Below, piece after piece: positions 1 through 64,000 of a DNA stretch of 64,000 bases. The notes under the pieces are model-generated. The model saw only the letters and a list, made by a program, of their open reading frames with translations. It did no database searches and was not told where the DNA came from. The position numbers were made by a program, and so were the translations under genes. Source of the DNA: Rhizobiaceae bacterium (GTDB lineage: Bacteria; Pseudomonadota; Alphaproteobacteria; Rhizobiales; Rhizobiaceae); the NCBI GenBank assembly GCA_029233925.1, contig JARGOX010000005.1, positions 186,001 to 250,000 of the forward strand, given 5' to 3'. The first letter of the stretch is position 1. Each line of letters starts with the position of its first letter.

Positions 1-482
1 CGGAAGAGACCGAGCAGGGCTGGGAAGGCAGTATCAATGATGACGGCGGGTTGCGCCTGGAGCGCACCGTGCGCGGTGTGAAGGAATCCCATCTGATCGA
101 TGCCAGTCTGATCGGATCTGCCGATGCAAGACGTATGGACCAAATGTTCGAGCGACTACAGGAAGTCTATGCGGGACCGGCCAAATTGAGGCGCAAGGAT
201 GATTTCACAGCGGTAGCAGGCCCGATAACCTTGCTTGATGCGGTTTTTTCCAGTGGTCGCAAGGGTCTGGCCATGCAGCGTTACAAAGGTCTGGGCGAAA
301 TGAATGCCGACCAGTTGTGGGAAACGACACTCGATCCCAATGATCGCACCCTTCTGCAGGTCAAGGTCAATGACGCCACCGATGCCGACAGCCTGTTTTC
401 CCGCCTGATGGGAGATGAAGTGGAGCCAAGGCGCGATTTCATCCAGGAAAATGCCCTGAATGTCGCCAATCTGGATTTCTGA
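1..482 (+). CDS. gyrB: DNA gyrase subunit B, C-terminal end (partial)
   Basis: This is the last 160 or so codons of a type II topoisomerase B subunit; the reading frame is open from base 3 and the 5' part lies outside the window. Gyrase introduces negative supercoils, and GyrB carries the ATPase and Toprim domains. The visible part has the Toprim-end motif '[18 protein letters not shown]' and ends in '[14 protein letters not shown]'. That ending is the GyrB type ('ENAL..AN.D'), whereas ParE ends differently, so GyrB is preferred over topoisomerase IV. The gene is followed by a 489-base non-coding gap and a different functional cluster. Confidence 0.93.
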
Positions 483-877
483 TAGACTGCAGGCAATTGC
501 ATAAAACTGCGCGGCGCAGGACAGATTGAAGGATTTCGCGTTTTCAGATTTCAGCGCTGAGTGCGTTTTGTGCAAAAGCGCAGTTTCCTGAACGTGGTCG
601 ATCTCATCCGACTCAATTTGAGACCGGCCCCAGTCGCCCAATAATCTATCCACGGCCATTGCCGATGAATTGACGGGGGTGGCCCGATCAAGTCCTATTA
701 CGGGCTCTTCCGGTGAATCGTCCAGAACCGGCGGGGCGGCTTAAGTCAGCAATGCCCCTTGACGCGCAATTTCTTGCTCGGCTTGTTCAGGTCCGTGGTG
801 ATCCAATTCCTGGTAACTTTGTTACGACCACAATCAGACTCTGGCTGTTTGCAACGTTAGAGTGTCCGACCTCACGT
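483..877. other. Intergenic stretch after gyrB, no gene recognised
   Basis: About 395 bases without a convincing gene. Short open frames occur on both strands, but none has a ribosome-binding site or resembles a family I know. There is no strong hairpin followed by a T-run directly after gyrB. A small palindrome CTCAATTTGAG lies near 610. It may be degraded sequence left by past insertions, but nothing specific can be named. Confidence 0.5.
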
Positions 878-893
878 TTGAGTGATCACTCAA
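878..893. promoter_or_regulatory. Palindromic operator O1 (probable TetR site)
   Basis: A perfect 16-base palindrome TTGAGTGATCACTCAA, 79 bases before the AhpD-like gene. Together with O2 (902-917) and O3 (1655-1670) it fits the symmetric consensus TTGAGYRATYRCTCAA. The TetR regulator encoded at 2436-3029 is the obvious candidate ligand; that link is inferred from proximity. Confidence 0.65.
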
Positions 894-901
894 TTATTTA
901 T

Positions 902-917
902 TTGAGCAATCGCTCAA
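902..917. promoter_or_regulatory. Palindromic operator O2 (probable TetR site)
   Basis: TTGAGCAATCGCTCAA, centred 24 bases downstream of O1 and 55 bases before the AhpD-like start codon. The outer arms TTGAG/CTCAA are identical to O1 and O3, and the inner bases vary in a compensated way. The pair looks like a double operator over the promoter of 972-1541. Confidence 0.63.
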
Positions 918-971
918 AGTTACCTATGTGTGTGCCATCGAACACGAAAATCGCGCCTGAAAGGACACACC

Positions 972-1541
972 ATGGCAAACTTCCCGATCCACACAATCGA
1001 ATCCGCCCCCGAAGCCGGTAAGCCGCTTCTGGAAACCTCGCTTAAAAACAACGGACGCATTCCCGGCCTGCACGGCACAATGGCCGACGCGCCACCGCTG
1101 CTCGCCGCATACAACTTTGCCCACCAGCAGTTCATGGCGACCACGCTGACCGATGAAGAAAAAACCGTTGTTTGGCAAACCATCAACGTCGAAAACAACT
1201 GCCACTATTGCGTCCCCGCCCACACCGGAATCGCAAAGATGATGAAGGTCGACGATGCCATTACTGAAGCTCTGCGCAACGAGACGCCCCTGCCAACAGC
1301 CAAGCTCGAAGCGCTGCGCACATTCACTTTGGTAATGCTCCGTGACCGTGGATTCGTGTCTGACGCCGACACGCGGGCATTTCTCGACGCCGGCTTTACT
1401 GAAACCAACATCCTTGAAATCATTCTGGGCGCTGCACAAAAGCTGATGTCCAACTACACCAACCACTTTGCAAAAACCCCTGTCGACCAAGTGTTCCAAA
1501 AGTTTGCTTGGCAAAAGAAATCAGCCATTGCCGCTGAATAG
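972..1541 (+). CDS. AhpD-like carboxymuconolactone decarboxylase-family protein
   Basis: 189 residues with the peroxidase-related CMD/AhpD fold. The redox motif is Cys77-His-Tyr-Cys80 followed by His84, in the context 'NNCHYCVPAHTG', as in alkylhydroperoxidase-like enzymes that reduce peroxides or act as thiol-disulfide partners. The start was placed at ATG 972 because AAGGA (961-965) lies at proper spacing; an upstream GTG at 930 has no such site. Two palindromic operators precede it. The next gene is a FrnE-type DsbA protein, which suggests a shared role in thiol redox or electrophile defence. The true substrate cannot be told from sequence. Confidence 0.85.
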   Translation: MANFPIHTIESAPEAGKPLLETSLKNNGRIPGLHGTMADAPPLLAAYNFAHQQFMATTLTDEEKTVVWQTINVENNCHYCVPAHTGIAKMMKVDDAITEALRNETPLPTAKLEALRTFTLVMLRDRGFVSDADTRAFLDAGFTETNILEIILGAAQKLMSNYTNHFAKTPVDQVFQKFAWQKKSAIAAE

Positions 1542-1654
1542 TATAATGCCGGGGTGGGCGACCACTCCGGCCATCCAACCCCTTCGCAAGGACATCCTTT
1601 CGCAGCTTGCCACTGTCATTTGACCTGAAATTGGTTGAATTTTTCAAAAAAACA

Positions 1655-1670
1655 TTGAGTGATTGCTCAA
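1655..1670. promoter_or_regulatory. Palindromic operator O3 (probable TetR site)
   Basis: TTGAGTGATTGCTCAA, a near-perfect copy of O1 and O2, lies 108 bases before the FrnE-like start at 1778, in the gap after the AhpD-like gene. Its presence suggests that the FrnE-TetR unit has its own promoter under the same regulator, and hence that the TetR gene is autoregulated. Confidence 0.6.
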
Positions 1671-1777
1671 AAACACCATATGGTTGGTATGAAGAGGCCC
1701 ACCCGTATGCTTGGAAACACTTTACGTGTTGCCGCTGAAGCGTTTAAAAAAGCAAGCCGCACACCTATGGAGACATC

Positions 1778-2431
1778 ATGAATAGCAAAGCCGAACCCTT
1801 GCGCATCGATATTGTGTCGGATGTGGTCTGCCCCTGGTGTATCGTCGGATACCGCCAGATTGCAAAGGCGCTCGAAGCAACGGGCACCGCACATGAAGTA
1901 CATTGGCATCCATTCGAATTGAACCCGACCATGCCACCTGAAGGCCAGAACCTGCGCGAGCATATCACCGAGAAATACGGCACGACGCCCGAACAATCAG
2001 AACAGAGCCGTGTTCAGTTGGCGGCGCTGGGGACCGAGCTGGGTTTTGACTTCCGCTTCTCACCAGACTCCCACATGCACAACACCTTCAACACCCATCA
2101 GCTTTTGCATTGGCCTGAGAGTTTGGATCGCAAACACGACCTGAAGATGGCGCTTTTCTCCGCCCATTTCACCAACGGGCGCAATCTGTCAGACGACAAT
2201 GTTCTTGCCGATGTGGCCTCCGAAATCGGTCTCGACAGAGACGAGGCGCTGGCGGTGCTGGCCGATCAGCGTTTTGCACCCGTGGTGCGTGAAGCCGAGA
2301 AATTCTGGACAAGCCAGGGCATTCAGGGCGTCCCGGCGATGGTTTTCAACCGCCGCCACCTTGTCACCGGTGCGCAAGGCGTCGAGAATTACACCAGCAT
2401 CCTGAACCAGCTGGCAGACATGCAGGACTGA
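1778..2431 (+). CDS. DsbA family oxidoreductase (FrnE-like)
   Basis: 217 residues of the DsbA/2-hydroxychromene isomerase superfamily, FrnE branch. The N-terminal thioredoxin motif is Cys18-Pro-Trp-Cys21 ('VVCPWCIVG'). The helical insert has the family motif 'HNTFNTHQLLHW', and cis-Pro186 lies in 'GVPAMVF'. No signal peptide is visible, so it should act in the cytoplasm as a disulfide reductase or isomerase; FrnE proteins are linked to oxidative-stress tolerance in other bacteria. It lies 4 bases before the TetR gene and is probably co-transcribed with it from a promoter near operator O3. Confidence 0.88.
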   Translation: MNSKAEPLRIDIVSDVVCPWCIVGYRQIAKALEATGTAHEVHWHPFELNPTMPPEGQNLREHITEKYGTTPEQSEQSRVQLAALGTELGFDFRFSPDSHMHNTFNTHQLLHWPESLDRKHDLKMALFSAHFTNGRNLSDDNVLADVASEIGLDRDEALAVLADQRFAPVVREAEKFWTSQGIQGVPAMVFNRRHLVTGAQGVENYTSILNQLADMQD

Positions 2432-2435
2432 GACA

Positions 2436-3029
2436 ATGGTTCGCGCCGCGCCCTATGATCGAGAGATCGCACTTGATGCCGCCATGTCCCTGTTCTGGGA
2501 CAAAGGCTATCATGCGACGTCTCTGAAAGACCTTGAGGCCACGCTTCACATGAAGCCGGGCAGCATTTACGCGGCATTCTGCAGCAAGGAAAACCTGTAT
2601 CTATTGTCCTTGGAACACTATTTCGAAACCGCGCGCGCGCGGCTGCGCACGCAATTGCTACAGGCATCTTCACCACTGGCCGGTCTTGGCGAACATTTAC
2701 GATCCTATGCCCGGCTGTCACAGGGCGACACCGCCCGGCAGGCCTGCATGTTGACAAAAACACTGGTGGATACGCGCAGCACGGATCCGCTGATCGCACA
2801 AAAGACCCAGGAATATCTTGGCCGGATCCGCAGCGAGTTTGCGACCGCTTTTGACCGGGCCAAGGCCCTGGGCGAGCTGCCTGCCGACGCAGACAGCAAC
2901 CGTTTGGCCCGGCGCTTTCAGGCCAATATCACGGCTTTGCGGTTCGAATTGCATCAGGGAGCACCGCAAGATGAGATCGTCAATCTGGCCGACGACATGG
3001 CCAAAGAGCTTGAGCAACTGCGGATCTGA
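2436..3029 (+). CDS. TetR family transcriptional regulator
   Basis: 197 residues. The N-terminal TetR helix-turn-helix spans about 8-55 ('AAMSLFWDKGYHATSLKDLE' then 'KPGSIYAAFCSKENLY'), and an all-helical ligand domain follows. Cys104 in 'RQACML' and Cys49 in the DNA-binding domain could in principle sense electrophiles, but this is speculative. It starts 4 bases after the FrnE-like gene. The palindromes at 878, 902 and 1655 are likely its operators, so it probably represses the AhpD-like gene and its own FrnE-TetR transcript. No copy of the palindrome was seen before the downstream glutathione transferase. Confidence 0.9.
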   Translation: MVRAAPYDREIALDAAMSLFWDKGYHATSLKDLEATLHMKPGSIYAAFCSKENLYLLSLEHYFETARARLRTQLLQASSPLAGLGEHLRSYARLSQGDTARQACMLTKTLVDTRSTDPLIAQKTQEYLGRIRSEFATAFDRAKALGELPADADSNRLARRFQANITALRFELHQGAPQDEIVNLADDMAKELEQLRI

Positions 3030-3098
3030 CCTTCATTTTTTTAATCGACGAAGCAGGTCCACCATAGGGACCTGTCCCAAACACCAACTAGGGAAACC

Positions 3099-3977
3099 AT
3101 GATGACTGAGACAACTACCTATGAGCCGCCCAAGGTCTGGACCTGGGACACCGAGAATGGCGGCAATTGGTCAAAGATCAACCGCCCGATCGCCGGTGCC
3201 ACGCACGAGGCTGAACTGCCGCGCGGCACGCACCCGCTGCAGCTTTATTCGCTCGGCACACCCAATGGCCAGAAGGTCACGATCATGCTCGAAGAGCTGT
3301 TGGAACTGGGCGAAACCGGTGCGGAATACGACGCCCATCTGATTCGTATCGGCGATGGCGAACAGTTCTCATCCGGATTTGTGTCCATCAACCCGAACTC
3401 AAAAATACCGGCGCTGTTTGACACGGATACCGGCAGCCGGGTGTTCGAATCCGGCGCGATCCTCTTGTATCTTGCAGAGAAATTCGGCCGTTTCCTGCCA
3501 AAGGATGCGGCCCATCGCACGGAAGCCATGAACTGGCTTTTCTGGTTGCAGGGATCAGCCCCCTATCTGGGCGGCGGTTTCGGCCATTTCTACGCCTATG
3601 CACCGGAAAAATTCGAATATCCGATCAACCGCTTCACCATGGAGGTGAAACGCCAGATGGATGTGCTTGACCGTGAATTGGCGCAAAACCGCTTCCTTGG
3701 CGGTGACGAATATACCATCGCCGATATGGTCACCTGGCCCTGGTACGGCAATCTTGCGATGGGCGATGCCTATGGGGCAGGGGAATTCCTGCAGGTCGAG
3801 ACTTACAAGAACCTGCGCCGCTGGACAGACGACATTCTCGCACGCCCGGCAGTGCAACGCGGTCGCATTGTAAACCGCACCTGGGGACCGCTCGAAGAAC
3901 AACTCCATGAGCGCCACGACGCCTCGGACTTTGACCTGAAAACCCAGGACAAGATAGCCCCGCAGACCGCCGAATAG
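3099..3977 (+). CDS. Glutathione S-transferase, YghU/YfcG-type disulfide oxidoreductase
   Basis: 292 residues, matching the length and N-terminal extension of the YghU family (E. coli YghU about 288). The extension 'VWTWDTENGGNWSKINRPIAG' precedes the thioredoxin-like GST domain ('LYSLGTPNGQKVTIMLEEL', 'NPNSKIPAL', 'FESGAILLYLAEK'), and an all-alpha C-terminal domain follows. YghU enzymes bind two glutathiones and reduce disulfides without a catalytic Cys. ATG 3099 is followed directly by ATG 3102, and either could be used. It lies 69 bases after the TetR gene and completes a thiol/electrophile-detoxification cluster. Confidence 0.9.
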   Translation: MMTETTTYEPPKVWTWDTENGGNWSKINRPIAGATHEAELPRGTHPLQLYSLGTPNGQKVTIMLEELLELGETGAEYDAHLIRIGDGEQFSSGFVSINPNSKIPALFDTDTGSRVFESGAILLYLAEKFGRFLPKDAAHRTEAMNWLFWLQGSAPYLGGGFGHFYAYAPEKFEYPINRFTMEVKRQMDVLDRELAQNRFLGGDEYTIADMVTWPWYGNLAMGDAYGAGEFLQVETYKNLRRWTDDILARPAVQRGRIVNRTWGPLEEQLHERHDASDFDLKTQDKIAPQTAE

Positions 3978-3999
3978 CCAAAGGGCCTGCAAAGAGACG

Positions 4000-4020
4000 G
4001 GCGGGCCAATCCTGCCCGCC
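4000..4020 (+). terminator. GC-rich hairpin after the glutathione transferase
   Basis: Arms GGCGGGC (4000-4006) and GCCCGCC (4014-4020) with a 7-base loop lie 23 bases after the stop codon. No T-run follows, so intrinsic termination is uncertain. Confidence 0.35.
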
Positions 4021-4167
4021 TAGCGGGGCGCCAGATGGCGGTTTGACCGCAGACCTGATCGTCATATGGCTCTGATCAGTTTCTGTCACAGACCATTGGC
4101 GACGTGCAGGAGCATTCAAACCCATTGCGCATTGTCATGTTCCTTACACAATAGAGACATGTTCCTG

Positions 4168-4204
4168 TTGCGTCGCAGCAAAAAACTGCTAGGCTGCGAC
4201 GCAA
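4168..4204. promoter_or_regulatory. Perfect 12-bp inverted repeat upstream of phaZ
   Basis: Arms TTGCGTCGCAGC (4168-4179) and GCTGCGACGCAA (4193-4204) are separated by 13 bases, about 90 bases before phaZ. The TGC/GCA-rich arms recall the sites reported for the PHB-responsive repressor PhaR of other alphaproteobacteria, but the match is only general. It may be an operator or a 5' leader hairpin. The rest of the 3978-4295 gap holds no recognisable gene. Confidence 0.45.
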
Positions 4205-4295
4205 TGACACCGCGTTGCACAATTTCACGAGATGACAGCCGACTGCGGCAGCAGGCCGCAACACTTGTTCGGCCTCTCTGCCAAAGGTTCTCCTG

Positions 4296-5612
4296 ATGTT
4301 TTACCAGCTCTATGAATTGAATCATGCGGCAATGTCGCCTTGGCGGGTTGCCGCCGACGCCATGCGAATGGTCTATACGCACCCATTGAACCCGATAGCA
4401 GAAACGCCTGTCGGGCGCGCCATGTCCGCCGGACTTGAAGTGTTTGAGCGCACGACACGGCGTTATTCCAAGCCCGCATTCGGACTTGACGAGACCTCAA
4501 TCAATTTCCAGACAATTCCGGTTCGCGAAGAAGTGGTCTGGAAAAAGCCCTTCTGCAACCTTATCCACTTCCATCGCGCTCTGATCAAAGAGCAGCGCAA
4601 TGATCCTAAAATCCTCGTGGTTGCCCCCATTTCCGGCCATTATGCAACGCTGCTGCGTGGCACCGTGGAAACCCTGTTGCCCAGCGCCGACGTCTATATC
4701 ACCGACTGGGTCGATGCCCGCATGGTCCCCAAAAGCGACGGTAGCTTCGATCTGGACGATTGTGTCGACTATATTATCGAGATGCTGGACGTGCTCGGCC
4801 CGGACACCCATGTGATGGCGGTGTGCCAGCCCTCCGTACCGGTTCTGGCCGCCATCGCCCTGATGGAAACACGTGGCGACCCGAATACGCCGCGCTCCAT
4901 GACATTGATGGGTGGCCCGATTGATACGCGCATCAACCCGACCGCCGTCAACAAGCTGGCCGAAGAAAAGCCGATCGAATGGTTTCGCGACAATGTCATC
5001 ATGCAGGTGCCGTGGCCACAGCCTGGATTCATGCGGGAGGTCTATCCGGGATTTCTGCAATTATCCGGCTTCATGTCCATGAATCTCGACAAGCATATGA
5101 CCGCCCAGAAGGATTTCTATCAGCATCTCATTGAAAATGACGGCGATTCGGCTGAGAAACACCGGGAATTCTACGATGAATATCTCGCCGTGATGGATCT
5201 GACAGCTGAATTCTATCTGCAGACTGTGGATGTCGTCTTCATCAAACATGCCTTGCCGAAGGGCGAATACATGCACCGCGGCGAACTGGTCGATCCATCG
5301 GCCATCCGCAACGTGGCGCTGCTGACCGTCGAAGGCGAGAACGACGATATTTCCGGTCTCGGCCAGACACGGGCAGCGCACGATATATGTACACACATTC
5401 CTGACGACATGCGGGCCCATTACATGCAACCGAAAGTCGGTCATTATGGCGTGTTCAACGGTTCACGGTTCCGCTCCGAGATTGCGCCGCGTATCCTGGA
5501 CTTCATGGTTACACACAGCACGCAAAAATCGACCGGCAAAAAATCGTCCCCTGCTGCAAAGGCCGAAAAGAACGGCGCACCGGACAAACCACGCCTGGTA
5601 AAGTCCGCCTGA
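4296..5612 (+). CDS. phaZ: Intracellular polyhydroxyalkanoate depolymerase
   Basis: 438 residues of the PhaZ1 family of native-granule PHB depolymerases. The start matches the family ('MFYQLYELNHAAMSPWR'), and the alpha/beta-hydrolase core carries the nucleophile Cys177 in 'AVCQPS' in place of the usual Ser. 'TVEGENDDISG' (acid region) and 'VGHYGVFNG' (His region) follow. The last 30 residues are rich in Lys, Ala and Pro, which could help attachment to granules. There is no signal peptide, in keeping with mobilisation of stored PHB in the cytoplasm. A long inverted repeat precedes it. It stands alone, with no other pha gene nearby. Confidence 0.92.
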   Translation: MFYQLYELNHAAMSPWRVAADAMRMVYTHPLNPIAETPVGRAMSAGLEVFERTTRRYSKPAFGLDETSINFQTIPVREEVVWKKPFCNLIHFHRALIKEQRNDPKILVVAPISGHYATLLRGTVETLLPSADVYITDWVDARMVPKSDGSFDLDDCVDYIIEMLDVLGPDTHVMAVCQPSVPVLAAIALMETRGDPNTPRSMTLMGGPIDTRINPTAVNKLAEEKPIEWFRDNVIMQVPWPQPGFMREVYPGFLQLSGFMSMNLDKHMTAQKDFYQHLIENDGDSAEKHREFYDEYLAVMDLTAEFYLQTVDVVFIKHALPKGEYMHRGELVDPSAIRNVALLTVEGENDDISGLGQTRAAHDICTHIPDDMRAHYMQPKVGHYGVFNGSRFRSEIAPRILDFMVTHSTQKSTGKKSSPAAKAEKNGAPDKPRLVKSA

Positions 5613-5660
5613 GCGGTAATATGACCTTACGCATTTGATCCAATCGGGTGACAGCTCCGG

Positions 5661-5683
5661 CCGCAGTGTTGCATGCACTGCGG
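5661..5683 (+). terminator. Hairpin after phaZ, function uncertain
   Basis: Arms CCGCAGTG (5661-5668) and CACTGCGG (5676-5683) form a stable stem 48 bases after phaZ. No T-run follows immediately, so it could be a weak terminator, an RNA stability element or a protein site. The following 180 bases are AT-rich and lead into the next gene. Confidence 0.35.
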
Positions 5684-5868
5684 GGGCACTGGTTTCGTGC
5701 AGACTATTTCAAGCTTTGCTCGACACAAAAAATATTTTTATATTTTTCTTTATTATCAATGGCTTAAAAAATGTGATGTGCCACATTTCTTGAATCCTGA
5801 CCATTTACCCCCACATCAAATTGTGTAAACGGCAATGTCTGCCGTCTGTTTCAAACAAGGGGTAATTG

Positions 5869-6288
5869 ATGACCAATACTGCAATGCTGCGTCCGGCATG
5901 GACCCCCCTCACCATCGCAATGATGGTCCTTGGCTTTGTCGTATTCTGGCCTCTGGGTCTGGCGATGCTTGCCTATATTATCTGGGGTGATCGGCTTGAC
6001 GGGTTCAAACGTGATGTCAACCGGGCAACCGATGACGTTTTCTCCGGCTGCAAGCGCGCGACGCGTGGATCGACACATGCACGCACGGGAAATGTGGCCT
6101 TCGACGATTGGCGTTCGGCAGAACTGGATCGCCTTGCCGAAGAGCGCCGCAAGCTTGAAGAAGCACGCGAAGAATTCGATGACTATGTCCGCGAACTTCG
6201 TCGCGCCAAGGATCAGAAGGAATTTGATCGCTTCATGGCCAGACGCAAGGCTGACAAAGATCGGCCCGACGTAATCAATCTCGACTGA
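5869..6288 (+). CDS. DUF2852 domain-containing membrane protein
   Basis: 139 residues. One hydrophobic segment lies at about 10-40 ('LTIAMMVLGFVVFWPLGLAM'), and a charged, probably coiled-coil region spans about 80-128 ('RLAEERRKLEEAREEFDDYV'). This is the layout of DUF2852 proteins, which are common in Rhizobiales and of unknown function. The ATG at 5869 was chosen because AAGGGG (5857-5862) precedes it at good spacing. An AT-rich region upstream probably carries its promoter, and a strong terminator follows, so it appears to be a single-gene unit. Confidence 0.8.
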   Translation: MTNTAMLRPAWTPLTIAMMVLGFVVFWPLGLAMLAYIIWGDRLDGFKRDVNRATDDVFSGCKRATRGSTHARTGNVAFDDWRSAELDRLAEERRKLEEAREEFDDYVRELRRAKDQKEFDRFMARRKADKDRPDVINLD

Positions 6289-6317
6289 TACGCCTCCCAG
6301 GCACACCACGAAGGTAG

Positions 6318-6341
6318 ACGGCGCCAATTCGGCGCCGTTTT
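6318..6341 (+). terminator. Intrinsic terminator after the DUF2852 gene
   Basis: Perfect stem ACGGCGCC / GGCGCCGT (6318-6325 and 6331-6338) with a 5-base loop, running into TTTT. It lies 30 bases after the stop codon. Confidence 0.8.
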
Positions 6342-6415
6342 GCGTTTGAGCGTGAACTGCCCTGACTATGCATTTGCCAATATTTTTGCCGACAAGAATC
6401 ACTTAAAGTCGAACC

Positions 6416-7171
6416 ATGTTCGGATTTACAAGAAGCAGCCGGAAACCGGTGCAAAAAACCTCGCGCGGTCGCGACATCGCGGTGGGTGGACGTCGCCTGG
6501 CGTTGACCATTCGCGAGAATCTCCGGGCTACACGGATGACCCTGCGTATCGAACCCGGTGGCAAGTCTTTGAAAATGTCCGTGCCGACCGGCATCTCCGA
6601 TCAGGAAATCGACCGCTTCTTGCACCGCCATCACGGCTGGCTGGCTGCGAGGCTCGACACATTGCCGAAAGCGGCGATGATTGCCGAGGGACATTTTCTG
6701 CCTGTTCGAGACATTCCCCATCGCATTGAACGCACCGGCAAATTGCGCGGCATCAGCAAGGCGGAGATGGTGGACGGGGAATGGATATTGACCGGGGGCG
6801 GCGCCCCGTAACATCGGGCGCGCCGCGTCGCCGATTACCTGAAAAAACAGGCGCGTGCCGATCTGGAAACCGCCGTTGACAGACACGCCCGTTCAATTGG
6901 CAGATCGGTTGCCGCGATCCGCTTCAAGGACACAAAAAGCCGCTGGGGTTCATGTACCTCCGATGGTCAATTGTCCTTCTCGTGGCGCATTGTCATGGCG
7001 CCGGATTTTGTCATTGATTATCTGGCGGCCCATGAAGTGGCCCATTTGCAGGAAATGAACCATGGTCCGAAATTCTGGGCGCTGTGCCACTCTCTTTGCG
7101 CACGCACCGACGAAGCAAAATCATGGCTGAAACATCATGGCTCGGCACTGCATGCGGTGGATTTCAGCTGA
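6416..7171 (+). pseudogene. YgjP-like (DUF45/M48-type) metallopeptidase gene with in-frame stop
   Basis: The frame codes for a 251-residue YgjP/SprT-like zinc protease, but codon 132 (6809-6811) is TAA. Translation continues in the same frame on both sides of the stop and looks family-like throughout. Upstream are 'TIRENLRATRMTLRIEPGGKSLKMSVP' type sequences; downstream are 'RRVADYLKKQARADLE', the signature 'KSRWGSCTSDG' and the zinc motif His206-Glu-Val-Ala-His210 followed by 'NHGPKFW'. A single C-to-T change in a CAA codon would explain it. The 131-residue product lacks the whole active site. This is either a recent pseudogene or a sequencing error; a frameshift is excluded because both halves share one frame. 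Confidence 0.82.
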
Positions 7172-7235
7172 TAGAGCCGCAATAAAGGCAATGCAAAACC
7201 TCGACTCTTTTGGTAATTCATGCGACGAGCAGAAC

Positions 7236-7895
7236 ATGGATATCAGTGTAAAAATCTGCGGGTTGAAAACCGATCGTGCGCTGGAGGCCGCCTTGTCAGG
7301 CGGTGCTGCCTATGTCGGCTTTATTTTCTTTCCAAAGAGCCCCCGCCATATCACACTTGAGGACGCATCCAGGTTGTGTGCGCTGGCGCGCGGCCGCGCC
7401 CAAAGCGTCGCTGTTTCAGTCAATGCGGATGATTCAATGCTGGAATCCATTGTCACAAAGGTGCAACCGGACATCCTGCAATTGCACGGCAGCGAAAGCC
7501 CGGAGAGGCTGGCGGCCATCAAGCGTCGTTTTGGCCTGCCCGTCATCAAGGCTCTGGCCATTCGTGATCGTGCCGATCTTGCCCTGGTCGATCCCTATCG
7601 CGGTATCGCTGACCGCTTCCTGTTTGATGCAAAGCCGCCGGTCGGATCGGACCTGCCTGGAGGCAATGGTGTGTCTTTTGACTGGACCGTGCTATCGGGG
7701 CTTGATAGCGATATTGACTATATGCTCTCCGGTGGGCTTAATGCCGGCAATATCGCAACTGCTCTCAACCAAACCAAAGCCAACAATATCGACGTTTCTT
7801 CCGGCGTGGAAAGTGCCCCCGGAAGCAAGGATATCTCACTGATTGCCGAATTTTTTGAAGCGGTGGCTGCTGCCCGCCAGCGCCTGTCCGCCTGA
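7236..7895 (+). CDS. trpF: Phosphoribosylanthranilate isomerase
   Basis: 219 residues, a single TIM-barrel domain catalysing the isomerisation step of tryptophan synthesis. The N-terminal catalytic motif 'VKICGLKT' holds the conserved Cys. '[11 protein letters not shown]', 'LQLHGSE' and the phosphate-binding '[10 protein letters not shown]' follow, with 'DVSSGVE' near the end. ATG 7236 puts the catalytic strand at the usual distance from the N-terminus. A longer start at 7191 is possible but would add atypical residues. It is first in trpF-trpB-trpA-accD-folC, a conserved rhizobial order. Confidence 0.93.
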
Positions 7896-7911
7896 ACATC
7901 TGGAGTACCAT

Positions 7912-9132
7912 GTGAACCAGCCCGCAAAAGTCAATTCGTTTCGCTCAGGACCTGATGAAGAAGGCCGTTTCGGCATATTCGGCGGTCGATTTGTAGCAGA
8001 AACCCTGATGCCCCTGATCCTTGAATTACAGGACGCCTGGGACTTTGCCAAAACCGACCCGGCCTATCAGGCGGAACTGGCCGACCTCAACACCCATTAT
8101 ACCGGTCGTCCGAGCCCATTGTATTTTGCCGAGCGGCTGACAGAAGACCTTGGCGGCGCCAAGGTCTATTTCAAACGCGATGAGCTCAATCACACCGGCT
8201 CGCACAAGATCAACAATTGTCTGGGGCAGATATTGCTGGCGCGCCGCATGGGCAAGACCCGGATCATTGCCGAAACCGGCGCCGGTCAGCATGGTGTCGC
8301 CGCGGCCACGGTTGCCGCGCGTTTCGGATTACCCTGCGTGGTCTATATGGGTGCAACAGACGTGGAACGGCAGTCACCAAACGTGTTTCGCATGAAATTG
8401 CTTGGTGCGGAGGTCATTCCGGTCACAGCCGGTCACGGAACGCTCAAGGATGCAATGAATGAAGCCTTGCGCGACTGGGTCACCAATGTGGATGACACCT
8501 ATTACCTGATCGGCACGGCGGCCGGTCCGCATCCCTACCCCGAAATGGTGCGCGATTTCCAATCGGTGATCGGTGCGGAAGCAAAGGAACAGATATTGGC
8601 CGTCGAGGGTCGTTTGCCGGACCTGCTTGTTGCAGCCGTCGGCGGGGGTTCCAATGCCATCGGCCTGTTCCACCCTTTTCTGGACGATGAGAGCGTTCAC
8701 ATGGTCGGTGTCGAAGCCGGTGGCAAGGGTCTTGATACCAAAGAGCATTGCGCATCACTGACAGCCGGCAGTCCGGGTGTTTTGCACGGCAATCGCACCT
8801 ATCTCCTGCAGGACAGCGATGGCCAGATTGAAGAAGGACATTCGATTTCTGCCGGCCTTGATTATCCCGGCATCGGACCGGAACATTCCTGGCTGAAGGA
8901 CAGTGGTCGGGTGGAATATGTGCCGATCATGGATCATGAAGCACTGGAAGCCTTTCAACGCCTGACACGTCTTGAGGGCATCATCCCGGCGCTTGAACCG
9001 GCCCATGCTCTGGCTGAGGTCATCAAACGGGCGCCACAAATGGGCAAGGACAAGATCATTGTCATGAATCTTTGCGGACGCGGCGACAAGGATGTCTTTA
9101 CCGCTGCCAAACATCTCGGCGTGGAGTTGTAA
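7912..9132 (+). CDS. trpB: Tryptophan synthase beta chain
   Basis: 406 residues. This PLP enzyme joins indole and serine to make tryptophan. The PLP Lys99 lies in '[10 protein letters not shown]', and the phosphate-binding loop is 'VGGGSNAIG'. The start is GTG 7912, preceded by TGGAG (7901-7905), which gives the family N-terminus '[20 protein letters not shown]'. The longer open frame starting inside trpF has no such support. It lies 16 bases after trpF and 2 bases before trpA. Confidence 0.95.
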
Positions 9133-9134
9133 TC

Positions 9135-9974
9135 ATGACAGCCAGAATGGACCAATGTTTCGCAGCGCTTGCACAGGAAGGCCGTCCGGCGCTTGTCACC
9201 TATTTCATGGGTGGAGATCCCGATTACGATACCTCCCTGACATTGATGAAGGCCCTTCCGGACGCCGGTGCGGACATTATTGAACTCGGCATGTGTTTTT
9301 CCGACCCCATGGCCGACGGTCCGGCCATTCAGGCCGCAGGACTGCGGGCCCTGAAAAAGGGCCAGACGCTGGTCAAGACCCTGCAGATGGCGCGCGATTT
9401 TCGCCAGGGCAATTCGGATACGCCGATTGTCATGATGGGCTATTACAATCCGATCTATGTCTACGGCGTGGAGCGCTTCCTGCAAGACGCTGTTGCCGCC
9501 GGTATAGATGGCCTGATAGTCGTGGACCTGCCGCCGGAAATGGATGATGAATTGTGCATCCCGGCGCTGGAAAAAGGCATCAGTTTCATCCGGTTGGCAA
9601 CGCCGACAACCGATGACAAGCGATTGCCGAAAGTGCTGCAGAACACCTCCGGATTTGTCTATTACGTCTCCATGACGGGCATTACCGGCTCGGCTTTGCC
9701 TGATACGGACAAGGTTGGAGCGGCAGTCAGCCGGATCAAGGCCCATACCGATCTGCCGATCTGTGTCGGCTTCGGTGTGAAGACAAAAGAACACGCACAG
9801 GCCATAGGCGCCTCTGCCGACGGCGTTGTGGTCGGCACGGCCCTGGTCAATGCGCTGGCCGCTTCTCTGGATGGCAATGATGGTGCAACCCGTGATACTG
9901 TTGCAAACGTCTGTGATCTGGTTCGCTCCCTGGCATCAGGCGTGCGGTCCGCACGTCTTGCAGCCGCCGAGTAG
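9135..9974 (+). CDS. trpA: Tryptophan synthase alpha chain
   Basis: 279 residues. This TIM-barrel lyase cleaves indole-3-glycerol phosphate and channels indole to TrpB. The catalytic acids are Glu50 and Asp61 in '[14 protein letters not shown]', matching E. coli Glu49 and Asp60. ATG 9135 lies 2 bases after the trpB stop, so translation is likely coupled. Confidence 0.95.
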
Positions 9975-10018
9975 AATGCCCACATGACAATATTAGAGAT
10001 GACCTGGAGTTTTATGCC

Positions 10019-11026
10019 GTGAACTGGATTACCAGCTTTGTGCGTCCGAAAATCAACTCGATGCTTGGGCATCGTGATGTGCCGGAGAACCTGTGGATCA
10101 AATGTCCGGAAACCGGTGAAATGGTTTTTCATACGGACCTGCAGGAAAACCAGTGGGTCATTCCCGCATCCGGCTATCATATGAAAATCTCGGCCAAAAA
10201 CCGGCTGACCTATCTGTTTGATGATGGCAAGTTCGAAGAGTTGCCGCGTCCGCCAGCCGTTCAGGATCCGCTGAAATTCAGGGATTCAAAAAAATATTCC
10301 GACCGGTTGCGCGATGTGCGCGCCAAGACAGGCCTGGAAGATTCCATCCTTGCGGGGATCGGCACGGTCAAGGGCCTTCGCCTCGTGGCCTGCGCCCATG
10401 ATTTCTCCTTCATTGGCGGTTCGCTTGGCATGGCGGCGGGTGAAGCCATTATCCGTGCCTTTGAAATTGCCATCGAGAACAAATGTCCTTTGGTGATGTT
10501 TCCGGCCTCCGGCGGGGCGCGCATGCAGGAAGGTATCCTTTCACTGATGCAATTGCCGCGGACAACCGTTGCGGTGGAATTGCTCAAGGAAGCCGGTCTG
10601 CCCTATATCGTCGTGCTGACCAATCCGACCACAGGCGGGGTCTCTGCGTCCTATGCGATGCTTGGCGATATTCACATTGCCGAACCCGGTGCGGAAATCT
10701 GCTTTGCCGGTAAACGGGTCATAGAGCAGACCATTCATGAAAAACTGCCCGAAGGCTTTCAGACCTCTGAGTATCTGATGGAACACGGCATGGTGGACAT
10801 GGTTGTCGCCCGTCAGGACCTGCCCGATACGCTGGCACGACTGCTGAAAATCATGATGAATGAACCGCTGCCTGCAAGCAGCGATAGCGCCAAGGAAAAG
10901 GCGACGGGCAAACCGGCCGTTGTTGCCGATGGCAAAACAGACAGCGTCAAGGCAAAAACTGCCGCGATCCCCGAGAAAATCGCAGCCGATGGATCGGAAG
11001 ATGGCGATGCAGACAACCGCGGCTGA
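10019..11026 (+). CDS. accD: Acetyl-CoA carboxylase carboxyltransferase subunit beta
   Basis: 335 residues. AccD forms the carboxyltransferase with AccA, transferring CO2 from biotin to acetyl-CoA in fatty-acid synthesis. The crotonase-like core carries '[12 protein letters not shown]', '[11 protein letters not shown]' and '[16 protein letters not shown]'. Unlike E. coli AccD, the N-terminal zinc ribbon keeps only one Cys ('[10 protein letters not shown]'); the later positions read '[11 protein letters not shown]', as I recall for rhizobial homologues. A low-complexity 50-residue tail ends the protein. The start is GTG 10019 with CTGGAG upstream; a nearer ATG at 10014 stops at once. It overlaps folC. 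Confidence 0.93.
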
Positions 11027-12338
11027 CGAAATTGAACAGCTGATGCGGCTTCACCCGAAGGGATTTGACCTTTCGCTTGATCGCATTCGTGCCCTTCTGG
11101 ACAAACTTGGAAACCCGCAGGACCACCTGCCGCCAACCATTCACATCGCCGGGACCAATGGCAAGGGTTCCGCCACGGCCTTTTGCCGGGCCATGCTGGA
11201 AGCTGCCGGCCTGAGCGTTCATGTCCATACGTCTCCCCATCTGGTGCACTGGCACGAACGCTTTCGCCTCGGTCAGAAGGGCAGACGCGGGGCGCTTGTC
11301 AGCGATGCCGTGCTGGTTGACGCCATCCGCCGGGTGGCTGACGCCAATGGCGGTGCTTTCATCACCGTCTTCGAAATTCTGACAGCCGTGACCTTTGTGC
11401 TGTTTTCCGAGCACCCTGCCGACGCCGCCGTTATCGAGGTGGGTCTTGGCGGGCGTTTTGATGCAACCAATGTCATGGCACATCCGGCGGTCAGCCTGAT
11501 CATGCCGGTCTCGCTGGATCATCAGGCTTATCTGGGTGACCGGGTGGAGCTTATCGCTGCTGAAAAAGCAGGCATCATCAAACGGGGCACGCCGGTGATT
11601 ATCGGCTACCAGGAACAGGATGCCGCGCGCGATACCATTTTGGCCACAGCGCAGCGGCTGGGTTGCGACGTCAGCGTCTATGGTCAGGATTTCCATGCGC
11701 ATGAGGAACACGGCCGTCTTGTCTATCAGGACGAGAGCGGTCTGGATGACCTGCCGTTGCCGCAGCTTCCCGGCAGACACCAACTGGCCAATGCGGCCGC
11801 TGCCATAAGAGCACTGAAGGCCGCCGGTTACGATCTGCCCATCCAGCATATCGAACAGGGACTTCAAAACGCCGAATGGTCGGGACGCATGCAATATGTC
11901 TCCAGCGGGCCGATCATCGACCAGGCGCCCGAAGGCGCCGAGATCTGGATTGATGGCGGCCACAACCCGGCTGCCGGGCAGGTCATTGCCGAAATGCTGG
12001 CCGAACAGGAGGAAAAGCGACCCCGGCCTCTCTTCCTGATCAGCGGTATGATCAACACCAAGGACCCGGTCGGTTATTTTTCCGCCTTTGCAGGCATGGC
12101 GCGACACGTCTACACGGTGCCGGTCACCGGCTCGGATGCCGGTATCGACCCGGTGCTACTGGCCGAGGATGCCGCCAGTGCCGGCCTCTCTGCGCAACCT
12201 GCGCTGAACGTTGCCCAGGCCATGCGTTTGATGCGGAAAGATTGGCCGGATCTGGAAGCGCCGCCGCGCATTCTGATCGGCGGATCGCTCTATATGATCG
12301 GTGATGTTCTGGCCGACAACGGTCTGACGCCGACATAG
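11007..12338 (+). CDS. folC: Bifunctional folylpolyglutamate synthase / dihydrofolate synthase
   Basis: 443 residues. It adds glutamate to dihydropteroate and to folates. The ATP-binding loop is 'GTNGKGS' at 49-55, followed by '[14 protein letters not shown]', '[12 protein letters not shown]' and 'DGGHNPAAG' near the C-terminal domain. ATG 11007 was chosen because GGAAG ends 7 bases upstream; ATG 11001 is an alternative two codons earlier. It overlaps the accD 3' end by 20 bases, so it is the last gene of the trp-acc operon. A hairpin follows. Confidence 0.93.
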
Positions 12339-12351
12339 AGCGCTTCACAAA

Positions 12352-12382
12352 AAACCGCACCATTTTCAAAATGATGCGGTTT
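12352..12382. terminator. Bidirectional terminator between folC and trxA
   Basis: Near-perfect 15-base arms (12352-12366 and 12368-12382) start AAACCGCA and end TGCGGTTT, with one mismatch. The A-run on one side and T-run on the other serve both convergent genes. Confidence 0.75.
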
Positions 12383-12417
12383 GCATTTCGTCTATTCAAG
12401 GTGTCACGATGACACGA

Positions 12418-12741
12418 TCAGCCAAGAGAGCTGCCGATCCAGCTGGTCAGCGCTGATTTGGGCGAAGCACCGACTTTGATATCAGCCACTTCACCTTTTT
12501 TGAACATGGCAAGCGTCGGAATGGAACGCACGCCATATTGAGCAGCAATATCGGGGTTTTCGTCGATATTGAGCTTGGCGACCTTCAGTTTGCCGGCCAG
12601 TTCGTTGGAAATTTCTTCCAGGCTGGGTGCAATCATCTTGCAGGGGCCACACCATTCCGCCCAGAAATCAACGACGACCGGTTCTTTGGAATCAAGAACT
12701 TCTTGCTTGAAATTGGATGAATCGACCTTAATGGTGGACAT
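12418..12741 (-). CDS. trxA: Thioredoxin
   Basis: 107 residues, the standard size for a cytoplasmic thioredoxin that reduces protein disulfides with electrons from thioredoxin reductase. The active site is Trp30-Cys31-Gly-Pro-Cys34 within '[14 protein letters not shown]', and the cis-Pro motif 'GVRSIPTL' is present. It is convergent with folC. A 129-base gap separates it from addA upstream, so it probably has its own promoter. Confidence 0.96.
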
Positions 12742-12870
12742 TGATGCTGCTCCTTCGCGATGGGTTTGACGGCGTGCAGAATCAGCACGTCACACTATGT
12801 TAGTTGATGCTAATATCAGGTAGGCGGACGCAAATTTCAAGGACTGTTTCCTCACTTTGTCGTCAGGCGG

Positions 12871-15800
12871 TCATTTGTCGCTATTGTCCGGGCTGACTAT
12901 TTGCGCAAAGGCAGCATCGAGAACATCGCTGTCCAGCACTATGAGCAAGGGCGCTTCGGTGAACAACAGGGCGGCCTCGACCGGTAAACCCGGGTAAAGC
13001 GGTTGCAACAGGGCGCGATAGAGCGCCAGTTGCGCCCTGTAGCTCTGCGGCACCTGGTCGAGGGTCCGGGGCGGTGGTCGATTGGTCTTGTAGTCGACGA
13101 TCAGAACACGATCATCAGCCACGACGATGCGGTCTATGCGGGCCGACAATGCCCGTTCTTCACCGGCAACCTTCAACGTTCCCATCAGTGAAACCTCGGC
13201 CTGGCTGCCGGGTGCAAAACACTTTGAAAACTGATTGTCATTGAGAATCGCCAGCACGGATGTGACGACGTCCTGTCGTTCACTGTCCGACCAATTGCCC
13301 ACCAACCGTTGAAGATAACGCACGGCGGCAGGCTGCCGCTCCTGCGGATCAACCTGCGGCAGCAATTGCAGCAGGCGATGTATGATGCGTCCACGCTCCA
13401 GTGGCTGACTGACGGCAAGGGTCGGGTCCAACAGGGGCGAGCGGCCGGAATGAGCGCCGGTTTCGGCTTCGATGATGGCCCCGGCTGCCGAGGGGACCAG
13501 TGGGCGCGGCAGATGCACCGGTCGGGCAAGATGTTTGCGCAAACCGCCCGGCAGGGGCAGTGCTTTGGCCGGCTCGGCTATTGCACTTTGTACATCAGAC
13601 GCCGGGTGGGGCTGTGAAACCTCAAAATGCAGGCCCTGCCAGTCCTGACCGCCAGCCTCATAGGTTGCAATGGAACAGGCGGCGTCCTCACCAAGCGCCT
13701 GAGCAATCATATTGTGCCAATGCTGATAGGCCGGTTGGTTCAAACCGTGATAACCGCAGACGACCAGCCTGTCGGCGGCGCGGGTCATGCCGACATAGAG
13801 CAGGCGGCGGTATTCTTCCTCGGATAATTCAAGTATCCGCGCCTTCAGCTCCTCCGTCGTGGCATTTGCGAAAGGTTTGCCAGGCACCCACAGGATGGCA
13901 GGCGGCAGGGGCCCCAAGGTCTTGTCCAGCGGCAATTCCTGCAATTTCGGGACATGCATGGCGTTTGCCGGTTTTCCCCCTGAATCCACCAGGAAGACAA
14001 TGGGGGCCTCAAGTCCTTTCGACGCATGGACGGTCATGATGCGAATTTCATCGCGACCCTGTTCGAGTTCCCGCTTGATTTCCGGTGAGCGGGCTTCCAG
14101 CGTTGTCAAAAAGGCCTGCAGGCCGGGCAGGCTGGTTCCTTCATGCTCCAGGGCAAAGCTCAGGAATTCATCCAGAATATCGCTCGCTTCACTGCCAAGC
14201 CGGGACAGGAACTTATTGCGCCCACCGTCCCTGCCAAGAATCTGCGCGTAGAAGTCGAAAACCGGTTTGCGATCCGCCTGCGCCATGAGGCCGGTCAGAT
14301 ATTCATGCGCCTTGGCCCAATGGGCGCCCTCACTGCCAGCCAGATGGCCGAGGTGGGCAAAAACGCTGGCTTTATCTGCCCGCTCTGCGGCAAGCCGGTA
14401 AATATCGTCCTCGCTAAAGTCAAACAAGGGACTCTTGAGCACGGCACAGAGGGAAAGGTCATCCTGGGGAAGCAACATGACGCGGCCAAGGGCCATCAGG
14501 TCCTCTATGGCTATGTGTTCCACCAGTTTGAGCCGATCCGCTCCGGCGACCGGTATATGGTTGCGTTTCAATTCCCGCAGCAAGGCACCGACAAAACCAT
14601 CGCGTTTGCGCACAAGCACCAGAATATCGCCAGCGGTAATGGGGCGCCGTTCTCCCTTTTCGACCAGGGTTTCGCCCTGATCGATCCAATGGCGGATGGT
14701 CGCGGCGACACGCCGCGCCAATTGGGCGGGTGGCGCGGATTCCGGCGTGGCGTCAAAGGCTGTTTTCCAGTCGACATGATCGTCCGCCGCCTGCTTGCCG
14801 ATCATCTCCCAGACATCCACCATGCCGGGCTCGCGGTCCCTGTTCGAAGCATGCGCCACGGCGTGATTGCCGGAGGTCAGCCCCTTGCGGTTCTGCTCGG
14901 AGGCAAACACCGTGTCGACGGCGGCAAGAATGTCATTTGTCGAGCGGAATGACAGGTGAAGATTGAGTGCGTCAAAATGTTTTTCCGCATCGAAGGCACG
15001 TTTTTGCACAATCCGACCCGTCGTCATGAACAGTTCCGGCCTGGCCCCCTGAAAGGAGTAGATGGACTGCTTTTCGTCACCCACGGCAAACAGGGTTCGA
15101 TTGTCGACACGCGACGTATCGCCGACAAAGAACTCCTCAGCCAGCTTGGCCACCACCGCCCATTGCGCCGGGCTGGTGTCCTGTGCCTCATCGACCAGAA
15201 TATGGTCAATGCCCTGATCGAGTTTGTAATGAACCCATGGTCCGGCGCCATCGCGCTCAAGCAGATGGGCGGTCCGGCTGACCAGATCGTCAAAATCCAG
15301 GCTGCCATTGCGTCTTTTCAGCGCCTCGTAACCCTGGTCAAAGCGGCCGGCCAGTTCAAGGGCTGCCTGCGTGCAGCGCACCATGCGCAAGGTCCGCAAA
15401 CGGTCCGATGCCATCACCATATGGGCGCCGGCATCCTCAAGTTTTTCCTGTATCCGCGCGACAACAGCATCGATGCCGGCCGTGGCTGCATTCTTGTAGG
15501 ATCGGCATGTCCCGTCCTGTTTCAAAAACAGCTCCAGCAGACCTTCGAAACGTAGCTTCGGATCCGTTTCATGCGCTATTGCTTCCAATCCCGCGGCAAA
15601 CTTCTTGGGTGTCACGGCCTTTTGCCCGGCTGCCGCATCGCAGTAGAGGGATATGTCATCTGCGTTTAGCGAAGGCAGCGGCCAGACCCGTTCATATATG
15701 TCCTCTTCGCTTTCGCCCGGTGACAGCTGCAGGGCCTTGTACAGAACCGTTTCCACCCCACCATATTGTTTGGCGGCGGCCAGAAAATCGCGAATGGGCT

Positions 15801-16461
15801 GGCGCTTGCGAACAATTTCCGACAGCAGACCGTCGAGCCCCCATTCACCACCCGCTTCCAGCACGATCTCGAAGGCCCGTGTCAAATTTTCATCCGTCCC
15901 ACTGGCAATTGTGGTCAGCAATGTACGCTGCACTTCATCAAGCAATCGCGCCGTCGCAGCATCATCCATCACTTCAAAATGGCCGGCAACATTGGCTTCC
16001 AGCGGAAACTGGTGAAGCACGGCCTCGCAGAAGGCATGAATCGTCTGAATTTTCAGTCCCCCCGGCGTTTCCAGTGCGCGGGCAAAGAGTTGACGGGCAA
16101 AAGCCAGCTGCAGGGCATCAGGCCGTGGATTGCCCAGGGCGATGATTTTTTCCGACAGCGCCGCATCATCCAGCCGCGTCCATTCGGCAAGCCTTTCAAA
16201 CACCCGGTTGGCCATCTCCGAGGCTGCGGCCTTGGTATAGGTCAGGCAAAGGATGGCCGATGGCCTGCAACCGGCGAGCAACAGGCGGATGACCCGCTGT
16301 GACAGCACATGGGTCTTTCCCGAGCCCGCATTGGCCGACACCCAGGCGGAACGGGCCGGATCGGACGCAAGCCCCTGTTGGCGCGTCGTCCAGTCGAGGT
16401 CTCGCCCGGCAAATTCATCTGATGATTTGTCGGGCTTGCCGGCGGTATCCGAAGGCATCAT
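12871..16461 (-). CDS. addA: Double-strand break repair helicase-nuclease subunit AddA
   Basis: 1196 residues. With AddB it forms the RecBCD-like enzyme that resects double-strand ends for RecA. UvrD-type helicase motifs are visible: Walker A 'SANAGSGKT' at 42-50, 'CLTYTKAAASEMANRV', 'LDFDDLV', Walker B 'DEAQDTSPAQW', 'GDEKQSIYSFQGA' and 'MTVHASKGLEAPIVFL'. The C-terminal nuclease domain has 'ARIDRIV....ILIVDYKTNRPP'-like residues. The start overlaps the addB stop (ATGATGA, 16458-16461), indicating coupled translation; ATG 16458 is an equal alternative. Confidence 0.94.
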   Translation of the reverse strand: MMPSDTAGKPDKSSDEFAGRDLDWTTRQQGLASDPARSAWVSANAGSGKTHVLSQRVIRLLLAGCRPSAILCLTYTKAAASEMANRVFERLAEWTRLDDAALSEKIIALGNPRPDALQLAFARQLFARALETPGGLKIQTIHAFCEAVLHQFPLEANVAGHFEVMDDAATARLLDEVQRTLLTTIASGTDENLTRAFEIVLEAGGEWGLDGLLSEIVRKRQPIRDFLAAAKQYGGVETVLYKALQLSPGESEEDIYERVWPLPSLNADDISLYCDAAAGQKAVTPKKFAAGLEAIAHETDPKLRFEGLLELFLKQDGTCRSYKNAATAGIDAVVARIQEKLEDAGAHMVMASDRLRTLRMVRCTQAALELAGRFDQGYEALKRRNGSLDFDDLVSRTAHLLERDGAGPWVHYKLDQGIDHILVDEAQDTSPAQWAVVAKLAEEFFVGDTSRVDNRTLFAVGDEKQSIYSFQGARPELFMTTGRIVQKRAFDAEKHFDALNLHLSFRSTNDILAAVDTVFASEQNRKGLTSGNHAVAHASNRDREPGMVDVWEMIGKQAADDHVDWKTAFDATPESAPPAQLARRVAATIRHWIDQGETLVEKGERRPITAGDILVLVRKRDGFVGALLRELKRNHIPVAGADRLKLVEHIAIEDLMALGRVMLLPQDDLSLCAVLKSPLFDFSEDDIYRLAAERADKASVFAHLGHLAGSEGAHWAKAHEYLTGLMAQADRKPVFDFYAQILGRDGGRNKFLSRLGSEASDILDEFLSFALEHEGTSLPGLQAFLTTLEARSPEIKRELEQGRDEIRIMTVHASKGLEAPIVFLVDSGGKPANAMHVPKLQELPLDKTLGPLPPAILWVPGKPFANATTEELKARILELSEEEYRRLLYVGMTRAADRLVVCGYHGLNQPAYQHWHNMIAQALGEDAACSIATYEAGGQDWQGLHFEVSQPHPASDVQSAIAEPAKALPLPGGLRKHLARPVHLPRPLVPSAAGAIIEAETGAHSGRSPLLDPTLAVSQPLERGRIIHRLLQLLPQVDPQERQPAAVRYLQRLVGNWSDSERQDVVTSVLAILNDNQFSKCFAPGSQAEVSLMGTLKVAGEERALSARIDRIVVADDRVLIVDYKTNRPPPRTLDQVPQSYRAQLALYRALLQPLYPGLPVEAALLFTEAPLLIVLDSDVLDAAFAQIVSPDNSDK

Positions 16462-19400
16462 GTCTCGGCCCCCTCGGCTTCATCGGTATCGGCGGTCGAC
16501 CATTCGCGCACCCGCGCCAGATGGTCATAATCATGGCCGTATTTGGCCGCGGGATCGGGAATAATCTGCGAGGCAAAGCCGATTTTACCGGTCGAAAACG
16601 CCGTGACAAGATCTGTCAGCCGCTGGATGGATTCTTCAGCCAGGTCTGCCGCGGACTTGTCTTCTTCCTGACCCTTCACCTTGCCTTCAATCCTGTCGAC
16701 TTTCAGCACCGGGTCGGGTTTGAGGCGAACATAGGCAAGGCTTGCAGGCTGCATCGGCCCGAGTTCCTCAAACGCCCCGGCCTGCAGGGCGGCGGCCTCC
16801 AGTGGCAATTGCGGATCCAGCAAAGTCCAGGCGATTTTGCGGCTTGGCGAGGCCCCGGTCTTATAGTCAAGGATCTCGGCCATGCCCTCCTGTGTCAGGT
16901 CAATCCGGTCGGCAATGCCGGACAATATGATACCGGCCTGTGGCAGTTCCAGTTTTGCCCGGCTCTCGGTATAGGTCCGGGTGATGCTGCTGCGGCGGCC
17001 ACGCTCCCAATCGACAAAGGCACCGGCCACCTTGTCAAAATGGGCACGCCAGACCAAGGTGACGTGATCGGGCAAATCGGCGCCTTCAAAGGCCTTTGCT
17101 GCGATCTCTCGCAATTGCGCCAGAGCGTCCGTTGAAGCCGGATCAATCTGCTCGGTGACAAATCGCTCCAAAATGGCGTGGTAGAGCGTGCCCTTTTCTG
17201 CAGGCCCCGGATCGCTGGTCAGCGCTTCGGGCGGATCCAGTTTCAGCACGCGTTTTGCATAGATGGCATAGGGGTCGCGCCTGAGGGTGCGAATCTCGCT
17301 GAAGGAGTAGCGTTTGGGTTGGCTTGATGATGGTGGTTTGGGCGCGGGACGCGATGCCAAGGGTGTTTCTTCGCCCGCGTCCAGCATCGTTGCCCAATCA
17401 AGATAACGGCTGCCACGGGCCCGCAAACGCCCGGTCTCTTGTTTGCCGATGACAGCTGACAGGCGCTGCAGCCAGCGGGACGCCACGGTTGGGGCATTGG
17501 CCGAACGGGCGGAACGGCTGAGGATCACGTGCTGAGTGCCAAGGCCCATCTGAAAATCATGGGCGGCAAGACCGATGCGCCGCTCCGGCGGATCAAGACC
17601 GATGGCAGTCTTCATCGAACGGGACAAGAACGGGTCACTGGACAGGCTGCCGGGCCAGGTTCCTTCATTCAGGCCGGCAAGCACAAGCGTATCCACCTGT
17701 TGCAAGCGTGCCTCCAGAGCGCCCCAGATGAAGATATGCGGGTGTCCACCGCCACGCGGCTTGACCATCTCTCCGGCAACGAGCGCCGGAACCATATTGG
17801 CCCACTCCGATGGCAGGCAGCCAAAACCCGAGCGGTTTTCCATGATGGAGCCCAGAAGCGAGGCCAGTTTTTCTCCAGCCTCGTCACCCCACAGTTCAGA
17901 CAGGCTGCCGATCTCGTCGCGCGCCACAGTCTCAAGCAGAGATGTCGTCAGGTGAACCCATTCGCTGACCGGGCGCTGACCGGGCGTGCCATCATCCGGT
18001 GACGCGGAAGGGACTCTTTCCATGAGTGGTTTGAATGCCTGCTCGATATCAACCGCCAGATCACGGGCCAAGGCGATATCAGCTTCGCTGAGGCGCTTTA
18101 GCCAATAGGGTGCATGACGTTCCTGTAGAAGACGCTCCTCCAGACGGCGCTCGAAAAGGCTGGAAAGTTCTGCGGCATTTGCATCGGCGACGCCATCGCG
18201 CAAGGCGACCCGCTCGATGATACGCCCTGCCTTTCTTGCCGTACCCGCATCGCGCTGAAAACGCATCAACGGATGCTTCAGCATGGATACAAGGGCCAGC
18301 GTGCGTTCTGAACCGAATGCGCTTTGCAACAGCAATTGCAGCAATGTGCCCTGCGGCGTCAAGGCCAGAAAGGCCCCGCCTGAATCATTGGCATCAATAC
18401 CAAAACGCTGCAATTCGCTGGCCACACGCCGCGCCAGGTTACGGTCCGGCGTCACCAGTGCAATATGCCTTGGCTGGCTGCGATGGGGATCAGAGCCGGA
18501 GGCTTGCGCGCCATCGTCGCCTTGCGGTTCTGCGGCGAGACGCATGGCCGCGGCAACAGCCAGCGCCTCTTCGCGCTCGCTCGCCGCTTCGATGAGTTCG
18601 ACGCCTTCAAAAACATCCCGGATCGTATCGGCATCCGTCTTGTCTTCAGCCCAGAGTGCTGTCGCCTCAGCCGGCATCAGCGCACTCGATACCAATTGGT
18701 TGCGGGCGCGCATCGGCGGGGACAATTCCCCCAGTTCATGCACATCGGACCGGTCCGCAGAAAAGCGGCGCAGCAGAACGCTCAATCCATATTGCGGATG
18801 GGCGCAACGGGTTGGATCGACACTCTGTGCCAATTCATCTCCACCCACCAGAGCCCAGATACGCGCGTCGAGCGCAACATCCAGACCGGGCAGAACAATG
18901 GCACCCTGGTCCAGACCTGCCACGACTTTCATCAACTCAGCTGTTGCCGGTATCGAACCGGTAGAACCGGCAATGATCACCGGGCCGGCGGGGGGAACCT
19001 TGCGCAACCGTTCGGTTTCGGCGTGGAGAACGGCATTTCGATGCGCCGCAGGATCCGAGCTATTGAGTTCAGCCAGCCGCGCGGGCCAGAATATTGTTGC
19101 GATTTTCAAGAATTCCAGCGTGAGCTGCCACCAATGGGCATAATCGTCTGCGACCAGCTCCTGCAATGCAGACCAGGGCCTTTTTTCGGTTTCCATGGCT
19201 TCCAGCAGGTCGGCCAGGCTGCGGGCCAGCCAGACGGCATCCGCCGGATTTGCCGGTGCTATCAGCCTGTTGTCTCCATGAAAGTCCGCTATGTTTGTCG
19301 GCAGGTTCTGCTTCCACACCATGATGAGCTGCGCCAGTTCAAGCAGTCTGCCGGGTCCGCTGATTGGCGGCAGAAGGTCAAGCAGCGCCGGTTGATCTTC

Positions 19401-19670
19401 TTCAAGGAAGCCTGAATCATCGTCATTTTCACCGAGCGGCCTGATCGTGGGCAAAATGGCGCTTTTGCGATTCAGCAGATCGACAAACTCCGAGCGCAGC
19501 GCCCGCGCGGCGCGGCGCGTCGGCACATAGATGGTTGCTCGCGACAGCCCCAGAGGATCATCATCGCGGTGACAAAAACCCTCAACCAGTTCTCCATTGC
19601 ACAGAGATTGCGCCAATTGATGCAGAAAGGGCACGCCTGGCGGAATTGAAAATAGCCGCGAGCCGGTCAT
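16458..19670 (-). CDS. addB: Double-strand break repair protein AddB
   Basis: 1070 residues of the alphaproteobacterial AddB type. The inactive helicase-like N-terminal part has 'IYVPTRRAARALRSEFVDLL' and 'LDLLPPISGPGRLLELAQLI', and the C-terminal RecB-like nuclease has 'ADRIDL' followed by 'ILDYKTGASPS'. It partners AddA, encoded directly downstream with overlapping stop and start. Its own ATG overlaps the stop of the upstream nucleotidyltransferase gene by 4 bases. Confidence 0.93.
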   Translation of the reverse strand: MTGSRLFSIPPGVPFLHQLAQSLCNGELVEGFCHRDDDPLGLSRATIYVPTRRAARALRSEFVDLLNRKSAILPTIRPLGENDDDSGFLEEDQPALLDLLPPISGPGRLLELAQLIMVWKQNLPTNIADFHGDNRLIAPANPADAVWLARSLADLLEAMETEKRPWSALQELVADDYAHWWQLTLEFLKIATIFWPARLAELNSSDPAAHRNAVLHAETERLRKVPPAGPVIIAGSTGSIPATAELMKVVAGLDQGAIVLPGLDVALDARIWALVGGDELAQSVDPTRCAHPQYGLSVLLRRFSADRSDVHELGELSPPMRARNQLVSSALMPAEATALWAEDKTDADTIRDVFEGVELIEAASEREEALAVAAAMRLAAEPQGDDGAQASGSDPHRSQPRHIALVTPDRNLARRVASELQRFGIDANDSGGAFLALTPQGTLLQLLLQSAFGSERTLALVSMLKHPLMRFQRDAGTARKAGRIIERVALRDGVADANAAELSSLFERRLEERLLQERHAPYWLKRLSEADIALARDLAVDIEQAFKPLMERVPSASPDDGTPGQRPVSEWVHLTTSLLETVARDEIGSLSELWGDEAGEKLASLLGSIMENRSGFGCLPSEWANMVPALVAGEMVKPRGGGHPHIFIWGALEARLQQVDTLVLAGLNEGTWPGSLSSDPFLSRSMKTAIGLDPPERRIGLAAHDFQMGLGTQHVILSRSARSANAPTVASRWLQRLSAVIGKQETGRLRARGSRYLDWATMLDAGEETPLASRPAPKPPSSSQPKRYSFSEIRTLRRDPYAIYAKRVLKLDPPEALTSDPGPAEKGTLYHAILERFVTEQIDPASTDALAQLREIAAKAFEGADLPDHVTLVWRAHFDKVAGAFVDWERGRRSSITRTYTESRAKLELPQAGIILSGIADRIDLTQEGMAEILDYKTGASPSRKIAWTLLDPQLPLEAAALQAGAFEELGPMQPASLAYVRLKPDPVLKVDRIEGKVKGQEEDKSAADLAEESIQRLTDLVTAFSTGKIGFASQIIPDPAAKYGHDYDHLARVREWSTADTDEAEGAET

Positions 19671-20416
19671 GACAGGACAGTCGCTTTCGAGACAGAAGAT
19701 GATTGATACTCACGCATGGCCGTTTCAGCCTCGCTGATCGCCTGCGGCGTGCCGACCGTCAGCCAAAGGCCATGCGCAGCGGACGCAAAGAGACGTTTGC
19801 CGGCGATGGCCTGATCAAAACAAAGGTTGAGAGAAAAGGGCTCTGCGGCCCTGCCATGAAATATTTGCGGATCCACAATGGCCACGCCGGGATAGACGAC
19901 AGCGTTTGGCGCCCTGGCGTCAAAACGCGTCAGCCTGCCCGCATCGTCGCGATTGAAATCCAGCTTGCCGTTGTGACCAATGAACCGGTCAAGTGTCACC
20001 GTCATCAGCAGAAGGTCCATACGGGCGTCATCCCAATCCCTGGCCAGCGACGCCAGGTTTGCAGGCTGGTCAGGGTCTTCCAGCCAGAAGGTATCGGCGT
20101 TCAGGAGATAGAACGGCTCGGCTCCAAGCAGGGGGAGCGCCTTGACGATCCCACCGCCCGAATCCATCAATTCTGCGCTTTCATCGGATATGACGACCGT
20201 GCAATCAGAGCGTTTTGACAGGTGTTCAATGAGCTGGTCGCCCAGATAATGGACATTGACGACAATATTGTCGACGCCCTCGGCCACCAGCGCATCAATG
20301 GCGTAATCAATCATCGCCCTGCCACCCACTTCAACCAGCGGCTTGGGTATTGTGTCGGTGATCGGGCGCATGCGCGTTCCAAGACCGGCTGCAAGGATCA
20401 TGGCTGATTCGGGCAT
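19667..20416 (-). CDS. Sugar-1-phosphate nucleotidyltransferase (MurU-like)
   Basis: 249 residues of the NTP-transferase fold with the signature 'ILAAGLGTRMRPITDTIPKPLVEVGG' split over residues 6-31, plus 'VVNVHYLGDQL' and 'LLNADTFW'. It lies directly after a TsaE/kinase fusion whose kinase half resembles AmgK. In Pseudomonas and Caulobacter, AmgK and MurU convert N-acetylmuramate to UDP-MurNAc in cell-wall recycling, so MurU is the best guess; a mannose-1-phosphate guanylyltransferase is the alternative. ATG 20416 gives the family N-terminus. An in-frame TTG at 20449 could extend it by 11 residues. Confidence 0.8.
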   Translation of the reverse strand: MPESAMILAAGLGTRMRPITDTIPKPLVEVGGRAMIDYAIDALVAEGVDNIVVNVHYLGDQLIEHLSKRSDCTVVISDESAELMDSGGGIVKALPLLGAEPFYLLNADTFWLEDPDQPANLASLARDWDDARMDLLLMTVTLDRFIGHNGKLDFNRDDAGRLTRFDARAPNAVVYPGVAIVDPQIFHGRAAEPFSLNLCFDQAIAGKRLFASAAHGLWLTVGTPQAISEAETAMREYQSSSVSKATVLS

Positions 20417-20453
20417 AGTGCTGCTGGCTCCGCTGGACACTTTGGGCAAACCA

Positions 20454-21980
20454 TCATGATTCGCTCAGAGCAAATCCGATCTTATCGTAGCAGTCACGCA
20501 AGGGATACAGAACCGGATGATCAAGCGCGCGGCGCAGATAGGCTTCGATCCGCGGCAAATGCTTCAGATAGGCCGGCTTGCCGTCTCTCTTGTCGAGACG
20601 CACGAATATGCCCAGAATCTTGGTGGCACGCTGTGCTTCCATCATCGCCAGCGCCTGCCGGAAAGCAAGAGGATCAAAACCCGGCTCGGCGGCGCGTGCA
20701 TTCTCATAGTGCGCGACCAGTTGGTCGTGCAGTTGCGGCTCGACGCTGACCCGCGCATCCTGAACAAGTGATGCGACATCATAGGCGGCAGGTCCGATCA
20801 TCGCGTCCTGAAAATCGATCAGACCAATTCTTTCAATCCCCGCACAAGCGCCCTGCCACAATATATTGGGCGAATGAAAATCACGCAGTACAAGACTTTT
20901 TTCTGCTGCCTCAAGACGATCAATAATGTCATTCCAGCAGGCCTGAAACGCATCTTCAATTTCCGCTGACGGGCCCTTGTGGTGCACCTGCGGGTAATAC
21001 CATTGCAAAAACAGCGCAACTTCCACCAGCATGGCTTCGCGGTCAAAGGCCGGAATATCATAGGGCGCCTCACCCGGCAGGGGTATGGAGGCTGGAATGT
21101 CGATGCGATGCAGGGCGACGAGACAATCAATCGCAGCCTCCCAACGCGCCGGGACGGGTTTTCCAGACGCATCCAGCATGGTTTGCCTGCCGAGATCTTC
21201 CAGCAGCAAAAATCCGGCATCCATATCGCGGGCAATGATTTCAGGCGTGTGAAACCCCTGACCTTTCAGGAAATCTCCAATCGCAACAAAGGGCCTTACA
21301 TCCTCGGCAATATGGGCAATTTGCGCATAGCGCCTGCCTCCGGCCATCAATGGGCCAAGCAAACGCTTCGGCGCATTCATCAAAAGACGATCAGGCATCA
21401 AAAGACGATCCGGGCGGCCCTGCAGTCGGATGGTTTCATAGGTGCGGGTAGAAGCGTCTCCCTGAAAATGACACCGTTGCGCATCGCCATATCCTGCGCC
21501 GTCGATAAAGGCACGGGCTGCCAGGGTTCGGTTGATGCGATCCATGACCTCGGGCCCGCCGGAAACATGCGCGCGCCGGCCGCTGCCATCTTCTTCAAGC
21601 ACGATGGCAATGGCGTTGTCCGGAAGAAATGAGGCGGCACGTTCAGGCCATTCGATCAGCACAGCCCCCTCCTCAAGGGCATCATCCAGACCAAGCTCGA
21701 TCAATTCATCCGGGTCAGCAATACGGTAGAGATCGAAATGAGCAAGCTTGATGCGCAGTTCATAACTCTGCACAAGGGTAAAGGTGGGGCTTGGAACATC
21801 GAGTTGCGGATCATCTGCCACAGAGCGGATGAGCGCTCGGGCCAGAGTGGATTTGCCAACGCCCAGGTCACCGTAAAGAGCCAGGCAATCTCCTCTGGCG
21901 ATCGCCAGCGCGAGATCCTGGCCGAAGCGCATTGTTGCCTGTTCATCGGCCAGGGCAACGTCAAGCGGCAATCCGTTCAA
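20454..21980 (-). CDS. tsaE: TsaE fused to AmgK-like sugar kinase
   Basis: 508 residues with two domains. Residues 1 to about 150 are TsaE, the ATPase of the t6A37 tRNA-modification complex, with Walker A 'GDLGVGKS' at 37-44, 'SPTFTLVQSYE' and 'HFDLYRI....ELGLDD'. Residues of about 160-505 are an aminoglycoside-phosphotransferase-like kinase with 'LLLEDLGRQTM', the catalytic loop 'LRDFHSPNILW' and 'GLIDFQDAMIGPAAYDV'. The kinase half resembles AmgK, the MurNAc/GlcNAc anomeric kinase. The fusion recurs in Rhizobiales. It precedes the MurU-like gene, giving a consecutive two-step pathway. Confidence 0.88.
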   Translation of the reverse strand: MNGLPLDVALADEQATMRFGQDLALAIARGDCLALYGDLGVGKSTLARALIRSVADDPQLDVPSPTFTLVQSYELRIKLAHFDLYRIADPDELIELGLDDALEEGAVLIEWPERAASFLPDNAIAIVLEEDGSGRRAHVSGGPEVMDRINRTLAARAFIDGAGYGDAQRCHFQGDASTRTYETIRLQGRPDRLLMPDRLLMNAPKRLLGPLMAGGRRYAQIAHIAEDVRPFVAIGDFLKGQGFHTPEIIARDMDAGFLLLEDLGRQTMLDASGKPVPARWEAAIDCLVALHRIDIPASIPLPGEAPYDIPAFDREAMLVEVALFLQWYYPQVHHKGPSAEIEDAFQACWNDIIDRLEAAEKSLVLRDFHSPNILWQGACAGIERIGLIDFQDAMIGPAAYDVASLVQDARVSVEPQLHDQLVAHYENARAAEPGFDPLAFRQALAMMEAQRATKILGIFVRLDKRDGKPAYLKHLPRIEAYLRRALDHPVLYPLRDCYDKIGFALSES

Positions 21981-21986
21981 GGCGGC

Positions 21987-24578
21987 TTACTCTGCCGCCT
22001 GCGAGGGAAGATGCGGTTTGGCGGGCAGGCGACAGACCACGCTGGTGCCGCGGCCCTCATCACTGTTCACCGACACGGAGCCATGATGCAGGCTTACAAA
22101 GCTGTCGACAATGGACAGGCCGAGACCGGCACCACTTCGTCGCCCGGCAGCGCTGTGTGATTCGAACCGGTTGAAAACCGATTGCAGAATATCACCCGGG
22201 ATACCCGGTCCGTCATCACTGACCTCAAAGACAATCTCATCGGCTTCGCGCCGGCAGGACAGCCGCACTGTGCTGCCCTCAGGGGCATAATTGGCCGCAT
22301 TGCCGAGCAGTTTGAACAGAATCTGCTTGAGGCGTTGTGAATCAGCCACAATGGACCCAACGCTGTCGTCGATCTTCACATCCAGCGAAATGTTGTTTTC
22401 CGCAAGACGACGTTCAATAAGTGAAGACACTTCTTCAATGAGCATGTGCAGGTCCAGATTGCGCATGTCCAGTTCCATGATGCCGGCATCAACCGTGGCC
22501 AGATCAAGGATGTCGTTGACGATGGTCAAAAGCAGCGAAGACGATGTGGAAATGTGGTCAACATATTCGGACTGCTGTGTGTTCAACGCGCCGATCTGCG
22601 GTGTTTTGAGCAGATCGGTAAAGCCGATGATATTGGTCAGCGGCGAACGCAACTCATAGGATACATGCTGGACGAAATTATTCTTCAGTGCATCGGCCTT
22701 GCGCAAAGCTTCATTCTTTTCCGTCAGCGCCTTTTCCACACTGGCACGGTCCGTGACATTGACAAAAGTCAGCAGCATCTGCGCATCGGGTAGCGGAACG
22801 ATCGCATAGTCAAGGACAAGACCACTGTTGAGCTCGAGGCGCCCCTCATGGGTCTGACGCCCTTCGTCATAGCCGGTTATGATCGCTGAAAAATATTCCC
22901 AGCCATCCGGACCCTCGTGGGATGGTTTGCATATCTCGGCGATTTCATTGACATGGGTGCCTGTCGTGGCGGCTTTCTGCGGGATTGCCCAAATAGCCCG
23001 GAATGCCGGATTTGAAAGCCGCAGTTTGCCATCGGCGCCAAACACACACACACCTTCGGCCAGGTAATCGATGGTTTCGCCCTGAACCTTGAGCAAAGTA
23101 TTGTAGCGTGTCTCGAGATCATATTTCTCCGTCAGATTCTCGAAGACCCAGGTCACGCCGCCACTGGGATGAATATTGGCAAAGACGTTCAATGTCTGTC
23201 CGTCGGGCAAATGCCAAAGATGTGGCTGGGAATCCACGGATTGGTAGACGGAGAGGATCGTTTCTTTCCAGTCCCGCCAGGAGGTCGGCTCGGGCAGTTT
23301 TCCGGTGGCGCGCAAGCGCTCCAAAAACTCACCGTTGGATGGTTTGGATTCAAGAAATGGCGTGTCGAGTTCCCAGATATTCTGAAAGGCCTGATTGTAA
23401 AACTGCAACCGCTGAGCGCCATCAAATATGGCAACCGGTGTTGCCAGGTGATCCAGCGTTTCTGAATGGCTCTTGACTGTGCGCTGAAATTCCTCGCGCA
23501 CCGCTTCCAGTTCGCTGATATCCTGCGCCATACCGGCGGAACCGGTTGCGCTGGCAGCATCCGTCACTTCAAAAAACGCCCGGTTGCCATGCACAACAGT
23601 CGAGACCTTGTCGATGAAGGGCCTGTTGGAAAGCCGCTCCGCCTTGATCCGCTCCCTTGCCTGGGTGCCAAGCAATTCCAGATTTCGTTTTACCACATCG
23701 GAACTGTCTTTCGCATCAACCGCATGCGCATAGGATTGGTTGACCCAATTGAGTCGGCCCTCATTGTCACGCAGCCATACCGGCATATCGATCATGTCGA
23801 GCAACGCATGCAATGTTTCGGTTGCAGCAACAAGCCGGTCTCTGTCGGCTTTCAGGCCGGCAATGTCTGCCCTGGTATTGGTAAGCGCGGCGAAACGCAC
23901 AAAGGCGCGTCCACCAGACGTGCGGCCCTGTACTTCCAAAAGATGGCCGCGCTGGGTTTCCACTTCGATATCAAAAGCGGTCGCACTGGATCGCAGGGAT
24001 TCGATCGCATGATCAATGCGTGAGGCGCTCGTCGGTTCGAGCCAGCGCCCAAATGCGAGAAAATCCGCATTGGAAAGCGGTGCACCCGAATGCTGCGGCA
24101 GGCTGCCGAGAAACTGAACCGGAGACTGTCCATCCCAGATCACATGGCTACGGTCTTTTTCAATGATCAGCGACCTGTAGCGCGCCAGATCCGCATTTGC
24201 ATCACTGAGAGTCGCGCGCAACCGCGCATTCTCAGCGGCAATCTTGGCCCGTTCACGAATCATCCAGATTGCCGACATCATCGCAGCTGACACGGCGCCG
24301 ATAACAAGTGCAAAACTCATGACTTCAAACGAGTTGGTAAACAGGTCGCCGGGCTGTCGGTCTGCCGTGGCTGAACTGTCAGAAAAGCTCTCGAGTATGG
24401 ATTGCGCCCATGCCGGCGCGGAGCACACGACCAATGCCAGGGGCATCAGCAGAGAAATCGGCGTCAGTAGACCCAAAGGGTCCCGCCGGCCCCTGAGCAC
24501 AGGTGTTTTTGTTCTGTTACGTTCCCCGCACGTTGCTTGACCAACGTCCGCCGATCGAGACGATAATGTCTCCGGCAT
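21987..24578 (-). CDS. divL: DivL-like PAS sensor kinase with Tyr at the phospho-acceptor site
   Basis: 863 residues. The N-terminus has two hydrophobic segments ('LGLLTPISLLMPLALVVCSA' and 'FALVIGAVSAAMMSAIWM'). Several PAS-like domains follow, then a dimerisation helix and HATPase domain ('LGNAANYAPEGS', 'SDDGPGIPGD', 'GAGLGLSIVDSF'). In the H-box 'FVQHVSYELRSPLTNI' the usual His of 'SHELRTPL' is Tyr641 (codon at 22656-22658). This is the hallmark of DivL, the Caulobacter cell-cycle protein that acts with DivK and CckA to control CtrA. The ATG was placed at 24578 because AAGGA precedes it at 7 bases; a longer frame to 24722 lacks such support. Confidence 0.85.
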   Translation of the reverse strand: MPETLSSRSADVGQATCGERNRTKTPVLRGRRDPLGLLTPISLLMPLALVVCSAPAWAQSILESFSDSSATADRQPGDLFTNSFEVMSFALVIGAVSAAMMSAIWMIRERAKIAAENARLRATLSDANADLARYRSLIIEKDRSHVIWDGQSPVQFLGSLPQHSGAPLSNADFLAFGRWLEPTSASRIDHAIESLRSSATAFDIEVETQRGHLLEVQGRTSGGRAFVRFAALTNTRADIAGLKADRDRLVAATETLHALLDMIDMPVWLRDNEGRLNWVNQSYAHAVDAKDSSDVVKRNLELLGTQARERIKAERLSNRPFIDKVSTVVHGNRAFFEVTDAASATGSAGMAQDISELEAVREEFQRTVKSHSETLDHLATPVAIFDGAQRLQFYNQAFQNIWELDTPFLESKPSNGEFLERLRATGKLPEPTSWRDWKETILSVYQSVDSQPHLWHLPDGQTLNVFANIHPSGGVTWVFENLTEKYDLETRYNTLLKVQGETIDYLAEGVCVFGADGKLRLSNPAFRAIWAIPQKAATTGTHVNEIAEICKPSHEGPDGWEYFSAIITGYDEGRQTHEGRLELNSGLVLDYAIVPLPDAQMLLTFVNVTDRASVEKALTEKNEALRKADALKNNFVQHVSYELRSPLTNIIGFTDLLKTPQIGALNTQQSEYVDHISTSSSLLLTIVNDILDLATVDAGIMELDMRNLDLHMLIEEVSSLIERRLAENNISLDVKIDDSVGSIVADSQRLKQILFKLLGNAANYAPEGSTVRLSCRREADEIVFEVSDDGPGIPGDILQSVFNRFESHSAAGRRSGAGLGLSIVDSFVSLHHGSVSVNSDEGRGTSVVCRLPAKPHLPSQAAE

Positions 24579-24707
24579 GTCTTGTTCCTTCTTGCCGCAT
24601 ACTTCCCAAGACAGCCCTGCGAGCGCCCCGTCTGTTTGCCAACGGGTGCGCGAATCAATGAATTTCATAGTAACTTGTATGCGAATCAGGGTGAAGACTT
24701 GAACGGC

Positions 24708-24742
24708 AAAAAAAAGCCGCACTCAAAGTCAAGAGTGCGGCT
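24708..24742 (-). terminator. Intrinsic terminator after ahcY
   Basis: On the minus strand a perfect 10-base stem (AGCCGCACTC/GAGTGCGGCT, 24715-24742) with an 8-base loop runs into eight T residues. It lies 30 bases after the ahcY stop and separates ahcY from the DivL-like gene. Confidence 0.88.
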
Positions 24743-24771
24743 ACCATATCTTGTGGGTAACAGAGTATAAA

Positions 24772-26172
24772 TCAATACCTATAGTGTTCCGGCTTGTAGG
24801 GACCATCGGTCGTGACGCCGATATAGGAGGCCTGTTCTGTTGAAAGTTCGCTCAATCGCGCACCCAGTTTATCCAGATGCAATTTGGCGACCTTCTCATC
24901 AAGGTGTTTCGGCAGCACGTAGACTTCATGACCGTATTTGCCCGTATCGCTATAAAGCTCCATCTGCGCCAGCACCTGATTTGTGAATGACGCCGACATG
25001 ACAAAGGACGGGTGCCCGGTTGCATTGCCCAGATTGAGCAAGCGGCCCTCGGAAAGCAGGATCATGCGTTTGCCGCCGGGAAATTCGATCATGTCGACCT
25101 GCGGCTTGATGTTGTCCCACTTGTAATTGCGCAGGGCCTGAACCTGAATTTCATTGTCGAAATGGCCGATATTGCCAACGATGGCCATATCCTTCATTTC
25201 ACGCATATGTTCCAGACGGATCACGTCCTTGTTGCCGGTTGTCGAGATGAAGATGTCGCCTGTCGATACGACATCCTCAAGCTGAACCACCTCAAAGCCG
25301 TCCATCGCCGCCTGCAGGGCGCAGATCGGATCGATTTCTGTCACCTTGACCCGTGCACCGGCTCCGCGCAGCGACGCTGCCGAGCCCTTGCCAACATCGC
25401 CATAGCCGCAAACAACAGCCACTTTGCCTGCCATCATCACATCGGTTGCACGCCGAATACCGTCGACCAGTGATTCCCGGCAGCCATATTTGTTGTCGAA
25501 TTTCGATTTGGTGACCGAATCATTGACGTTGATGGCCGGAAAGGGAAGAAGGCCCTTTTTCTGCAGCTGGTAAAGCCGGTTGACACCCGTGGTGGTTTCT
25601 TCCGTAACACCCTTGATCTCATCACGCTGCTTGGTGAAAAAACCCGGTGAGAGCGCCAGCCGTTTGCGGATCTGTGCAAACAGCACCTCTTCTTCTTCTG
25701 TTTCCGGATTGCTCAATACATCCTCTCCGGCTTCGGCGCGCGCGCCCAGCAGAATGTACATGGTGGCATCACCACCATCATCGAGGATCAGGTTGGACAA
25801 ACCGCCATCCGTCCACTGGAAAATCCGATCCGTATAGGTCCAGTATTCTTCCAATGTTTCGCCCTTGATGGCAAAAACCGGGGTACCGGTGGCAGCAATG
25901 GCCGCCGCTGCATGATCCTGCGTTGAAAAGATATTGCAGGAAGCCCAACGGACTTCAGCGCCCAGTTCCTGCAGCGTTTCAATCAGCACAGCGGTCTGAA
26001 TGGTCATATGCAAGGAGCCGGTAATGCGCGCGCCCTTCAGTGGCTTTTTTGCCCCGAATTCTTCGCGACAGGCCATCAGGCCCGGCATCTCTGTTTCAGC
26101 GATATTGATTTCCTTGCGGCCGTAATCGGCCTGGGAAATATCTGCGACGATGTAATCTTTATCAGTGCTCAT
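24772..26172 (-). CDS. ahcY: Adenosylhomocysteinase
   Basis: 466 residues. It hydrolyses S-adenosylhomocysteine to adenosine and homocysteine, clearing the product of methyltransferases. Visible motifs are '[16 protein letters not shown]', the NAD-binding loop '[13 protein letters not shown]' and the C-terminal 'KPEHYRY'. ATG 26172 follows GGAG at 7 bases and gives the family N-terminus '[21 protein letters not shown]'. It is a monocistronic unit with its own terminator. An inverted repeat about 116-135 bases upstream may be an operator. I saw no clear SAH or SAM riboswitch. Confidence 0.96.
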
Positions 26173-26287
26173 CAAAATTCTCCGAATGTGGTTCCAGGCT
26201 GCGTGCCTGCGTCCAACAAGGGTCAATACCGGGTTCTCAGGTATCAGATGAGCGCATTTAACAGGCTATGCCGCAAAGGGCAACAAG

Positions 26288-26307
26288 ATATAAAGAAGTC
26301 TTTATGT
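26288..26307. promoter_or_regulatory. Inverted repeat upstream of ahcY (candidate operator)
   Basis: Arms ATAAAGA (26290-26296) and TCTTTAT (26299-26305) flank AG, with one further matching outer pair. It sits between ahcY and ptsH in a 256-base gap with no other gene. It is a plausible site for a methionine-cycle regulator; the protein is unknown. Confidence 0.4.
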
Positions 26308-26428
26308 CATATAAATGCCAGCAATGCCCTTGAGGCATATGCAATCGGTGCGAACAATCAGCGATGTTTGTTTGCAAATTCACCTGACTCTGAGGTCAAC
26401 CAACACTGCGGTGAGACGGACAGGGCCG

Positions 26429-26719
26429 TCAGCATTCTTCTCCGAACCGGTCGGTGACCAGTTGGTCCAATGCATCCAGAGCCTTTTCTGCGTCCGGGCC
26501 GGATGCGGATACCTTGATGCAGCAACCGGGGCTTGCCGCCAGCATCATCAGGCCCATGATCGATGTGCCACCGACACTTGAGCCATCTTTGGTGACCTTG
26601 ATCTCTGCATCAAAACTTGCGGCGAGCTTGACGAATTTGGCCGAGGCACGGGCGTGCAGGCCGCGCTTGTTGACAATATCAAAGTTGCGCACAAGTGTCC
26701 CTGGCGACATTTCAGTCAT
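26429..26719 (-). CDS. ptsH: Phosphocarrier protein HPr
   Basis: 96 residues. HPr of the truncated, regulatory PTS found in Rhizobiales. The phosphorylation His22 lies in 'KRGLHARASAKFV', and the regulatory Ser53 in 'GTSIMGLMML' matches the site modified by HprK, whose gene is nearby. It follows the EIIA gene by 3 bases. No sugar permease gene is present, so the system probably relays nitrogen or carbon status and may affect ChvG/ChvI, as reported in related species. ATG 26719 has GGAAAG upstream. Confidence 0.94.
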   Translation of the reverse strand: MTEMSPGTLVRNFDIVNKRGLHARASAKFVKLAASFDAEIKVTKDGSSVGGTSIMGLMMLAASPGCCIKVSASGPDAEKALDALDQLVTDRFGEEC

Positions 26720-26722
26720 GCG

Positions 26723-27124
26723 TCACTTTCCACTGAGAAGCCTGCTCGCGACATTGATATATTTGCGGCCGGCGTCCTGCGCTTCTGCAAGTGCCTTTTC
26801 CATGTCATTTTCGTTGCGGACACTGGCAAGCTTGATCAACATCGGCAAATTGACCCCGGCAATGACTTCCGTGTGGCCACTATCCATGACCGAAATCGAC
26901 AGGTTGGAGGGTGTGCCGCCAAACATGTCCGTCAGGATAATGACACCCTGTCCATCCTCAACCTGGGAAACAGCCTCAATGATATCCATGCGCCGCTGGT
27001 CCATGTCATCTTCGGGACCAATGGAAACGGTCTCGAGCAGCTTCTGCGGCCCTACGACATGTTCCAGCGCGTTGCGGAATTCCTCAGCGAGCTTGCCGTG
27101 TGTGACAAGCACTAATCCAATCAT
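26723..27124 (-). CDS. PTS EIIA component, mannose family
   Basis: 133 residues of the EIIA-Man fold. The phosphorylated His9 lies in 'MIGLVLVTHGKLAEEF', and 'ILTDMFGGTPSNLS' is the second family motif. It accepts phosphate from HPr but has no EIIB or EIIC partner here, so it is thought to be regulatory. ATG 27124 follows AGGAG at 9 bases; a longer frame to 27205 adds non-family residues. It forms an operon with ptsH. Upstream, 173 bases of plain sequence separate it from a palindromic element. Confidence 0.92.
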   Translation of the reverse strand: MIGLVLVTHGKLAEEFRNALEHVVGPQKLLETVSIGPEDDMDQRRMDIIEAVSQVEDGQGVIILTDMFGGTPSNLSISVMDSGHTEVIAGVNLPMLIKLASVRNENDMEKALAEAQDAGRKYINVASRLLSGK

Positions 27125-27297
27125 GTATACCTGCTCCTGCTGCCGGCTTGTGCCAGATAGGCCTGCCCGATCAGAACCTCCATCATTCTGCACCTTGTGC
27201 GACACATTTACCAGCCGGAACGATGTGGACCGAGCGGGAGAACATAGCGATGCAAAGTTAACGCTTAATCGCGCGATGGACGCATTTCAACAGATTA

Positions 27298-27598
27298 ACA
27301 GCGAATTGTCTTCAAATAGACCCATTTGATGGCGGAAAGCCGGTTCACTCGGCAAGACGCGTCGCGCAGCGCGATGTGGTGCATCGGGCAAGCGGCGCAA
27401 CGTAGCCGATGGGCCGGCTTTCCCCACCCATTGAAGAAAGGGTGTTATTTCAATCCGGAGCAAGAGAGGGCCGATCGATTTTGCCCGCTGCTCGCGTTGA
27501 CTTGCGCTTATGGTGGGAAGCACCACCGCGCGCAAGTCGCCTAACCAGCAACCAAAATCGATTCGGTCAAATGGGTCTATTTGAAGACAATCCGCTGT
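27298..27598. repeat. 301-bp MITE-like element with 32-bp terminal inverted repeats
   Basis: The ends 27298-27329 and 27567-27598 are inverted copies matching at 31 of 32 positions; the core 24 bases (27306-27329 and 27567-27590) are identical and read TTGTCTTC... inward. Inside lie two further stem-loops: GGAAAGCCGG/CCGGCTTTCC (27334-27343, 27414-27423), and ATCGATTTTG/CAAAATCGAT (27474-27483, 27553-27562) enclosing GACTTGCGC/GCGCAAGTC and GGTG/CACC. No transposase or convincing gene is present and no clear target duplication is seen. It is best read as a miniature transposable or large palindromic repeat. Confidence 0.7.
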
Positions 27599-27607
27599 CA
27601 GGTTGTT

Positions 27608-28066
27608 TTACAAAAGCAATCGATTTTCATCGAAAGCAGCCAGCAATTCAATCGGGTTTTTCATTTGCCCGGGAACCATGTGAAGCAGGGGCATCGACAG
27701 GCCGGGCAAAAGGTCTTGACGCTGGTTGAGATCGGGCAACCTATCACCCTGGCCCGCGCTGGCGGTTGAGATGACCAGATGCATCATTGCCCTGTTTATG
27801 CTGGCAACCTTCATGATTGCCGAACCTCTGATCTCGATGAGGCCGCATGTCGGCTCCGGCGCAATGGCCATCAGCCGGTTTTCCAACTGTTCCAAAAACA
27901 CCTGATCATCAGCAACCAGTGCGGCAAATTTGCCCGCGACCGCAGCTGACTGCAGAAAATCCAGCGCCAGCCGACTCTTGCCGCTCCCCGACGCGCCCAT
28001 GATCAGTACACCTGTTTCACCAACAACAAGCGCCGTCGCATGGATGTTTTTTGCTCTATTGCCCAA
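27608..28066 (-). CDS. hprK: HPr kinase/phosphorylase (short alphaproteobacterial form)
   Basis: 152 residues, only the C-terminal kinase core; the N-terminal domain of Firmicutes HprK is absent, as is normal in this order. Walker A 'GASGSGKS' is at 24-31, and 'LVADDQVFLEQ' and 'GLIEIRGSAIMKV' follow. It phosphorylates and dephosphorylates HPr at the Ser site. It follows chvG by 57 bases. The 3' end lies 10 bases from the MITE-like element, which thus separates hprK from the EIIA-HPr genes it works with. Confidence 0.92.
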   Translation of the reverse strand: MGNRAKNIHATALVVGETGVLIMGASGSGKSRLALDFLQSAAVAGKFAALVADDQVFLEQLENRLMAIAPEPTCGLIEIRGSAIMKVASINRAMMHLVISTASAGQGDRLPDLNQRQDLLPGLSMPLLHMVPGQMKNPIELLAAFDENRLLL

Positions 28067-28123
28067 TCTGCAACCCCGATATTGCAGAACATGTTGTAAA
28101 GCGTGACTGTTTTGCGGCGGAGA

Positions 28124-29926
28124 TCATGATTGATGCAACGGCAAGGTGACAATGAACCGCGCGCCCAGACGTTTGCCACTGGCTTCATCGATCATGTTTT
28201 CGGCTGTCAACGTGCCGCCATGGGCTTCGATGATCTGTCGGCTGATGGACAGGCCAAGCCCGGAATTCTGCCCGAAGGCCTCACCTTCCGGGCGGTCTGT
28301 GTAAAAACGCCTGAAAATATGGTCAATATTCTCCGTACTGATGCCCGGGCCATTGTCTTCGACGTGAACCAAGCAATTTTCCCGGTTGGCGCTGAGACGA
28401 AGCGTAATGCGGCCGTCCGTCGCCGGGACAAATGAACGGGCGTTGTCGATCAGATTGGTAATGACCTGACCAATGCGCAGGTCATAGCCGTCGACCATGA
28501 AGCGCCCTTTGGGCGCATTGGATGGAACGATCTCCAGTTGCAATTCCACAAATTTGGCCCCCTTGCGGGTCTGACTGGAAATATTGACCATATCTTCGAG
28601 CAATTGGCGAAGGTCAAGAGGCGAGGCATCCTGGCGCGCCAGTTCGGCATCGAGACGGGACGCATCGGAAATGTCGCTGATCAACCGGTCCAGCCGCCGC
28701 ACATCATGTTGAATGACGTCCATCAGCCGGGTGCGCGAAGTCTCATTCCTGGCCAGTGGCAATGTTTCAACGGCACTGCGCAGGGACGTCAGGGGATTTT
28801 TCAACTCATGGCTGACGTCGGCTGCGAAACTTTCAATGGCATCAATGCGATCATACAGGGCGTTGGTCATGCTGCGCAGCGCCACTGAAAGATTGCCGAT
28901 CTCGTCCTGGCGGGCAGAAAAATCCGGAATTTCCTCACGCGCACTGATACCTCTGCGCACCCTTTGCGCTGCATCGGCCAGCCGATGCAGGGGATTGGCA
29001 ATGGTTCCCGCAAGCAGCAGCGACAGCAGGATGTTGACCGAAGCCGCAACGATGAAAACCCGCACGATGGCGAGCCGCTCTGCCCGCACGATCTTGTCAA
29101 TGTCGCCGGCCTGTGTCGACAGAAGCAACACACCCAGCACCGCCCGGAACCGCTGAACAGGCACCGCAACCGATACAATCATTTCACCCTTGTTGGTGGC
29201 CCGCACAACGGTGCTGGGTCCGCCTGTCAGGGCAGTCAGCACCTCTTTGTACAAAGAACCGTCACCACCGGGCTGCTCCTGATACAATGGCAGGTCCGCC
29301 CGCTGGATCAGTCGGTTCAGCATGGCCATGAGCTCTTCGGTAAAGGGCAGTTTTTCCTGCTCCAGCGGGGGCAAATCGTATCGCAGGATTTGTCCGGTTG
29401 AATAGAGTTGCTGCGAATCAAGCAGCAGGCTGGCATCGCGATCATAGATGCGGGCCCTTGTGCGGGTGGGCGAAATAAGACGACGCAAAACCGGCGCCAC
29501 CCGTTCCGGGTTGATCGGAAACTCCAGATCTTCGATATCACCACCCGGTGATACACTTTCGCCAGCCTGCAATTCCAGCAGCTTGGCCGGATCAATGGTA
29601 ATGCTGTCAGTTTCAACGCTGGCAGAACCGGCAATGGCCGCAGCGATGATCTCGCCCTGTGTCAGCAGGCTTTCAACCCGCGCATCAATCAGCCCCTCAC
29701 GGAACTGGTTGAGGTAGAGAATACCGGAAAGCAGCACGACCAGCGCTGCAAGATTGAGATACAGGATGCGGCGGGTCAGGCTGGAAAATATGCTGCGGCT
29801 CAGCGTTCGCCGGATTACCAGGAACGGATAGGTCCAGGATCGCGAATCAACGGACTTTTGCGCCGTACCGGATTCTTCGCTCACCTGCTTTTCCTGGGCC
29901 TTTCCATCATGGATACGCGTCGTCAT
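28124..29926 (-). CDS. chvG: Sensor histidine kinase ChvG/ExoS
   Basis: 600 residues. Membrane kinase of the ChvG-ChvI system that senses acidity and envelope state in Rhizobiales. TM1 is at about 54-73 ('ILYLNLAALVVLLSGILYL'), a periplasmic domain follows, and TM2 lies near 290-312 before a HAMP region. The H-box 'FAADVSHELKNPLTSL' has His373, and the ATPase motifs are 'NLIDNARSF', 'VEDNGPGIS' and 'NSGLGLSISRQI'. It lies 19 bases after chvI. ATG 29926 has a weak GAAAG site. Confidence 0.94.
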   Translation of the reverse strand: MTTRIHDGKAQEKQVSEESGTAQKSVDSRSWTYPFLVIRRTLSRSIFSSLTRRILYLNLAALVVLLSGILYLNQFREGLIDARVESLLTQGEIIAAAIAGSASVETDSITIDPAKLLELQAGESVSPGGDIEDLEFPINPERVAPVLRRLISPTRTRARIYDRDASLLLDSQQLYSTGQILRYDLPPLEQEKLPFTEELMAMLNRLIQRADLPLYQEQPGGDGSLYKEVLTALTGGPSTVVRATNKGEMIVSVAVPVQRFRAVLGVLLLSTQAGDIDKIVRAERLAIVRVFIVAASVNILLSLLLAGTIANPLHRLADAAQRVRRGISAREEIPDFSARQDEIGNLSVALRSMTNALYDRIDAIESFAADVSHELKNPLTSLRSAVETLPLARNETSRTRLMDVIQHDVRRLDRLISDISDASRLDAELARQDASPLDLRQLLEDMVNISSQTRKGAKFVELQLEIVPSNAPKGRFMVDGYDLRIGQVITNLIDNARSFVPATDGRITLRLSANRENCLVHVEDNGPGISTENIDHIFRRFYTDRPEGEAFGQNSGLGLSISRQIIEAHGGTLTAENMIDEASGKRLGARFIVTLPLHQS

Positions 29927-29945
29927 CTTTCAGACCAGACCGGTT

Positions 29946-30653
29946 TCAATCTTCGCGGAACCGGTAACCGACCCCGTAAAGCGTTTCGATCATATCGAAT
30001 TCGACATCAACCATCTTGAATTTCTTGCGCAACCGTTTGATGTGACTGTCAATGGTGCGATCATCCACATAGACCTGCTCGTCATAGGCTGCGTCCATCA
30101 GAGAGTCACGGCTTTTGACCACACCTGGGCGCTGGGCAAGTGAATGCAATATGAGAAATTCCGTTACTGTCAGCGTGACCGGCTGGCCCTTCCAGGTGCA
30201 GGTATGGCGCTCCTGATCCATAACCAGCTGTCCGCGTTCCAGCGACGCACTCTCGATGCTGCCGGGTTTTGGAGTAGGGGATGTCTCGCGGCTTGAAGCC
30301 CTGCGCAATATGGCCTTGACGCGTTCGACCAGCAGGCGCTGTGAAAATGGCTTGGTGATGAAATCGTCAGCGCCCATTTTCAGGCCGAACAATTCATCAA
30401 TCTCCTCGTCCTTGGAGGTGAGAAAAATCACCGGTGTATCCAGTTTCTGACGCATTCTGCGCAGCAGTTCCATGCCATCCATACGCGGCATCTTGATATC
30501 AAGGATGGCAAGATGCGGCGGATGGGCGACAAGGCCCTCGAGTGCAGAGACTCCGTCCGTATAGGTCTCGACCCGATATCCTTCCGATTCCAGTGCAATG
30601 GAAACCGAGGTGAGGATATTGCGGTCGTCATCGACGAGCGCGATTGTCTGCAT
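29946..30653 (-). CDS. chvI: Response regulator ChvI
   Basis: 235 residues of the OmpR class. The receiver domain has acidic 'VDDD' at 7-10 and phospho-acceptor Asp52 in '[12 protein letters not shown]'. The C-terminal winged helix ends in '[10 protein letters not shown]'. ATG 30653 follows CGGAG at 8 bases. It is transcribed divergently from pckA, a conserved rhizobial arrangement, and co-transcribed with chvG. ChvI controls succinoglycan, motility and acid-response genes in relatives. Confidence 0.95.
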
Positions 30654-30858
30654 AGGTGATTCTCCGTCTAGAAAAGTCCAGGCGCATAACCTGTAACCGG
30701 TTCGTCGCCCGCCGAATAGTCGATCAGGCCTCTCATGAGGCCAAAGGTAGAACAAAATGTGGCACAGATCGACTTGCTTATCATATATCCCACTCGCGGC
30801 ACAGGCAGGCCGCTCGGCATGCGCCCCGCTGCGGGACGGACCGGACGATTATCTAAAA

Positions 30859-30890
30859 CGATTTAAATTTTTTATGAATTTTTTAAATCG
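30859..30890. promoter_or_regulatory. AT-rich inverted repeat in the pckA-chvI intergenic region
   Basis: Arms CGATTTAAA (30859-30867) and TTTAAATCG (30882-30890) flank 14 AT-rich bases in the 325-base divergent gap. The second arm continues as TTTAAATCGATTAA. The pckA gene of Sinorhizobium is controlled by the LacI-type PckR, and this repeat is a candidate site by position; I cannot confirm the motif. Confidence 0.4.
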
Positions 30891-30978
30891 ATTAATATCT
30901 TGAATTTGTTCGGTTTTCCATAAACACCCAGTTGTATATTTAATTTTCCGTCCCTATGGTCCGGAAAATTTCAAACCA

Positions 30979-32631
30979 ATGAGCCAGAACAACAGGGTGG
31001 TTTCAGCCATGCAGAAAACCGGACAGGAAACCGGAAAGCGCAATCTTTCCAAAGGTGTCGATACAGTTGGGCTCAAGGAGCTTCTGCATGTCTATTACAA
31101 CCTGAATGAAGCAGAACTTTATGAACACGCCCTGGTTCGCGGTGAGGCGGAGCTGACTGCCCATGGCGCGTTGCGCGCCCTGACTGGACAACATACCGGT
31201 CGTTCGGCCCAGGATAAATTCGTGGTGTGTGACGATACCACCCGCCCACAGATCTGGTGGGACAACAACAAATCCATGACCCCGGACCATTTTGATACGC
31301 TGCTGGCCGATTTTCAGGCCTACGCCAAGGGCAAGGAATTGTTTGTCCAGGACCTGATTGGCGGCGCCGAGGAAGCCCAATCGCTACCGTCGCGCATCAT
31401 TACGGAATATGCCTGGCATTCGCTGTTCATCCGTAATCTGCTGATTCTTCCCCAACGCGACAAGCTGGAAAGCTTCGCCCCGGATCTGACGATCATTGCT
31501 TTCCCCGGCTTCAAGGCAGACCCTTCACGCCACGGCAGCATCAGTGAAACAATGATCGCGGTCGATCTGGTGCGCCGGATCGTCCTGATCGGCGGGACTT
31601 CCTATGCGGGCGAGATGAAAAAATCCGTTTTCACCGCCTTGAACTATCTGCTGCCGGAACGCGGCGTCATGCCAATGCATTGCTCCGCCAATCAGGGGCC
31701 GGACGGGGACACGGCCGTGTTTTTTGGCCTTTCAGGTACAGGCAAGACAACATTGTCCGCCGATCCCAGCCGCACTTTGATCGGTGATGACGAACACGGC
31801 TGGAGCAAAGAGGGCATCTTCAATTTCGAAGGTGGCTGCTATGCCAAAACCATCCGCCTTTCTCCGGAAGCCGAGCCGGAAATCTATGCCACCACCCAGC
31901 GTTTTGGCACCGTTCTGGAAAATGTCGTGCTGGATGATCAACGCATTCCGGACTTCGATGACGATTCCCTGACGGAAAATACCCGCTGCGCCTACCCGAT
32001 GCATTTCATTCCCAATGCCAGTGCGACGGGAAAGGCCGGCCAACCACGCAATATCATCATGCTGACAGCGGATGCATTTGGCGTTCTGCCACCCATTGCA
32101 AAAATGACACCGGCGCAGGCCATGTATCATTTCCTGTCCGGCTACACGGCAAAGGTTGCCGGAACGGAAAAGGGCGTTACTGAGCCTCAGGCGACTTTCT
32201 CGACCTGTTTTGGCGCGCCTTTCATGCCCCGGCACCCATCGGAATACGGCAATCTGCTGCGCGACCTGATCGCTGAACACAATGTTGATTGCTGGCTGGT
32301 CAATACGGGCTGGACAGGCGGTGCCTATGGCACAGGTTCACGCATGCCCATCAAGGCAACACGGGCACTGCTATCTGCAGCGCTCGATGGCTCACTCAAC
32401 CACGCAGAATTTCGCACCGACCCGAATTTCGGCCTGATGGTGCCGATGGCCGTTGCCGGTGTGGACAGCGCCATTCTTGATCCGCGCTCCACCTGGACCG
32501 ACAAACAGGCCTATGATGCGCAGGCAAGACGCCTGGTTGACATGTTCGTAGAAAATTTTGCCAAATTCGAGGAACATGTCGGCAATGATGTGCTCGGTGC
32601 CGCGCCGCGTATTGCACAGGCTGCCGAATAA
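30979..32631 (+). CDS. pckA: Phosphoenolpyruvate carboxykinase (ATP)
   Basis: 550 residues. It converts oxaloacetate and ATP to PEP and CO2, the first step of gluconeogenesis. Visible are '[14 protein letters not shown]', '[13 protein letters not shown]' and the kinase-1a loop '[13 protein letters not shown]' from residue 250, with 'GDDEHGW' after it. The start may be ATG 30979 or, 10 codons in, ATG 31009, which has AGGGTGG upstream. It is monocistronic with a clear terminator. Confidence 0.96.
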
Positions 32632-32649
32632 TCCATTCACCGACAAGAT

Positions 32650-32677
32650 AAAACCCGTGGAGCGATCTGCGGGTTTT
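32650..32677 (+). terminator. Intrinsic terminator after pckA
   Basis: Stem AAAACCCG (32650-32657) and CGGGTTTT (32670-32677) with a 12-base loop, ending in a T-run, 19 bases after the pckA stop. Confidence 0.8.
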
Positions 32678-32804
32678 CGTTGCCTTCAGGCTTTGCGACC
32701 GAAGCGCGCTATCATGACGAAACTTGCGGCGGCCAGCCAAACGCTCTAAAAGCATGGAAATTCACTGCAAACCGTTTCCATTCAAGCTTTAACCGGGCGC
32801 CACC

Positions 32805-33239
32805 ATGGCCAGCGATCCGCTCCCCATCACCCAGTCGATCACCATCGCCGGATGGGAGCTGGTTGAACAATTCGTTCGTGCGTCGGGGCCGGGCGGACAG
32901 AATGTCAACAAGGTTTCTTCTTCTGTTCAGCTGCGGTTCGATGCACGCTCCTCGCCATCCTTGCCGGAACGGGTGAAGAACAATCTGGTCGCGCTTGCCG
33001 GTCAGCGCATGACGAAGGACGGCGTCATCATCATTGAAGCCGATCGGTTTCGCACCCAGGATCGCAACCGCAAGGATGCGCGAGACCGGTTGAAGGATCT
33101 GGTGGCAAAAGCAGCCGCTCCACCGCCGCCCTACAGACGCAAGACCAAACCCACCAAGGGATCGGTTGAACGACGGCTGAAAGCCAAATCCAGCCGCTCG
33201 GGCATCAAGAAGCTCCGGGGAAATATTCCACCCGATTAG
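32805..33239 (+). CDS. arfB: Alternative ribosome-rescue factor ArfB
   Basis: 144 residues. This peptidyl-tRNA hydrolase frees ribosomes stalled at mRNA ends. The release-factor motif Gly30-Gly-Gln32 lies in 'ASGPGGQNVNKVSS', and a basic C-terminal tail ('RRKTKPTKGSVERRLKAK', then 'SGIKK') is the part that enters the empty mRNA channel. Size and layout match E. coli YaeJ. An AlkB-like gene follows in the same direction after 40 bases. Confidence 0.93.
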   Translation: MASDPLPITQSITIAGWELVEQFVRASGPGGQNVNKVSSSVQLRFDARSSPSLPERVKNNLVALAGQRMTKDGVIIIEADRFRTQDRNRKDARDRLKDLVAKAAAPPPPYRRKTKPTKGSVERRLKAKSSRSGIKKLRGNIPPD

Positions 33240-33279
33240 CACCCTTTGGGTTGCTGATGAAATCAAGGCTCCAGGCACA

Positions 33280-33903
33280 ATGGCAGCAGGACTCCCCGAG
33301 GGCATTGCCTATTTTCCGGATTATTTTGACCGGCAGGCCCAATTGGCGCTGGTTGACGACATTCGCGCGGCAATCGGACAGGCGCCTTTGTTCGTTCCGT
33401 GCATGCCGCGCACCGGCAAGCCCATGCAGGTGCGCATGAGCAATTGTGGTCCGCTTGGATGGGTTACAGACAAGGCGCGAGGCTATCGCTATCAGGCCAC
33501 CCACCCTGACACGCGCCTGCACTGGCCACCCATACCCGAGCGTCTCATCGACCTGTGGCAATCGGTTTCCAATTGCCCGCAACTGCCCGAAGCCTGTCTG
33601 ATCAATTATTACAAGGACACGGCAAAGATGGGCCTTCATCAGGACCGCGATGAAGCCGAATTTGAAGCGCCCGTCGTTTCCGTATCCCTTGGTGATGATT
33701 GCCTGTTTCGCATCGGAGAAACCAGCCAGGGTGGCCCGACACGATCGATGCGCCTGCGTAGTGGCGATGTGATCGTCCTTGGGGGTCCGTCCCGCCTGCG
33801 CTTCCACGGCGTCGACCGGATCTATCCAGCGACATCGACCCTTCTGAAGGACGGCGGACGGATCAATCTGACATTGCGGCGTGTGTCGAAAATGAACGTT
33901 TAG
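33280..33903 (+). CDS. alkB: AlkB-like 2-oxoglutarate/Fe(II) dioxygenase
   Basis: 207 residues. The AlkB family removes alkyl lesions from DNA or RNA by oxidation. The iron triad is visible as His120 and Asp122 in 'LHQDRDE' and His176 in 'LRFHGVDRI'. The 2-oxoglutarate-binding Arg194 and Arg200 lie in 'RINLTLRRVS', and 'LINYYKDTAKMG' is the nucleotide-lid strand. It follows arfB closely and may be co-transcribed. It is convergent with coaA, with only 12 bases between the stops. Confidence 0.91.
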   Translation: MAAGLPEGIAYFPDYFDRQAQLALVDDIRAAIGQAPLFVPCMPRTGKPMQVRMSNCGPLGWVTDKARGYRYQATHPDTRLHWPPIPERLIDLWQSVSNCPQLPEACLINYYKDTAKMGLHQDRDEAEFEAPVVSVSLGDDCLFRIGETSQGGPTRSMRLRSGDVIVLGGPSRLRFHGVDRIYPATSTLLKDGGRINLTLRRVSKMNV

Positions 33904-33915
33904 GAGAGGCCTGTC

Positions 33916-34908
33916 TCACAGTTTGCGCAGTGCAACCTGTTCAATCAAATGATTGGTACCCTTGCGCAGGATGAGGTCTGCCCGTGGCCGGGTTGGCAGG
34001 ATATTCTCCCGCAGGTTTTTCAAATTGGTATTTTCCCACAGGCCATTTGCGATCGCCAAGGCCGCTTCCTTCGAAACGGAGGAGTGGCGATGGAAGAATG
34101 ACTGCGGATTCTTGAAGGCGGTATCACGCAACCGCATGAAGCGATCAACATACCATTCGTGAATCTGATCTTCCTGAGCATCAATATAGATCGAGAAATC
34201 GAAAAAATCCGAGACAAAGGGGATCATCTGGCCGTTTTCGGGCAAGTCGCGCACCTGCAAAACGTTGATACCTTCAAAGATCAGAATATCCGGCCTGTCG
34301 ATCGCCACAAACTCACCGGGGATGACGTCATAGGTCAGATGCGAATAACAAGGTGCCTTTACATCGGGCCTTCCGGCCTTGATGTCCGAGAGAAATTTGA
34401 GCACGGCCCCGACATCATAGCTTTCAGGAAAACCCTTGCGTTCCATCAAATTGGCCTGCTCCAGTTCCGCATTGGGAAGCAAAAAGCCGTCCGTGGTGAT
34501 CAGATCAACCTTCGGGCTGCCCGACCACCGCCGCAAAAGCTCCTTTAGGATACGGGCAGTTGTCGATTTGCCCACCGCCACCGATCCGGCAATACCGATG
34601 ATGAAAGGGGTCTTGAATTCATTGGGCAGCGCCAAAAAATGTTTTCGCTGATCGAAAAGCATTTTTGACGCTTCGACATGGGCGTAGAGCAGACGTGACA
34701 GCGAGAGATAAATGCGCCGCACTTCGTCAAGATCAATCGGATCATTGAGCGAGCGTAGCCGGGATACCTCGTCTTCCGTCAGCGTCAGCGGCGTATCGGC
34801 ACGAAATTCCGCCCAGCGTTCCGCCGAGAAAAACCGGTAGGGTGAATATTCGCCGGGTTCAAAATGGTTGAGTTCTCTGACCGGTCTGAATTTTTTTGGT
34901 TCATTCAT
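33916..34908 (-). CDS. coaA: Type I pantothenate kinase
   Basis: 330 residues. The first step of coenzyme A synthesis. The P-loop is '[17 protein letters not shown]', followed by 'TTDGFLLPN', 'KGFPESYD' and '[13 protein letters not shown]', all typical of bacterial CoaA. ATG 34908 overlaps the hisE stop by 4 bases, so it is translationally coupled to the his cluster, as in other Rhizobiales. Confidence 0.95.
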
Positions 34909-35228
34909 GATGTCGCGCGACCGGCCTTCTCTACGAGGCCGGACTGCGCCGTTCGCCGTTCCAGCTCTGCCATGACATCCGACAGGGGGATATCGGCAAT
35001 GCGAAGAACCACAAGCAGATGGTAGAGCAGGTCCGCCGACTCGGCCGTCAGGCCCTCACGGTTGTCAGTCACCGCAGCAATAGCCGCCTCAACAGCCTCT
35101 TCGCCGAGTTTCTGGGCCGCTTTTTCCTGGCCTTTGGAGACCAGCCGGGCTGTCCAGGACTCTTCAATGGAAGCCGCAGCCCTTCGGGCAACAATCTTTT
35201 CCAGATCTGCAAGTGCAAATTGCGTCAT
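34905..35228 (-). CDS. hisE: Phosphoribosyl-ATP diphosphatase
   Basis: 107 residues. The second step of histidine synthesis, as a stand-alone MazG-like domain. '[23 protein letters not shown]' and '[13 protein letters not shown]' carry the metal-binding Glu and Asp residues. It is separated from hisF by 283 bases containing three repeats, but lies on the same strand and overlaps coaA. Confidence 0.95.
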
Positions 35229-35352
35229 GGGCTTTTCCGTATCACTTCGTTGTCTGCAGCAACAGGCACAAATTCATCAGGGTGCCTGCAGTCCAGTCAT
35301 TCTTACCGTTCAATGGGTGCAAAAGCGATTGCCGCTCTTGCGACCAGCTTTT

Positions 35353-35508
35353 CTGTCGCTCGATTTGTCCAAAAACCGGTTCCCACTTTTTGGATCTCAA
35401 TTTTTATCTGTCGCTCGATTTATCCAAAAACCGGTTCCCACTTTTTGGATCTCAGTTTTGCCTGTCGCTCGATTTATCCAAAAAACCGGTTCCCACTTTT
35501 TGGATCTC
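35353..35508. repeat. Three tandem hairpin-forming repeats between hisF and hisE
   Basis: Copies at 35353-35399, 35408-35454 and 35462-35508 are 47-48 bases long, spaced 54-55 bases, and nearly identical. Each starts CTGTCGCTCGATTT and contains CCAAAAA...CTTTTTGG arms around CGGTTCCCA, able to fold as a stem-loop. The third has one extra A. They lie in the transcribed gap of the his operon. Short repeats containing AAACCGGTTCCCAC-like cores are common in Rhizobiales genomes. CRISPR is excluded because spacers are only 7-8 bases. Confidence 0.85.
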
Positions 35509-35511
35509 GCT

Positions 35512-36288
35512 TTAATCAAGCCGCATGGCAATACCCGCGGCGGCCATGTGTTCCTTGGCTTCGCGGATTGTGTAGGTGCCAAAATGAAAAATGGAAGCGG
35601 CCAGGACCGCACTGGCATGGCCGTCACGCACGCCCTCGACGAGATGATCCAGATTGCCCACACCACCCGATGCAATGATGGGCACGTGAACAGCGTCCGC
35701 GACGGCGCGGGTCAACGGGATATTGTATCCCATTTTCGTTCCGTCACGATCCATCGAGGTCAACATGATTTCGCCGGCACCCAATTCCACGACCTTGCGG
35801 GCGAACTCCACCGCATCAATGCCTGATGGCGTGCGGCCACCGTGGGTGAAGACTTCCCAGCGATCGGGCTCACCCGGTGCTGACACGGTTTTTGCGTCAA
35901 TCGAAACGACGATACATTGATTGCCAAACTTGTCGGCCGCCTCTGCCACAAAGGCCGGTTTGTTGACAGCCGTGGTATTGATGGACACCTTGTCAGCCCC
36001 GGCCAGCAGCAATTTGCGAATGTCGGCAATGGTGCGTACGCCGCCACCGACCGTCAGCGGCATGAAACATTGCTCCGCCGTATGGGCAATGACGTCAAAA
36101 ATCGTATCACGGTTGTCCGAAGACGCCGTAATGTCGAGAAAACACAGTTCGTCGGCCCCCGCCGCATCGTATATTTTTGCCGCTTCGACCGGATCGCCGG
36201 CATCAATCAGGTCAACAAAGTTGACACCTTTGACCACACGTCCATCCTTGACATCCAGGCAGGGAATAATGCGCGCTTTGAGCGTCAT
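35512..36288 (-). CDS. hisF: Imidazole glycerol phosphate synthase, cyclase subunit
   Basis: 258 residues. A TIM barrel that with HisH makes imidazole glycerol phosphate and AICAR. '[18 protein letters not shown]' holds the catalytic Asp12, and '[10 protein letters not shown]' and '[11 protein letters not shown]' are the phosphate-binding loops. ATG 36288 overlaps the hisA stop (ATGA). Confidence 0.96.
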
Positions 36289-37028
36289 TTGCGTTGCTCT
36301 CCTGCTTCGGCCAGCAGCCTCAGAGCCTCGCCGGGATCAATGCGTCCGTCATAGAGCGCCCGGCCGGAAATTGCTCCTTCGAGACCGGCGGCATCCGGCA
36401 TGGTCATGCGCAGGATATCCGCCATCGACGCCAGACCACCCGATGCAATGACCGGGATGGCAGTCGCATCAGCCAGTTGCAGGGTGGACTGCCAGTTGAT
36501 GCCTGCCAGAACACCATCGCGATCAATATCGGTATAGATGATGGCTGCGACACCGGCACCCTCGAAACGCTTTGCCAATTCCACCACTTCAAGCTGCGAC
36601 GCCTCGGCCCAGCCTTCAACGGCAACCTTGCCACCCTTGGCGTCGATCCCCACGGCAACCTGACCGGGAAACAGCTTGCAGGCCTGTTTGACAAGGTCGG
36701 GGTCGCGCACGGCAATGGTGCCCAAAATGACCCGCGCCAGACCCTTTTCGAGCCAGGTTTCGATATTTTCAAGCGTGCGAATGCCTCCTCCCAATTGAAC
36801 CGGGTTGGAGGTGGCTTGCAAAATCGCCTCGACAGCCGCACCATTAACACTTTCTCCGGCGAATGCGCCGTTGAGGTCAACCACATGCAGCCAGTTGAAG
36901 CCCTGCTCTTCAAAGGCGCTTGCCTGGTCCGCCGGATCGGCATTGTAGACCGTTGCAGCGTCCATATCACCCAGTTTCAGACGAACGCATTCACCGTCCT
37001 TCAAATCGATGGCTGGAAAAAGTATCAT
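36285..37028 (-). CDS. hisA: ProFAR isomerase
   Basis: 247 residues, a TIM barrel opening the ribose of ProFAR. '[14 protein letters not shown]' holds the first catalytic Asp, followed by '[13 protein letters not shown]' and 'IASGGLASM'. ATG 37028 overlaps the hisH stop as ATGA; a GTG three codons upstream is less likely. It is coupled at both ends within the his operon. Confidence 0.95.
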
Positions 37029-37675
37029 GGTGCCCACTTCAAGAAATTTGCGATCAGCGCCAGACCCAAGGCCTGGCTCTTTTCCGGGTGAAACTGTGTG
37101 CCTGCTCGATTTTCATGGACAACGGCCGCCGCGACCGGCCCGCCATAGTCCGTATGGGCAATCACATCCGCGCTGTTGTCAGCCTGCAGGGCGTAGGAAT
37201 GCACGAAATAGGCATGAAGCCCGTCTTCCCCGGTGCGAATTCCCTCGAACAAAGCATGCGGCCGCGTCAACGTCAGGGTATTCCAGCCGATCTGCGGAAT
37301 TTTCAAATCCGGATCGGCTGGTTCCATCAGTTTGACATCGCCGTGGATCCAATCGAACCCTCTGGTCACAGTTTTTTCCAGGCCGCGTGTTGCCATCAGC
37401 TGCATGCCGACACAGATTCCGAGAAACGGACGGGCCTTTTCCTCCACTGCCAGACGCAGCGCCTGTTCCATTCCGTCGACGGCTGCAAGGCCATCGTGAC
37501 AATCGGCAAAAGCCCCGACGCCCGGCAGCACGACGCGATCAGCCATGGCCACGACATCCGGCGCGCTGGTCAGCATGATTTCAGCGTCCAGACCGCTTTC
37601 ACGTGCGGCGCGCTCAAATGCCTTGGTGGCCGAGCGCAGATTGCCCGAGCCATAATCGATGATTGCAACACGCAT
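37025..37675 (-). CDS. hisH: Imidazole glycerol phosphate synthase, glutaminase subunit
   Basis: 216 residues, a class I glutamine amidotransferase. The nucleophile Cys88 lies in '[10 protein letters not shown]' and the His-Glu pair in 'TQFHPEKSQ'. It supplies ammonia to HisF. It lies 5 bases after the DUF2628 gene and overlaps hisA. Confidence 0.96.
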
Positions 37676-37680
37676 GGCGT

Positions 37681-38187
37681 TCAGCCCTTGTTCTCATAAT
37701 CCAGCAGTCCGAGTGCCGGACCGGCATTGGCCGATTGCGCCCCAGTCTGCCCACCGGGAGTCTGCCGGCCGAGAGTCTGCCGCGCCAGAAGGGTGGCCTC
37801 CGGCTTTACCGGCGCGCTTCCAGCCGCCTTGTCGCTTGGCGCGAAATAAATTTCTTCGGCTGTTGCCCGGTTCTGGGCTTCAACAATGGCGCGCAATCTC
37901 CAGCCCTGCCGTTCTTTCGAAGCAATGCGCATCGCGTTGCCCTCCAGGGCAATGAACAGGGACACAAGCATTGAGGCTACGGCAAAGACCGTAACCCAGT
38001 CCGGCAGCAACTGCATGGCCGCCCCCAGTCCAATGGATGCCAGTATAACCATGGCAGCAGCGAACCAAAGGCGGTGCCACAGGAGCCACAGAAAGGGCAG
38101 GATCAGCGCCAGAAGGGAAAATCCATCCCGGATGATGACAGCCTGTTCCTCGTTATCATCGGGTGCCAGAACGACAAAGCTTGCCAT
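37681..38187 (-). CDS. DUF2628 domain-containing membrane protein in the his operon
   Basis: 168 residues. Short N-terminal part, then two to three hydrophobic segments within about 25-85 ('[21 protein letters not shown]', '[21 protein letters not shown]'), then a soluble 85-residue tail rich in Ala, Gln and Gly. DUF2628 proteins between hisB and hisH recur in Rhizobiales; no function is known to me. The 5-base gaps on both sides show it is part of the operon. Confidence 0.8.
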
Positions 38188-38192
38188 GATCT

Positions 38193-38801
38193 TTACGCCA
38201 AGGTCCCTTTGGTTGATGGAATGCGATCAGCCTGACGTGAATCAATTTCCATAGCCACCCGCAAGGTCCGGGCGACGGCTTTGAAACAGGTTTCGGCAAT
38301 ATGGTGACTGTTGGAACCATAATGGTTGGTCACATGCAAGGTGATGCCGGCATTTTGCGCGAAGGCGTGAAAGAACTCCTGGCACAATTCACTATCAAAA
38401 GTGCCGATCTTTGCGGATGGGAAATCCACTTTCCACACCAGATAGGGTCTGCCGGAGACATCGATGGCCGAACGGGTCAATGTCTCGTCCATGGCCAGAT
38501 CCAAAGATGCATAGCGGGTGATGCCGCGGCGCTCGCCCAGGGCTTTGGATACGGCAAGACCGAGCGCGATCCCGGTATCTTCGACGGTATGGTGGTCATC
38601 GATATGCAGATCGCCCTTGGCCGTTACCGTCATGTCCATCAAGGAATGACGTGACAATTGTTCCAGCATGTGGTCAAAAAAGCCGATGCCGGTTGCAATG
38701 TCTGAAACACCGCTGCCATCAATATCGATTTTCACCGCAATGTCGGTTTCATTGGTCTTGCGGGAAATCTCGCCGCGTCGATCTTGCCTATTATCGACCA
38801 T
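38193..38801 (-). CDS. hisB: Imidazoleglycerol-phosphate dehydratase
   Basis: 202 residues, the monofunctional form without the phosphatase domain. Metal-binding motifs '[11 protein letters not shown]', '[14 protein letters not shown]' and '[12 protein letters not shown]' are present. It is the first his gene of the cluster, divergent from hslV across 159 bases, where both promoters must lie. Confidence 0.95.
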
Positions 38802-38960
38802 TCGGTCTACTCCATGTCATGTTCTGCACGGCTGCATAACAGGGCAAAGACAAAAATTCCACAAAAGCATAATTTTAGCCAAACAATTTGCAAACCGTTC
38901 GTTCCGTCTTACATAGGTTTTCTGATCGGCGCATCTGCCAATTGTCAAAGGAACAATATC

Positions 38961-39539
38961 ATGAGCGAGCATGATCCCTACGGTACCATGCATGCAACGA
39001 CCATTATCACTGTTCGTAAGGGCGATCAGGTGGTGATGGCTGGAGACGGACAGGTCAGCCTTGGACAGACCGTCATGAAAGCCAATGCGCGCAAGGTCAG
39101 GCGGATTGGCACCAACAAGGATGGCGGCAATGAGGTGATTGCCGGTTTTGCCGGCGCGACGGCCGATGCATTTACGCTGCTGGAAAGACTGGAAGCCAAG
39201 CTGGAACAATATCCGGGCCAGCTCATGCGGGCCAGCGTGGAGCTTGCCAAGGACTGGCGCACCGATCGCTATCTGCGCAGGCTTGAAGCCATGATGCTTG
39301 TGGCTGACCCGACGATCACCCTGGCACTGACCGGAAACGGCGACGTACTGGAACCCGAACACGGCACAATGGCCATCGGTTCAGGCGGCAATTATGCCTA
39401 TGCGGCAGCACGTGCCTTGATGGATACCGACAAGAGTGCAGAAGAGATTGCCCGAAGGGCTATGGAAATAGCCGGTGATATCTGTGTCTATACCAATGGC
39501 AACATCATTGTTGAGTCCATGGAGAGCACGGCATCGTGA
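38961..39539 (+). CDS. hslV: ATP-dependent protease subunit HslV
   Basis: 192 residues. The proteasome-like peptidase of the HslUV complex. The mature N-terminal Thr lies in '[23 protein letters not shown]' after a short propeptide. ATG 38961 follows AAGGA at 8 bases. It is separated from hslU by a membrane-protein gene whose GTG overlaps its stop. Confidence 0.95.
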
Positions 39540-40615
39540 GCCTGACTTCACATGATCTGGATCAAGCTGTTTTCATGGATATCATCACTGAAGAACAGCG
39601 TCTGGCATTGCTAGACCTTGCCGGCGAACAGGTGCCGGACGACGTGGCGCCATCGTCGGAAGAAGAAGAGTTTCGTTTCATTTCGGGCTTCAACGACATA
39701 TTTCTGGCGCTCGGCGTCGTGCTGTTCATTTGCGCTGCTTCATTGGCCGTCAACCTGCTTGACAGCAATTATCTGGGATATGCGCTCGCTGCAGCGGCCA
39801 TGTGGCTGATCTCGGAGGTTCTGACGGCGCGGTTGCGACGGGCCATTCCGAGCATGCTGGCTGCCGGTGCATTTGTGGTTTTTGCCTTGCTGGCCACTGA
39901 TGGCGCCCTGTCAGGATTATTGACGTCTGAACAGGCGGAGCCGCTGAACATCTATCTGCTGGTCATCTCGGCCTGTTTTTGGTCCGCTGTTTATTTCTAC
40001 CGGTTTCGCCTGCCGTTTTCGATCCTGCTTATCGGCGGAGCGTTTGTCACCCTTGGCTTTCTGATCTGCATGACGGTTGTTGCCGGTATCGGCTCCCTGG
40101 AAGATCCTTTCGCAACACCCCTGCTGCCGGCCTTCTATGCATTGATAAGCGGCCTGGTGGTTTTCATTGTCGCCCTGCGGTTCGATCGCTCGGATCCCCA
40201 GCGGCATTCGCTGCGCGCCGATTACGGCTTCTGGCTGCATTTGCTGGCTGCACCGCTGATTGTCCACGCCCTGATGTATCTGGTCGCCGGTTTGAACATT
40301 GGCGGATTTTCCAGCGTTGGCACCGTCGCGACCGCCCTCATGGTGCTGGCAATCTTTGCCGTGCTGTCGATTGTCGCCCTGATCATCAACCGGCGCGCCA
40401 TTCTGGTGGCCGCCCTGACCTATCTGGGCGGCGCATTGTGGTACCTGATGTCTCAAAATGACGGTATTGCAGGCAACGCCGAATTGCTGACCATGCTGCT
40501 GATTTCACTCTTCGTCATCGGACTTGGTGTTGGCTGGCATCCGATCCGGCGCCTGCTGCTTCAAATTCCGCTGCTCGCCAGCATTGACCAAAACCTCCTT
40601 TCAAAACAGGCTTGA
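39536..40615 (+). CDS. Unrecognised multi-pass membrane protein between hslV and hslU
   Basis: 359 residues. A soluble acidic N-terminus of about 50 residues ('[12 protein letters not shown]') precedes some nine to ten hydrophobic segments. The overall pattern recalls DUF2157/DUF4401-type proteins, but I cannot assign the family firmly. The start is GTG 39536, overlapping the hslV stop as GTGA, and hslU starts 5 bases after its stop, so it is translated with the protease genes. Related genomes often carry an acetyltransferase gene in this slot. Confidence 0.78.
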
Positions 40616-40620
40616 ATTCC

Positions 40621-41928
40621 ATGACAAACTTTTCGCCCCGGGAGATCGTTTCTGAACTTGACCGCTATATCATCGGTCAAAAAGATGCCAAACGCGCCGT
40701 TTCCATCGCTCTGCGCAACCGCTGGCGCCGTCAGCAATTGTCTGATGACCTGCGTGATGAAGTCATGCCGAAGAATATTCTGATGATCGGGCCGACAGGC
40801 GTCGGCAAGACTGAAATTTCCCGCCGTCTGGCCAAATTGGCCGGTGCGCCATTCATCAAGGTCGAAGCTACAAAATTCACCGAAGTCGGCTATGTCGGCC
40901 GGGATGTCGAACAGATTATCCGTGATCTGGTTGAAAACGGCATTTCTCTGGTCAAGGAGAAAAAGCGCGAGGAAGTCAAGGCCAAGGCCCATGTTAACGC
41001 CGAGGAACGCGTGCTTGATGCCCTGGTCGGCTCTACTGCCTCACCGGCAACACGGGAATCCTTTCGCGCCAAGCTGCGCGATGGGCTGCTTGATGAGAAG
41101 GAAATCGAAGTCGAGATCGCCGATACCGGATCGGGCGCGCCGAATTTTGAAATTCCGGGCATGCCCGGCGCCAATATCGGTGTGCTGAACCTGTCAGACA
41201 TGCTGGGCAAGGCCATGGGCCAGACCTCGAAAAAGATCAAGACGACGGTCAAGGAATCCTATGCACAGCTGATCAATGACGAATCGGAAAAGCTGCTCGA
41301 TCAGGATCAAATCAACCAGGAAGCCATGCGCATCGCACAAAATGACGGCATCGTTTTTCTCGATGAGATCGACAAGATTGCTGCCCGCGATGGCGGAATG
41401 GGCGCCGGCGTCTCACGCGAGGGGGTTCAGCGCGACCTTCTGCCATTGGTCGAAGGCACCACTGTCGCAACCAAATATGGCCCGGTGAAAACCGACCATA
41501 TCCTGTTTATTGCCTCCGGCGCCTTCCACGTTTCAAAACCCTCCGATCTGCTGCCGGAACTGCAGGGCCGGCTGCCGATCCGTGTGGAACTCAGGGCGCT
41601 GACCAAGGAAGATTTCAGGCGCATATTGACCGAAACCGAAGCCAGCCTGATCAGACAATATATCGCTCTCATGGCAACAGAGAAGGTAACGCTTTCCTAT
41701 ACGGAAGATGCCATCGATGCCATCGCCACGATTGCCGTTGATCTCAACAACAGTATCGAAAATATCGGCGCGCGGCGGCTGCAGACCGTTATGGAACGGG
41801 TTCTAGATGATATTTCCTATGAAGCGCCGGACAAATCCGGCAGCGAATTCGTGATTGACGCGGAATATGTGCGTGAACACGTGGGAGACATTGCCAAGGA
41901 TGCGGACCTGTCGCGTTACATTCTGTGA
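40621..41928 (+). CDS. hslU: HslU, ATPase subunit of the HslUV protease
   Basis: 435 residues. An AAA+ unfoldase feeding HslV. Walker A 'GPTGVGKTE' is at 57-65, the pore motif is 'GYVGRDVE', Walker B is '[11 protein letters not shown]', and the C-terminal tail 'DLSRYIL' is the HslV-docking end. ATG 40621 gives the standard N-terminus; a TTG 9 bases earlier is in frame but unlikely. Confidence 0.96.
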
Positions 41929-42059
41929 CTTTTACGCACCGCTGTCCGACCGAACAGGCTCCTGAAGGCTTAAAACCGCCCGTCCTTTGAGAAGATGCTC
42001 GACATTGCGGGCATTTTTCATAGAGTCGGGGCAGTTTTGTGCGTAAAGGGGGCCAGTTC

Positions 42060-43034
42060 ATGGTACGCCGCCACCTGATACATCTATTCAGTCTATGGAT
42101 TTGCCTCACGCTGCTTGCCGTGCCGGTGGCCGCCAGTCGCGTGCTCGTTGTGCCGGAAGGCAATCGCAACGCTGAACAACCGCGTGTTCCAGGATCTTCA
42201 GTCAAACGCACCAAACAGACGAAATCCACCTTCGAGCGCAAATACCAGAAAATCCTGGCCCTGCTGCAAAAAGATGCCAAGCTGCGGGGCAAGATTGCCC
42301 GCGCAGCGCAGGCCTATGGTATCAGTCCACTTCATATTGTTGGCGCTCTGGTGGGTGAGCACACCTACAATGTGGATGCCTATGACCGTCTTCAATCCTA
42401 TTACGTCAAGGCTCTTTCCTACGCCACCGGCGGCATCAGCTTCGACTATGACGGTGAAGACATCAATGACTTCATACAGCGCAGCCAATTCGCGCAATGT
42501 AACGGGCTGTCGGATTCGTTTGATCTTTGGTCATGCCGGGAAACTGTATGGGATGCCAAGTTCCGGAACCGGAATGTGGGGGGCAAGCGTTTTCCCAATG
42601 ACCGATTCAGTGCTGTTTTTTTTCAGCCATTTTATGCCGGACAGACATTCGGGCTGGGCCAGCTCAACCCCCTGACGGCACTCAAATTGAGCGACATGGT
42701 CAGTCGTGTTTCGGGCTATCGCAAATTGTCGCATCAAAAGGGTGATGATGTCTACAAGGCCATCATGAACCCCGATATGACACTGGCCTATGTTGCGGCG
42801 GCCCTGCGCAATTCCATCGAGGCCTATCAGGACATTGCCGGATTTGATATTTCTTCCAATCCGGGCGTTACGGCAACGCTTTACAATGTCGGCAACCCAC
42901 AACAGCGCGCCCAGGCGCTTGCCAGAAAAAACCAGCAGCGCAGAGCCAAGGGGCTGGCCCCACAATATCCCGAAGAAAATTATTACGGCTGGCTGGTCAA
43001 TGACAAGCTGGACGATTTGAAACGATTGTTCTGA
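42060..43034 (+). CDS. DUF1402 family secreted protein
   Basis: 324 residues with a signal peptide ('HLIHLFSLWICLTLLAVPVAA' region, cleavage near residue 27). The mature part has 'YGISPLHIVGALVGEHTYNVD', 'FGLGQLNPLTALK' and 'YNVGNPQQRAQAL'; the pattern recalls lytic transglycosylases (catalytic Glu in 'GEH', then 'G.GQ...' and 'YN.G'). DUF1402 proteins downstream of hslU are typical of Rhizobiales. The function is unproven. ATG 42060 follows AAAGGGGG at 8 bases. Confidence 0.8.
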   Translation: MVRRHLIHLFSLWICLTLLAVPVAASRVLVVPEGNRNAEQPRVPGSSVKRTKQTKSTFERKYQKILALLQKDAKLRGKIARAAQAYGISPLHIVGALVGEHTYNVDAYDRLQSYYVKALSYATGGISFDYDGEDINDFIQRSQFAQCNGLSDSFDLWSCRETVWDAKFRNRNVGGKRFPNDRFSAVFFQPFYAGQTFGLGQLNPLTALKLSDMVSRVSGYRKLSHQKGDDVYKAIMNPDMTLAYVAAALRNSIEAYQDIAGFDISSNPGVTATLYNVGNPQQRAQALARKNQQRRAKGLAPQYPEENYYGWLVNDKLDDLKRLF

Positions 43035-43163
43035 GCCCCAGCTTTGTTAGCATCAGGCGCGCGCGGTCTTGGCCAGAGCTGCATTCAACCTGTTTGAATT
43101 GCCGATATCAGACGAATATCGTATAGATGATTCGTCTAATTCCGAAAGCGGAGAGTCACCTCA

Positions 43164-43460
43164 ATGCAAGATGCAACAATCAATTGTTCACAATCGAAGC
43201 AAACCTATGAAAAACCGGTCGTGACCCGGCGGTCCAACCTGCTGACTGTTACGGCAAATTCCGGTGGTTCTATTAACGGCATCAGCGGATCGGCTCCTCT
43301 GGGATGAGGTCATGCGTCAGACCGTCGGCAAGAACGATTGCTATAGAGCATATCTGGCGCAGGCGGTCTGCGGATGGTCACACTGGAAGAACGGGAAGCC
43401 TCTCCTGTGGCCGTTGTTGCGGGACAGGCCCCTGTACCACCGCAAGGTAAAGCTCATATA
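43164..43460 (+). pseudogene. Degenerate first copy of the leader/S74 cassette
   Basis: ATG 43164 with GGAGAG upstream opens a 47-residue frame ending at TGA 43305-43307: it begins 'MQDATINCSQSKQTYEKPVV' and continues 'TRRSNLLTVTA...ISGSAPLG'. This matches the N-terminal part of the two intact copies that follow. Beyond it, bases 43320-43460 match their 3' part ('VGKND' and 'MVTLEE.EA' in shifted frames), but about 138 bases coding for the 'SDRRLK...' core are missing. It is therefore an internally deleted copy, which may still express a short leader-like peptide. Confidence 0.7.
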
Positions 43461-43565
43461 ACGCAAAAACCATTTGCACGGGTGCAGGACAGACGTTGCA
43501 ATTGTCAGTTTAGCTTCAATTTTGTATATCTGATTCACAATTCCCGAATCCGGAGAGCCGTTTCA

Positions 43566-43991
43566 ATGTCAAATGACAAAATTACAAGTTCACAATCCAG
43601 GCGTACCTATGAAAAACCGACCGTGGTACGACGTTCCAACCTGCTGACTGCTACGGCAACGACTCTTATGGCCATCAGCGGCTCGTCATCCGGGGGTGGT
43701 AATGATTCTGATCGACGGCTGAAGACCCATATCCGCACCCTGGAGAAAACTGCAAACGGAATACAGCTATACGCCTTCCGTTATTTGTGGAGTGAGCAGA
43801 CCTTTGTCGGCGTCATGGCGCAGGACCTGCTGGATCAGCCTGAATTTTCTCACGCGGTGATTATCGGCAAGAATGATTACTATCGGGTCAATTATGACGC
43901 GCTGGGACTGCGCATGGTCACACTGGAAGAATGGGAAGCCACCCCTATGACCCTTGTTGCGGGAACCGGCCCCTGTGCCACCGCTGGGTAA
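43566..43991 (+). CDS. Small protein with lasso-leader-like N-terminus and S74-type chaperone domain, copy B
   Basis: 141 residues. Residues 12-32 read 'RRTYEKPTVVRRSNLLTATA', with the YxxPx(L/V) spacing and later Thr of lasso/RiPP leader peptides. A Ser/Gly-rich linker follows ('ISGSSSGGGND'). From Ser48, 'SDRRLKTHIRTLEKTANGIQLYAFRY', 'FVGVMAQDLLDQPEFSHAV' and 'YYRVNYDALGLRM' fit the Peptidase_S74 intramolecular chaperone of phage tail fibres, whose Ser-Asp motif is the self-cleavage site. No fibre domain is present. The function is unknown; RiPP-like and phage-derived readings are both possible. Confidence 0.72.
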   Translation: MSNDKITSSQSRRTYEKPTVVRRSNLLTATATTLMAISGSSSGGGNDSDRRLKTHIRTLEKTANGIQLYAFRYLWSEQTFVGVMAQDLLDQPEFSHAVIIGKNDYYRVNYDALGLRMVTLEEWEATPMTLVAGTGPCATAG

Positions 43992-44104
43992 AAACAAATA
44001 ATGTGAAAACCATTTGCGCGGCTGCAGGACAGGCGTTGCAATTGGCAGTTTAGCTAAAATTTGTATATCTGATTCACAATTCCCGAAGCTGGAGAGCCAT
44101 TTCA

Positions 44105-44533
44105 ATGTCAAATGACAAAATTACAAGTTCACAATCCAGGCGTACCTATGAAAAACCGACCGTGGTTCAGCGTTCCAACCTCCTGGCCGTTACAGCGGAA
44201 CCTTTGGCCATCAGCGGCTCGTCATCCGGTGGTGGTAATGTATCTGATCGACGGCTGAAGACCCATGTCCGTGCACTGGAGAAAACTGCAAACGGAATAC
44301 AGCTATACGCTTTCCGTTATTTCTGGAGTGAACAGACCTTTGTTGGCGTCATGGCTCAGGACCTGCTGGATCAGCCTGAATTTGCCCATGCGGTAATCGT
44401 CGGCAAAAATGATTTTTATCGAGTCAATTATGACGCGCTTGGACTGCGCATGGTCACACTGGAAGAATGGGAAGCCACCCCTATGGCTGCCATTGCAGGG
44501 CCAGCCCAGGTCCCGCTTGCGGCAATCTCATAA
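44105..44533 (+). CDS. Small protein with lasso-leader-like N-terminus and S74-type chaperone domain, copy C
   Basis: 142 residues, closely similar to copy B: 'RRTYEKPTVVQRSNLLAVTA', a Ser/Gly linker, then 'SDRRLKTHVRALEKTANGIQLYAFRY' from Ser47 and 'FVGVMAQDLLDQPEFAHAV'. Differences are concentrated in the linker and the C-terminal 15 residues. Its own ribosome site GGAGAG and promoter-like upstream region are repeated from copy B. The stop overlaps the 3' end of the convergent XRE gene by 6 bases. Confidence 0.72.
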   Translation: MSNDKITSSQSRRTYEKPTVVQRSNLLAVTAEPLAISGSSSGGGNVSDRRLKTHVRALEKTANGIQLYAFRYFWSEQTFVGVMAQDLLDQPEFAHAVIVGKNDFYRVNYDALGLRMVTLEEWEATPMAAIAGPAQVPLAAIS

Positions 44534-44887
44534 TTCAAACGCATCCAGAATCGCTTGAAGCCGGCGAATATCGTCGGGCCCAAGGTGTTTGATGGACGAG
44601 GATAGTCGGTTGGCGAGCTCTGTTGCCTCCGGTGACAGGCCGGATGTGTCGATGGTAACGCGCGGATGAGACAGGGCGGCAAGGCGCTGCAATTCCTCCG
44701 CGTCATCCCAGATGACATTGAAAAAACCGATAATACGTTGCAAGAGATCCCAGCTTGGCTGGCCGCGGTGCCCGTGTTCCAGGGCCGACAGATAGGCCGG
44801 TGATATGCCGATGGCCTTTGCCATATGTTTTTGCGTGATGCCACGCTCGGCCCGCAGCCTGCGAATTTCCTCTCCAAAAGGGGTCAC
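44528..44887 (-). CDS. XRE-type helix-turn-helix regulator
   Basis: 119 residues. Cro/C1-type HTH at about 6-62 ('IRRLRAERGITQKHMAKAIG' and 'SPAYLSALEHGHRGQPSWDLL'), then a helical C-terminal half. ATG 44887 overlaps the stop of the Smr gene, placing it at the end of the mltA-Smr operon. It is convergent with the S74 cassette; any regulatory link between them is unproven. Confidence 0.88.
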   Translation of the reverse strand: MTPFGEEIRRLRAERGITQKHMAKAIGISPAYLSALEHGHRGQPSWDLLQRIIGFFNVIWDDAEELQRLAALSHPRVTIDTSGLSPEATELANRLSSSIKHLGPDDIRRLQAILDAFEL

Positions 44888-45453
44888 CGATCCTGCGCCT
44901 TCCGTTTGATCCGGATGTAGAGCGCACCATCGCCACCATGCCCGCGGGCGGCCGGTTCGCAGCCGGATGCCAAGCCGCGGAATTCAGGCAGATGGAGCCA
45001 TTGTGGAACGGCGCGGCGCAAAACCCCTTCACTGCCAAATGAGGCGCCCTTGCCGGTAATCACCAGAACATGGCGTAGCCCGCGTTGATGGGCGCTGATC
45101 AGGAAATTGAGCAACAGGTGATGGGCGGCATCCTGGGTGAGCCCATGCAGATCAATGCGGGCCTCCAGCGGCACGCGACCGCTTGCAATCTTTTTGTGGA
45201 CCGGTTTGTCAATCGGATTGAGGCCATGCCTGCGCGCAGCCGGTTTTGGTACGGAAAGGGCAGGAGAACCCGCAGCCTTTTTTGCGACCGGATTCTCAAG
45301 ACTCTTCTTTCTGCGTATTTCAGAACCGCTTGCCGGCGCGTCATCCAGTGAAAAAAGAGTATCCATGCGACCGGGAAAGGCATCTATGGTTTTGGCAACC
45401 TGCCCCCACAAAACCCGGTCTTCATCACTGAGCTTTTTTTTGCCTTTGCTCAT
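44884..45453 (-). CDS. Smr domain protein
   Basis: 189 residues. An N-terminal basic, disordered part precedes a C-terminal Smr domain with 'RIDLHGLTQDAAHHLLLNFL' and 'HVLVITGKGASFGSEGVLR', the nuclease-related motifs of small MutS-related proteins. It overlaps mltA and the XRE gene by 4 bases each. Confidence 0.9.
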   Translation of the reverse strand: MSKGKKKLSDEDRVLWGQVAKTIDAFPGRMDTLFSLDDAPASGSEIRRKKSLENPVAKKAAGSPALSVPKPAARRHGLNPIDKPVHKKIASGRVPLEARIDLHGLTQDAAHHLLLNFLISAHQRGLRHVLVITGKGASFGSEGVLRRAVPQWLHLPEFRGLASGCEPAARGHGGDGALYIRIKRKAQDR

Positions 45454-46553
45454 GAAAGCAATCTCTGTGCGGCGGCTTTGGGAACAAGCAGGAAAAACCG
45501 CGCTTCATGTTTGATCGCGCCCGCCAGATTTCCAGCTTCCGGTCCCGAGCCGGTAAAAATGTCGCCGCGAGCCGGGCCGACAATGGCCGACCCGGTATCC
45601 TGAGCCAGCATAAGCCTGCGAAAGGGTCCGTTGCCCAGGTGTGTCAGACTGTCTGCCTGCACATAAATCGGTGTTGCAAATGTGTGGATGAGCCGGTCGA
45701 CGGCCAGTGACCGGCCTGCGATCAGCGGAACTTTTGCGGCGGCAACAGGTCCTCTGTCCAGATCCTCGACATCGGCGCGACGAAAAAAGATATAGGATCG
45801 GTTGTGCCAGAGGATTTCATCGACACGCTGCGGATTGTCGTGAAGCCAGCGTCTCAGGCTTTGCATGGTGACCTGGCCGGCTTGCTGTTCACCCAGATCG
45901 ATCAGAATCCTGCCGATGGCCGTAAACGGGTGGCCCGTCTTTGCCGCATAGGTGATGCGATGCACCGTTCCATCAGCGTAGTGGAGCCGCGCCGAGCCCT
46001 GAATATGCGCAAAAAAGACATCAACCTTGCTGGCAGCCCAGGCGATTTCAAGGCCTTTGCCGGACAAGGCGCCCTGATCAATCAGACGCCGATCGGCATA
46101 TTCGACAATTGCATTTCCCGTACACTTGCCAAAGGCGAATGTCGGATCCAATAAGGCAGAACTGTCTGATGGACCGATTTTCACCAGGTCATCGGGCCTT
46201 GCATAAAATGGATATTGGAATGAGCCGGTCTGCACGGGCGATACATCGATCTCGGGTTCGTAAAAACCGGTCACAAAACCGCTGGCATCACCATGCGGCG
46301 TTACAAAAACGGGCTGAAAATGTCTTTCAAAGAAAGCCCGAGCGTCAGCTGCATTGTGGGGGCGGACGGTCGCAAGGTCATCAAGGGCAGGCATGAAATC
46401 CGCCCAGCACAGTCCAAAGGAGCCTGTGCTGTAGGGTTTGGTTGATTTGACATGTCGTGCGCAGTCCTGCAGACCGGCGAGGATCGCGACCGGATTATCG
46501 AGATACCATCCCGGCAGGTCATCGAAAACAACCGGGGTCAGAGCGGCTACCAT
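45450..46553 (-). CDS. mltA: Murein transglycosylase A
   Basis: 367 residues. It cleaves peptidoglycan glycan strands. 'VTGFYEPEIDVSPVQ' starts the MltA domain, and 'RRLMLAQDTGSAIVGPARGDIF' with 'GSGPEAGNLAG' is the 3D domain with the catalytic Asp. No clear signal peptide is seen at this start, although export is expected. The gene follows Tim44 by 12 bases and leads into Smr-XRE. Confidence 0.91.
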   Translation of the reverse strand: MVAALTPVVFDDLPGWYLDNPVAILAGLQDCARHVKSTKPYSTGSFGLCWADFMPALDDLATVRPHNAADARAFFERHFQPVFVTPHGDASGFVTGFYEPEIDVSPVQTGSFQYPFYARPDDLVKIGPSDSSALLDPTFAFGKCTGNAIVEYADRRLIDQGALSGKGLEIAWAASKVDVFFAHIQGSARLHYADGTVHRITYAAKTGHPFTAIGRILIDLGEQQAGQVTMQSLRRWLHDNPQRVDEILWHNRSYIFFRRADVEDLDRGPVAAAKVPLIAGRSLAVDRLIHTFATPIYVQADSLTHLGNGPFRRLMLAQDTGSAIVGPARGDIFTGSGPEAGNLAGAIKHEARFFLLVPKAAAQRLLS

Positions 46554-46565
46554 GCAACAATCCGA

Positions 46566-47273
46566 TCAGTCTTCGGATTCAGTCGCGATCAGCTTCCAAT
46601 TCGGATCTCGTGATCTTGTATCGCGGGCGAATGTCCATACATCATTGACTTCACCGACACTGTCGGGATCACCGTCAATGACTTCACCACCCTTGTCATA
46701 GGTGGCTGTAATGAGCTCACTGACGATACGCAGCGTGATATGCGCGTCCGAGTCCTTCATTTCAGCCTGCACGATATCGGCTTTGTCTATGCCGACAAAG
46801 GTGGACTTGATCGTCTCCGAGCGGGACTCGCGGTCCTTGATTGCAGAAACAAACCCTTCATAAACCTCTCGGGACAGGAGTGACTTGAGGGTTTTTTTGT
46901 CGCCTTCCGCATAGGCCGTGACAATCATCTCATAGGCTGTCCTGGCACCATTGGCAAAACCCTTCGGATCGAAATCCGGATCAGCCGAAATGACATTGCG
47001 AAGGGAGTTGTTCAGTTCCGTTCCCACTGGACTATAGGCATCAGCCGCCGCAAATTTGTCGCTGACTGCCTTGTCACCATCTCTGCGGGGCAAAGTGATG
47101 ATTTTGCTGTCGTCGTCGTTGTCAGGCGCCTCAAGGTCGCCTTCCCTGGCACTATAGGGATCAATCGGCGGCCGTTCGTTACCGGTCCGTCGGCCAAGCA
47201 CATTACGCAACTGCAGAAAAATAATCACTGCAGCAACAAAGAAGAAAACCGTTACAAAATCAAAAGAGCCCAT
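46566..47273 (-). CDS. Tim44/TimA family membrane-associated protein
   Basis: 235 residues. An N-terminal membrane segment ('FVTVFFFVAAVIIFLQLR'), a linker with 'RTGNERPPIDPYSARE', and a C-terminal Tim44-like domain ('AYEMIVTAYAEGDKKTLKSLL', 'VNDVWTFARDTRSRDPNWKLI'). It is related to the mitochondrial import motor subunit; the bacterial role is thought to be at the inner membrane. It heads the operon with mltA and is divergent from fxsA across a 277-base gap with no other gene. Confidence 0.9.
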   Translation of the reverse strand: MGSFDFVTVFFFVAAVIIFLQLRNVLGRRTGNERPPIDPYSAREGDLEAPDNDDDSKIITLPRRDGDKAVSDKFAAADAYSPVGTELNNSLRNVISADPDFDPKGFANGARTAYEMIVTAYAEGDKKTLKSLLSREVYEGFVSAIKDRESRSETIKSTFVGIDKADIVQAEMKDSDAHITLRIVSELITATYDKGGEVIDGDPDSVGEVNDVWTFARDTRSRDPNWKLIATESED

Positions 47274-47550
47274 TTTTACCTGTTACCAGTACCAAAAACT
47301 GAATTCAGGGCATGCACCCCCACACACACCATATAGTCTGTTGCTGCCAATCATTCAAATCCTGATTGCAGCTAGTTTCGACTTGTCCTTTTAAGGGAAT
47401 TTGCAGCGTTTCGGCATATTTCCACTCCCAACCCGTCAAATGGCCCAAAAGCAACCTATATGTTAGTAAAAGAGGCAGATGGCTGGCGGATCGTGCGGAT
47501 CAGTCGATTATGCAAACCCTGAATTCAGACAGACATTGGAATTTTCATCT

Positions 47551-48099
47551 ATGCGGTTTTCTTTCGTTCCACTTTTGCTGCTTCTCATACCCCTGGCGGA
47601 AATAGGAACATTCATCGTTGTCGGCGGGGAAATCGGTGTTTTCTGGACATTGGCGATGGTCTTTGCAACCGCCGTTCTGGGAACCATCCTGTTGCGCGTT
47701 CAAGGTTTGGGGCTGATGAACAAGATACAGCGGGAAATTGCTGATGGTCGTGTGCCGGGTCGCGAATTGGTTCATGGGGTGATGATCATGATTGCCGGTG
47801 TGCTTCTTCTGACACCTGGATTCATCACCGATACCATCGGATTCCTGCTGTTCGTGCCGGCGATACGCGATGCCGGATGGAGGCTGGTCAAAAACAGGAT
47901 TTCCCAGATATCCGTCAACGGTTTTTCAAAAGGCGGTTTTGCCCAGGGAGGTTTCACTGAGAGCAATTTCAATCAGGGTAATTTCACTGAGCACGGCGTC
48001 AAACCGAAATCGGAACCTGTTGAATCTCCGACAATAGACCTCGACGAAGAGGAGTTTCACCGCGACCCCGATCCCAACTCTCCATGGAACAAAAAATAG
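47551..48099 (+). CDS. fxsA: FxsA family membrane protein
   Basis: 182 residues. Hydrophobic segments lie at about 3-23 and 28-45 and in the middle ('HGVMIMIAGVLLLTPGFITDTIGFLLFVP'), matching FxsA. The C-terminal tail contains a pentapeptide-like run, 'GGFAQGGFTESNFNQGNF'. ATG 47551 gives the usual N-terminus; an upstream extension to 47479 has no support. Confidence 0.88.
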   Translation: MRFSFVPLLLLLIPLAEIGTFIVVGGEIGVFWTLAMVFATAVLGTILLRVQGLGLMNKIQREIADGRVPGRELVHGVMIMIAGVLLLTPGFITDTIGFLLFVPAIRDAGWRLVKNRISQISVNGFSKGGFAQGGFTESNFNQGNFTEHGVKPKSEPVESPTIDLDEEEFHRDPDPNSPWNKK

Positions 48100-48114
48100 C
48101 GACCATGGTCCCAG

Positions 48115-48146
48115 TCCGATTGCCATGCCGCTCCGATTGCCATGCC
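48115..48146. repeat. Short direct repeat before secB
   Basis: TCCGATTGCCATGCC occurs at 48115-48129 and 48132-48146, flanked by CCATGG palindromes. The rest of the 211-base gap between fxsA and secB holds nothing recognisable beyond the secB promoter region. Confidence 0.6.
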
Positions 48147-48310
48147 ATGGGGCACCGCAATGGCAGAAGGTTTCGCATTCGGAGCGGTTTGACGGATTTA
48201 TACGGTGGTTTTCTATTGTAAGGCGCATGATGAAATGTTAGCCCATTGCCGATTAATGGCCGGTTGCGACTGCGACCGTATCAATTCAAGTTTCAAATAA
48301 GGACAGTTTT

Positions 48311-48838
48311 ATGGCTAAAGAGCCCAGCGCAACAACACCAGAGACACCGGCCGCGACAGGCGCAGAAGCAGCCAACGGCAAAGCACCAATGCTGAATGTT
48401 CTGGCCCAATACATCAAGGATCTATCCTTTGAAAATCCGAATGCGCCACAATCTCTGACGCAGCGGGAAAGCGGCCCGGCGATTAGTATCAATGTCAATG
48501 TGAACGCCAATCCCCTGACGGGAACGGATTATGATGTTGTTCTGACACTCAACGCTGAAGCCAAGGATGGCGACAAGGTCGTTTTCAATATCGAGCTTGT
48601 CTATGGCGGCGTCTTCCGCATCGAAGGTTTTCCGCAGGAGCATATGTTGCCACTGCTGTTTATTGAATGCCCACGGCTTCTGTTTCCCTTTGCCCGGCAG
48701 ATTGTCAGTGATTCGACCCGCAATGGCGGCTTCCCGCCGCTGATGATCGACCCGATTGATTTCGCTCAGATGTTTGCCCAGCGCATGGCTGAAGAGCAGG
48801 CCAAGGCCAAGGTCGAAGCGCCAACCGTCACCAACTGA
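48311..48838 (+). CDS. secB: Protein-export chaperone SecB
   Basis: 175 residues. It keeps preproteins unfolded for SecA. '[17 protein letters not shown]', '[10 protein letters not shown]' and '[28 protein letters not shown]' are the SecB core motifs. Its stop directly abuts the stop of dnaQ on the other strand. Confidence 0.96.
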
Positions 48839-49534
48839 TTATTGATAATTCTTCCAGAGGGCCTTTTCACCGAGGCCCTCTATCAGTTTTGCATGGGCAA
48901 GACGTTCATCATCGCTGATCAGAGACGCCAGCATCTCCGGCCGGCTTCCGGTTTTGGCCACAATTTTTTTGCGGCTGGCCGATGTATTGTCTGAATCATC
49001 CGATCCAAGGCCAAGGGCCGCCTGGCGGCCACCATTCATTTCAATATAGACTTCTGCAAGCAGTTCGGCATCCAGCAATGCGCCGTGCCGGGTCCGGTGG
49101 GAATTGTCTATTCCATACCGTTTGCAGAGTGCATCAAGCGAGTTGGGACCCATCGGATGACGTCGTCGCGCCAGCGCCAGCGTATCGACCACCCGGCCAG
49201 GATCAATCGGCGGCAGGCCCAAGCGGGCATATTCTGCATTGAGAAAGCCGATGTCGAAATTCGCATTATGGGCAACCAGCAGCGCTCCATCAAACAGTTC
49301 AGCCATCTCACCGATGATTTCGCCAAAGGGAGGCTTGTCGTTCAAAAACACATCCGTAATGCCATGAACGGCGAGGGCTTCAGGATGCACCTTGCGACCC
49401 TGCGCATTGATATAGACGTGAAAGGTGCGACCGGTGGGAAACTTGTTTTCCAGTTCCAGACCACCAATTTCAATGACCCGGTCACTCTGATTATCAAGCC
49501 CGGTCGTTTCCGTATCAAAAATGATCTCACGCAT
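48839..49534 (-). CDS. dnaQ: DNA polymerase III epsilon subunit (proofreading exonuclease)
   Basis: 231 residues with DEDDh exonuclease motifs: '[11 protein letters not shown]' (Asp7, Glu9), '[14 protein letters not shown]' and '[18 protein letters not shown]'. ATG 49534 gives the family N-terminus and overlaps the coaE stop by 8 bases. It is the last gene of ppsR-maf-aroE-coaE-dnaQ. Confidence 0.95.
48856..48881. terminator. Hairpin at the secB/dnaQ convergence
   Basis: Perfect 8-base arms AGAGGGCC (48856-48863) and GGCCCTCT (48874-48881) lie within the 3' end of dnaQ and just after secB. With no spacer between the two stops, this is the best candidate for ending secB transcription; the T-run is weak. 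Confidence 0.45.
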
Positions 49535-50138
49535 GATTGTCCGTCTGCTCCGTGCTCTTTGCCAGCAATGTATCGATGACCGCATCGACCTGCGCACGCG
49601 TTTCGTCTAGCGATCCTGACGTATCAACGACAAAATCGGCGCGCTGGCGCTTTTGCGCATCGGGCATCTGTCGCGAGACGATTGCGGCGAATTTTTCTTC
49701 CGTCATGCCTGGTCTTTGCAAAACCCGCGCCTTCTGCTGGGCTGCATCGCAGGAAACCACCACGACCTTGTCCACCTGATCTTCACCATTGCCTTCAAAC
49801 AGCAGCGGGATATCCAGAACAACAAGCATCTGGCCGGTTTGCCGCTGACTTTCCACAAAACGTTGACGTTCGCGCTCAACGAGCGGGTGAACGATGGCTT
49901 CAAGTTTCCTGAAGGCCGCGTCATCGCCCAATACAGCCTTTGACAATTCTGCCCGGTCAACCACCGCGTTTGTGACCGTGCCTGGAAACGCAGCCTCGAT
50001 CAGCGGCGCAGCCCGCCCGCTATAGAGTGCATGCACTATTTCATCGGCGCTGATGACGGGTATGCCGCGGTCCGCGAACATGGCCCCGGCGGTGGTTTTT
50101 CCCATGCCGATCGATCCGGTGAGGCCGAGCACGATCAT
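49527..50138 (-). CDS. coaE: Dephospho-CoA kinase
   Basis: 203 residues, the last step of CoA synthesis. The P-loop is '[12 protein letters not shown]', with '[12 protein letters not shown]' and 'LDIPLLFE' following. It overlaps aroE (4 bases) and dnaQ (8 bases). Confidence 0.95.
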
Positions 50139-50980
50139 GTCCTGTTCTCCAGGTCAGCGACAATCAGCTGACGCAGGTCAGCCGTTACGTCCGGGCGGAC
50201 GCCAAACCACTTCTCAAAACCCGGCACCGCCTGATGCAACAGCATGCCGAGGCCATCGACTGTCTTGAAACCCTGGCTGTCGGCCATTGCCATGATGGGT
50301 GTGACAAGCGGCGTGTAGACAATATCGGTCACAATGGCATGGCGTGTCATGGGCGAAAAATCTATATCCGGCACGTCCTGGCCGCCCATTCCCAACGATG
50401 TTGTGTTCACAAACAGGCCGGCACCATCCAGAACATCGCCCAGTTCGTCCAGTCCATGGGCCTGGATGTTGCCGCCGAAATGATCGGCAATTTCACGAGC
50501 CCGCGCCACGGTGCGATTGATAACAAGGATCCGACTGAAACCACGATTTTGAATGATCTGGACAACAGCACGGCTGGCACCGCCGGCACCCAGAATGACA
50601 GCGGTTTTTTCGCTGTCCCATCCCGGCGCCGCATCATCCAGATTGGCAGCAAATCCATAGCCATCCGTATTGGTTGCCATAACCCTGCCATCCTCGACCC
50701 ACAGCGTATTGGCCGCACCCAGTTCACTCGCCAGTCGATCAGCCCTGGTTGCGTGCTCAAAAGCTGCCTGTTTGTGGGGAATGGTCACATTGCCGCCGAC
50801 AAAGTCGGTCGAACCAGAAGCCAGATCCTGCATGAAACCGGGAAATTCTTCAGGACTGATTTCAAGACGTTCATAGGTGCCGTCGATTTTGAATTTTTCA
50901 AGCCAATAGCGATGGATCATTGGGGATCGGGAATGTCTGACCGGATAACCGGTTACGAAGGCTTTCAGACTGCTAGACAT
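50135..50980 (-). CDS. aroE: Shikimate dehydrogenase
   Basis: 281 residues. '[18 protein letters not shown]' binds shikimate, '[13 protein letters not shown]' holds the catalytic Lys, and '[12 protein letters not shown]' is the NADP loop. It overlaps maf by 8 bases and coaE by 4. Confidence 0.95.
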
Positions 50981-51572
50981 CCAGTGCCTCCAGGGAGCGC
51001 AGGGCTGCCAGAAGCGGCAGCATCGGTAGTCCGATTATGGTAAAATAATCACCACGTATCTTTTCAAACAACTGAATGCCTTCGCCTTCGAGCTGATAGG
51101 CACCGACGCTGGTCAAGGCCTTGTCACCCACCCGGGCCAGATGGCGGCCGATGAATCCAGGATCCAGCCGTCGCATGGTCAGATAGGCCGTTTCGACCTG
51201 ACTCCAGCATATTTCTCCATTGCGCGCCAGCGCAATGCCGCTGTTGAGCTGATGGGTCTTGCCCGACAATTTCAAAAGATGTTCGCGGGCGGTCTGCATG
51301 TCCGCGGGCTTGTGAAAAACCGCATCACCCAGTGATAGGGTCTGATCACATCCTATGACAAGGGCACCGGGAAACCGTTCGCTGACGTCAAGCGCCTTGG
51401 CCTGCGCCAGAACCAGAGCGATGTCTTCGGGCAGGGCGCCGCTTTCGAGCAGAGGCGCCTCCGCCACACGCTCATCAATTTCTGCCGCCTGGACCTCAAA
51501 TGTGATACCGGCATTTTCAAGCAAGGTTCTGCGAAAGGGACTGGCAGAGGCCAAAATCAGATCGGCAGGCAT
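50973..51572 (-). CDS. maf: Maf family nucleotide pyrophosphatase
   Basis: 199 residues. '[19 protein letters not shown]' is the Maf signature, and '[17 protein letters not shown]' and '[21 protein letters not shown]' complete the family. Maf proteins hydrolyse non-canonical or cap-type NTPs; the substrate class is not certain here. ATG 51572 follows GGGAAG. Confidence 0.93.
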
Positions 51573-51604
51573 AAATTCTTCCCTGTTGCGCACTGTTGTG
51601 TGCT

Positions 51605-52426
51605 CTATCGCGCATTGCCGGCAAGAGCAAGAATGGCGGCGGCGGTTTCCTCGATGGAACGTCTGCTGACATCTATGATGGGCCAGTTCTTGCGGGCGCA
51701 AATGTTGCGCGCAAATTTCATCTCCTCGGCAATGGCGACACGATCAACATATTCGTCGCCGCTATAGCCCTTTGTAGTTCCCAGAACCCGGCTTTTGCGC
51801 ACCTGCGCAATACGTTCAACCGTTGCCACCAGGCCTACGATCAAAGGATGTTGCGTTGTGTCCAGGACCTGCGGCAGCGGGACATTGTAGACAATCGGGA
51901 TATTGATGGTTTTATAGCCGCGGTTTGCCAGGTAGATGCTGGTGGGTGTTTTGGATGTCCGGCTGATGCCAACCAGAACAATATCCGCCTCTTCTATATC
52001 CTCCGGCAACTGACCGTCATCATGCTCCATGGTGAAGTTCAGCGCTTCCATGCGTCGAAAATACTCAGCGTTCAATGAGTGTTGGGCTCCGACACGGTGT
52101 TTGGATGGGGGACCAAGGAAGGACTGAAACAATCCGATGACCGGTTCAAGCACGGACACACTGGGTATATTCATCTTGCGGCAACGTTCATGGATCATCA
52201 GCGACAATTCCGGATCAACCACCGTGTAGAGTACGATTCCCGGTGCGCCATCAATGGTATCAAGCACCGGCTCCAGCTGTTTTTGACTGCGAATAAGCGG
52301 GTAAATATGCTCCAAAGCCCGTGTACCGGTGAATTGGGCCGCAGCCGCCCTGCCGACGGTGATCAGGGTTTCACCGGTCGAATCAGAGATCAGATGCAGG
52401 TGAAAATAGTTTTTTTGGTCATCCAC
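51605..52426 (-). CDS. ppsR: Pyruvate, phosphate/water dikinase regulatory protein
   Basis: 273 residues (DUF299). It switches PPDK or PEP synthase by ADP-dependent phosphorylation and Pi-dependent dephosphorylation. '[14 protein letters not shown]' starts the domain, and '[18 protein letters not shown]' is the P-loop. The start is taken as GTG 52426, giving the family's length; GTG 52435 is possible and there is no ATG. It is the first gene left of oriC and is divergent from hemE. Confidence 0.9.
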
Positions 52427-52831
52427 TGAATACACGGGGTCCTGTTGATAAATGTGAAGAAGAGCGATCCAAGCAATCCTGTCTGTCCGAAGCAAGGGAT
52501 AACTTGCGACTTTGTCCACACGAGGGGAGTCCGGGAAAGGAATCTGCAGCCATTTGTGTGTTTCTGACTATACACATATTATCAATCGTTATGCACAGGT
52601 TATCCCCCGATGAGATCCAATGTAGGCCTCATCCAACATACGGTAATTATGGATATTTTTCAGTTTTTCTCGTAATTCACAGGCGGATGGCTCATATGGG
52701 GCTTGATCGGTTGTGGATTTATCAACCTGTGGAGTTTGCTTGAATTATTTTTAATCCCTGATACCCACCGACTCTAAGAATAAGAAGATTCAAATATCCA
52801 ACTTATTTATTTATGTATGAAGGAAAAACGG
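52427..52831. other. oriC: Probable chromosomal replication origin (oriC)
   Basis: This 405-base gap between ppsR and hemE is where Caulobacter and rhizobial origins lie. DnaA-box-like 9-mers (consensus TTATCCACA) include TTGTCCACA (52512-52520), TTATGCACA (52589-52597), TTATCCCCC (52600-52608), the reverse forms TGTTGATAA (52443-52451) and TGTGGATTT (52712-52720), and weaker ones. The stretch 52738-52815 is AT-rich with two GANTC sites (52770-52774, 52787-52791), suited to unwinding and CcrM control. Gene direction switches here. No exact consensus DnaA box is present. Confidence 0.75.
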
Positions 52832-53857
52832 ATGTCAGAAGAACGCAAGGTCATGCGGGTGTTGAGTGGTGAAACCGTCTTCCCCCCACCCATCTGGCTG
52901 ATGCGTCAGGCAGGACGCTATCTGCCGGAGTATCGGGAAACGAGAAAGACAGCAGGAAGCTTTCTGGATCTTTGCTATGCACCGAAACTGGCTATGGAGG
53001 TCACGCTACAACCGATACGAAGATTTGGTTTTGATGCGGCTATCCTGTTCTCCGACATATTGGTAATTCCCGATGCTCTCAAACGCGATGTTCGCTTTGA
53101 AGAAGGTCGAGGGCCCTTGATGACGCCCATTGATGCGGCTGGAATAGCGAAGCTGGATGGCAGCAGGCTGCTGGAGCACCTTGCACCGGTGCTGGAGACG
53201 GTTTCTCGTGTGAGGCAGGCATTGCCCCATGAAACAACGTTGCTGGGCTTCTGTGGGGCTCCCTGGACCGTGGCGACCTATATGATTGCCGGTCACGGAA
53301 CGCCTGATCAGGCGCCGGCGCGTTTGTTCGCCTATCGCGAACCGGAAGCTTTTGATGCTTTGCTTGATCTGCTTGCCGATCTTTCCGCTGAATATCTATG
53401 TGCGCAGATTGAAGCCGGCGCCGATGCAGTGCAGATATTTGATTCCTGGGCAGGCGTTCTGGGTGAAGTGGAGTTTGAGCGTTTCTGTGTCAAACCCACT
53501 GCCAAGATCATCAATCTTGTGCGGCAGCGGCATCCGGCTGCGCGCATCATCGCCTTTGCCAAGGGCGCCGGACTGTTGCTTTCGACCTATCGCCAGAAAG
53601 TCGGCGCTGATGCAGTCGGTCTTGATTGGTCTGTTCCCCTGTCATTTGCCAAGGAACTGCAAAAACAGGGGCCGGTACAAGGCAATCTCGATCCGATGCG
53701 TGTGGTTGCCGGTGGCTGTGCGCTGGATGAGGGGGTGGATCGCATTCTTCAGGAACTGGGAGATGGACCGCTTGTTTTCAATCTCGGCCACGGCATAACG
53801 CCGCAGGCAAACCCCGATCATGTGAAACAATTGGTTGAGCGGGTACGTTCTGCCTAG
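52832..53857 (+). CDS. hemE: Uroporphyrinogen decarboxylase
   Basis: 341 residues. It makes coproporphyrinogen III in heme synthesis. '[20 protein letters not shown]' is the N-terminal signature, with '[11 protein letters not shown]' and '[14 protein letters not shown]' following. ATG 52832 follows AAGGA at 7 bases and is preferred over ATG 52817. It borders the origin. Confidence 0.95.
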
Positions 53858-53890
53858 CTGCAAAGCACTGCGCTGAATCCTGGAGATGCA

Positions 53891-54439
53891 ATGAAAAATC
53901 CGGCAACTGACAAACAGATTGCATCATCGGGAAAAAAAGCCTCCGTGCGTGCGCGGCTGGCTGTAATCTTTGTCTGCGCACTGGTGGCCGGCTTGATGGT
54001 GTGGAATCCGCCGGCTTTGTATGTGTGGATCAAGGCCATTCATGTCGTTGCCATCATTTCCTGGATGGCCGGGCTGCTTTATCTGCCGAGATTGTTTGTC
54101 TATCACAGCGACAGCGCGGTTGGTTCGGATCAATCGGAAACCTTCAAGGTGATGGAATCCAGACTGTATCGTTTCATCATGACGCCTGCCATGCTGATTT
54201 CCTGGGTGCTGGGTCTGTGGCTGGCCTATGAGGGTTTCGGATTTTCCGGCTATTGGCTGTGGCTGAAGATTGTTGCCGTTTTTGCTCTGACCGCAACCCA
54301 TGGCTATTTCGGCAAGTCGGTGCGTTTGATGGGCCAGGATCAGCGTCCAGCCACGGCGCTGCACTGGCGCAAGGTCAATGAAATACCCACCGTCTTGATG
54401 ATTTTCATCGTGATCATGGTGATCGTCAAACCTTTTTGA
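53891..54439 (+). CDS. hemJ: Protoporphyrinogen oxidase HemJ
   Basis: 182 residues, a membrane protein with about four hydrophobic segments. The HemJ motif 'KAIHVVAIISWMAGLLYLPRLFVYH' (heme-ligand His) is present, and 'LWLKIVAVFALTATHGYFG' follows. It acts two steps after HemE, 33 bases downstream of it. Confidence 0.92.
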   Translation: MKNPATDKQIASSGKKASVRARLAVIFVCALVAGLMVWNPPALYVWIKAIHVVAIISWMAGLLYLPRLFVYHSDSAVGSDQSETFKVMESRLYRFIMTPAMLISWVLGLWLAYEGFGFSGYWLWLKIVAVFALTATHGYFGKSVRLMGQDQRPATALHWRKVNEIPTVLMIFIVIMVIVKPF

Positions 54440-54495
54440 GGCTTGCTGTTTTCCGGAAAATATGCGACAGGCCTTTTACCGAATGCGTTTTGTAG

Positions 54496-54511
54496 CGTTT
54501 CACGTGAATCG
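54496..54511. promoter_or_regulatory. Degenerate parS-like site
   Basis: CGTTTCACGTGAATCG matches the parS consensus TGTTTCACGTGAAACA at 13 of 16 positions, including the whole TTTCACGTGAA core. It lies between hemJ and rho, about 1.7 kb from oriC. Confidence 0.5.
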
Positions 54512-54617
54512 CTCGAACAAAATCCCTTCCCAGCAAACGGTGACGGCTCACGGGCTGTCCATGCATTCCCCACTCGTTGTATCCGACCATATCCCTGAAT
54601 AGAAATCTGGAAATCCC

Positions 54618-55883
54618 ATGCAGGAAATGAAGCTTCAAGAGCTCAAGAACAAGACGCCAACCGAATTGCTGGAGTTTGCCGGTACGTTGGAGGTCGAAAA
54701 TCCCAGCACATTGCGCAAGCAGGAGCTGATGTTCGCCATTTTGAAAAAGCTGGCCGAGCAGGATATCGAGATTATCGGTTCGGGTGTTGTCGAGATACTT
54801 CAGGATGGTTTCGGATTTTTGCGCTCAGCCGATGCCAATTACCTGCCAGGTCCGGATGACATCTACATTTCACCTTCGCAGATTCGCAGATTTTCACTGA
54901 AAACCGGCGATACGGTCGAGGGGCCCATTCGTGGACCGAAGGAAGGTGAGCGCTATTTCGCTCTGCTGAAGGTCAATACGATCAATTTTGATGATCCTGA
55001 AAAAATCCGCCACAAAACGCATTTCGACAATCTGACGCCGCTCTATCCCGACGAGCGCTTCAATATGGAATACGAAAACCCCGTATCAAAGGATATGTCG
55101 GCACGGGTGATTGATCTTATCGCTCCCCTGGGCAAGGGACAGCGTGGCCTGATTGTCGCGCCGCCGCGGACCGGTAAAACCGTGTTGCTGCAGAATATCG
55201 CCCATTCGATCACCACCAACCATCCTGAATGTTATCTGATCGTTCTGTTGATTGACGAGCGGCCGGAAGAAGTCACGGATATGAAGAGATCGGTCAAGGG
55301 TGAGGTCGTTTCTTCAACCTTTGATGAGGCAGCTGCGCGCCACGTACAGGTCGCCGAAATGGTGATTGAAAAGGCCAAGCGTTTGGTCGAACACGGCCGT
55401 GATGTCGTCATTCTTCTCGATTCGATCACCAGGCTCGGTCGTGCCTATAATACGGTTGTGCCATCATCCGGCAAGGTTCTGACCGGTGGTGTGGACGCCA
55501 ATGCTCTGCAGCGGCCGAAGCGCTTTTTCGGTGCAGCCAGAAACATTGAAGAGGGCGGTTCCCTGACGATCATCGCAACGGCGCTGATCGATACCGGCAG
55601 CCGGATGGATGAGGTTATCTTTGAGGAATTCAAGGGTACCGGCAACTCGGAAATCGTGCTCGACCGCAAGGTAGCCGACAAGAGAATCTACCCGTCCATG
55701 GATATTCTCAAATCGGGCACACGCAAGGAAGATCTGCTTATTCCGAAACAGGATCTGCAGAAGATATTCGTATTGCGCCGCATTCTTGCCCCGATGGGCA
55801 CAACGGACGCCATCGAGTTCCTCATCGACAAACTCAAGCAGACCAAGAACAACGCCGAGTTCTTTGATTCGATGAATACCTGA
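54618..55883 (+). CDS. rho: Transcription termination factor Rho
   Basis: 421 residues. The RNA-binding N-terminal domain has '[29 protein letters not shown]', Walker A is '[12 protein letters not shown]', and '[13 protein letters not shown]' and '[26 protein letters not shown]' complete the ATPase. Standard length. Downstream it is convergent with the YyaL-like gene, 6 bases away. Confidence 0.97.
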
Positions 55884-55889
55884 TCGGGT

Positions 55890-57917
55890 TTAAGGGCGCT
55901 TCGCTTTCAAAGCGGCGTCCAGTTCCCTGGCATTGAATATGGGCGGCAGGCACTGTGGCCCATAACATAGATAGGCTGCGGATCCTTTTTGTTTGCCGGA
56001 TTCATAAACCGATCTGTCCGGGATAAGGGTTTCAGTGCCCTGATCACTTTCCACGACGATGTCCATTCGGGCCGGATCCGGGTTGGTACGGATCGTAACC
56101 AGCATATCTTTAGCCGGATTCACCAGAACCAATTTCGCGGGTTGGAGCACGGAATGTATTGCATTGATCCCGCCACTGGCGGCCATGGCGATCGGATTGA
56201 TCCGTCCCCATAGGCCAGCGGCCATTGTGTTGGCCTTTTCCACGAGACGTTCACTTTGTGAGATTTGTGACAGGCGCGCCAACGATTCCAGTACCTGTGC
56301 GGTTGCAGAAGGCGTGGCATCATCGTGTTCATGCCTGGCACGCAAAAGGATGTCGTTCGTATCGTCTGCCGTATAGAAGTAGCTGCCTTCTCCATCGCTG
56401 TAATGGCGATCCAATATATCGACCCAGACCTCTGCCTGATTAACATAGGACGTGTCGAGAGTGGCCTGATAAAGCGATAGGGACGCGTTGATCATCGCGC
56501 CGTAGTCACTGGCAAGTGCCGGATAGGTGGTGATACCGCGGCACCAGGCATGGGCAAGGCGATTATCGTGCATCAATGATTCGGTTACGAAATCATAGGC
56601 GTTACGGGCCATGGTGACCCAATCGGAGCGATCCATGCGGTGGCCGGCTTCTGCCAAAGCCCGAATCAACAGTCCGTTCCAATCAGCAAGAATTTTGTCG
56701 TCTCTGTCCGGGCGGATACGGTGGCTTCGCGCTTCAAGCAATGTTTTACGGTTTTCTGCCAGTCGTTGTTCTTCGCTCACGCCTATTGGTTCGGGCGTTT
56801 TGAGCCTGTTCAATATGTTGCTGTGTTCCCAGTTTCCGGTTTGACTGACATCATAGGTGGAACAGAATAACTCTGCGTCCTTGCCCAATAAGTGATCAAT
56901 CTCAGCTTTCTGCCAAACGTAGAAGCGTCCCTCTTCCCCCTCGCTGTCAGCATCTAGACTTGAAGCGAAACCACCGCCTTCCATCAACATCTCTCGTTTC
57001 AGCCATTCAATCGTTTCTTCGATTCGGCTTCGAAACAATGGTTCACCAGTCTCTTCAAGAGCCCACAGGAGTGCACGCAACAATTGTGCATTGTCGTAGA
57101 GCATCTTCTCGAAGTGAGGTGCGAGCCAGATCGAATCGACGCAATAGCGCGATAGGCCACCGCCCAGATGATCATAGATGCCACCATTGATCAGAACTCT
57201 TATCCATTTCAGCGCGGCTTGCCTTGATACCTGTGAGCCAGTGGCACGCCAGTGCCGCCAAAGCGTCTCCAGCATAGACGCATTTGGAAACTTGGGTGAT
57301 TGGCCAATTCCTCCGTTTACCTGGTCAACAATGGACAGAATGCTTTTGGCCTGTCTGTTCAAAATATCATTGGTGGGTGTATCCGGTGAGGCGTTCACGG
57401 CCAGCGTCTTGTCCAGGTGCTCGCGGATGTGGTGGGCATTGCGCGTCACCTTGTCCGGTTCCGATTGATAGACAGCCGATATACTGCGCAGAACCGAGAC
57501 AAAATCCGGTCGTCCGTAGGTCGGCACGCGTGGAAAATAGGTACCGCCCCAAAATGGCTCGCTTTCAGCGTTGAGAAACATGGTTAACGGCCAGCCACCC
57601 TGCTCTCCCATGGCATGCAGCGCGGCCATATATATCTGATCTATGTCGCTGCGTTCTTCCCGGTCCACCTTGATGTTGATGAAGAGATCATTCATGACAT
57701 CGGCGGTCGCCTGGTCTTCAAAACTTTCATGAGCCATGACATGGCACCAGTGACAGGCCGCATAGCCTATGGAAAGAAGAATGGGCTTGCCGGTACGTCT
57801 GGCCTCATTTAATGCAGTCTCACCCCAGATTTGCCAATGTACCGGATTGTCCTGATGTTGGCGCAGATAGGGACTGGCTGATTGGCCAAGTACATTCGTC
57901 AACGTGTCATTGGTCAT
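55890..57917 (-). CDS. YyaL/SSP411-like thioredoxin-domain protein (DUF255)
   Basis: 675 residues. The N-terminal thioredoxin-like domain has 'SPYLRQHQDNPVHWQIW' and the CxxC motif 'YAACHWCHVMAHESFED', and an (alpha/alpha)6-barrel-like region follows with 'DGGIYDHLGGGLSRYCVD' and 'WNGLLIRALAEAG'. The biochemical role is unknown in bacteria. It sits on the opposite strand between rho and mnmE, only 24 bases from the mnmE start, so promoters overlap. Confidence 0.9.
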   Translation of the reverse strand: MTNDTLTNVLGQSASPYLRQHQDNPVHWQIWGETALNEARRTGKPILLSIGYAACHWCHVMAHESFEDQATADVMNDLFINIKVDREERSDIDQIYMAALHAMGEQGGWPLTMFLNAESEPFWGGTYFPRVPTYGRPDFVSVLRSISAVYQSEPDKVTRNAHHIREHLDKTLAVNASPDTPTNDILNRQAKSILSIVDQVNGGIGQSPKFPNASMLETLWRHWRATGSQVSRQAALKWIRVLINGGIYDHLGGGLSRYCVDSIWLAPHFEKMLYDNAQLLRALLWALEETGEPLFRSRIEETIEWLKREMLMEGGGFASSLDADSEGEEGRFYVWQKAEIDHLLGKDAELFCSTYDVSQTGNWEHSNILNRLKTPEPIGVSEEQRLAENRKTLLEARSHRIRPDRDDKILADWNGLLIRALAEAGHRMDRSDWVTMARNAYDFVTESLMHDNRLAHAWCRGITTYPALASDYGAMINASLSLYQATLDTSYVNQAEVWVDILDRHYSDGEGSYFYTADDTNDILLRARHEHDDATPSATAQVLESLARLSQISQSERLVEKANTMAAGLWGRINPIAMAASGGINAIHSVLQPAKLVLVNPAKDMLVTIRTNPDPARMDIVVESDQGTETLIPDRSVYESGKQKGSAAYLCYGPQCLPPIFNARELDAALKAKRP

Positions 57918-57941
57918 GGAACACCAGCCTTGGAGTAATGA

Positions 57942-59276
57942 TTGGAACCGCTAGAACACTATAGAGACACAATTTTTGCCTTGTCGAGTGGTGCCGGCGT
58001 TGCTGGTGTGGCAGTCATTCGTATTTCCGGACAAAACGTTCGATTCGGACTCGAAACCATCATAGGCCAGTTACCGCAACCGCGGCGGGCGGAACTGCGA
58101 ACAATCCTCGGTTCTGATGATCAGGTTCTTGATCGTGGTCTTGTGTTGTATTTTCCTGCTCCGGCCTCATTCACCGGTGAAGATTGCGCAGAACTCCATG
58201 TTCACGGGGGTCGGGCAGTTATCGAATCCGTTTTGCAACGGTTGGCGGATCTGGAAAACTATCGCAGCGCTGAACCGGGGGAATTTACGCGGCGGGCCTT
58301 TGAAAATGGCAAGATGGACCTCACCGAAGTCGAGGGCCTGGCTGATCTGCTGCAGGCCCAGACCGAAATGCAACGGCGCATGGCGCAGGAACAGTCGGCC
58401 GGCTCGCTTTCAAAGCAATATGAGTTGTGGCGTAAACAGTTGATAAGAGCCCGTGCAATGATTGAAGCAGATTTTGATTTTGCCGATGAGGAGGATGTGC
58501 CTGGTTCTGTCGTTGATGTGATATGGTCAGACCTGGCAAACCTATCAAAGGACATAGCCGATCATCTGGAAGCAGGCAAAGCCGGTGAGATTATTCGCAA
58601 TGGTTTTCGGGTGGTTTTGCTTGGCGCCCCAAACGCAGGAAAATCGAGCCTCTTGAATGCCCTGGCGCAGCGTGACGTTGCCATCGTTTCTGAAGAAAAG
58701 GGGACGACGCGTGATATGCTTGAGGTCCAACTCAATATGCATGGATACCCGGTCATTATCCATGATACGGCAGGCATTCGTAAGACTGAAAGCCCAGTTG
58801 AAGCAGAAGGAATGAAAAGGGCTCTCCAGGCAGCGGGAAAGGCGGATCTCATTATCCTACTGGTGGATCCCGGGGAAGATCATGTTTTATCCAGCGATCT
58901 ACCCTTTGGCGTTCCCGTTCTGCGGGTAGGTTCGAAGGCTGATATCAACACAATGGTTGACGCCTCACAATTCGACTGTCTGGTATCTGTAAAACAGTCC
59001 AATGGGTTGGAATCACTTTTTTCAAAACTCAATATCCATTTGAAAAAGGCTACTTATACCAGCGTAGACGCGCTTCCAAACCGTCAACGTCACAGAGAAT
59101 ATTTGCATAGCTGCGTAAAATACATAGATGAGGCAGTTGATGGCGATCGCCTGCCTCTCGAGTTACGGTCTGAATCACTGAGGAGTGCCAGTGATTCTCT
59201 GGGTAGATTAACGGGTCGCATTGATGTTGATGACTTGCTGGATGTTATATTCGGCGAATTTTGTATCGGCAAATAG
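57942..59276 (+). CDS. mnmE: tRNA modification GTPase MnmE
   Basis: 444 residues. With MnmG it makes (c)mnm5U at tRNA wobble positions. The N-terminal folate-binding domain has 'GEFTRRAFENGKMDLTEVEGLADLL', the G domain 'GAPNAGKSSLLNAL' and 'DTAGIRKTESPVEAEGM', and the C-terminus is 'CIGK' with the required Cys. The start is TTG 57942 with GGAG 6 bases upstream; the nearby ATG at 57938 is out of frame. Confidence 0.95.
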   Translation: MEPLEHYRDTIFALSSGAGVAGVAVIRISGQNVRFGLETIIGQLPQPRRAELRTILGSDDQVLDRGLVLYFPAPASFTGEDCAELHVHGGRAVIESVLQRLADLENYRSAEPGEFTRRAFENGKMDLTEVEGLADLLQAQTEMQRRMAQEQSAGSLSKQYELWRKQLIRARAMIEADFDFADEEDVPGSVVDVIWSDLANLSKDIADHLEAGKAGEIIRNGFRVVLLGAPNAGKSSLLNALAQRDVAIVSEEKGTTRDMLEVQLNMHGYPVIIHDTAGIRKTESPVEAEGMKRALQAAGKADLIILLVDPGEDHVLSSDLPFGVPVLRVGSKADINTMVDASQFDCLVSVKQSNGLESLFSKLNIHLKKATYTSVDALPNRQRHREYLHSCVKYIDEAVDGDRLPLELRSESLRSASDSLGRLTGRIDVDDLLDVIFGEFCIGK

Positions 59277-59279
59277 AAC

Positions 59280-59411
59280 TGATTCACGTGAAACAGGATG
59301 AGTGGATCCCTGACTCACGTGAAACTATGCGAGATGTGATGATTCACGTGAAACAGCATCAGAATTATGTGGATTTATGTTATGGAAAACCAGCATGTTT
59401 CACGTGAAACA
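59280..59411. promoter_or_regulatory. parS: Cluster of four parS sites between mnmE and mnmG
   Basis: The ParB-binding consensus TGTTTCACGTGAAACA is matched at 59396-59411 (16/16), 59280-59295 (15/16), 59340-59355 (15/16) and 59311-59326 (13/16). They lie about 7 kb from oriC and near parAB, as expected for the segregation centromere. The rest of the 192-base gap holds no gene. Confidence 0.92.
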
Positions 59412-59468
59412 ATATTGACTTGACAATATTGGCCACACCAACGAATTGTCACGCATAATCAGGAGCGA

Positions 59469-61373
59469 TTGAAGTCCTTGTCAGAAATATCCAAATTCGA
59501 CGTCGTCGTGATCGGCGGCGGGCATGCAGGTTGTGAGGCCGCAGCTGCTTCGGCGCGTATGGGTGCCAAAACAGCATTGATCACTCATAAACGCGATACG
59601 ATCGGTGTTATGTCTTGTAATCCCGCGATTGGCGGCCTTGGTAAAGGCCATCTGGTGCGTGAAGTCGACGCGATGGATGGTTTGATGGGACGGGTCGCAG
59701 ACGCCTCGGGTATACAGTTCCGTTTGCTGAACCGGAGCAAGGGGCCGGCCGTTCGTGGGCCACGGACCCAAGCGGACAGGAAGCTTTATCGCACTGCCAT
59801 GCAAGCCGCAATTGCTGCCACTGAAGGCCTGCATATTGTAGAAGCTGAGGCCGATGATTTCATATTGAAGCAAGGGCGGGTGGTTGCCGTCAAACTGGCG
59901 GATGGCCGTTTGATTGAATGTGGCGCTGTTGTTTTGACCACGGGCACCTTTCTGCGTGGCCTGATCCATATTGGACAGAAGCAGATACCTGCAGGGCGGA
60001 TGGGAGAGAAACCGGCCAATGGTCTATCCAGAACGTTGCTTTCTCACGGTTTCAAACTTGGAAGGTTGAAGACCGGAACACCGGCCCGTCTGGATACAAA
60101 CTCGATTGATTGGCAGTCCGTTGGTCGCCAATCGGCTGACAGGGATCCGGTTCCATTTTCCTTCATGACGGACAGGATTACTGTTCAACAGATTGAATGC
60201 GGTGTTACCCATACAACAGATGCAACACACAAGATTATCGAGGAAAATATTGGGCTGTCAGCCATGTATTCGGGGCGCATCGAAGGGACGGGCCCGCGTT
60301 ATTGTCCCTCGATCGAAGATAAGGTTGTTCGGTTTGCTGATCGCGACCAGCACCAGATATTTTTGGAGCCAGAGGGTTTGGATGATATCAATGTCTATCC
60401 AAATGGCATATCCACTTCATTGCCTGAAAATGTTCAAAAGGCATTTATAGCCACTATACCCGGTCTGGAGAACGCGAAAATACTGCAACCTGGCTATGCC
60501 ATCGAATACGATCATATCGACCCTCGAGAACTCCATCCCAGCCTGGAAACGAAAAGGATTGCCGGGCTTTATCTGGCCGGTCAAATCAACGGCACCACTG
60601 GATATGAAGAGGCGGCAGCGCAAGGTTTGGTCGCCGGGGTCAATGGGGCTTTGTCTTGCGGCGAATCGGACCCGATGATTTTCAGCCGGGCAGAATCCTA
60701 TATAGGCGTCATGATTGATGATTTGACAACGAAGGGCGTTACGGAGCCCTATCGCATGTTTACATCACGCGCCGAATATCGTTTGACACTGCGGGCTGAC
60801 AATGCGGATCTAAGACTTACGCCAAGAGGCATCGCCATGGGATTGGTGAAAGGTGAGCGTAAACAACGGTTTAGCGCCTGGTTGGGCGATGTCAATCAAC
60901 TGCGGGATCAACTGAAATCGCTGCGTATTACACCAAGTGCTGCCCAGAAAAACGGGCTGAAGATCAATTTGGATGGCCAGAGACGATCAGCCTATGAGCT
61001 CTTGTCGTATACCGAGAACACTATCGCCAGTCTGACTTCGGTATGGCCCGAACTTGATTCATTGAATAAAAAAGTGTCCGAACCAATTGAGATTGAAGCT
61101 TCCTATGCGGTTTATCTGGATCGGCAATCGCGCGATATTGCCGTTCAGTTGAAAGAGGAGTCACGACTCATTCCCGAGGGCTTTGACTATTTGCCTCTGC
61201 CAGGTCTGTCCAATGAACTGAAACAAAAACTGACGCATCAGCGGCCGCGTACAATAGCACACGCTAGCCAGATTGAAGGAATGACACCGGCGGCCGTCAC
61301 ACTAATCCTGGCTCAGCTTCGTCGCTCCGAGAGCGCGGACGCGGAACTGATCTTCAAGAGCCAAAGTGCGTAA
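59469..61373 (+). CDS. mnmG: tRNA modification enzyme MnmG (GidA)
   Basis: 634 residues from TTG 59469. This FAD- and NADH-dependent partner of MnmE has the FAD loop '[20 protein letters not shown]', '[24 protein letters not shown]', '[11 protein letters not shown]' and '[17 protein letters not shown]'. No ATG is available. AGGAG (59461-59465) is 3 bases before TTG 59469 and 12 before TTG 59478, so the exact start is uncertain; the latter gives 631 residues, nearer to relatives. Confidence 0.94.
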
Positions 61374-61489
61374 ATCTGTGTAATACAGCCAAATTACTAT
61401 CCCTATCGGCATATTTTGCTCTATAGCCTGATGGAGGGGTATTCACTTGTGGTCGCCATTTTGCCCCTGGATGTTTTGAGCCGTTAGGA

Positions 61490-62131
61490 ATGCCTACAGT
61501 GTCGGAGTTGAACACGCACAAATTGAATGCGGTCTTTCCTGTTTCACGTGAAACATTGGATCGACTGGAGCATTTTGTTCGGCTGTTCGAAAAATGGTCC
61601 AGGGCGATTAATCTTGTCGCTCCGTCAACTTTGCCTGATATCTGGAATCGCCATATCCTTGATGGTTTGCAGCTTTACGCGCTCAATTCTGGCGCCAAAC
61701 GTTGGGTAGACCTGGGAAGTGGCGGTGGCTTTCCCGGTGTCATAACGGCAATTTTGTTGTTGGAGACAGATGGTGGTCATGTTGATCTCATCGAAAGCAA
61801 TCAGAAAAAGGCAGCCTTCCTGCGTCAGGCACTTCTGGAAACCGGGGCAAAAGGCGCTGTCCATGCGGTGCGAATTGAAGAAGCGTCGCAAAAACTCAAT
61901 GGTTACAATGCAATATCCGCTCGAGCAGTGGCCAGTCTTGATGCGTTGCTGGCCTATTCTGCCGACTGGATGGCCCAGGGTGCGACGGCTTGGTTCCATA
62001 AAGGCCGGGATTATCAAACTGAGATTGAAAAAGCGCGTGGTGGTTGGGACTTTGATCTGGTAAAACATCCTGGAAAGGTGGACGCGGACTCCATTATTCT
62101 GGAAATTTCCAATCTCAGCCGTCGCAATTAG
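61490..62131 (+). CDS. rsmG: 16S rRNA (guanine-N7) methyltransferase RsmG
   Basis: 213 residues. It methylates G527 of 16S rRNA using SAM. '[19 protein letters not shown]' is the SAM-binding motif, and '[19 protein letters not shown]' and '[19 protein letters not shown]' follow. The codons for 'PVSRET' near residue 20 contain a perfect parS site. It is followed closely by parA. Confidence 0.95.
61540..61555. promoter_or_regulatory. parS: Perfect parS site inside rsmG
   Basis: TGTTTCACGTGAAACA, 16 of 16, lies within codons 17-22 of rsmG and is constrained both as protein-coding and as ParB-binding sequence. Confidence 0.92.
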
Positions 62132-62192
62132 CAAACAGGTGGGTGTTTTGTTGGCAAAGCCATGTAAACACCAGAAAACGGGGCACCAAAAC

Positions 62193-62987
62193 ATGCATGG
62201 TGAGCAAAATAGAATTATCACCGTCGCGAATCAGAAGGGCGGTGTTGGTAAAACAACCACTGCCATCAATCTTGCAACGGCTCTGGCGGCCATTGGTGAA
62301 CGGGTTCTGATCATTGATCTGGATCCCCAGGGAAATGCCAGTACAGGGCTTGGTATCGCGCGGCAAGATCGTCTGTTGTCTTCCTATCACCTGATGCTGG
62401 GCGAAGCAGGTATCGGGGACATTGTTATGAATACGGATGTGCCGAACCTGTCGATCATTCCATCCACCATGGACCTGCTGGGCGTGGAAATGGAGATATC
62501 AGATCAAAAAGATCGCGTTTTCAGATTGAAGGCTGCTGTCAATACGCCAGAAGCGCGTTATTTTGACTATATTCTGATTGATTGTCCGCCTTCACTGAAT
62601 CTTCTGACCATCAATGCAATGGCCGCCGCCCATTCTGTCCTGGTACCGCTGCAATGCGAATTCTTTGCGCTTGAGGGTCTCAGTCAGTTGCTTGAGACCG
62701 TCGGACAGGTGCGCGCGACCCTCAATCCGACGCTGGATATTCAGGGTATCGTGATGACGATGTATGATTCCCGCAACAATCTGGCGCAACAGGTGGTTGA
62801 CGATGTTCGTTCTCACCTCGGCGACAAAGTATACCGGACACTCATTCCAAGAAATGTGCGTGTTTCCGAAGCACCGTCCTATGGCAAGCCGGCGATTTTG
62901 TATGATCTTCGTTGTTCAGGGAGCCAGGCTTACCTCAAACTCGCCTCCGAGGTGATTCAGCGCGAGCGTGAACGCAAAGCAGCCTGA
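62193..62987 (+). CDS. parA: Chromosome-partitioning ATPase ParA
   Basis: 264 residues. A Walker-type ATPase that moves ParB-parS complexes. The deviant Walker A is 'NQKGGVGKTTTAINL', with 'DLDPQGNASTGLG' and 'YDYILIDCPPSL'-like sequence (here 'FDYILIDCPPSLNLL') following. ATG 62193 gives the chromosomal ParA N-terminus 'RIITVANQKGG'; an upstream frame to 62139 lacks support. It is followed by parB after 46 bases. Confidence 0.95.
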   Translation: MHGEQNRIITVANQKGGVGKTTTAINLATALAAIGERVLIIDLDPQGNASTGLGIARQDRLLSSYHLMLGEAGIGDIVMNTDVPNLSIIPSTMDLLGVEMEISDQKDRVFRLKAAVNTPEARYFDYILIDCPPSLNLLTINAMAAAHSVLVPLQCEFFALEGLSQLLETVGQVRATLNPTLDIQGIVMTMYDSRNNLAQQVVDDVRSHLGDKVYRTLIPRNVRVSEAPSYGKPAILYDLRCSGSQAYLKLASEVIQRERERKAA

Positions 62988-63033
62988 ATAAAGATGGTTA
63001 ACAGAATATAAACAACAAGTTAGTGATAACGAT

Positions 63034-63924
63034 ATGAGTGACGACAATTCAAAAAAGAGACTGGGACGCGGGCTGGCAGCGCTCATCGGCGACATGGACC
63101 AACCGCTCGATCCGGAAAACAATGCGCCATCGAAAGCGGATCAATTGGTACCAATTGAATTCGTCAGTCGTAATCCCAACAATCCCCGACGTCAATTTGA
63201 TGAATCCGACCTGGAAGATCTTGCGCGGTCGATTGTCCAGCACGGTATTGTCCAGCCTGTGGTCGTCAGGCCCCTGGGAAAAGGTCCATTGGGTGAGGCG
63301 CGCTATGAAATCATTGCCGGAGAACGACGCTGGCGTGCGGCGCAACGGGCGGGTCTCGTGGAAATACCCATTCTGGTGCGTGATGTTGATGATCGCACGG
63401 CGCTTGAGATCGCTATAGTCGAGAATGTGCAAAGATCGGACCTCAATCCGCTTGATGAAGCGCTCGGCTACGAACAATTGATCGCCGGGCATGGTTATAC
63501 CCAGAATGATCTCGGTGATATCATCGGGAAAAGTCGGAGCCACGTCGCCAACTCCTTGAGATTGCTGAAACTTCCCGATGCCGTACGCGACATGTTGTCA
63601 GGTGGCGAGTTGACGGCCGGCCATGCGCGGGCGATTGCCTCAACGGCCGATCCGGAAAAACATGCCAGGCAGATTGTTGCCAAAGGCATGTCGGTCCGCG
63701 ATGCCGAACGACTGGCGCAAAGAGAAGCTGAAAATCCATCGGGCAATAGCAATCGTACGGAGCCCAAGGATACGGATACTTTGGCGCTGGAAAAAATGCT
63801 GACCGACAATCTCGGGCTGAAGGTAACGATAAACCACAAGGATCGTGGTGGCCAGATCCGGGTGGATTACCGTTCGCTGGAACAACTTGATGAATTGTGC
63901 CGTCTGTTGCAGGCTGATCGTTAA
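63034..63924 (+). CDS. parB: Chromosome-partitioning protein ParB
   Basis: 296 residues. It binds parS and slides on DNA as a CTP-gated clamp. The N-terminal ParA-stimulating region is 'KRLGRGLAALIGDMD'. The CTP-binding part has 'VSRNPNNPRRQFDESDLEDLARSI' and 'YEIIAGERRWRAAQRAGL', the HTH is 'TQNDLGDIIGKSRSHVANSLRLL', and a C-terminal dimerisation domain ends in 'LDELCRLLQADR'. Six parS or parS-like sites lie within 9.5 kb. Confidence 0.96.
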   Translation: MSDDNSKKRLGRGLAALIGDMDQPLDPENNAPSKADQLVPIEFVSRNPNNPRRQFDESDLEDLARSIVQHGIVQPVVVRPLGKGPLGEARYEIIAGERRWRAAQRAGLVEIPILVRDVDDRTALEIAIVENVQRSDLNPLDEALGYEQLIAGHGYTQNDLGDIIGKSRSHVANSLRLLKLPDAVRDMLSGGELTAGHARAIASTADPEKHARQIVAKGMSVRDAERLAQREAENPSGNSNRTEPKDTDTLALEKMLTDNLGLKVTINHKDRGGQIRVDYRSLEQLDELCRLLQADR

Positions 63925-64000
63925 GCTTGGCCGTATTATTGCGGTCAAGGCACTGATTCAATTGCAATTATAGAGATTTCATTTGAAGCACGACCCTTAC
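63925..64000. other. End of window after parB
   Basis: A weak stem TTGGCCG/CGGTCAA follows the parB stop, without a T-run. In related genomes holA follows here on the other strand, but no coding sequence can be assigned from these 76 bases. Confidence 0.3.

Follow-up and report, generated by a model that had tools for sequence, protein, structure and literature searches.

The window, a stretch of 64,000 nucleotides from a Rhizobiaceae bacterium, contains a tandem array of three related genes between two flanking open reading frames (ORFs). Two of the genes are intact, encoding 141 and 142 amino acids, and in each a YEKPTV leader is combined with a Peptidase_S74 domain, as an earlier sequence-only reading of this DNA had claimed. 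The same reading called the third copy degenerate, which is right for its S74 domain, most of which is lost, but not for its leader and putative core, which are intact and followed by a stop after residue 47. In the list below, copy 2 starts at an inner ATG; the ORF list gives an open frame from 43374.

42039-43034, + strand: flanking ORF, 331 aa
43164..43307, + strand: copy 1, leader and 16-residue putative core, 47 aa (ORF; stop at the S74 start point of copy 2)
43206..43256, + strand: copy 1 leader, residues -17 to -1, YEKPVVTRRSNLLTVTA
43365..43438, + strand: remnant of the S74 3′ end, downstream of copy 1 (direct repeat; overlapped by a similarity match to query residues 111-137)
43566..43991, + strand: copy 2, leader, core and S74, 141 aa (ORF and Pfam)
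43608..43658, + strand: copy 2 leader, residues -17 to -1, YEKPTVVRRSNLLTATA
43659..43706, + strand: copy 2 putative core/linker, 16 residues
43707..43988, + strand: copy 2 Peptidase_S74 domain, Ser48/Lys53 (Pfam match)
44105..44533, + strand: copy 3, leader, core and S74, 142 aa (ORF and Pfam)
44147..44197, + strand: copy 3 leader, residues -17 to -1, YEKPTVVQRSNLLAVTA
44198..44242, + strand: copy 3 putative core/linker, 15 residues
44243..44530, + strand: copy 3 Peptidase_S74 domain, Ser47/Lys52 (Pfam match and model)
44528-44887, - strand: flanking ORF, 119 aa

The three copies are tandem duplicates, because direct repeats of 281 nt (92%), 140 nt (66–100%), 74 nt (77%) and 68 nt (85%) run across the array at spacings of about 402 and 536–540 nt. 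The encoded protein is under purifying selection: copies 2 and 3 show a dN/dS of 0.22, and the S74 domain of copy 3 differs from that of a neighbour from the same genus (L003) by 11 synonymous and 0 non-synonymous changes. Copy 1 could be an S74-less precursor, since it keeps leader and core and stops where, in copy 2, S74 begins at Ser48.

Leader–S74 genes were found in two of the eight genomes of this genus that were searched, the source genome included. The neighbour L003 has a single copy between the same flanking ORFs; its gene (L003 8001-8429) pairs an N terminus resembling that of copy 1 (MQDATINCS) with the S74 domain of copy 3 without amino-acid change, a pairing that suggests recombination among array copies.

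Leader register and domain identity

All three window leaders place Tyr at -17, Pro at -14, Val at -12 and Thr at -2. This is the register of lasso leaders, for which YxxPxL at -17 to -12 and Thr as usual at -2 are reported (PMC10368454). The corresponding pattern, Y..P.[LVI].{9}T, was set post hoc; when residues 1-46 of copy 3 were shuffled 200,000 times, it arose 121 times. A DNA pattern for Thr-Tyr-Glu-Lys-Pro has four matches in the 6.1-Mb genome, three in the array and one in a small peptide gene on contig C12, close to RRE and B2 genes, and the reversed-pattern control has one. Profile searches of the three window proteins returned no NCBIfam family at E values up to 1, so that the match to a lasso-leader model sought on the strength of the earlier reading did not appear; against the lasso leader model (cut-off 19), a relative (L092) scored 17.5 bits and an S74-less sibling (L099) 19.0. 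The putative cores, of 16, 16 and 15 residues, are Ser-rich and begin with N, T and E; none of the three has Gly1 or an Asp/Glu at positions 7–9.

The assignment of the C-terminal part to Peptidase_S74 (PF13884) held up above the curated cut-off of 22 bits in copy 2 (residues 48-89, 28.4 bits) and copy 3 (residues 47-88, 24.1 bits). For both, the best PHROG match was phrog_6121 (E values of 1.3e-14 and 6.9e-14). An AlphaFold2 model of copy 3, built on a 15-row alignment, gives block pLDDT values of 86–92 for residues 51-120 and below 50 for residues 1-42, and contains a single short helix (119-124). A fold search with this model retrieved 18 predicted phage intramolecular chaperone (ICA) proteins from BFVD at E≤0.001 (best 7.1e-7), with a TMq of only 0.41–0.48, and no PDB entry at that threshold (296 at E≤10). 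Kinases were the best PDB fold matches listed (E of 0.09, above the threshold), and mitofusin, the sole PDB sequence match (alignment A1, E of about 0.4), was judged to be due to chance.

Candidate processing genes and S74-tailed relatives

Contig C12 of the source genome encodes an RRE (43.0 bits; cut-off 23.4) and a B2 protease (NF033537, 50.4 bits; cut-off 33), together with HprK-like, NTP_transf_5, ACP, GNAT and AMP-ligase genes and two YEKP peptides:

L065 4041-9777: C12 cassette, RRE-B2-HprK-like convergent with AMP-ligase-GNAT-ACP-NTP_transf_5

Of the three kinds of lasso machinery that the earlier reading had proposed looking for in the genome, RRE and B2 are thus present, but a cyclase was not seen near the cassette: the 19.5 kb around it contain no ORF with an [SD]GGxDS motif. 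With this result, and with cores that have neither Gly1 nor the Asp/Glu at 7–9, a classical lasso peptide appears out of reach of the window copies. Five further genomes of the genus contain the cassette (L067 and L256-L259 among the loci), six of eight encode B2, and small YEKPxV peptides were seen in three of these six; again, the five same-genus cassette regions examined hold no [SD]GGxDS-motif ORF. The HprK-like genes score 26–30 bits against an NCBIfam cut-off of 200. A cassette that combines RRE, B2, HprK-like, AMP-ligase, ACP and GNAT genes, with no cyclase seen, may represent a further uncharacterised RiPP-like, possibly acylating, pathway. In the window's genus, the distance from the leader Tyr to the core end is 32–33 residues in the S74 copies, 33 in copy 1 and 32, 33 and 36 in three cassette peptides; on these small numbers the core end matches the S74 position, but a fourth cassette peptide, at 63, departs from it.

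Relatives were sought at several taxonomic ranks; ‘sphingomonad-like’ and ‘rhizobial’ are informal labels for genome sets, and N termini were judged on the retrieved loci rather than on every similarity match. A class-wide search matched 16 of 385 genomes and yielded G719 and G541, which belong to another order. Full S74-tailed precursors are encoded in 3 of the 296 genomes of that order (G719, G947 and G541) and in 9 of the 40 genomes of G719's genus. In G719, the last 4 nt of a gene for a protein with GATase and Asn_synthase domains (Pfam GATase_7, 93 bits; Asn_synthase, 118 bits) are shared with the precursor gene. The top NCBIfam match of that protein is the lasso cyclase NF033535 (328.6 bits, under the cut-off of 525), and genes for a methyltransferase, an HprK-like protein (29.7 bits), an RRE (72.3 bits) and an NTP_transf_5 protein (84 bits) lie alongside. 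An SGGLDS-motif ORF lies no more than 70 nt from the S74-tailed precursor in all nine genomes of this genus; there is none within 70 nt of the G541 precursor. B2 lies about 2 kb away in four of the nine and was found only elsewhere in the other five, so processing in trans has precedent.

All ten S74-tailed precursors (the nine and G541) have Thr(-2), Gly1 and Asp8. From Gly1 to the residue before the S74 Ser they span 15–25 residues (median 16.5, n=10), and 27 siblings that share the leader but have no S74, drawn from the order and the genus, span 15–26 from Gly1 to the stop (median 16; Mann–Whitney p=0.86) and have Asp at 8 or 9 in every case; the length comparison drops a duplicate (L104) and an unparsed locus (L231) and leaves out L108 and L114. 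Because the two lengths agree, the S74 Ser occupies the position at which ordinary precursors stop.

One alternative is that S74 is the cargo, and that the leader brings in RRE and B2 so that a small S74 protein is processed or exported, with no peptide released. In keeping with this, no part of the sphingomonad-like proteins is better conserved than S74 (median dN/dS of 0.16, with 29 of 36 pairs defined, versus 0.39 for the core, 26 pairs, and 0.22 for the leader, 19 pairs; the reading of L216 and L220 starts at an inner position and G541 was excluded), and other small alphaproteobacterial proteins join short S74 domains to N termini that look, by eye, like signal peptides or lipoprotein signals. 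The stretch between leader and S74 is nonetheless built like a lasso core in all ten relatives with Gly1 and Asp8, and the 27 S74-less siblings share both leader and core build. We therefore consider the cargo explanation unlikely.

Within the window's own order, a search matched 51 of 397 genomes. Beyond the window's genus, just two of the proteins read there combine leader and S74, both from G161, a genome of a different family, and a phylum-wide search (398 genomes, 29 matched) added no further such protein among the loci read. Near one of the two, at a distance of about 1.4 kb, is a PqqD RRE gene (49.1 bits); a B2 protease gene (NF033537, 47.6 bits; cut-off 33) lies 1.7 kb away and is followed by an HprK-like gene (26.3 bits; cut-off 200) and an NTP_transf_5 gene (80.4 bits; cut-off 31.2). 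In line with the earlier reading, the YxxPx(L/V) pattern recurs in S74 homologues of other lineages, both beside RRE and B2 (G161) and beside a cyclase-like gene (nine genomes). The G161 cores are short (11 and 7 residues). From Tyr to Ser the two proteins have 28 and 24 residues, as against lengths of 29, 29 and 27 for the G161 peptides that have no S74, and they fit less well with a core end at the Ser position. The combination of leader and S74 is not due to chance.

In a tree of S74 domains (71 rows, 69 columns), the sphingomonad-like domains group in a single clade (99/99), with those of the window and G161 placed outside it; the tree omits L221, missed by the parsing pattern, and L003, the segment of which is identical to that of copy 3. 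Repeated independent origin of leader–S74 fusions is suggested, and no more firmly than that, because the approximately unbiased test rejects neither a single clade for all 13 (p-AU 0.096) nor one for the rhizobial four (p-AU 0.209).

Several further arrangements were seen among the loci. On contig C171 of G161 (L152 3686-5955), three small peptides, each with a Y(S/R)KPTL leader, are encoded in tandem directly 5′ of a 517-aa ORF (L152:4402-5955) that resembles asparagine synthase by eye and has no Pfam or NCBIfam match. Ten loci (L006, L008, L017, L018, L021, L024, L025, L026, L139 and L148) encode small alphaproteobacterial proteins with a short C-terminal S74, an N terminus that by eye is signal-peptide- or lipoprotein-like and, often, a Gly-rich linker. 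Genus g40, from another family of the order, has S74 proteins of 143–159 aa (L122-L125, L127 and L027) in which an N-terminal segment is hydrophobic by eye and S74 starts in a diverged form (SE..IK). Plasmid searches gave 68 and 72 records, all below 60% identity and none spanning 80% of the query; in three plasmid regions the S74 gene lies directly 3′ of a caspase-family gene in two and precedes a DUF1295/methyltransferase gene in two. On the Rhizobium plasmids L119 and L120, the S74 gene immediately 3′ of the caspase-family gene is annotated as ‘tail fiber domain-containing’, and in L119 it is followed by an isoprenylcysteine methyltransferase family gene.

The Ser–Lys dyad and the length of S74

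Known ICA domains cut before a Ser through a Ser–Lys dyad after trimerisation, with S578/K583 in MYRF and S911/K916 in endoNF as examples (PMC3742443, PMC8326128). The Ser–Lys pair, at a spacing of five, is present in 15 of 15 leader–S74 proteins, and S, D, R and K of the motif S-D-x-R-x-K are invariant in a 15-row alignment (A3); the viral rows of A3 came through a parse that required the Lys, yet both residues are kept in all 30 viral relatives found by similarity. MYRF cleavage requires a trimer driven by a C-terminal coiled coil (PMC8326128), and the MYRF leucine zipper begins about 105 residues past the Ser (S578 to L683; PMC3742443). From the Ser to the C terminus, copies 2 and 3 have 94 and 96 residues and the sphingomonad-like proteins 75–79. 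These domains end before about Ser+105, so none has room for a trimerising coil placed as in MYRF. Self-cleavage before Ser47/48 is plausible, and goes no further than that, because the dyad is kept in a domain too short for the known coil.

The same length bears on a second alternative, in which S74 does not cleave itself but serves as an oligomerising or stabilising tail, the dyad residues are structural and any removal falls to another protease. Besides the missing room for a coil and the dependence of known cleavage on trimerisation (PMC8326128, PMC3742443), it gains from the 29 of 30 viral relatives that likewise stop shortly past the V-x-Y motif. The invariant S, D, R and K in A3 and the placement of the Ser at the natural core end argue against such a tail, and we rate it as quite unlikely.

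A third alternative is that the window genes are decaying tail-fibre remnants of a phage in which the YxxP motif arose by chance. The window S74 is of phage type, and one copy has lost most of it. Set against this are the purifying selection on the array and the lasso register of its leaders, and the recurrence of the fusion beside RRE/B2 and cyclase-like genes in other lineages contradicts it; we regard this origin as very improbable. In viral contigs, YxxPx(L/V/I) occurred in the short (<90 residue) part before S74 in 0 of 23 parsed loci among the 30 found; the remaining seven have Thr before the Lys and were inspected around S74.

S74 as a candidate follower domain

We lean, at slightly better than even confidence, towards the window genes being orphan precursors of a RiPP with a lasso-type leader that are processed in trans, with S74 as a removable C-terminal follower. 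Going by the shared leader motif, the YEKPxV leader would be bound by the PqqD-type RRE of the C12 cassette; the transglutaminase-like B2 protease encoded there would then cut after Thr(-2)-Ala(-1). Known from lasso biosynthesis are the phosphorylation of precursors by HPr-kinase homologues and, for pseudomycoidin, the addition of hexose by a nucleotidyltransferase (PMC8498205). By analogy with these enzymes, the HprK-like and NTP_transf_5 proteins would probably decorate the Ser-rich core of 15–16 residues with phosphate and hexose, and AMP-ligase, ACP and GNAT together may add an acyl group, all in lieu of a lasso-making cyclase. The S74 follower would hold the precursor until its own Ser–Lys dyad removed it before Ser47/48, leaving the core to end where S74-less siblings stop. 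What the earlier reading proposed overall survives in its S74 match, its recurring build and the presence of RRE and B2 in the genome, and finds no support as regards a classical lasso and a leader-model match.

More generally, S74 might be a modular, self-removing C-terminal RiPP maturase that sits at the core end, oligomerises or shields, and then cuts itself off before the Ser, serving both lasso clusters with a cyclase and cyclase-less, possibly acylating or phosphorylating RRE/B2 cassettes; we offer this wider reading tentatively, at somewhat less than even confidence.

Compared with lasso precursors, which have a YxxPxL leader and separate B1 and B2 proteins, the leader–S74 proteins show the same leader register and the same RRE (PqqD) and B2 families, and the sphingomonad-like relatives also share a cyclase-like gene (9 of 10), Gly1 and Asp8. 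The HprK-like (a weak match) and NTP_transf_5 partners resemble those of the phosphorylated lasso systems bsf, paeninodin and pseudomycoidin. What the leader–S74 proteins add is a C-terminal S74 of 75–96 residues (123 in one G161 protein), and the window copies, in addition, have neither Gly1 nor an Asp/Glu acceptor, and around the cassette no cyclase was seen. With the S74/ICA domains of phage endosialidases, T5 pb1 and MYRF they share the S-D-x-x-x-K start, the spacing of five and the G-V-M-A motif; with the phage proteins they share the C-terminal placement, and the window model is similar to phage ICA. Unlike in those proteins, the window S74 follows a leader and short core (about 46 residues in all) rather than a β-helical fibre, and it lacks the length needed to hold that C-terminal coiled coil. 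It is of the same short subtype as S74 proteins of phages (phrog_6121 and phrog_4287) and of other alphaproteobacteria, none of which, among those read, has a RiPP leader. Some RiPP precursors carry follower peptides, in which a recognition or chaperone element comes after the core; the window follower would differ in being a folded, potentially self-cleaving domain.

A literature search, judged by title and covering few subscription journals, found no fusion of S74 to a lasso or RiPP precursor. One paper gives a tail fiber protein and lasso B2 genes as separate clusters (PMC10040529), and the search entry for a work on Klebsiella phages (PMC13123978) has ‘lasso’ alongside tail terms. Distant relatives with the leader–S74 build lie in apparently genuine lasso-peptide gene clusters, which makes finishing of the C terminus of a small peptide by S74 a possible unreported route.

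Genome mining may overlook S74-tailed precursors, because two tested score under the lasso leader cut-off and because related plasmid S74 proteins are annotated as tail fiber proteins. The sphingomonad-like clusters, with a cyclase-like gene, an S74-tailed precursor, an RRE and a kinase-like gene, can be tested directly in a heterologous host. In lasso and related precursors, B2 trims the front; a built-in domain that trims the back would, if true, be a new maturation logic, and phage machinery would have been reused for small-molecule synthesis, comparable to its reuse in MYRF.
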